DNA of 20,137 nucleotides from positions 1 through 20,137 of IMG/VR virus record IMGVR_UViG_3300048837_002341; one strand, written 5' to 3'. Source of the stretch: a virus. A program made the position numbers and the translations under genes. Shown piece by piece: positions 1 to 20,137 of this stretch. Every line of letters begins with the position of its first letter. Position 1 is the first letter of the stretch. The notes under the pieces are model-generated. The model saw only the letters and a program-made list of their open reading frames with translations. It made no database searches and was not told the DNA's origin.

Positions 1-31
1 GGGCGTTCGTCTCTCCGAGGTCTCGGGCGGG

Positions 32-223
32 TCAACCCGTGTGGTCGTCTTCCCCCACACTGAGCGGCATTTGGCGGACTAAATCAAGGGCTTTCTGCCC
101 GGGGGGTTGCTTGTGCAGAACTCCGCGGTCATGCAGACGAAGCAGGCCGCGAGTCAGCAGTTCGACCACCTCGGCACGGCGATGGGCCGGCAGAAGTTCG
201 GACGGGGAGGGGATTCTAGGCAT
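32..223 (-). CDS. Small conserved protein of the type found beside recombinases
   Basis: A 63-residue protein with no recognised catalytic domain. Its core pattern, a leucine-rich helix around LLPAHRRAEVVELLTRG followed by LLRLHDRG, resembles short proteins I recall from planctomycete and other GC-rich mobile elements, where they usually lie upstream of a DUF2924 protein and a serine recombinase. If that holds, such genes would lie to the left of the window, since this gene reads leftward. The ATG at 221-223 is the only sensible start, and I see no strong ribosome site in front of it. The function is unknown; a recombinase-associated regulator is an inference. The basic helix and reading frame look like real coding sequence, but the gene is short. 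Confidence 0.6.
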   Translation of the reverse strand: MPRIPSPSELLPAHRRAEVVELLTRGLLRLHDRGVLHKQPPGQKALDLVRQMPLSVGEDDHTG

Positions 224-436
224 GGGTTGTAGACCGGATAGTTAACACTCTACCTGTCACATGCCCCGTTGGTCCGGGTCTATGCACACCTGGGGCTGAA
301 ACACAGGCAAGCTGGGGTTTCAGGTGTAGCCAGAGGCCGGTTGCCCGCTGCACAGCCCCACCCCAGACCGTATCCTTAACCGTTATAATGAGGACGTTCC
401 GGCACGTTAATCTATAATTTTCTTGAGGATTTCCGG
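224..436. other. Intergenic region between divergent genes
   Basis: This stretch separates the leftward small gene from the rightward cargo gene. It holds an imperfect inverted pair, ACACCTG at 286-292 and CAGGTGT at 321-327, and the two TATAAT boxes annotated separately. I see no further ORF, RNA gene or recognisable attachment site in it. Confidence 0.5.
384..418 (+). promoter_or_regulatory. Tandem TATAAT boxes upstream of the cargo gene
   Basis: Two perfect TATAAT hexamers lie at 384-389 and 413-418. Between them are two ACGTT pentamers at 394-398 and 404-408, exactly one helical turn apart. Neither box has a TTGACA-like hexamer at the usual distance, so sigma-70 use is uncertain; an activator binding the ACGTT repeats is possible. 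The second box would start RNA about a dozen bases before the ATG at 437, and GAGGA at 425-429 is a well-placed ribosome site. Confidence 0.45.
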
Positions 437-2665
437 ATGAAGAGCTTTAAATGGCGGCGGTTTTCTGATCCTGAGTTCCTAGGGGGTATTGCTCCGACGC
501 TGCTCTCTAAACTTCTCGAGCCTTTCTCGGATTTCTTCATCTCGCAGGGGGCATCGATCGCGTCCGACGCCATCGAGTACTCAGCGCTTGTCGGGGTTTT
601 CACGAACCCTTCCGCCGGCATCCCCGAGGCGCTGCTGGAAACGCTCTACTATCTGGATGAGGTCTCGATCGATGCCTATCACGAAGACCTGGCCATTGCT
701 TTGGGCAACGCCAGCGGCGCCGACGGGGTTCCCGCCGATCTCAGCACGGCCGATCTTGCGGTCCGTCTCTGGCTCGTGGACCGCATGGCCGTCGAACGGC
801 TGCACGCCGAGCAGTACCTAACCAAGTACACGAAGTTTGAATCCTACGTCACCCGCGCACGCGACATCCCAAAACACCGCAGCCTCACCCCCGACCTCGA
901 AGCGGTAATGACAACCGAGTTGGAGATCAGATTGCGGCCCCTGAGGCAGGGCGGCGCGGTGCGTGTCTATGGCTTCGAGCGCAACGGAGATCTTTGCTTC
1001 GTCGTCAGATTCGGTGGGCTATTCCAGCGAGGCCTCCTAGTCAAAGAAAATGAACCCACGGCGTTTGCCTATCAGCCCGTCAAGCACGGGGTAATGATTT
1101 ACTACCCGAAGGTGGGTGAGTTGGGCGTTCACGCGGACGGCCGGCGGGTTACCCGCGCGTTCGTGGACACCGCGGGGCTATACATGTTCGGCTCAGAACT
1201 TGCTTTCGCGCCGGCTGACGCCCCGGGCAAGTATTCGCTCCAGCCGCTTCTAGATAAGGGTTCGGCCTCGCTCGATTGCAGCACAAACGACAACATGGAG
1301 AGCGCGGCTCTGGCAGAATTGCGATTCCGCTACCGTAGCGGACGGCCGCTTACCGCCTGTTATTCCGGCGACGACGTACTTGCCGCGTTTGATGCTTTAA
1401 GCATGCATATCCCGCACGGGGTTCTGCTTGTCTCGGCGGAGCTTCGGTATCAGGCTTCACGCAGCATCAAACCCAGGAAGGTAAGGGTGCGACCGCCGAA
1501 CGTTGTGTCATACGAACGAGAAAGTGATGCCGAGTTCATCGAACCATGGCTGCTGGCAAACGGCTTCGTCAACGACCGTTTCAAAGCCGTAGGGATCGGT
1601 GAAGAATCGTTCTGGACCGCGTTCGACCGACGTCACGGATTGATCGCGGCACGGGGCGAGTGGATCGATGAGTTTGGTTCACTATTCCCACAACTCGATC
1701 CCCTGTTAGTGACCAACAACGAGAACTTGGAATCGGTGATCGTGAAACCGGTCGATGACACGGCCCCTGCCCAGCTACGGCGCGTCATCATGCATCCGGA
1801 TGGCTCGCGTGTCGCGGTGGAGAACGAGCCAGGTGGCGATCGCATGCCAGTAACAAAAGTTGAAACAGCGGCGCTACGTCTGGATGTTGCTTTGCTCGCG
1901 GAACGGCTGGCCGCCACGCTTGGCCTTGAGCCGTCTTACGAGGTCATTGGCGGGCTTAGGGGGGCTTGGCAGGTGGGCGTATATCGACCCGTGGCAGGGG
2001 TCCGACCATCCTGTGTGCTGCTAAAACCCGATGACGCCCCCCACTTCGGGACACTTCTGGATGGGTTGGTTTCACGATCGATGACGCCCTGTATGGTCAT
2101 GGTGCCAACCCGCCGCGTGGTGTCGGGCGACCTTGCAGCCCAAGCCGTTCGGCAGAAGATCGTGGTGGTGGTCCTTGACGAAATCACAATCCCTGAACCC
2201 GAGGGCTGGTTCCAGTTCAATCACGAGTGGCCGGAATTGATCGAGCAGCTCCGGCAGCTCGCCGTCCCCTCGTCTGAGGTGCGGTCAATCCGTTTCATGA
2301 CGCCGCCCGATTGCACCTGGGGGGATGTCCGGATGCGGTTTCGGGATGTGGGCTGCAATGAGCTATCGATCAAGGTCAAGGGCGTGACAGGCGTCTTTAC
2401 CCCCCTCGAGATGGGTATGGCCGACCGTCGCTCGAAGAAGCCGGATAGGCAGTGGGAGTTCCTTCGTTCGCTCGCGGATGAGCCCCACGGCATCCTCACG
2501 TGGGATAGTTCTGACGCGCACCGCAAAAACCGTGCATACCGGGACAAGCTCTCGAAGCGGCTACGGGAGTTCTTCGGCCTCGAAGACGACCCCATTCCCT
2601 ATGATTTAAAAGAGAAGGGTTGGCGGTGGAAGTTCACGATTCGCCCTCACGACTGGGTTGAATAG
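437..2665 (+). CDS. Large uncharacterised cargo protein with C-terminal winged-helix-like domain
   Basis: I do not recognise this 742-residue protein by name. It has no signal peptide or obvious membrane segment, so it is probably cytoplasmic. The N-terminal 130 residues are mostly helical. The centre (about 150-520) is mixed alpha/beta without a nucleotide-binding loop I can see. A short alpha/beta block with a VVVVLDE strand follows around 570-600. The last 77 residues (666-742), with QWEFLRSLADEP, DKLSKRLREFFGLEDD and a closing GWRWKF strand, resemble the winged-helix DNA-binding domain of OmpR-type regulators. The start is set by GAGGA eight bases upstream. The gene has its own promoter-like boxes and a strong terminator, and it is not coupled to its neighbours. 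That is typical of an accessory or defence gene carried by a prophage, but the role is inference only. Confidence 0.8.
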   Translation: MKSFKWRRFSDPEFLGGIAPTLLSKLLEPFSDFFISQGASIASDAIEYSALVGVFTNPSAGIPEALLETLYYLDEVSIDAYHEDLAIALGNASGADGVPADLSTADLAVRLWLVDRMAVERLHAEQYLTKYTKFESYVTRARDIPKHRSLTPDLEAVMTTELEIRLRPLRQGGAVRVYGFERNGDLCFVVRFGGLFQRGLLVKENEPTAFAYQPVKHGVMIYYPKVGELGVHADGRRVTRAFVDTAGLYMFGSELAFAPADAPGKYSLQPLLDKGSASLDCSTNDNMESAALAELRFRYRSGRPLTACYSGDDVLAAFDALSMHIPHGVLLVSAELRYQASRSIKPRKVRVRPPNVVSYERESDAEFIEPWLLANGFVNDRFKAVGIGEESFWTAFDRRHGLIAARGEWIDEFGSLFPQLDPLLVTNNENLESVIVKPVDDTAPAQLRRVIMHPDGSRVAVENEPGGDRMPVTKVETAALRLDVALLAERLAATLGLEPSYEVIGGLRGAWQVGVYRPVAGVRPSCVLLKPDDAPHFGTLLDGLVSRSMTPCMVMVPTRRVVSGDLAAQAVRQKIVVVVLDEITIPEPEGWFQFNHEWPELIEQLRQLAVPSSEVRSIRFMTPPDCTWGDVRMRFRDVGCNELSIKVKGVTGVFTPLEMGMADRRSKKPDRQWEFLRSLADEPHGILTWDSSDAHRKNRAYRDKLSKRLREFFGLEDDPIPYDLKEKGWRWKFTIRPHDWVE

Positions 2666-2673
2666 CCCGCGCG

Positions 2674-2687
2674 AACCACTAGTGGTT
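2674..2687. repeat. 14-bp perfect palindrome after the cargo gene
   Basis: AACCACTAGTGGTT reads the same on both strands and begins eight bases after the TAG stop codon. It has no loop, so it suits a dimeric protein site better than an RNA hairpin. The core CCACTAGT recurs at 2805-2812, upstream of the sigma-like gene. Confidence 0.5.
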
Positions 2688-2702
2688 GGGGAAACTTTGA
2701 CG

Positions 2703-2728
2703 AACTCGCCGTTTTGGCGAGTTTTTTT
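2703..2728 (+). terminator. Rho-independent terminator of the cargo gene
   Basis: An 8-bp perfect stem, AACTCGCC (2703-2710) with GGCGAGTT (2716-2723), closes a GTTTT loop and runs into an unbroken T tract ending at 2728. It lies 38 bases after the stop codon and separates the cargo gene from the replication operon. Confidence 0.9.
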
Positions 2729-2875
2729 GTGCCTATTACGTGCTGATACGCAGCAAAACGGGGGATGTGATGTGTAGAGGCCCACCGAATCCAGCGAGGC
2801 ACGGCCACTAGTTGCCAGTCCCGGGTAACCGGTCTGGCGATCGACCTGTTACCCCCGCCCCTCGGGAGCCCAACG

Positions 2876-2916
2876 CCAGACCGGGTCCCAGGGGCTTTTT
2901 CGTACCCGGAGTCTGG
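2876..2916 (+). promoter_or_regulatory. Hairpin enclosing the ribosome site of the sigma-like gene
   Basis: CCAGAC (2876-2881) pairs with GTCTGG (2911-2916), and CGGGT (2882-2886) pairs with ACCCG (2904-2908). Only a two-base bulge, GA, interrupts the stem. The Shine-Dalgarno sequence GGAG (2908-2911) lies in the 3' arm, and the ATG follows two bases after the stem. If formed in RNA, the hairpin would hide the start site, so translation of the replication operon may be switched. Confidence 0.5.
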
Positions 2917-2918
2917 CA

Positions 2919-3458
2919 ATGGTTGCTCCCTCGACCCATGAACCCTATTTCCCCGAACCCTTGATCCGACAAGCCGCCAACTCGATCATCGGCAGATACC
3001 GACTCACCCGCTCGGACCTGCCCGACATCGAGCAATACATCCGACTGAGAATCGTGCAGGGCTGGGTACGGTACGACCCCAAGATAGCGCAGGCCAACAC
3101 CTTTGCGGATCGCCTGGTCTGGGCGGCGCTGGCAACGTTCATCCGCGACCACACGCGGGGCAAACGTGATCCCCGACGGGTCGATGGCTCCCTCGATTCC
3201 TGTTCTAACGAACCGAGCACCACCCGACACGATCATGCGCACGAAGTCCTGCGCTTGGATACCAAGCTTGCCCTTGAGCAACTCGAACCGGATGACCTTC
3301 GCTACGCAGAAGCGATCAAGGACTACGGGCCTTATCAAGCCGCCAAACGAGTGGGATTGACCCGGCGCAAGGCCGAGTCAGCGCTCCGCCGTATCCGTTC
3401 GGTATTCGAAGCAGCGGGCATGCGGTGCTATGTCCAAAGCGACGCGGAGCGCAATTAA
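2919..3458 (+). CDS. Sigma-70-like factor (phage-encoded)
   Basis: A 179-residue protein whose layout matches small sigma-70-family factors. Residues about 14-85 look like region 2: DIEQYIRLRIVQGWVRYDP, then TFADRLVWAALATFIRDH and a basic tail. Residues about 110-168 look like region 4: LALEQLEPDDLRY, then YQAAKRVGLTRRKAESALRR as the helix-turn-helix with recognition helix. The expected role is to direct host RNA polymerase to phage promoters, or to act as a sigma-like DNA-binding regulator. The ATG follows GGAG by seven bases. The stop codon overlaps the next start as TAATG, so it is translated with the primase-helicase gene. The family call is moderately sure; which promoters it serves is unknown. 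Confidence 0.65.
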   Translation: MVAPSTHEPYFPEPLIRQAANSIIGRYRLTRSDLPDIEQYIRLRIVQGWVRYDPKIAQANTFADRLVWAALATFIRDHTRGKRDPRRVDGSLDSCSNEPSTTRHDHAHEVLRLDTKLALEQLEPDDLRYAEAIKDYGPYQAAKRVGLTRRKAESALRRIRSVFEAAGMRCYVQSDAERN

Positions 3459-6061
3459 TGAGCACTCCGAACCTGATCTCATTTAGTGCCGACGTGATCC
3501 GGGAATCCGTACCTGCCACTCTGCGCGACCGCACGCAGTGGGTATGTTGGCGGTCAGTCCAGCGACAAGGCAAATGGACGAAGGTGCCCATCCGCTCAGA
3601 CGACGGCTCGATGGCTGATTCGACACGGCCCCCAACTTGGGGGCCCTTTGATCGCAGTATTCAAGCTGTCCAAGAATTGCCTGACGTGGCCGGCGTGGGG
3701 TTTGTTTTCAGCAGCGATGACCCGTACTGCGGTATTGATCTGGATGACTGCATCGTCGATGGGATGGTCGTACCCGAGGCACGACAGATCATCGATGGGT
3801 TTAGGACGTACACCGAGGTGTCGCCGAGTGGCAAGGGCGTGAAGCTGATTCTGCGCGGGACCAAGCCAGCGTGGGCGCGGTGTAAAGTTACGAAGATCGA
3901 TGGCTTCGGAGCGGTGGAGATCTACGACAAAGACCGGTTTTTCACTATAACCGGCCGGCGCCTGCCTGGCACACCCGAAACCATCGCCGACGGGCAGGCC
4001 GCGCTCGACGAACTGTGCCAACAGCTCTGGCCCCCGAAGCAGCCCCGCGTTTCGGCAGAACCTGCCCGAACTACAGCCGCGATACCGGACGACCAATCGC
4101 TGCTGGCGCGGATGTTTCGCTCGAAGCAGGGCGACGCGATCCGCAGGCTGTGGGACGGTGATGTTTCCGATTACGGCGGGGATCACAGCGCTGCCGACCT
4201 GGCGCTGTGTAACCACCTGGCTTTCTGGACCGGGCGCGACCGAAACCGCATGGACCGGCTATTTCGGGGTTCAGGGCTTTACCGCGCCAAGTGGGAGCGC
4301 GAGGACTATCGAAACTGGACGCTCTCGCGAGCGATCGAGGACTGCACGGAAGTTTTTGGATCGAAGCCCAAGCGCAAAACCGGCGATCACGCAGCGCAGG
4401 GTGAATCAAGGAGTCAACCCATGGACGGGGACACTGACCCTCCGATCTTCCTCGGCGTCGAGGAATGGATCGCGATCGAGAAGACCATCGAAGCCCTGGG
4501 TCGAGACCCCGATCTCTACCAGCGGGGAAACGTGCTGGTCCGTGTGCTGCGGGAGCGCCAGGCCAACGACGGCGTGGTCCGGCCCGAGGGCTCGGCGACC
4601 ATCGCCCAGGTGCCCGTAGCCAACCTGCGGGAGCGGATGACGCGGTACGGCTCCTTCGAATCCATGACTAAAAACGGCGAGATCGTCCCGGCGCGGCCGG
4701 CGGCGTGGCTGGTGTCCGGTGTCGATGCGCGGGGCGAATGGTCGGGCATACGGCACCTGATGGGGGTTTCCGACGCGCCGATCCTGCGGGCCGACGGCAC
4801 CGTCTGGCAGACGCCCGGGTACGACGACATGACGCGCGTGCTGTTCGACCCGCCGGCCGGGATCGAGTTCCCGAGCATCGATCCCGGGGTGGACGCCGAC
4901 GACGCCTCGGCGGCGCTGGATGCGTTAATGGAGATCGTCGAAGACTTCCGTTTCGAGTCCGACGAACACCGCGCGGCCTGGCTGGCGGCGTTGCTGACGC
5001 CCCTGGCACGGTTCGCCTTCGAGGGGCCGTCGCCACTGTTTTTGATCGACGCCAACGTCCGTGGCGCGGGCAAAGGACTGCTCACGCAGACCATCGGCCA
5101 GGTCGTGATGGGCCGGGAGATGCCGGTTTCCAGTTATGCCCATGACTCTGAGGAGATGAGGAAGAAGATCACCGCATTGGCCATCGCGGGCGACCGTATG
5201 GTGCTTCTTGATAACCTCGAGGGCAACTTCGGCAACGACGCCCTGGACCGGGCGCTGACCTCGACCCGTTGGAAAGACCGTATCCTCGGCAAGTCCGAGC
5301 AGGTCGATCTGCCGCTATTGCCGGTGTGGTACGGCACGGGCAACAACGTGCAGGTCGCGGCCGACACGACCCGGCGGATCATACATATCCGGTTGGATGT
5401 TCTTGAGGAGAACCCCGAAGACCGCACCGACTTCAAGCATCCGGACCTGATCGGCTGGCTCAAGCAAGAGCGCGGGCGCCTGCTTGGCGCGGCCCTGACC
5501 ATCCTGTCGGCGTACATCCGCGCCGGCATGCCCAAGCAAAACGTGACGCCGTTCGGCAGCTTCGAGGGTTGGTCCCGACTGGTAAGAGAAGCCGTGGTCT
5601 GGGTGGGTCTGCCCGACCCGTGCCTGACGCGCGTCCGCCTGGCAGAGTCAGCCGACACAACCGCCGATGCGCTGGGGCAACTCATCGATGCGTGGGGTGC
5701 GATCGATCCGCACGGCTGCGGGGTCGTCGTCTCCGAACTCCTCGCCCGCCTTTACCCCGCCGAGATGCAATACCAACCGCGCGACGACGACTCGATCGCG
5801 ATGCGGGCGGCGATTGAGAACGCGACCGGGTGCCCGCCGGGCAAGACGCCGTCCAACCGCCAGGTCGGCAACAAGCTTAAGACGTTCAGGCGTCGCGTGG
5901 TGGACGGCCGTTTCCTCGACACCGACGGGACCAAGACCAAGCACGGCGTGCGGTGGCGGGTCTATTCGGCGGCGTCCACGGCGGGGACATCTTTATTGCC
6001 CGGTGACTCTGGTGACTCTGATGACTCTATTTCGGCCACCTTCACGCGTGAGTTTTTATGA
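3458..6061 (+). CDS. Phage primase/polymerase-helicase fusion
   Basis: An 867-residue replication protein. Residues 20-190 form a primase-polymerase domain: GVGFVFSSDDPYCGIDLDD carries the metal-binding D94/D96 pair, and EVSPSGKGVKL (120-130) and the FFTITGRRL strand (161-169) are typical of archaeo-eukaryotic-type phage primases such as that of phage NrS-1. A helical bundle with DLALCNHLAFWTGRD (247-261) follows at about 215-300. The C-terminal half is a helicase-like ATPase: Walker A NVRGAGKG (533-540), Walker B MVLLDN (581-586), sensor-like GTGNN (626-630) and an arginine pair at 639-640. It should prime and unwind phage DNA. I chose the ATG at 3458, which overlaps the upstream TAA and follows GGAG (3446-3449), over an in-frame ATG 33 bases earlier that has no ribosome site. 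The last codons contain three 9-bp repeats, giving a GDSGDSDDS tail. Confidence 0.88.
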   Translation: MSTPNLISFSADVIRESVPATLRDRTQWVCWRSVQRQGKWTKVPIRSDDGSMADSTRPPTWGPFDRSIQAVQELPDVAGVGFVFSSDDPYCGIDLDDCIVDGMVVPEARQIIDGFRTYTEVSPSGKGVKLILRGTKPAWARCKVTKIDGFGAVEIYDKDRFFTITGRRLPGTPETIADGQAALDELCQQLWPPKQPRVSAEPARTTAAIPDDQSLLARMFRSKQGDAIRRLWDGDVSDYGGDHSAADLALCNHLAFWTGRDRNRMDRLFRGSGLYRAKWEREDYRNWTLSRAIEDCTEVFGSKPKRKTGDHAAQGESRSQPMDGDTDPPIFLGVEEWIAIEKTIEALGRDPDLYQRGNVLVRVLRERQANDGVVRPEGSATIAQVPVANLRERMTRYGSFESMTKNGEIVPARPAAWLVSGVDARGEWSGIRHLMGVSDAPILRADGTVWQTPGYDDMTRVLFDPPAGIEFPSIDPGVDADDASAALDALMEIVEDFRFESDEHRAAWLAALLTPLARFAFEGPSPLFLIDANVRGAGKGLLTQTIGQVVMGREMPVSSYAHDSEEMRKKITALAIAGDRMVLLDNLEGNFGNDALDRALTSTRWKDRILGKSEQVDLPLLPVWYGTGNNVQVAADTTRRIIHIRLDVLEENPEDRTDFKHPDLIGWLKQERGRLLGAALTILSAYIRAGMPKQNVTPFGSFEGWSRLVREAVVWVGLPDPCLTRVRLAESADTTADALGQLIDAWGAIDPHGCGVVVSELLARLYPAEMQYQPRDDDSIAMRAAIENATGCPPGKTPSNRQVGNKLKTFRRRVVDGRFLDTDGTKTKHGVRWRVYSAASTAGTSLLPGDSGDSDDSISATFTREFL
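4408..4423 (+). promoter_or_regulatory. Internal in-frame ribosome site and ATG at the primase/helicase junction
   Basis: AAGGAG (4408-4413) lies seven bases before an ATG at 4421 that is codon 322 of the primase-helicase frame. It falls in the linker after the primase helical bundle and before the ATPase half. It is a better ribosome site than that of the full-length gene, and would yield a helicase-only protein of about 546 residues. Confidence 0.55.
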
Positions 6062-6117
6062 AAAGAATAAATATAGAGCCTGGCGGAAACAGAGTCACCA
6101 GAGTCATCAGAGTCACC
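6002..6117. repeat. Inverted sets of 9-bp iterons flanking AT-rich DNA (candidate replication origin)
   Basis: Left set: GGTGACTCT, GGTGACTCT, GATGACTCT at 6002-6010, 6011-6019 and 6020-6028. Right set, inverted: AGAGTCACC, AGAGTCATC, AGAGTCACC at 6091-6099, 6100-6108 and 6109-6117. Positions 6011-6028 and 6100-6117 are perfect 18-bp reverse complements. The spacer includes 6051-6078, strikingly AT-rich in a GC-rich region. The left set is inside the 3' end of the primase-helicase gene. Iterons beside an AT-rich stretch, next to the replication protein, is the usual build of a replication origin; that reading is inference. Confidence 0.65.
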
Positions 6118-6371
6118 CGCGCCCGTCTCGCGACTCGTTGGCGTGGTTCGCCCACCCCCGGAAGGTTTGCGATCCCCGTAGGGCACTACGCACCCGCGCA
6201 GGGCGCAACACGGGCCAACGTGTGGCCTCACGCGGGGTGCCAGAATGGCATATTTATTTAAATAATTAGGTACTTCCTGTGCATAGAGAGCAGGAGAGGC
6301 CGGCGGGAACGGGCGCATCGTTTGTTTGAGTTGGTTGCAGATGAAAGAAACACACCCCTAGGAACTAAACC
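6062..6371. other. Non-coding region after the replication gene
   Basis: About 310 bases without a convincing gene. It contains the right iteron set, a GC-rich hairpin (GCACCCGCG at 6190-6198 with CGCGGGGTGC at 6231-6240) enclosing a smaller stem (ACACG at 6208-6212 with CGTGT at 6219-6223), and the AT-rich palindrome TTATTTAAATAA at 6254-6265. It presumably also holds the promoter for the methyltransferase gene, but I see no convincing -35/-10 pair. Confidence 0.5.
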
Positions 6372-7766
6372 ATGAAGATCACTCTCACCCCGATCGACAA
6401 TGTCAAGCCCTACGAGCGCAATCCCCGCCTCAACGACCCCGCTGTGGAGGCGGTGGCGCGGTCGTTGAAGGAGTTTGGCTTCCGCCAGCCGATCGTCGTG
6501 GACGCCGAGCACGTGATCGTCGTCGGCCACACGCGATGGAAGGCGGCGAAGCAGATGGGCCTGGCCAAGATCCCCGTCCATGTGGCCACGGACCTCTCGG
6601 CCGAGCAGATCAAGGCCTATCGCATCGCCGACAACCAGACGGCCACACTCGCGGAATGGGATTACAACCTGCTGCCGCTGGAACTGGCCGACCTGCAGTC
6701 GATGAACTACGAGTTGGGACTGTTGGGCTTCGCGGAAGACGAACTGAATCGCCTGCTTGCCAGCGGCGACGCGACCGGTGAAGGGCTGACCGATGAGGAC
6801 GACGTGCCCGAGCCGCCGGACGATCCAATCACGCAGCCCGGCGACCTGTGGGCATTGGGCAAGCACCGTCTGTTGTGTGGAGACTCGTCCAAGCCCGCGG
6901 ACCTGGACCGGCTACTCGACGGGGCGGTGATTCATCTCGTGAACGCCGACCCGCCTTATGGCGTCAAAGTTGAACCGCGCAGCAACAACGCCATCGCCGC
7001 CGGCAACTCATCGTTCGCCAAGGCGAGCAGTAAAGACAAAGGATCGGGCGGTCATCACCAGAAGTTGGACCTGGCCCGTCACCCCGAAAAGTCAAAGCCG
7101 ACACACAAGCAGATGCGGGCTAAGGACCGGCCGCTCGCCAACGACTTCGTGACCGACGAAGCGTTCGACGAGATGCTCGATGCCTGGTTCAGCAACGCGT
7201 CCCGGGTACTGGTGCCCGGCGGATCGTTCTACATCTGGGGCGGGTACGCGAACCTCGGCAACTATCCCGCGCCGCTCAAAAGAGCTGGTCTGTATTTCTC
7301 TCAGGGCATCGTGTGGGACAAGCAGCACCCGGTTCTAACGCGGAAAGACTATATGGGCGCGTTCGAGATCTGTTTTTATGGATGGAAAGAGGGCGCGGGG
7401 CATAAGTTCCACGGTCCGAACAACGCGACGGACCTGTGGCACGTGAAGAAGGTCAACCCGCAGTCGATGGTCCACCTCACCGAGAAGCCAGTCGAGCTGG
7501 CCAAACGCGCGATCGAATACTCTTCCCTGCCCGGGCAGAACGTGCTCGACCTGTTCGGCGGGTCGGGTTCGACATTGATCGGCTGTGAGCAGACGGGCCG
7601 GCGGGCGTTCCTGATGGAACTCGATCAGGCCTACAGCGATGTGATCGTTCAGAGGTGGGAAAAGTTCACCGGGCGGAAGGCGGAACGGATCGCTCAATCT
7701 ACCGCTGCCCTGCCGGAAAAAACCTCGACCGGGACGGCCGAGGTGGAAAACGGAGGTGGTTTGTGA
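6372..7766 (+). CDS. ParB-domain / DNA methyltransferase fusion
   Basis: A 464-residue protein. Residues 1-130 are a ParB/Srx-like domain with VVGHTRWKAAKQMG (50-63), the GHxR box of that fold, and a leading NPRLND segment. The rest is an adenine-N6 or cytosine-N4 methyltransferase. The catalytic DPPY motif is at 193-196, and the S-adenosylmethionine-binding VLDLFGGSGST at 391-401 comes after it. That order marks the beta class. A roughly 60-residue insert rich in Lys, Ser and His follows DPPY and may help target recognition. Such fusions are common in phages, where they mark DNA against host restriction. The ATG is set by AGGA (6360-6363) eight bases upstream. No partner endonuclease lies next to it. 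The methyltransferase call is firm; base and site specificity cannot be read from sequence. Confidence 0.93.
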   Translation: MKITLTPIDNVKPYERNPRLNDPAVEAVARSLKEFGFRQPIVVDAEHVIVVGHTRWKAAKQMGLAKIPVHVATDLSAEQIKAYRIADNQTATLAEWDYNLLPLELADLQSMNYELGLLGFAEDELNRLLASGDATGEGLTDEDDVPEPPDDPITQPGDLWALGKHRLLCGDSSKPADLDRLLDGAVIHLVNADPPYGVKVEPRSNNAIAAGNSSFAKASSKDKGSGGHHQKLDLARHPEKSKPTHKQMRAKDRPLANDFVTDEAFDEMLDAWFSNASRVLVPGGSFYIWGGYANLGNYPAPLKRAGLYFSQGIVWDKQHPVLTRKDYMGAFEICFYGWKEGAGHKFHGPNNATDLWHVKKVNPQSMVHLTEKPVELAKRAIEYSSLPGQNVLDLFGGSGSTLIGCEQTGRRAFLMELDQAYSDVIVQRWEKFTGRKAERIAQSTAALPEKTSTGTAEVENGGGL

Positions 7767-7768
7767 TC

Positions 7769-8152
7769 CTACGCCTCGCGGAACTGCGGCGGGTGGCCCT
7801 CAATCAGGGCATAGAACTCGGTCATGGCGTGCTCGTAGAAACCGTGTGCGTAGCCGGGAGAAACGTAACCCAAGCGCCCGCCCCCGGAGGGTTTTTCAAG
7901 CAGGCCGCGCTCGGTCAAGAGCTGCAGCGCCACGTTGACCTGCGTCATGGGTGCGTCGATCGCGTCGGAGATCGACTGGATCTTCACGCCCTCGCGCTGG
8001 TGGTCTTCGAGGTAGCCGGCCAGCTGCTCGAAGACCTGTTTCGAGCAGCGGTGGGCGTATTCGCGTCCGTCCGCCAGCTTGACGACCCGCTCCAGCGCCC
8101 CACCAAGTGTGCCTCGGAACTCAATGTCGCGGTTATCTATGGATCGTCGCAC
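7769..8152 (-). CDS. Winged-helix-like putative regulator
   Basis: A 127-residue protein, last gene of the leftward cassette. Residues about 40-100 (VFEQLAGYLEDHQ, IQSISDAIDAPMTQVNVALQ, LLTERGLLEKPSGGGRLGYV) give the helix-helix-wing pattern of MarR/ArsR-like winged-helix domains, so it probably binds DNA. The start is GTG at 8150-8152, three bases after the upstream gene's stop and preceded by AGGGAG, so it is translationally coupled to the HARE-HTH gene. It converges on the methyltransferase gene with a gap of two bases. I do not recognise a named family. A phage or planctomycete regulator is inferred. Confidence 0.72.
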   Translation of the reverse strand: MRRSIDNRDIEFRGTLGGALERVVKLADGREYAHRCSKQVFEQLAGYLEDHQREGVKIQSISDAIDAPMTQVNVALQLLTERGLLEKPSGGGRLGYVSPGYAHGFYEHAMTEFYALIEGHPPQFREA

Positions 8153-8155
8153 GGC

Positions 8156-8737
8156 TCACGCTCCCTTCGCCAGGGTGAACCGGCCGCGTTCGACCTTCTG
8201 GAACCGGGCGTCCTTGCCCTTCTTTTGCAGCTCGCGGAGGATCGCGCTGTAGAGCGTGGCGTGGGGCGTCTTACCGCCGCTACGGGGCGACCAGAGGTTC
8301 TGCTCGGTGATCTGTGCGACCAGCTCCTTCGTGCCCATCGGCTCTTTAGCTTTGCCGAGGACCTGCACGGCCGCGTCGATCAGGCTGAGCTTCTTCTCCT
8401 TCGGGGCACCGGCCTTCTTCGCGGCGGGCGTGGGCTTGTCGGCCTTGGCCTGCGCCTGGTTGACCCGGGCCCGCCGTTCGGCGATGGAGAGCTTCTTCTT
8501 GACCGGCTGCTTGGGTGCGCGCTTGGCGTCGTCTTTTCCGGACGCAGGGGCCAATGCAGGGGTCGCGACGCGGCCGCGCAGGCGCTGGGCGCTCTTGATC
8601 CGCACCTGCTTGTTCGTCACCAGGTTCGTGGCGTCCCAGCCCCCGCGCGGGTTCTCTTTGTCGATCCGCACTGGCACGACCTTGTCGCTGACCTTGGCGG
8701 TGTAGGTTTCGCCGATCTTGACTTCGTCCTTCTTCAC
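8156..8737 (-). CDS. HARE-HTH domain protein
   Basis: A 193-residue protein. Residues 1-57 look like a small SH3/KOW-like barrel (VKIGETYTAKVSDKVVPVRI, then GGWDATNLVTNKQVRIKSAQ). Residues 58-115 are a basic Lys/Ala-rich linker. Residues 117-190 match the HARE-HTH winged helix: LSLIDAAVQVLGKAKEPMGT, KELVAQITEQNLW, then TLYSAILRELQKKGKDARFQ and GRFTLA. HARE-HTH domains occur with restriction enzymes, RNA polymerase delta and chromatin proteins, and have been proposed to sense DNA modification. The start is GTG at 8735-8737 behind AGGAG. A role next to a methyltransferase gene fits modified-DNA sensing, but that is inference. Confidence 0.82.
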   Translation of the reverse strand: MKKDEVKIGETYTAKVSDKVVPVRIDKENPRGGWDATNLVTNKQVRIKSAQRLRGRVATPALAPASGKDDAKRAPKQPVKKKLSIAERRARVNQAQAKADKPTPAAKKAGAPKEKKLSLIDAAVQVLGKAKEPMGTKELVAQITEQNLWSPRSGGKTPHATLYSAILRELQKKGKDARFQKVERGRFTLAKGA

Positions 8738-8779
8738 GATGGTTCTCCTTTCGGGAGGGTTAATGAAAGCGAGCCGGGC

Positions 8780-9004
8780 TCACAGTCCCAGTTCGTCGCA
8801 GAGTTGTTCGTATTCGCCGGTGCCCAGCAGTTCGATGAGGAACTCGCCGAACCAGGCGACCTCGCGTTCGATCTGCGGCTCGGGTTCGCCGTGCCGCAGC
8901 CCGCACTTGGCGGCGATCAGCGCCACGCCGTGTGGCGAAAGGTTCTCGCGGAGCGCGACCGCGAGCAGGTGTCGCGGGTTCGGTTCGTGGTTCGTTCTGG
9001 ACAT
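8780..9004 (-). CDS. Small hypothetical protein
   Basis: A 74-residue acidic, helical protein with no family I recognise. It contains NPRHLLAVALRENLSPHGVA and a C-terminal helix REVAWFGEFLIELLGTGEYE. There is no Cys pair, signal peptide or membrane helix. The ATG at 9002-9004 is preceded by AGGAG seven bases away, the same ribosome site pattern as the other genes of the cassette, which supports it being real. It sits between the HARE-HTH gene and another small protein gene and is probably transcribed with them. Confidence 0.72.
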   Translation of the reverse strand: MSRTNHEPNPRHLLAVALRENLSPHGVALIAAKCGLRHGEPEPQIEREVAWFGEFLIELLGTGEYEQLCDELGL

Positions 9005-9037
9005 GGCGTTCTCCTCTTGGGGGTAGGTTCAGATGGT

Positions 9038-9301
9038 TCAATCCGCGAAGCGTTGAAGCTCGCGCAGGTAATCGTGGATCATGCTGTTGGTGCCCCGCAC
9101 CCCGTCGAGTTGCAGTTGCAGGCATTCGGCCATCGACCAGAGGTCGTCTTCGCTGTCGGCCTGGACGTGGTGGACCCGGCCGTCGGGCTGCGTGGGGGTG
9201 AGGATCGTGACGGTGATGTATTCACTATTCCGGGGGCGGGTGATGGTGGCGTAGTGGCCGTTACCGGCGTCGCCTTCGAGATCGATTCGGGTGGTTCGCA
9301 T
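9038..9301 (-). CDS. Small hypothetical protein, beta-rich N-terminus
   Basis: An 87-residue protein. The first half forms likely beta strands (HYATITRPR, EYITVTILTPTQ, GRVHHVQADS). The second half is one or two helices with DDLWSMAECLQLQLDGV and a short HDYLRELQRF tail. No motif identifies a function. The ATG is placed by AGGAG seven bases upstream. It is the second gene of the leftward cassette. A small phage accessory protein is the likeliest reading. Confidence 0.72.
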   Translation of the reverse strand: MRTTRIDLEGDAGNGHYATITRPRNSEYITVTILTPTQPDGRVHHVQADSEDDLWSMAECLQLQLDGVRGTNSMIHDYLRELQRFAD

Positions 9302-9328
9302 GGCGTGTCTCCTGTTGCGTGTGCGTGG

Positions 9329-9532
9329 TTACTTCTGCTTGCGGCTCTTTTTGCCTGCCTCGAACCCGGCGGCGTAGGCGTCGAGCAGCGCCTGCTTGAT
9401 GCTCCAGACCGCCTGTTCTTTGAAGTCCAGGCTGTCCATCTTGCGGGTCTCGAGCGTCTCGAGGTCGAGCACCTCCCGGGCGATCCGGTCGGCGGTCTTC
9501 AGGGCCTGCTTGGTGGGTTTGGCGTTTGCCAT
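9329..9532 (-). CDS. Small basic helical protein, first gene of the leftward cassette
   Basis: A 67-residue protein starting MANAKPTKQ, with a long amphipathic central stretch (ALKTADRIAREVLDLETLET, then AVWSIKQALLDAYAAGFEAG) and a lysine-rich end. I chose the ATG at 9530-9532 because GGAG lies six bases upstream. The frame also extends to an upstream GTG at 9574, but that lacks a ribosome site. It is the most upstream gene of the five-gene leftward run, so the promoter should lie in the 110 bases between it and the divergent gene at 9644. I see no clear hexamer pair there. Confidence 0.7.
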   Translation of the reverse strand: MANAKPTKQALKTADRIAREVLDLETLETRKMDSLDFKEQAVWSIKQALLDAYAAGFEAGKKSRKQK

Positions 9533-9643
9533 CGCGGTTCTCCGTGGCTTGGTGTTCGTGGTCTTCACGGTCACATTAAGCCTCGATCCGGGCCGGACAT
9601 CAAGGCATTAATTCCAGTATTTGCAGTTATTTAAGAGATTTTC

Positions 9644-9874
9644 ATGGCGTCCCCCCAGCCCCCCGAATCCGGCGAAGAATCGCCCCTGAACCCCGCCGCC
9701 GTGCCGGTCGAGCAGTTGGCCCGGATGCTTGGCCTGCCTACGGATCACCTACGCCAACACGTGGCCCAGGGCGCGCCCACGAACGCGAATGGCACGGTGA
9801 ACGTGGTGCATTACGCCGCGTGGCTGAATACCCCCACGGGCCAACCTGTGGCCCAGGACGGGGATGACCTGTAA
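9644..9874 (+). CDS. Small HTH protein, probable terminase small subunit
   Basis: A 76-residue protein with a helix-turn-helix at about 20-62: VPVEQLARMLGLPTDHLRQH, then GAPTNANGTVNVVHYAAWLN. Small phage terminase subunits often have such an N-terminal HTH that binds the packaging site, and this gene directly precedes the large terminase with a TAATG overlap. It is much shorter than usual small terminases and lacks an obvious oligomerisation region, so it could be a DNA-binding helper only. The HTH and the Y-x-AWL end resemble the N-terminus of the large terminase encoded next. The ribosome site is weak (GAG at 9636-9638). Confidence 0.55.
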   Translation: MASPQPPESGEESPLNPAAVPVEQLARMLGLPTDHLRQHVAQGAPTNANGTVNVVHYAAWLNTPTGQPVAQDGDDL

Positions 9875-12141
9875 TGGCGATGGACCTGCGCGCGCTATCC
9901 CCGACCGAACTGGTCCGGCTGCTGAACAGCACGCCGGCCGGGACGGTCGTGAACGCCGCCAAGGTCCACCGGCAGATGAACGAAGCGGGCCTGAGGATCA
10001 CGGCCTCGGGCGACCCGCGCAAAGTGAACCTAATCAAGTACGTGGCGTGGCTGGCACGGCAACGAGACAAGCCCGCCCCCCAGGCGATCTCGTATGAGGA
10101 GCGCAAGGCCCGCGAGGCCGAACGCAACCGGGCGCTATCCCGCGCCGGCCGCGACATCGGTCCCCCACCGCCCCCGGAGGATGAAGCGCGTCGCGCGCGG
10201 TGTGCCGAATCATTCCGTGGGTTCTGTGAAGAATACTTCCCTGCGGCATTCCACCTGGCATGGAGCGACGATCACCTACGGGTGATCGCCAAGATCGAAC
10301 GCGCCGTGATCGATGGCGGGCTGTTCGCGTTCGCCATGCCGCGCGGCAGCGGCAAAACCACGCTCGCGCGCATCGCGGGGCTGTGGGCAATCTTGTATGG
10401 CTACCGGCCCTATGTGTGCCTGATCGGTAGCGCCGAGGACCAGGCTAAGAGCATGCTCGACGCGATCAAGCGGGAGATGCTGGCCAACGCGCTGCTGCTG
10501 GCGGACTTCCCCGAGGCGATCTACCCGATCCGCAAGCTCGAGAACAACGCCCGACGCCAGATCGGCCAGCTCTGCCGGGGCAAGCCCACGTACATCACCT
10601 GGTCGGCCGACCGCCTGGTCATGCCCACAATTGAGGGTTCCCCGTCATCGGGCGGCATTATCACCGTGGCGGGTCTGGACTCAAACATCCGCGGGCAGCA
10701 GCACACCCGCATGGACGGGACGATCATCCGGCCTTCATTGGTCATCCTGGACGACCCGCAGACGCGCCAGTCCGCCAACTCGCCGGCGCAGACCCGCCAC
10801 CGGCTATCGATCCTCAACGGGGATGTGCTGGGGCTCGGCGGGCCGGGCGTGAAGATGGCCGGGTTCATGACCTGCACGAAGATCTATCACGACGACCTGG
10901 CGGACCAGATCCTGGACCGGTCGCGGAATCCCGAGTGGCAGGGTGAATGCACGAAGCTGATCTACCGCTTCCCCGAGTCGGCCGACGCCGAGAAGCACTG
11001 GGATAAGTACGCGCAGCTCCGGGCCGAGAGCCTGCGTGAGGGACGGGACGGCTCGGAGGCAACCGATTACTACGAGCAGAACCGCGACGCCATGGACGAG
11101 GGATCGGCTGTCGCGTGGCCGCAACGGTTCAATCATGACGAGGTCAGCGCTCTGCAGCACGCGATGAACCTGAAACTGCGGGACGAGCCCGCGTTCTTCG
11201 CCGAGTACCAGAACGAACCCGTAGCCGAGCAGACCGAGGAGGACGTACTCACGCCCGATCAGGTGGCGCAGCGCGTCAACGGCCGGCCCCGGAAGCAGGT
11301 GCCGGTGGAATGCACGCGTCTCACGGCGTTCATCGACGTGCACGACAAGCTGCTCTACTACACCGTGTGCGCCTGGGCGGAAGACTTCACCGGGTACGTC
11401 ATCGATTACGGCACCTACCCGGACCAGAAGCGGTCATTGTTTTCACTGCGTGATGCGAAGAAGACGATGGGCGACCTGATGCCCGGGGCGGGTGTTGAAG
11501 GCGCGGTGCAGGCGGGGCTTGAGCAACTGGCATCGACGTTAACAACCACCGCGTGGTCACAAGGGGAGGGATCGATCCGGATGGAGCGGCTGCTCATCGA
11601 CTCGGGTTACCTGCCGGGTGTCGTTGCCAATGTCTGCCACAAGCTCTCAGGTACTGGAATGCCGTCGAAGGGCGTGGGCATCAAGGCGGGTAATAAGCCG
11701 ATGGCGACCTACCGGCGTCGGCCGGGCGAGCGCCACGGCCATCACTGGTACGTGCCCAACGTCTCAAAGACCAGCGAGTTCCGGCACGTGCAGATCGATA
11801 CGAACTACTGGAAGAGTTTTGTCCATGCCCGCCTGGTGGTTGCGCCGGGCGACCGTGGGGCGCTGACGCTGTTCGGGGATGTGAATTCGAAGGGGGCGGG
11901 CCACAGGCTGTTCGCGGATCACATCGCCGGGTCGGAATCCTGGACCCGCACCCAGGGCCACGGCCGGACCGTGCAGGAATGGTCGGTCCGACCCTCCAAG
12001 CCCGACAACCACTGGTTCGACTGTCTGGTCGGCTGCGCCGTCGCGGCGTCGATGGGTGGTGTGAAGCTGGGCGTCGAGCAGATCGGTGAACCGCGTAAGC
12101 CCCGGATCAAGCTCTCAGAACTACAGGCTACCAAACGATGA
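9874..12141 (+). CDS. Phage terminase large subunit (GpA-like)
   Basis: A 755-residue DNA-packaging motor. The ATPase half has Walker A PRGSGKTT (156-163) and Walker B VILDD (290-294). The nuclease half has the RNase H-like acidic residues: D488 in FIDVHD, D576 in LLIDSGY and D716 in the HWFDC motif, the last typical of GpA-type terminases. It cuts concatemeric DNA and pumps it into the procapsid through the portal. Residues 1-62 form an extra domain, with NAAKVHRQMNEAGLRI and VNLIKYVAWLARQ, that resembles the small HTH protein encoded just upstream. A charged linker (80-115) joins it to the motor. The ATG overlaps the previous stop (TAATG), and the stop overlaps the zinc-ribbon start (ATGA). 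Confidence 0.95.
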   Translation: MAMDLRALSPTELVRLLNSTPAGTVVNAAKVHRQMNEAGLRITASGDPRKVNLIKYVAWLARQRDKPAPQAISYEERKAREAERNRALSRAGRDIGPPPPPEDEARRARCAESFRGFCEEYFPAAFHLAWSDDHLRVIAKIERAVIDGGLFAFAMPRGSGKTTLARIAGLWAILYGYRPYVCLIGSAEDQAKSMLDAIKREMLANALLLADFPEAIYPIRKLENNARRQIGQLCRGKPTYITWSADRLVMPTIEGSPSSGGIITVAGLDSNIRGQQHTRMDGTIIRPSLVILDDPQTRQSANSPAQTRHRLSILNGDVLGLGGPGVKMAGFMTCTKIYHDDLADQILDRSRNPEWQGECTKLIYRFPESADAEKHWDKYAQLRAESLREGRDGSEATDYYEQNRDAMDEGSAVAWPQRFNHDEVSALQHAMNLKLRDEPAFFAEYQNEPVAEQTEEDVLTPDQVAQRVNGRPRKQVPVECTRLTAFIDVHDKLLYYTVCAWAEDFTGYVIDYGTYPDQKRSLFSLRDAKKTMGDLMPGAGVEGAVQAGLEQLASTLTTTAWSQGEGSIRMERLLIDSGYLPGVVANVCHKLSGTGMPSKGVGIKAGNKPMATYRRRPGERHGHHWYVPNVSKTSEFRHVQIDTNYWKSFVHARLVVAPGDRGALTLFGDVNSKGAGHRLFADHIAGSESWTRTQGHGRTVQEWSVRPSKPDNHWFDCLVGCAVAASMGGVKLGVEQIGEPRKPRIKLSELQATKR

Positions 12142-12329
12142 ACCCAGAGCACCCCGCCAATCCGCAGACGCGCCAAAAGCCCAGCCGAGACGACATGGGC
12201 TTGGCCTGCCCATCGTGTGGCTGCCGCCACCTGCCGGTCTGGTACACCCGCCCCAAGCCCGGTTACGTGCTGCGGGTCCGTATCTGCCGTCATTGCGGGA
12301 GAAAATCAACCACAAAAGAGAAGCTGTAG
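12138..12329 (+). CDS. Small zinc-ribbon protein
   Basis: A 63-residue protein with two CxxC knuckles, CPSCGC and CRHCGR, separated by HLPVWYTRPKPGYVLRVRI: a zinc ribbon like those of NrdR and transcription factors. Its start overlaps the large terminase stop (ATGA), so it is made together with the packaging motor. Similar short zinc-ribbon proteins directly follow the large terminase gene in phages of this kind, as I recall. The role is unknown; nucleic-acid or terminase binding is inferred. It converges on the reverse-strand nuclease gene eight bases away. Confidence 0.8.
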   Translation: MNPEHPANPQTRQKPSRDDMGLACPSCGCRHLPVWYTRPKPGYVLRVRICRHCGRKSTTKEKL

Positions 12330-12337
12330 TGCCATTG

Positions 12338-13255
12338 TCATATCGGCACGCTGTCTCGGTCGAGCCGAATCAGTTCAACCGCATAACGCTCAGCAATCGG
12401 GTTCAGGCTCTTGTCCAGTTCGAAGGCAACGAGCGCCGAGCGGCTTGCTTCGAAGTCCACTTTATGCAGAACACATGCGAGGTGGCGGTACTTCACGGCC
12501 TGACAAAGACCGTCGAGTTGATCGGGGCCTTGGGTTACTTCAATCTCTACCGCCACATAACGACCTATCTGATCCCTAAGGAGAATGTCGATCCGGTCGC
12601 CCGAGGGCATGACAACCTCGGTGCCCACATGCTCAAGCCCCTGCTCACCGAACACCGCCTCCGGATGATCAGCAACGTACTGTTTTAATGCCTTATGGAC
12701 GGGGCCCTCCCCGCCGGGCCCGTACTTCGGCGGAACATACTTCGGGGGCTTGAAGTGCTCTCGCTTGGGCGGTTTCGATGTGAAGATCGCGGCCAACTCC
12801 AGGAATTGATCCTTTGTGATCTCTTTTAGGCCGGACCGCTTCTCGCCGAATCCTCGAAAGACATACGCAGGGGAGAACCCCAAGACCTTGCACACCTTCG
12901 CCCGCGGAATGAATCCCGCATCGTTGTGTCCACCAGTTTCAATCTTCCACCGCCACCAGATCTCGGATTTGTCCGTATACATGGAAATCGGACGGCCGGT
13001 GCCCATCATCTTCGACGTGACCTCGCCAATTGTGACCACACCCTGTCGACCATTCGGTTTGGCCTTGATGATCTTCACGCCATCTTTATCTGGAACGATC
13101 TCCGATCTACCCATCTGAGCTTCGTAGATCATGACACGGTCGCCTATTTCGATGCGATAACCGGGCGTCTCCCTCTTGTCGGGAAGATAGATGCCGCGAT
13201 GCTTTCGCGGAGGCTTCGATAGTGAGGGCCACTGCGTTGTCAGCCAGTACCGCAT
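12338..13255 (-). CDS. EVE-like domain / PD-(D/E)XK-like nuclease fusion
   Basis: A 305-residue protein. Residues 1-158 resemble an EVE (PUA-like) domain: it starts MRYWLTTQ, has IGDRVMIYEAQMG, GVVTIGEVTS and the paired tryptophans EIWWRWKI. EVE domains read modified bases. A Lys/Pro linker follows (160-180). Residues 182-265 look like a NucS-like PD-(D/E)XK nuclease: E183 in the leading helix, D223 in DRIDILLRD, VAVEIEV (E237, E239) and QAVKYRHLACV. The usual ExK lysine is replaced by Glu, so activity is not certain. The start is the second of two adjacent ATGs, seven bases after AAGGAG; a longer frame begins further upstream without a ribosome site. It lies backwards inside the head operon with its own promoter, as expected for a cargo gene active in the lysogen. 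A modification-dependent (type IV-like) restriction role is inferred. Confidence 0.75.
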   Translation of the reverse strand: MRYWLTTQWPSLSKPPRKHRGIYLPDKRETPGYRIEIGDRVMIYEAQMGRSEIVPDKDGVKIIKAKPNGRQGVVTIGEVTSKMMGTGRPISMYTDKSEIWWRWKIETGGHNDAGFIPRAKVCKVLGFSPAYVFRGFGEKRSGLKEITKDQFLELAAIFTSKPPKREHFKPPKYVPPKYGPGGEGPVHKALKQYVADHPEAVFGEQGLEHVGTEVVMPSGDRIDILLRDQIGRYVAVEIEVTQGPDQLDGLCQAVKYRHLACVLHKVDFEASRSALVAFELDKSLNPIAERYAVELIRLDRDSVPI

Positions 13256-13277
13256 CATTAGGCTCCTTATCCGTTCA

Positions 13278-13309
13278 TTCCATATATGGAACTTTATCAT
13301 TGTCTGCAA
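13278..13309 (-). promoter_or_regulatory. Promoter and palindromic operator of the EVE-nuclease gene
   Basis: On the reverse strand, TTGCAG (13304-13309) and TATATG (13281-13286) are 17 bases apart and act as candidate -35 and -10 boxes. The perfect 14-bp palindrome TTCCATATATGGAA (13278-13291) covers the -10 box, as a repressor operator would. RNA would begin about 20 bases before the ATG. Confidence 0.5.
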
Positions 13310-13327
13310 TCATCAGCGTGCGCGAGG

Positions 13328-13374
13328 TCACTACGCGCGGCGTAAGTGATCTGTAGGGGGCTTCCTCCCTACAG
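13328..13374 (+). promoter_or_regulatory. Two consecutive hairpins before the gpW-like gene
   Basis: Hairpin one pairs TCACTACGC (13328-13336) with GCGTAAGTGA (13340-13349), leaving one bulged A. Hairpin two is an 8-bp perfect stem, CTGTAGGG (13351-13358) with CCCTACAG (13367-13374). There is no T tract, so these are not standard terminators. The second stem overlaps the ribosome site AGGA (13373-13376) of the next gene and could limit its translation. Confidence 0.5.
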
Positions 13375-13384
13375 GACACTGCCG

Positions 13385-13594
13385 TTGCCCGATCCGACGC
13401 CAACCGAACTTGACGACACGATCCGCCAGAACGCCACCGGCCCCGCCCGGGCGAGCGTGGACGGTCAGTCTGTCGATCAGCACAGCCTCGCGGATCAGAT
13501 CGCGGCCGACCGGTATCTGGCATCCAAAAAGGCCTCGCGCAAGGCGGGCCTGGGCGTCAAGACCACCAAACTCATCCCACCGGGAGCCGCGTGA
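13385..13594 (+). CDS. gpW-like small head protein
   Basis: A 69-residue protein: DPTPTELDDTIRQNATGPAR, then VDQHSLADQIAADRYLASKK, then a basic end LGVKTTKLIPPGAA. Small proteins of this pattern lie between terminase and portal genes in phages with a lambda-type portal, the slot of lambda gpW (head completion). The homology to gpW is a positional guess. I chose a TTG start at 13385 because AGGA lies eight bases upstream; the frame's ATG at 13346 lies in the leader hairpins. The stop overlaps the portal start as TGATG. Confidence 0.62.
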   Translation: MPDPTPTELDDTIRQNATGPARASVDGQSVDQHSLADQIAADRYLASKKASRKAGLGVKTTKLIPPGAA

Positions 13595-15057
13595 TGAAGC
13601 TCCCCTTCCTTTCCCGGCCTCGGAAGACCCAAACCACCCCGCGTGAACGCTCATACCGCGTGATCCGTGGCAAGTTCGACGCCGCTCAAACCACCGATGA
13701 GAACCGTCGGCACTGGGCCAACGCCGATCTGCTGAGTCCGGATGCCGCCGCGTCGATGGACGTGCGGTCGATCCTGCGCAGCCGCGCCCGGTACGAGGTG
13801 GCGAACAATTCCTATGCCAGGGGCATCGTCCTGACATTGGCCAACGACACCATCGGCACCGGCCCGCGTCTGCAGATGCTCACCGAAGACCCCGACGCCA
13901 ACACCGCCATCGAGCAGGCGTTCATGCGCTGGGCAAAGAGCATCGGCCTGGCCGAAAAACTGCGGACCATGCGGATGGCCCGCGCCGAATCCGGCGAAGC
14001 GTTCGCCATCCTGACCAGCAACCCCGATGTGGACGGCCCCGTCAAGCTCGACTTGCGGTTGATCGAACCCGACCAGGTCACGACCCCGCTGTCGCGCCGG
14101 TCCATGACCGATGACGGGGTGGACGGGGTTGAGTACGACCGATTCGGCAACCCCACCCATTATCACGTGCTCAAGCAGCACCCCGGCGCTGGAACGCTGG
14201 GCGTCACAGGAGGTTCGGATGATGACTACGACCGTATTCCTGCCGCTTCTGTCATTCATCTGTATCGCGTGGAACGGCCGGGCCAGAGCCGGGGCATCCC
14301 GGAACTGACACCGGCGCTGCCGCTTTTCGCACAACTGCGACGTTACCGGTTGGCGGTGCTCGGCGCTGCCGAGACCGCAGCGGACTTCGCGTTGGCTCTC
14401 TACACCGACGCCCCGCCCAACGGCGAGCCCGACGCGGTGGAACCGATGGACGTATTCGAGCTTGAGGCCCGGATGGCGACGACGCTACCGCAGGGCTGGA
14501 AGCTCGGGCAGGTCAAGGCCGAACACCCCAGCACGAACCACGTCGAGTTCGTCATGTCGATCCTGGCCGAGATCGCCCGGTGTCTGAACATGCCGTTCAA
14601 CGTCGCGGCGGGCAACAGCTCGGGCTACAACTACGCCTCCGGTCGCCTGGACCACCAGACCTATTACAAGGCGATCCGGGTCGATCAGTCCCACATCGCC
14701 GACAAGGTACTCGATCACCTCTACCGGGGGTGGCTTAATGAGGCCATCCTCGTGACCGACCTGCTGCCTCGCTGGGTGCGCACCGCCGAGTTCACCTCCC
14801 TTAGTCATCAATGGTTCTGGGACGGGACCGAGCACGTCGATCCGGCCAAGGAGGCCAACGCACAGGCCACACGGTTGTCGAACAACACCACCACACTCGC
14901 CAACGAATACGCCCGGCAAGGACGCGACTGGGAGACCGAACTGCGCCAACGCGCCAAAGAGGTCGCGCTGATGCAGGAGTTGGGACTCTCGGAAGCGGCC
15001 GCTCAACCCGCGCAGGACGAAGCCGTGACCACCGATCCGGAGGAAGAAGATGCCTGA
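13594..15057 (+). CDS. Phage portal protein, lambda GpB family
   Basis: A 487-residue protein that should form the twelve-part ring at the capsid vertex through which DNA enters. Family signs are the helical start with VRSILRSRARYEVANNSYAR, the DLRLIEPDQV strand, HLYRVERPGQSRGIPELTPA, the ARCLNMPFNVAAGNSSGYNY segment and the late YARQGRDWETELRQRAKE. Length is close to the usual lambda-type portal. I use the ATG at 13594, which overlaps the upstream TGA and follows GGGAG; the frame also has a GTG one codon earlier. The gene ends in an acidic tail and overlaps the protease-capsid start by eight bases. Confidence 0.93.
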   Translation: MKLPFLSRPRKTQTTPRERSYRVIRGKFDAAQTTDENRRHWANADLLSPDAAASMDVRSILRSRARYEVANNSYARGIVLTLANDTIGTGPRLQMLTEDPDANTAIEQAFMRWAKSIGLAEKLRTMRMARAESGEAFAILTSNPDVDGPVKLDLRLIEPDQVTTPLSRRSMTDDGVDGVEYDRFGNPTHYHVLKQHPGAGTLGVTGGSDDDYDRIPAASVIHLYRVERPGQSRGIPELTPALPLFAQLRRYRLAVLGAAETAADFALALYTDAPPNGEPDAVEPMDVFELEARMATTLPQGWKLGQVKAEHPSTNHVEFVMSILAEIARCLNMPFNVAAGNSSGYNYASGRLDHQTYYKAIRVDQSHIADKVLDHLYRGWLNEAILVTDLLPRWVRTAEFTSLSHQWFWDGTEHVDPAKEANAQATRLSNNTTTLANEYARQGRDWETELRQRAKEVALMQELGLSEAAAQPAQDEAVTTDPEEEDA

Positions 15058-17068
15058 GCAGACCACCCAACTCACACTCACCGCACCGCTCCAGATCAGT
15101 GCTGCATCTGCGCCAAGCGATGCGGATCAGTCCGGCGGGGGTGACAAACTCCGTCGGTTCCAGATGACCGCGTACACCGGCGGGCCGATGACACTCGCGG
15201 GCTGGCGCTACCCGGTTGTGGTGGACCTGGCCGGGCTGAACGTTGGTGACAACTCAAGGCCCATCTTCCTCGGCCATCAGCAGGACGTGGACGACGTGGT
15301 TGGGCAGACCGACCGCATCGAGATCAGCGACGGCCAACTTATCGCGGCGGGCAGCGTGCTGGGCGATTCGCCCCGCGTCCAGCGTGTCGTCGCCCTGGCA
15401 GACAAGGGCTTCCGCTGGCAGGCGTCGATCGGGGCGCAGGCCAAACAGGTGGACTTCATCAAGGCCGGGGCGAACGTCGTCGTCAACGGCCGCAGTTTTG
15501 ACGGCCCGCTCAACGTAGCCCGTCAATCCGTGCTCGGCGAGATCAGTTTCGTGCCGCTGGGGGCGGACACGAACACGTCGGCACTCATCGCCAATCATCA
15601 ACCGACCCCTCACAAGGATTTACCCATGGAATTCAACGAATGGCTCCGCGCCGGCGGATTCGACCCCGAGACACTAACCGATGAACAAACCGCCACCCTG
15701 CAGGCGTCCTTCGACGCCTCCCAGACAACGGCAACCCTCCCCAACCCCGATGACGACGATGACACGGAAGACCCCGTGCAGAACCTGCGCGCTTCAGCGG
15801 CCGGTGAACTGCGTCGCCAGTCCCGCATCCTCGAGATCTGCGGCCAAAGCCACCAGGCCATCGCCGCCAAGGCGATCGAAGAGGCGTGGGACGAGACGAA
15901 GACGGAATTAGAAGTGCTCCGCGCCTCCCGCCCAAGCTCTCCCGCTCCCGGCGGAAGCACAGATCGGACGCCTGACCACAACGTCCTCGTCGCCTCCGCG
16001 TGCCGAGCCGGGGGCATGACCGATCAACACGCCGTCTCGCTTTTCGGCGAGAAGACGATCGAGGCCAGCGACCGCTTCCGAGGGGTCGGGTTCCAGGAGT
16101 TCTGCGAGATCGCCTCGGGCCGGCAACTGCCGCGCTACCAGCAGGACGCCACCGGCTGGCTGCAGGCTGCGTTCAGCACGCTGTCCCTGCCGGGCATCCT
16201 CAGCAACGTGGCGCACAAGATGCTGCTGGACGGATTCAATTACGTCGAGGACGCCTGGCGTCGGGTCTGCAAGATCGGGTCCGTCTCCGACTTCAAGGAG
16301 CACACCCGCTACCGGCTGACCGACGACATGAAGTTCCAGCCCGTAGCCAAGGGCGGCGAACTCAAGCACGGTAAGCTGGGCGAAGAGGTCTTCACCCAGA
16401 AGGCCGACACCTTCGGCATCATGTTCTCGCTGGAGCGCAAGGACATCATCAACGATGACCTGGGGGCCTTCGCCGCCATCCCGCAGGTGTTGGGCATGGG
16501 CTCCGCCGAAGCGATCGCCGAGGCGGTGTTCGAACTGCTCTTGTCGAACCCGGGCAGCTTCTTCTCCAGCGGTAACAAGAACTTCCTCTCCGGCGTGGAT
16601 ACGGCGCTATCGATCGACAGCCTGACCGCTGCCGAGCTGCTCTTCCTCGAGCAGACCAAGCCCAACGGCCGGCCGCTGAGCGTGTCCCCCCGGATTCTCT
16701 TCGTGCCCCCGGCGCTGAACGTGCTGGCCTCGCAGTTGATGAACGCCACGGCGGTCAACGAGACCACCACGGCCAACAAGCCCAAGGTCGCCACCAACCC
16801 GCACGCGGGCAAGTTCGATGTGGTGACATCGGCCTACCTCTCGAACGCGTCGTTCACCGGGGCCAGTAACAAGGCATGGTATCTGTTCGCCGACCCCAAC
16901 CGCCTGCCCGCGCTCGAGGTCGCGTTCCTCAACGGCAAGCAGACGCCCACCGTCGAGCGGGCCGACGCCAACTTCAACACGCTGGGCATCCAGTTCCGCG
17001 GCTACATCGACTTCGGTGTCAAGGAACAGGACCACCGCGGCGCGGTGAAGGTCAAGGGCGAAGCCTAA
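15050..17068 (+). CDS. Fused prohead protease and major capsid protein
   Basis: A 672-residue polyprotein. Residues 35-185 are a prohead protease: H76 in PIFLGHQQ, S126 in FRWQASIGA and the closing LGEISFVPLGADTN strand match the HK97-type serine protease. Residues 193-310 are helical and acidic, with a DDDDD run, as expected for a scaffold. From about 310 the sequence resembles the Mu gpT-like major head subunit (FSTLSLPGILSNVAHKMLLD, KIGSVSDFKEHTRYRL, FGIMFSLERKDIINDDLGAF). The protease would cut out the scaffold during capsid maturation. GGAGGA (15039-15044) precedes the ATG. An internal ribosome site at the protease/scaffold junction could supply extra capsid precursor. Confidence 0.92.
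   Translation: MPEQTTQLTLTAPLQISAASAPSDADQSGGGDKLRRFQMTAYTGGPMTLAGWRYPVVVDLAGLNVGDNSRPIFLGHQQDVDDVVGQTDRIEISDGQLIAAGSVLGDSPRVQRVVALADKGFRWQASIGAQAKQVDFIKAGANVVVNGRSFDGPLNVARQSVLGEISFVPLGADTNTSALIANHQPTPHKDLPMEFNEWLRAGGFDPETLTDEQTATLQASFDASQTTATLPNPDDDDDTEDPVQNLRASAAGELRRQSRILEICGQSHQAIAAKAIEEAWDETKTELEVLRASRPSSPAPGGSTDRTPDHNVLVASACRAGGMTDQHAVSLFGEKTIEASDRFRGVGFQEFCEIASGRQLPRYQQDATGWLQAAFSTLSLPGILSNVAHKMLLDGFNYVEDAWRRVCKIGSVSDFKEHTRYRLTDDMKFQPVAKGGELKHGKLGEEVFTQKADTFGIMFSLERKDIINDDLGAFAAIPQVLGMGSAEAIAEAVFELLLSNPGSFFSSGNKNFLSGVDTALSIDSLTAAELLFLEQTKPNGRPLSVSPRILFVPPALNVLASQLMNATAVNETTTANKPKVATNPHAGKFDVVTSAYLSNASFTGASNKAWYLFADPNRLPALEVAFLNGKQTPTVERADANFNTLGIQFRGYIDFGVKEQDHRGAVKVKGEA
15614..15628 (+). 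promoter_or_regulatory. Internal in-frame ribosome site and ATG at the protease/capsid junction
   Basis: AAGGA (15614-15618) lies seven bases before an ATG at 15626, codon 193 of the fused frame, just after the last protease strand. Starting there would give a scaffold-capsid protein of about 480 residues without the protease. This recalls lambda C/Nu3, where an internal start makes the scaffold. Confidence 0.55.
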
Positions 17069-17119
17069 CCCCCCCGGAATACCCCGGAACACCCCCTAAC
17101 TATTGAGGAGTTTTGATAA

Positions 17120-17470
17120 ATGCCTACCGCAACCTTTATCCATGACGGCAACACGCTCGATTACACCCCAACCAGCGATGTCGCGGCCGGTGACCTGGTC
17201 TTCGTCGAGAGCATCCTCGGCGTGGCCAAGCACGATATCCCGGCCAACACGCTCGGATCGCTGGCCGTCCGTGGCGTTTTCGAGATCGCCGCCGAAGCGC
17301 CCATCAACTACGACTTCGGCGTTCCGATGTACTGGAACCAGTCCGAAGCGCAGGTGACCTTCGACGACGACGGCGGCACCCGCCCGCTGGTGGGGTATGT
17401 CGCCACGCCTTCACCGGCGGCGGCCAGCCAGACGGTCCGCGTCCTGCTGCGATCGTCGCCGGCCGGGTAA
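17120..17470 (+). CDS. DUF2190-type capsid decoration protein
   Basis: A 116-residue beta-rich protein: TFIHDGNTLDYTPTSDVAAG, then VESILGVAKHDIPANTLGSL and GVFEIAAEAP. This matches DUF2190 (RecA/RadA-like or capsid-decoration family), small proteins that follow major capsid genes and are thought to bind the outside of the head. GAGGAG (17105-17110) nine bases before the ATG sets the start. The 51 bases before it hold only repeated CCCCGGAA-like text, with no terminator, so it is probably co-transcribed with the capsid gene and, given the strong ribosome site, made in large amounts. Confidence 0.8.
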   Translation: MPTATFIHDGNTLDYTPTSDVAAGDLVFVESILGVAKHDIPANTLGSLAVRGVFEIAAEAPINYDFGVPMYWNQSEAQVTFDDDGGTRPLVGYVATPSPAAASQTVRVLLRSSPAG

Positions 17471-17476
17471 TGACCT

Positions 17477-17848
17477 ATGAGTAACCTCCTCCGTCAAGGC
17501 ACGCAGTGGCTCGGGCAAATGCGCACGGCGCACTGCTCGAGCGTCGTGATCTACCAGCGGGCCGGTCAGCCGGACCTGCAGGTGAACGCGACGTTCGGGA
17601 AGACGAACTACGAGGTGGCGGACGAATCGGGCCTGACGACCGGCAGCCACGTCTGGGACTTTCTGGTCCTGGCGGAGGAACTGGTCAACGGCGAGCCAAA
17701 ACCCGGTGACGTGTTGGTAACCGACGGCCGGCGATTCGAGGTGCTGGCCTGGGGCAGTGACACGAAGGGCTGGCGATGGAGCGATCCGTACCGGCAGACG
17801 TACCGCATCCACACCAAGGATACCGGGGGCATCGGCCCCGCGACGTAA
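17477..17848 (+). CDS. Putative head-tail connector (stopper-like) protein
   Basis: A 123-residue protein with VLVTDGRRFEVLAWGSDTKG followed by WRWSDPYRQTYRIHTKDTGG. This strand-rich pattern recalls head-closure or stopper proteins encoded just after the capsid genes, which plug the portal after packaging. The identification rests on pattern and position, not on a diagnostic motif. It starts six bases after the previous stop and has only a weak ribosome site, so it probably depends on translation of the gene before it. Confidence 0.6.
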   Translation: MSNLLRQGTQWLGQMRTAHCSSVVIYQRAGQPDLQVNATFGKTNYEVADESGLTTGSHVWDFLVLAEELVNGEPKPGDVLVTDGRRFEVLAWGSDTKGWRWSDPYRQTYRIHTKDTGGIGPAT

Positions 17849-17878
17849 GACGCGGCTGACAGGAACGAGAACACACGT

Positions 17879-18325
17879 ATGGCACTGACACTGGACATCG
17901 CGGACGCTGTGGTCGCGGAACTCAACGCCGCGCCACCGGGCACGTTCGATCCCGCCTTCACGGCGGTGCGGCGCGTGCTGCCGGTCTTCGACCTGGCCGA
18001 GATGGCCGACCTGCACGTCAGCGTAGTGCCCCGCGCCATTGACATCGCCGGCGCGACACGGTCCGCCAGCCAGTACGACGTGCAGATCGACATCGGAGTG
18101 CAGCAGAAACTCCTCTCCAGCGATGGTGAACTTGATCAGCAGGTCCCGCCGCTGTGCGTGCTGGTCGAACAGATCGCCGCCTACCTGATGCGTCGTGTTC
18201 TACAGACATTACCGGGTGCGGTCTGGGTGCGGCTGGCCAACGACCCCATATACGCGCCCGAGCATCTATCCCAACTGCGCCAGTTCACCAGTGTCCTGAC
18301 CCTCACCTACCGGATCACGAGGTAA
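17879..18325 (+). CDS. Putative tail-terminator or tail-completion protein
   Basis: A 148-residue protein: an N-terminal helix (LDIADAVVAELNAAPPGTFD), beta strands with LHVSVVPRAI and YDVQIDIGVQQKL, a helix VLVEQIAAYLMRR and a closing strand FTSVLTLTYRITR. The helix, strands, helix, strand order and the position two genes after the capsid fit tail-terminator proteins of the lambda gpU type. I know similar phage proteins only as hypothetical. A purine-rich run, AGGAACGAGA (17861-17870), precedes the ATG. Confidence 0.55.
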   Translation: MALTLDIADAVVAELNAAPPGTFDPAFTAVRRVLPVFDLAEMADLHVSVVPRAIDIAGATRSASQYDVQIDIGVQQKLLSSDGELDQQVPPLCVLVEQIAAYLMRRVLQTLPGAVWVRLANDPIYAPEHLSQLRQFTSVLTLTYRITR

Positions 18326-18329
18326 GCCC

Positions 18330-18716
18330 GTGCTCAACGCGAACTACACACAGACTGTCCGCACCGTGTCCGGGGTTGAAGTTAAGCGCATCGCGGTGAA
18401 CGCGTCCAGCAACGCGGCGGCCGGCAACACGCTCATCACCGCCTTGCCCGGCAAGCGCATCGGCGTGCTGGCCGCGTGCCTGATCGCGACGGGTGATGTG
18501 GTTGCCACCTTCTACTCCGGCCCGGCGAACACCGGCACGGCACTTTCCGGGGGGCTGGCGCTGGCCGCCAACGGCGGGTTCGTGATCAACGCACCCACTG
18601 ATCCGGGGGTGGCGTGGCTGATGACTGCGCCCGACGAAGCGTTGACCCTGCACCTGTCGTCCGCCGTGTCTGTCGGCGGCTGGCTCGTTTACTTCGAAGT
18701 GGCGGAGGCCTCCTGA
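18330..18716 (+). CDS. Small beta-rich phage structural protein
   Basis: A 128-residue protein built of likely beta strands rich in Ala and Gly: VKRIAVNASSNAAAGNTLIT, then LPGKRIGVLAACLIATGDVV, LALAANGGFVIN and VSVGGWLVYFEVAEAS. Such domains occur next to tail fibres or spikes and inside them. The start is GTG at 18330, seven bases after GAGG (18319-18322); no ATG is available nearby. It overlaps the tail-spike-like gene as TGATG, so the two are made together. A baseplate or fibre-attachment role is inferred. Confidence 0.65.
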   Translation: MLNANYTQTVRTVSGVEVKRIAVNASSNAAAGNTLITALPGKRIGVLAACLIATGDVVATFYSGPANTGTALSGGLALAANGGFVINAPTDPGVAWLMTAPDEALTLHLSSAVSVGGWLVYFEVAEAS

Positions 18717-20137
18717 TGCTGCCCGTAAGCGGTGCCCAAGTCTGGCTCAAGGCCGATGCCGGCGTGCTCAACGCGTCGGACCTCCCCGCATCCCACGGCG
18801 AGTCGGTTAAGACGTGGCAGGACCAGTCGGGCAATGGCAACCATGTCACACAGTCCGTCGCCGCCCGGCAGCCCACGTTTAACACGGGCGTGCTGAACGG
18901 GATGCCGGCCATCTCGTTTGACGGGGGCGACGACCTCCAAGGCACATACGCCGACGAATGCGGGACGATCTACGTCGTGGGCAAGGTCGCGAATAACGCC
19001 GCGCTGCGGACCTGGGCCGGCGGCATGGGGCCCTTCGGGGACGGTATCGGCAACGACGCCTGGTATTTCCAGCCGTACGGCCTGTCGGTTGGGAATACGT
19101 TCATCCGCACCACGTCGACTGGCAGCAGTTCGGATTTTAGGGCGTACCTGCCATACGCCACCGGTCGGACCGCGAGCCGCCCCTATATCCAGATGGGCCG
19201 GCACAACGGCTCGAGCATCGATCTTGGCCGAAACGGCTTCATCAAGGCGACTGACACCTACTCCGGCTCGCTGATGCCGATCGCCGCCCTGGCGGTCGGG
19301 GCGGGCTTTTATAACGGTAACCTGGTCGACCGGCTGGTCGGCGACATCCACGAACTGATCATTTTCGACCGCGCGCTGACCGACGAAGAAGACGCTTTGA
19401 TGCACGGCTATCTTCGCCGCTGGTTTGGCGGCGACGGTTTCGACGCCGCGCCGGTCGTCAGTGCATCCTGGTACGGCGATGGCGGCGGCGCGACGGATGA
19501 GAATCAGGCGCTCTACATCGGAACCTCGGACGACGCGACGACCTACACGGACAAGCACGCCGCCCAATGGATACCTGACGGACAGGTGGTGCGCGATCCG
19601 TCGCTGATCTATGACCCGTCTGGCGGATATTGGTGGATCGCGTACACCAACAAGCACTATAGCGTCAGTTCGACCAGCTTCAGCGTCATGCGGTCGAAGG
19701 ATGGCAGGCTATGGGACCATGTGTCAGATGTCAGCATGGCGTCTGTGCCAGGCGCCTACTTCACATTCGCACCGGAATTCTACTTGGATGATGACGGCCT
19801 GCACGTCATCGTCGGCGTGGGCAACGCTTCCTCGGCGTTTGAAATGTACGAGACCCATCCAACCAACGCGGCGCTGACCACCTGGTCAGCGCCGGTCAAG
19901 CTGACCGGGCTGCATACCAACGTCGTCGATGGCATGGTGCGCAAGGTCGACGGGGTCTACCAGCTCTGGCACACCGACCGGACGGTCGGGCCGTGGCAGA
20001 ACGTCTTGGCTAAGGCAGACGCGCTCACCGGTCCCTACACCTACGATCCGGACCTTTCCGGCAACTGGCAGGCGAACCCGTACACCGTTGAGGGTCCGTA
20101 TGTGATGGGGCTCGGCGGGCGGATCGTTCGGCTGCAT
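18716..20137 (+). CDS. Tail-spike-like protein: LamG-like domain plus GH43-like beta-propeller (cut by window end)
   Basis: 474 codons are visible and the frame is still open at the right edge. Residues 1-235 form a LamG/concanavalin-like jelly roll (VWLKADAG, TWQDQSGNGNHVTQ, PAISFDGGDD, closing GDIHELIIFDRALTDEE), a sugar-binding fold common in tail fibres. From about 260 the sequence reads as a five-bladed propeller like glycoside hydrolase family 43: RDPSLIYDPSGGYWWIAY with D294, VVDGMVRKVDGVYQLWHTD with D405, and VEGPYVMGLGGRIV with E459. These match the base, pKa-modulating and acid residues of GH43, at spacings close to the 113 and 59 residues of GH43 beta-xylosidases. It probably binds and cuts a cell-surface polysaccharide. 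Enzyme activity is inferred, since phage copies may only bind. Confidence 0.78.
   Translation, partial: MLPVSGAQVWLKADAGVLNASDLPASHGESVKTWQDQSGNGNHVTQSVAARQPTFNTGVLNGMPAISFDGGDDLQGTYADECGTIYVVGKVANNAALRTWAGGMGPFGDGIGNDAWYFQPYGLSVGNTFIRTTSTGSSSDFRAYLPYATGRTASRPYIQMGRHNGSSIDLGRNGFIKATDTYSGSLMPIAALAVGAGFYNGNLVDRLVGDIHELIIFDRALTDEEDALMHGYLRRWFGGDGFDAAPVVSASWYGDGGGATDENQALYIGTSDDATTYTDKHAAQWIPDGQVVRDPSLIYDPSGGYWWIAYTNKHYSVSSTSFSVMRSKDGRLWDHVSDVSMASVPGAYFTFAPEFYLDDDGLHVIVGVGNASSAFEMYETHPTNAALTTWSAPVKLTGLHTNVVDGMVRKVDGVYQLWHTDRTVGPWQNVLAKADALTGPYTYDPDLSGNWQANPYTVEGPYVMGLGGRIVRLH

Follow-up and report, generated by a model that had tools for sequence, protein, structure and literature searches.

The replication origins of PICIs lie 3′ of the rep gene, always consist of two iteron sets around an AT-rich region and are functional in E. 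coli, an organisation that has been called unique to PICIs among known bacterial replicons (PMC6092414). In pRN1 an essential 100-nt stem loop is found 3′ of orf904, an AEP-SF3-wH gene, and the same has been proposed for some phages (PMC4234260). The C-terminal domain of SCCmec Cch2 binds iterons downstream of its own gene (PMC7581432). In P4, annotated type I repeats (GGTGAACA) form crr directly 3′ of the alpha primase-helicase gene; they are mirrored with a 9-bp step, and two units face inverted units over an AT-rich spacer of about 35 bp.

The DNA analysed here, referred to as the window, is a viral contig 20,137 bases long, probably an incomplete record, from an uncultured tailed phage whose closest relatives are in Planctomycetota. 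The presence of terminase, portal, capsid, cement and head-tail joining genes shows that it belongs to a tailed phage and not to a satellite; it thus differs from PICIs, which are satellites without head and packaging genes of their own. At the 3′ end of its primase-helicase gene is a 116-bp mirrored array of short repeats, which is probably the replication origin of this phage, or one of its origins, of the type used by self-loading D5/SF3 helicases, like P4 crr and the PICI origins. The sequence-only reading had proposed a candidate origin here, and the proposal has gained support from the layout conserved at the gene 3′ end in relatives and from the documented counterparts P4 crr, the PICI origins and pRN1, which occupy the same place.

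The array resembles P4 crr in its position, in its mirrored 9-bp step and in a GGTGA-core unit (GGTGAACA in P4, GGTGACTCT here). However P4 is a satellite with a duplicated crr and a separate ori, and its units point the opposite way relative to the spacer, whereas in the window a single compact element has two sets of three strict units, and the tailed phage that carries it has terminase, portal and head genes of its own. As in PICIs and SaPIs, the element is immediately 3′ of the initiator gene, two iteron sets flank an AT-rich region, and a predicted D5-like fold is common to the helicase and SaPI5 PriRep1. The comparison covers layout and helicase fold, and the window build is found in phages and prophages with structural genes.

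Shared with pRN1 are an AEP primase, an SF3 helicase and a DNA-binding C-terminus (a candidate in the window), along with a palindromic element of about 100 nt 3′ of the gene; in pRN1, as in the family of the window, the sequence drifts and the layout stays. However pRN1 is described as a stem loop without iterons, whereas the arms in the window are tandem 9-bp units in which mirrored pairing adds little beyond unit identity. NrS-1 polymerase is homologous to the N-terminal PrimPol/HBD part of the window protein, but it recognises TTTGGTTA, present twice near the genome centre (PMC8718748, PMC7102993), whereas the window array follows the helicase and not the primase. The TTTGGTTA site is absent from the array (positions 5996-6123, read directly), and no 9-bp mirrored array is reported for NrS-1 in these two papers. 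SCCmec Cch2 is likewise a D5-type helicase with iterons downstream of its gene, to which its C-terminal domain binds; its iterons are however three 5-nt direct repeats, and its inverted repeats are dispensable for binding (PMC7581432).

Bacillus phage phi105 has TGTTACTTTTGTTACT / AGTAACAAAAGTAACA with a 9-bp step and an 82-nt AT-rich spacer 3′ of an NrS-1-like primase gene, but with two clear units per arm and more copies outside. In this locus (L069) four TGTTACTT-type blocks follow the primase gene at 6364-6634, and among them is a mirrored pair that encloses the 82-nt spacer. This block array is likely the origin of a classical laboratory phage.

The mirrored array and its surroundings

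The GRTGACTCT unit is repeated three times in direct orientation at 6002-6028 and three times inverted at 6091-6117, the two sets facing each other across a spacer of 62 nt (Table 1). The exact unit occurs six times in the 20,137 bases, each time within the array. The arms match perfectly over 18 bp (6011-6028 with 6100-6117) and continue inward to 37 nt with 89% complementarity (6002-6038 with 6081-6117). The facing copies, the distance between them and the 18-bp match had all been described in the sequence-only reading, and the positions proved exact. The array reaches 52 of 54 in a mirrored 3+3 score that assumes no fixed consensus. No other place in the window exceeds 40, and none of 10 dinucleotide shuffles of the surrounding sequence exceeds 38; the array is not due to chance.

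Table 1. Features of the window in and around the mirrored array
Feature	Position	Strand	Basis or remark
Primase-helicase gene, 878 aa	3425..6061	+	N-terminal NrS-1-type PrimPol and HBD (PF22763); C-terminal D5/SF3-like helicase half (predicted)
Helicase C-terminal domain, three helices and a beta-hairpin; proposed iteron reader	5705..5977	+	Predicted model, winged-helix-like topology
Low-complexity protein tail GDSGDSDDSISATFTREFL and stop	6002..6061	+	Coded by left arm and part of spacer
Iteron L1 (outer) GGTGACTCT	6002..6010	+	Sequence read
Iteron L2 GGTGACTCT	6011..6019	+	Sequence read
Iteron L3 (inner) GATGACTCT	6020..6028	+	Sequence read
Spacer, 58% AT, about 35% in flanks; candidate unwinding region; AT-richest part 6055-6075	6029..6090		Composition
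Left inner box ATTTCGGCCACCTTCACGCG; TTTCnACCCCTTCGCGCG in close relatives	6029..6048	+	Alignment
Right inner box TGGCGGAAAC; GGGCnGAAAC in relatives	6081..6090	+	Complementary to part of left inner box
Iteron R3 (inner) GGTGACTCT	6091..6099	-	Sequence read
Iteron R2 GATGACTCT	6100..6108	-	Sequence read
Iteron R1 (outer) GGTGACTCT	6109..6117	-	Sequence read
Terminator-like hairpin and T-rich tail	6237..6260	+	Pattern match only; downstream of array, adjoins AT-richest 20-mer 6249-6268
ParB_N domain and N6/N4 DNA methylase gene	6372..7766	+	Next gene after array

The array overlaps the 3′ end of the replication helicase gene, and two short-iteron sets enclose an AT-rich region, as in origins of the PICI/P4 type. 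The left arm codes for GDSGDSDDS, in agreement with the sequence-only reading, and the stop codon is at 6059-6061. The spacer had also been said to hold the most AT-rich stretch of the neighbourhood. It is richer in AT than its flanks, but the AT-richest 20-mer (95%, 6249-6268) is to the right of the array, and the stretch in the spacer (6055-6075, 90%) comes second. Cumulative GC skew, which had been suggested as a check on the origin, stays flat between about 5.3 and 7 kb and has its maximum near 12 kb. With no switch at 6 kb it does not support an origin there, but the record is an incomplete one of 20 kb, in which skew counts for little in either direction and does not decide the origin site.

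Several other features of the neighbourhood are recorded here. Just upstream of the primase-helicase gene, at 2919-3458, is a small protein weakly similar to phage sigma factors (phrog_1740, E=5e-6). A 742-aa open reading frame at 437-2665 has no match in Pfam, PHROG or PADLOC. A long plus-strand open reading frame at 7655-9634 (659 aa) overlaps minus-strand genes and is probably spurious; one of the overlapped genes, at 8156-8737 on the minus strand, has a HARE-HTH domain.

Arrays in related loci

Loci coding for relatives of the helicase half were gathered from viral contigs and genomes, and the 46 that were left after removal of duplicates and fragments were scored around the gene 3′ end, with windows from the same loci as controls. 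With flexible spacing, a score of at least 35 was reached in 36 of the 46 loci and in 1 of 184 control windows, and a score of at least 36 in 31 loci and no control window. Score and thresholds were chosen after the first examples had been seen, and because of the kinship of the loci the counts cannot be treated as independent. The sequence-only reading had named absence of the repeats from relatives with a conserved gene as the result that would speak against an origin; the opposite was found, the array being present at the gene 3′ end with its unit letters changed. Helicase-half relatives with an array are spread over Planctomycetota, Myxococcota, Gammaproteobacteria, Acidobacteriota and Dependentiae.

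When rigid spacing was applied, the period spectrum showed 9 bp in 18 of the 46 loci and in 1 of 518 windows. Lesser peaks appear at 8 and 10 bp, with nothing comparable at 7 or at 11-21 bp, and in about 25 loci the gene 3′ end holds the best rigid array of the whole locus. Most spacers are 57-85 nt long and they are usually AT-richer than their flanks. Four loci (L024, L036, L037 and L060) have spacers with about 30% AT, thus AT-richness is not universal. Two loci, L039 and L045, show the opposite polarity and spacers of 12-18 nt. Nine of the 46 loci score below 34 (L025, L026, L031, L046, L052, L053, L058, L059 and L062), and a wider search of L025, L046, L058, L059 and L062 gave no convincing array. 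A repeat search in the named phages Paracoccus R3 and TPWB-08 also showed no array.

Important is the position of the arms relative to the gene. They are found inside it in any reading phase, spanning the stop codon or beyond it, and several loci have both arms within the coding sequence. Thus it is the DNA and not the peptide that is under selection, as the sequence-only reading had supposed. In a few loci an uneven spacing is itself mirrored, with steps of 8,9|9,8 in L019 and L020 and of 9,10|10,9 in L041 and L063, a pattern that fits two equal complexes loaded in opposite directions.

Further repeats were seen during these comparisons. L022 holds two arrays, one of GTGAGTC units with an 8-bp step and, beyond it, another mirrored one whose step is 10 bp (AGTCCCTAG), at about 5718-5860, some 260 bases past the stop codon. 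In the archaeal virus vir525 (L070) many inverted TACCCGCA copies are found 3′ of the helicase gene, at 4577-4910. An unrelated viral contig (L013) has GTAGCAGC-type repeats followed by three GTGACTCTG units at about 680-790.

The repeat unit and its candidate reader

The N-terminal part of the window protein matches PF22763, the NrS-1 helix-bundle domain (HBD), with E=1.3e-24 and NrS-1 primase structures with E of about 1e-37 (PDB 6a9w, E=1e-37), and thus combines PrimPol and NrS-1 HBD homology as NrS-1 polymerase does. The C-terminal helicase half matches no Pfam family, and PDB profile searches with this half and with the C-terminal domain gave no significant match. The AlphaFold2 model has a mean pLDDT of 89, and in a fold search the predicted helicase half resembles AsfvPrimPol (2e-8), SaPI5 PriRep1 (3e-7), the NrS-1 CTR (2e-6) and pox D5/E5. 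As modelled, the helicase half has a D5-like/SF3 fold; a helicase initiator of this type, with primase fused or nearby, is also characteristic of PICI/P4-type systems. The C-terminal domain precedes the GDSGDSDDS tail at the protein end. A Foldseek comparison of the isolated domain with the PDB gave no significant match (best E=0.3), and the term winged helix therefore rests on topology.

The letters of the unit differ by lineage. Among the units are GTGTATCTG in L004 and L030, ATGTATTTG in L005, GCGAGTCTA in L027, GGTGAGTCT in L028, GGGACTA in L024, L036 and L037, GCGGACTCT in L041, CGGAGTCGC in L042, GGTGGATCT in L047 and GGTTAGGAT in L057. In the closest relatives the inner boxes next to the arms are kept (left TTTCnACCCCTTCGCGCG, right GGGCnGAAAC) while the units drift. 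An exact-unit search of viral contigs returned mainly unrelated coding repeats. Judged from the sequences compared, the layout travels between genomes and the unit does not.

Loci with similar C-terminal domains tend weakly, but beyond chance, to have similar units (Mantel r=0.24, p=0.0005); for the helicase core the value is r=0.19 (p=0.006). The primase module is of the NrS-1 HBD type in the window and L028, Prim-Pol PF09250 in L018, L019, L022, L030, L035, L040 and L043, Zn-ribbon/Toprim in L024, L037, L041 and L042 (with some of the Toprim matches below the Pfam cut-off) and RepB_primase in L066, and no fused primase was recognised in L008. Helicase, C-terminal domain and array persist across loci while the primase domain is swapped; among these loci the array goes with the helicase and its C-terminal domain, not with the primase. 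Thus the most likely reader of the array, and the simplest one to assume, would be the helicase C-terminal domain, by analogy with SCCmec Cch2.

Alternative roles and a possible mode of origin function

There is a small chance that the array is a cis-required or control element for the replication protein, acting in handcuffing, in autoregulation or as a P4-crr-like accessory site, with initiation elsewhere in the phage. In P4 the type I repeats form crr, beside alpha, and recur at a distance of about 5 kb, where they are part of a separate ori; moreover only 20 kb of the virus is available, and the skew points nowhere near 6 kb. However the units do not recur elsewhere in the window, and in PICIs and pRN1 a single element 3′ of the gene acts as origin (PMC6092414, PMC4234260).

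Very improbably, the repeats are sites at which the PrimPol domain uses the template for primer synthesis (5′-GTG(A/G)-3′ for NrSPol) and not sites for helicase binding. The unit contains GTGA, NrSPol favours GTGA/GTGG templates (PMC8718748) and the protein has the NrS-1 HBD. This role was rejected because primase type varies between array loci: the array is kept where the primase is Toprim/DnaG-like, RepB-like or not fused. Many units (GCGAGTC, GGGACTA, GGGGAAT) also lack GTG, and the pRN1 origin tolerates loss of its GTG motifs (PMC4234260).

A terminator, attenuator or mRNA-stabilising hairpin at the operon end would account for the strong potential hairpin at the gene end (single-stranded DNA fold of -31.9 kcal/mol, z=-6.8), but is highly improbable. 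No T-run follows the right arm, a separate terminator-like site is present downstream (Table 1), and several relatives have both arms inside the gene. Nor does a hairpin require tandem 9-bp steps or units that are interchangeable between arms. An RNA element was rejected since the array has no Rfam match. Unit identity across arms averages 6.02 of 7 in register and 5.94 off register (p=0.065), an excess that is not significant, and iterons are favoured over a strict stem loop, though extrusion may have a role.

Equally slight is the probability that the array serves the adjoining ParB-methylase gene as regulatory or partition sites, either parS-like or controlled by methylation. The gene is next door, and GANTC, a possible methylation site, is found in the units of the window and of about 10 other loci. 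However several methylase-bearing loci have units without GANTC, and in the fetched stretches most array loci are without a related gene, so this role was rejected as a general one; among the loci compared, the ParB-methylase gene is not a constant partner of the array. That the array is an inserted repeat or a low-complexity coding tail (GDSGDS) without DNA function has next to no probability, even though the left arm codes for a repetitive tail and GGTGACTCT repeats occur in coding DNA of unrelated phage contigs, as it is contradicted by the comparative data, namely a position conserved with diverging letters, arms in any reading phase and a mirrored right arm outside the gene.

If the array is an origin, as is probable, then by analogy with related systems the phage's own D5/SF3-like helicase would bind each 9-bp unit through its C-terminal domain, and the three units of an arm would nucleate one helicase ring. 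Mirrored arms would give two rings loaded in opposite orientations. The AT-rich 62 nt that separate them would be melted and the rings would travel outward, while the fused primase domain would prime both strands for bidirectional replication. Chances are about even that this reflects a general origin grammar of a large unnamed family of D5-like helicases, consisting of three units per arm with an 8-10 bp step, mirrored over a spacer of about 60 nt, in which a drifting unit of 7-8 bp coevolves with the C-terminal domain and primase modules are exchangeable.

Dozens of related phages and prophages, each with its own repeat word, thus share a design known until now mostly from satellite phages and small plasmids, and the organisation termed unique to PICIs (PMC6092414) extends to phages with structural genes. 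P4 crr, the PICI origins and the pRN1 stem loop can be placed in one frame, and in this build the origin goes with the helicase and not with the primase. The odd repetitive tails of such proteins (GDSGDS, TPATPAT) would be explained as by-products of origin DNA. Unit and C-terminal domain vary in pairs, and so form a natural data set from which a protein-DNA recognition code could be derived. Most phage and prophage origins are unmapped, and the array build is recognisable from sequence and spans several phyla. Should the general grammar hold, origins could be called from sequence alone, and each prophage would have a private origin address, by which related phages would replicate independently in one cell.
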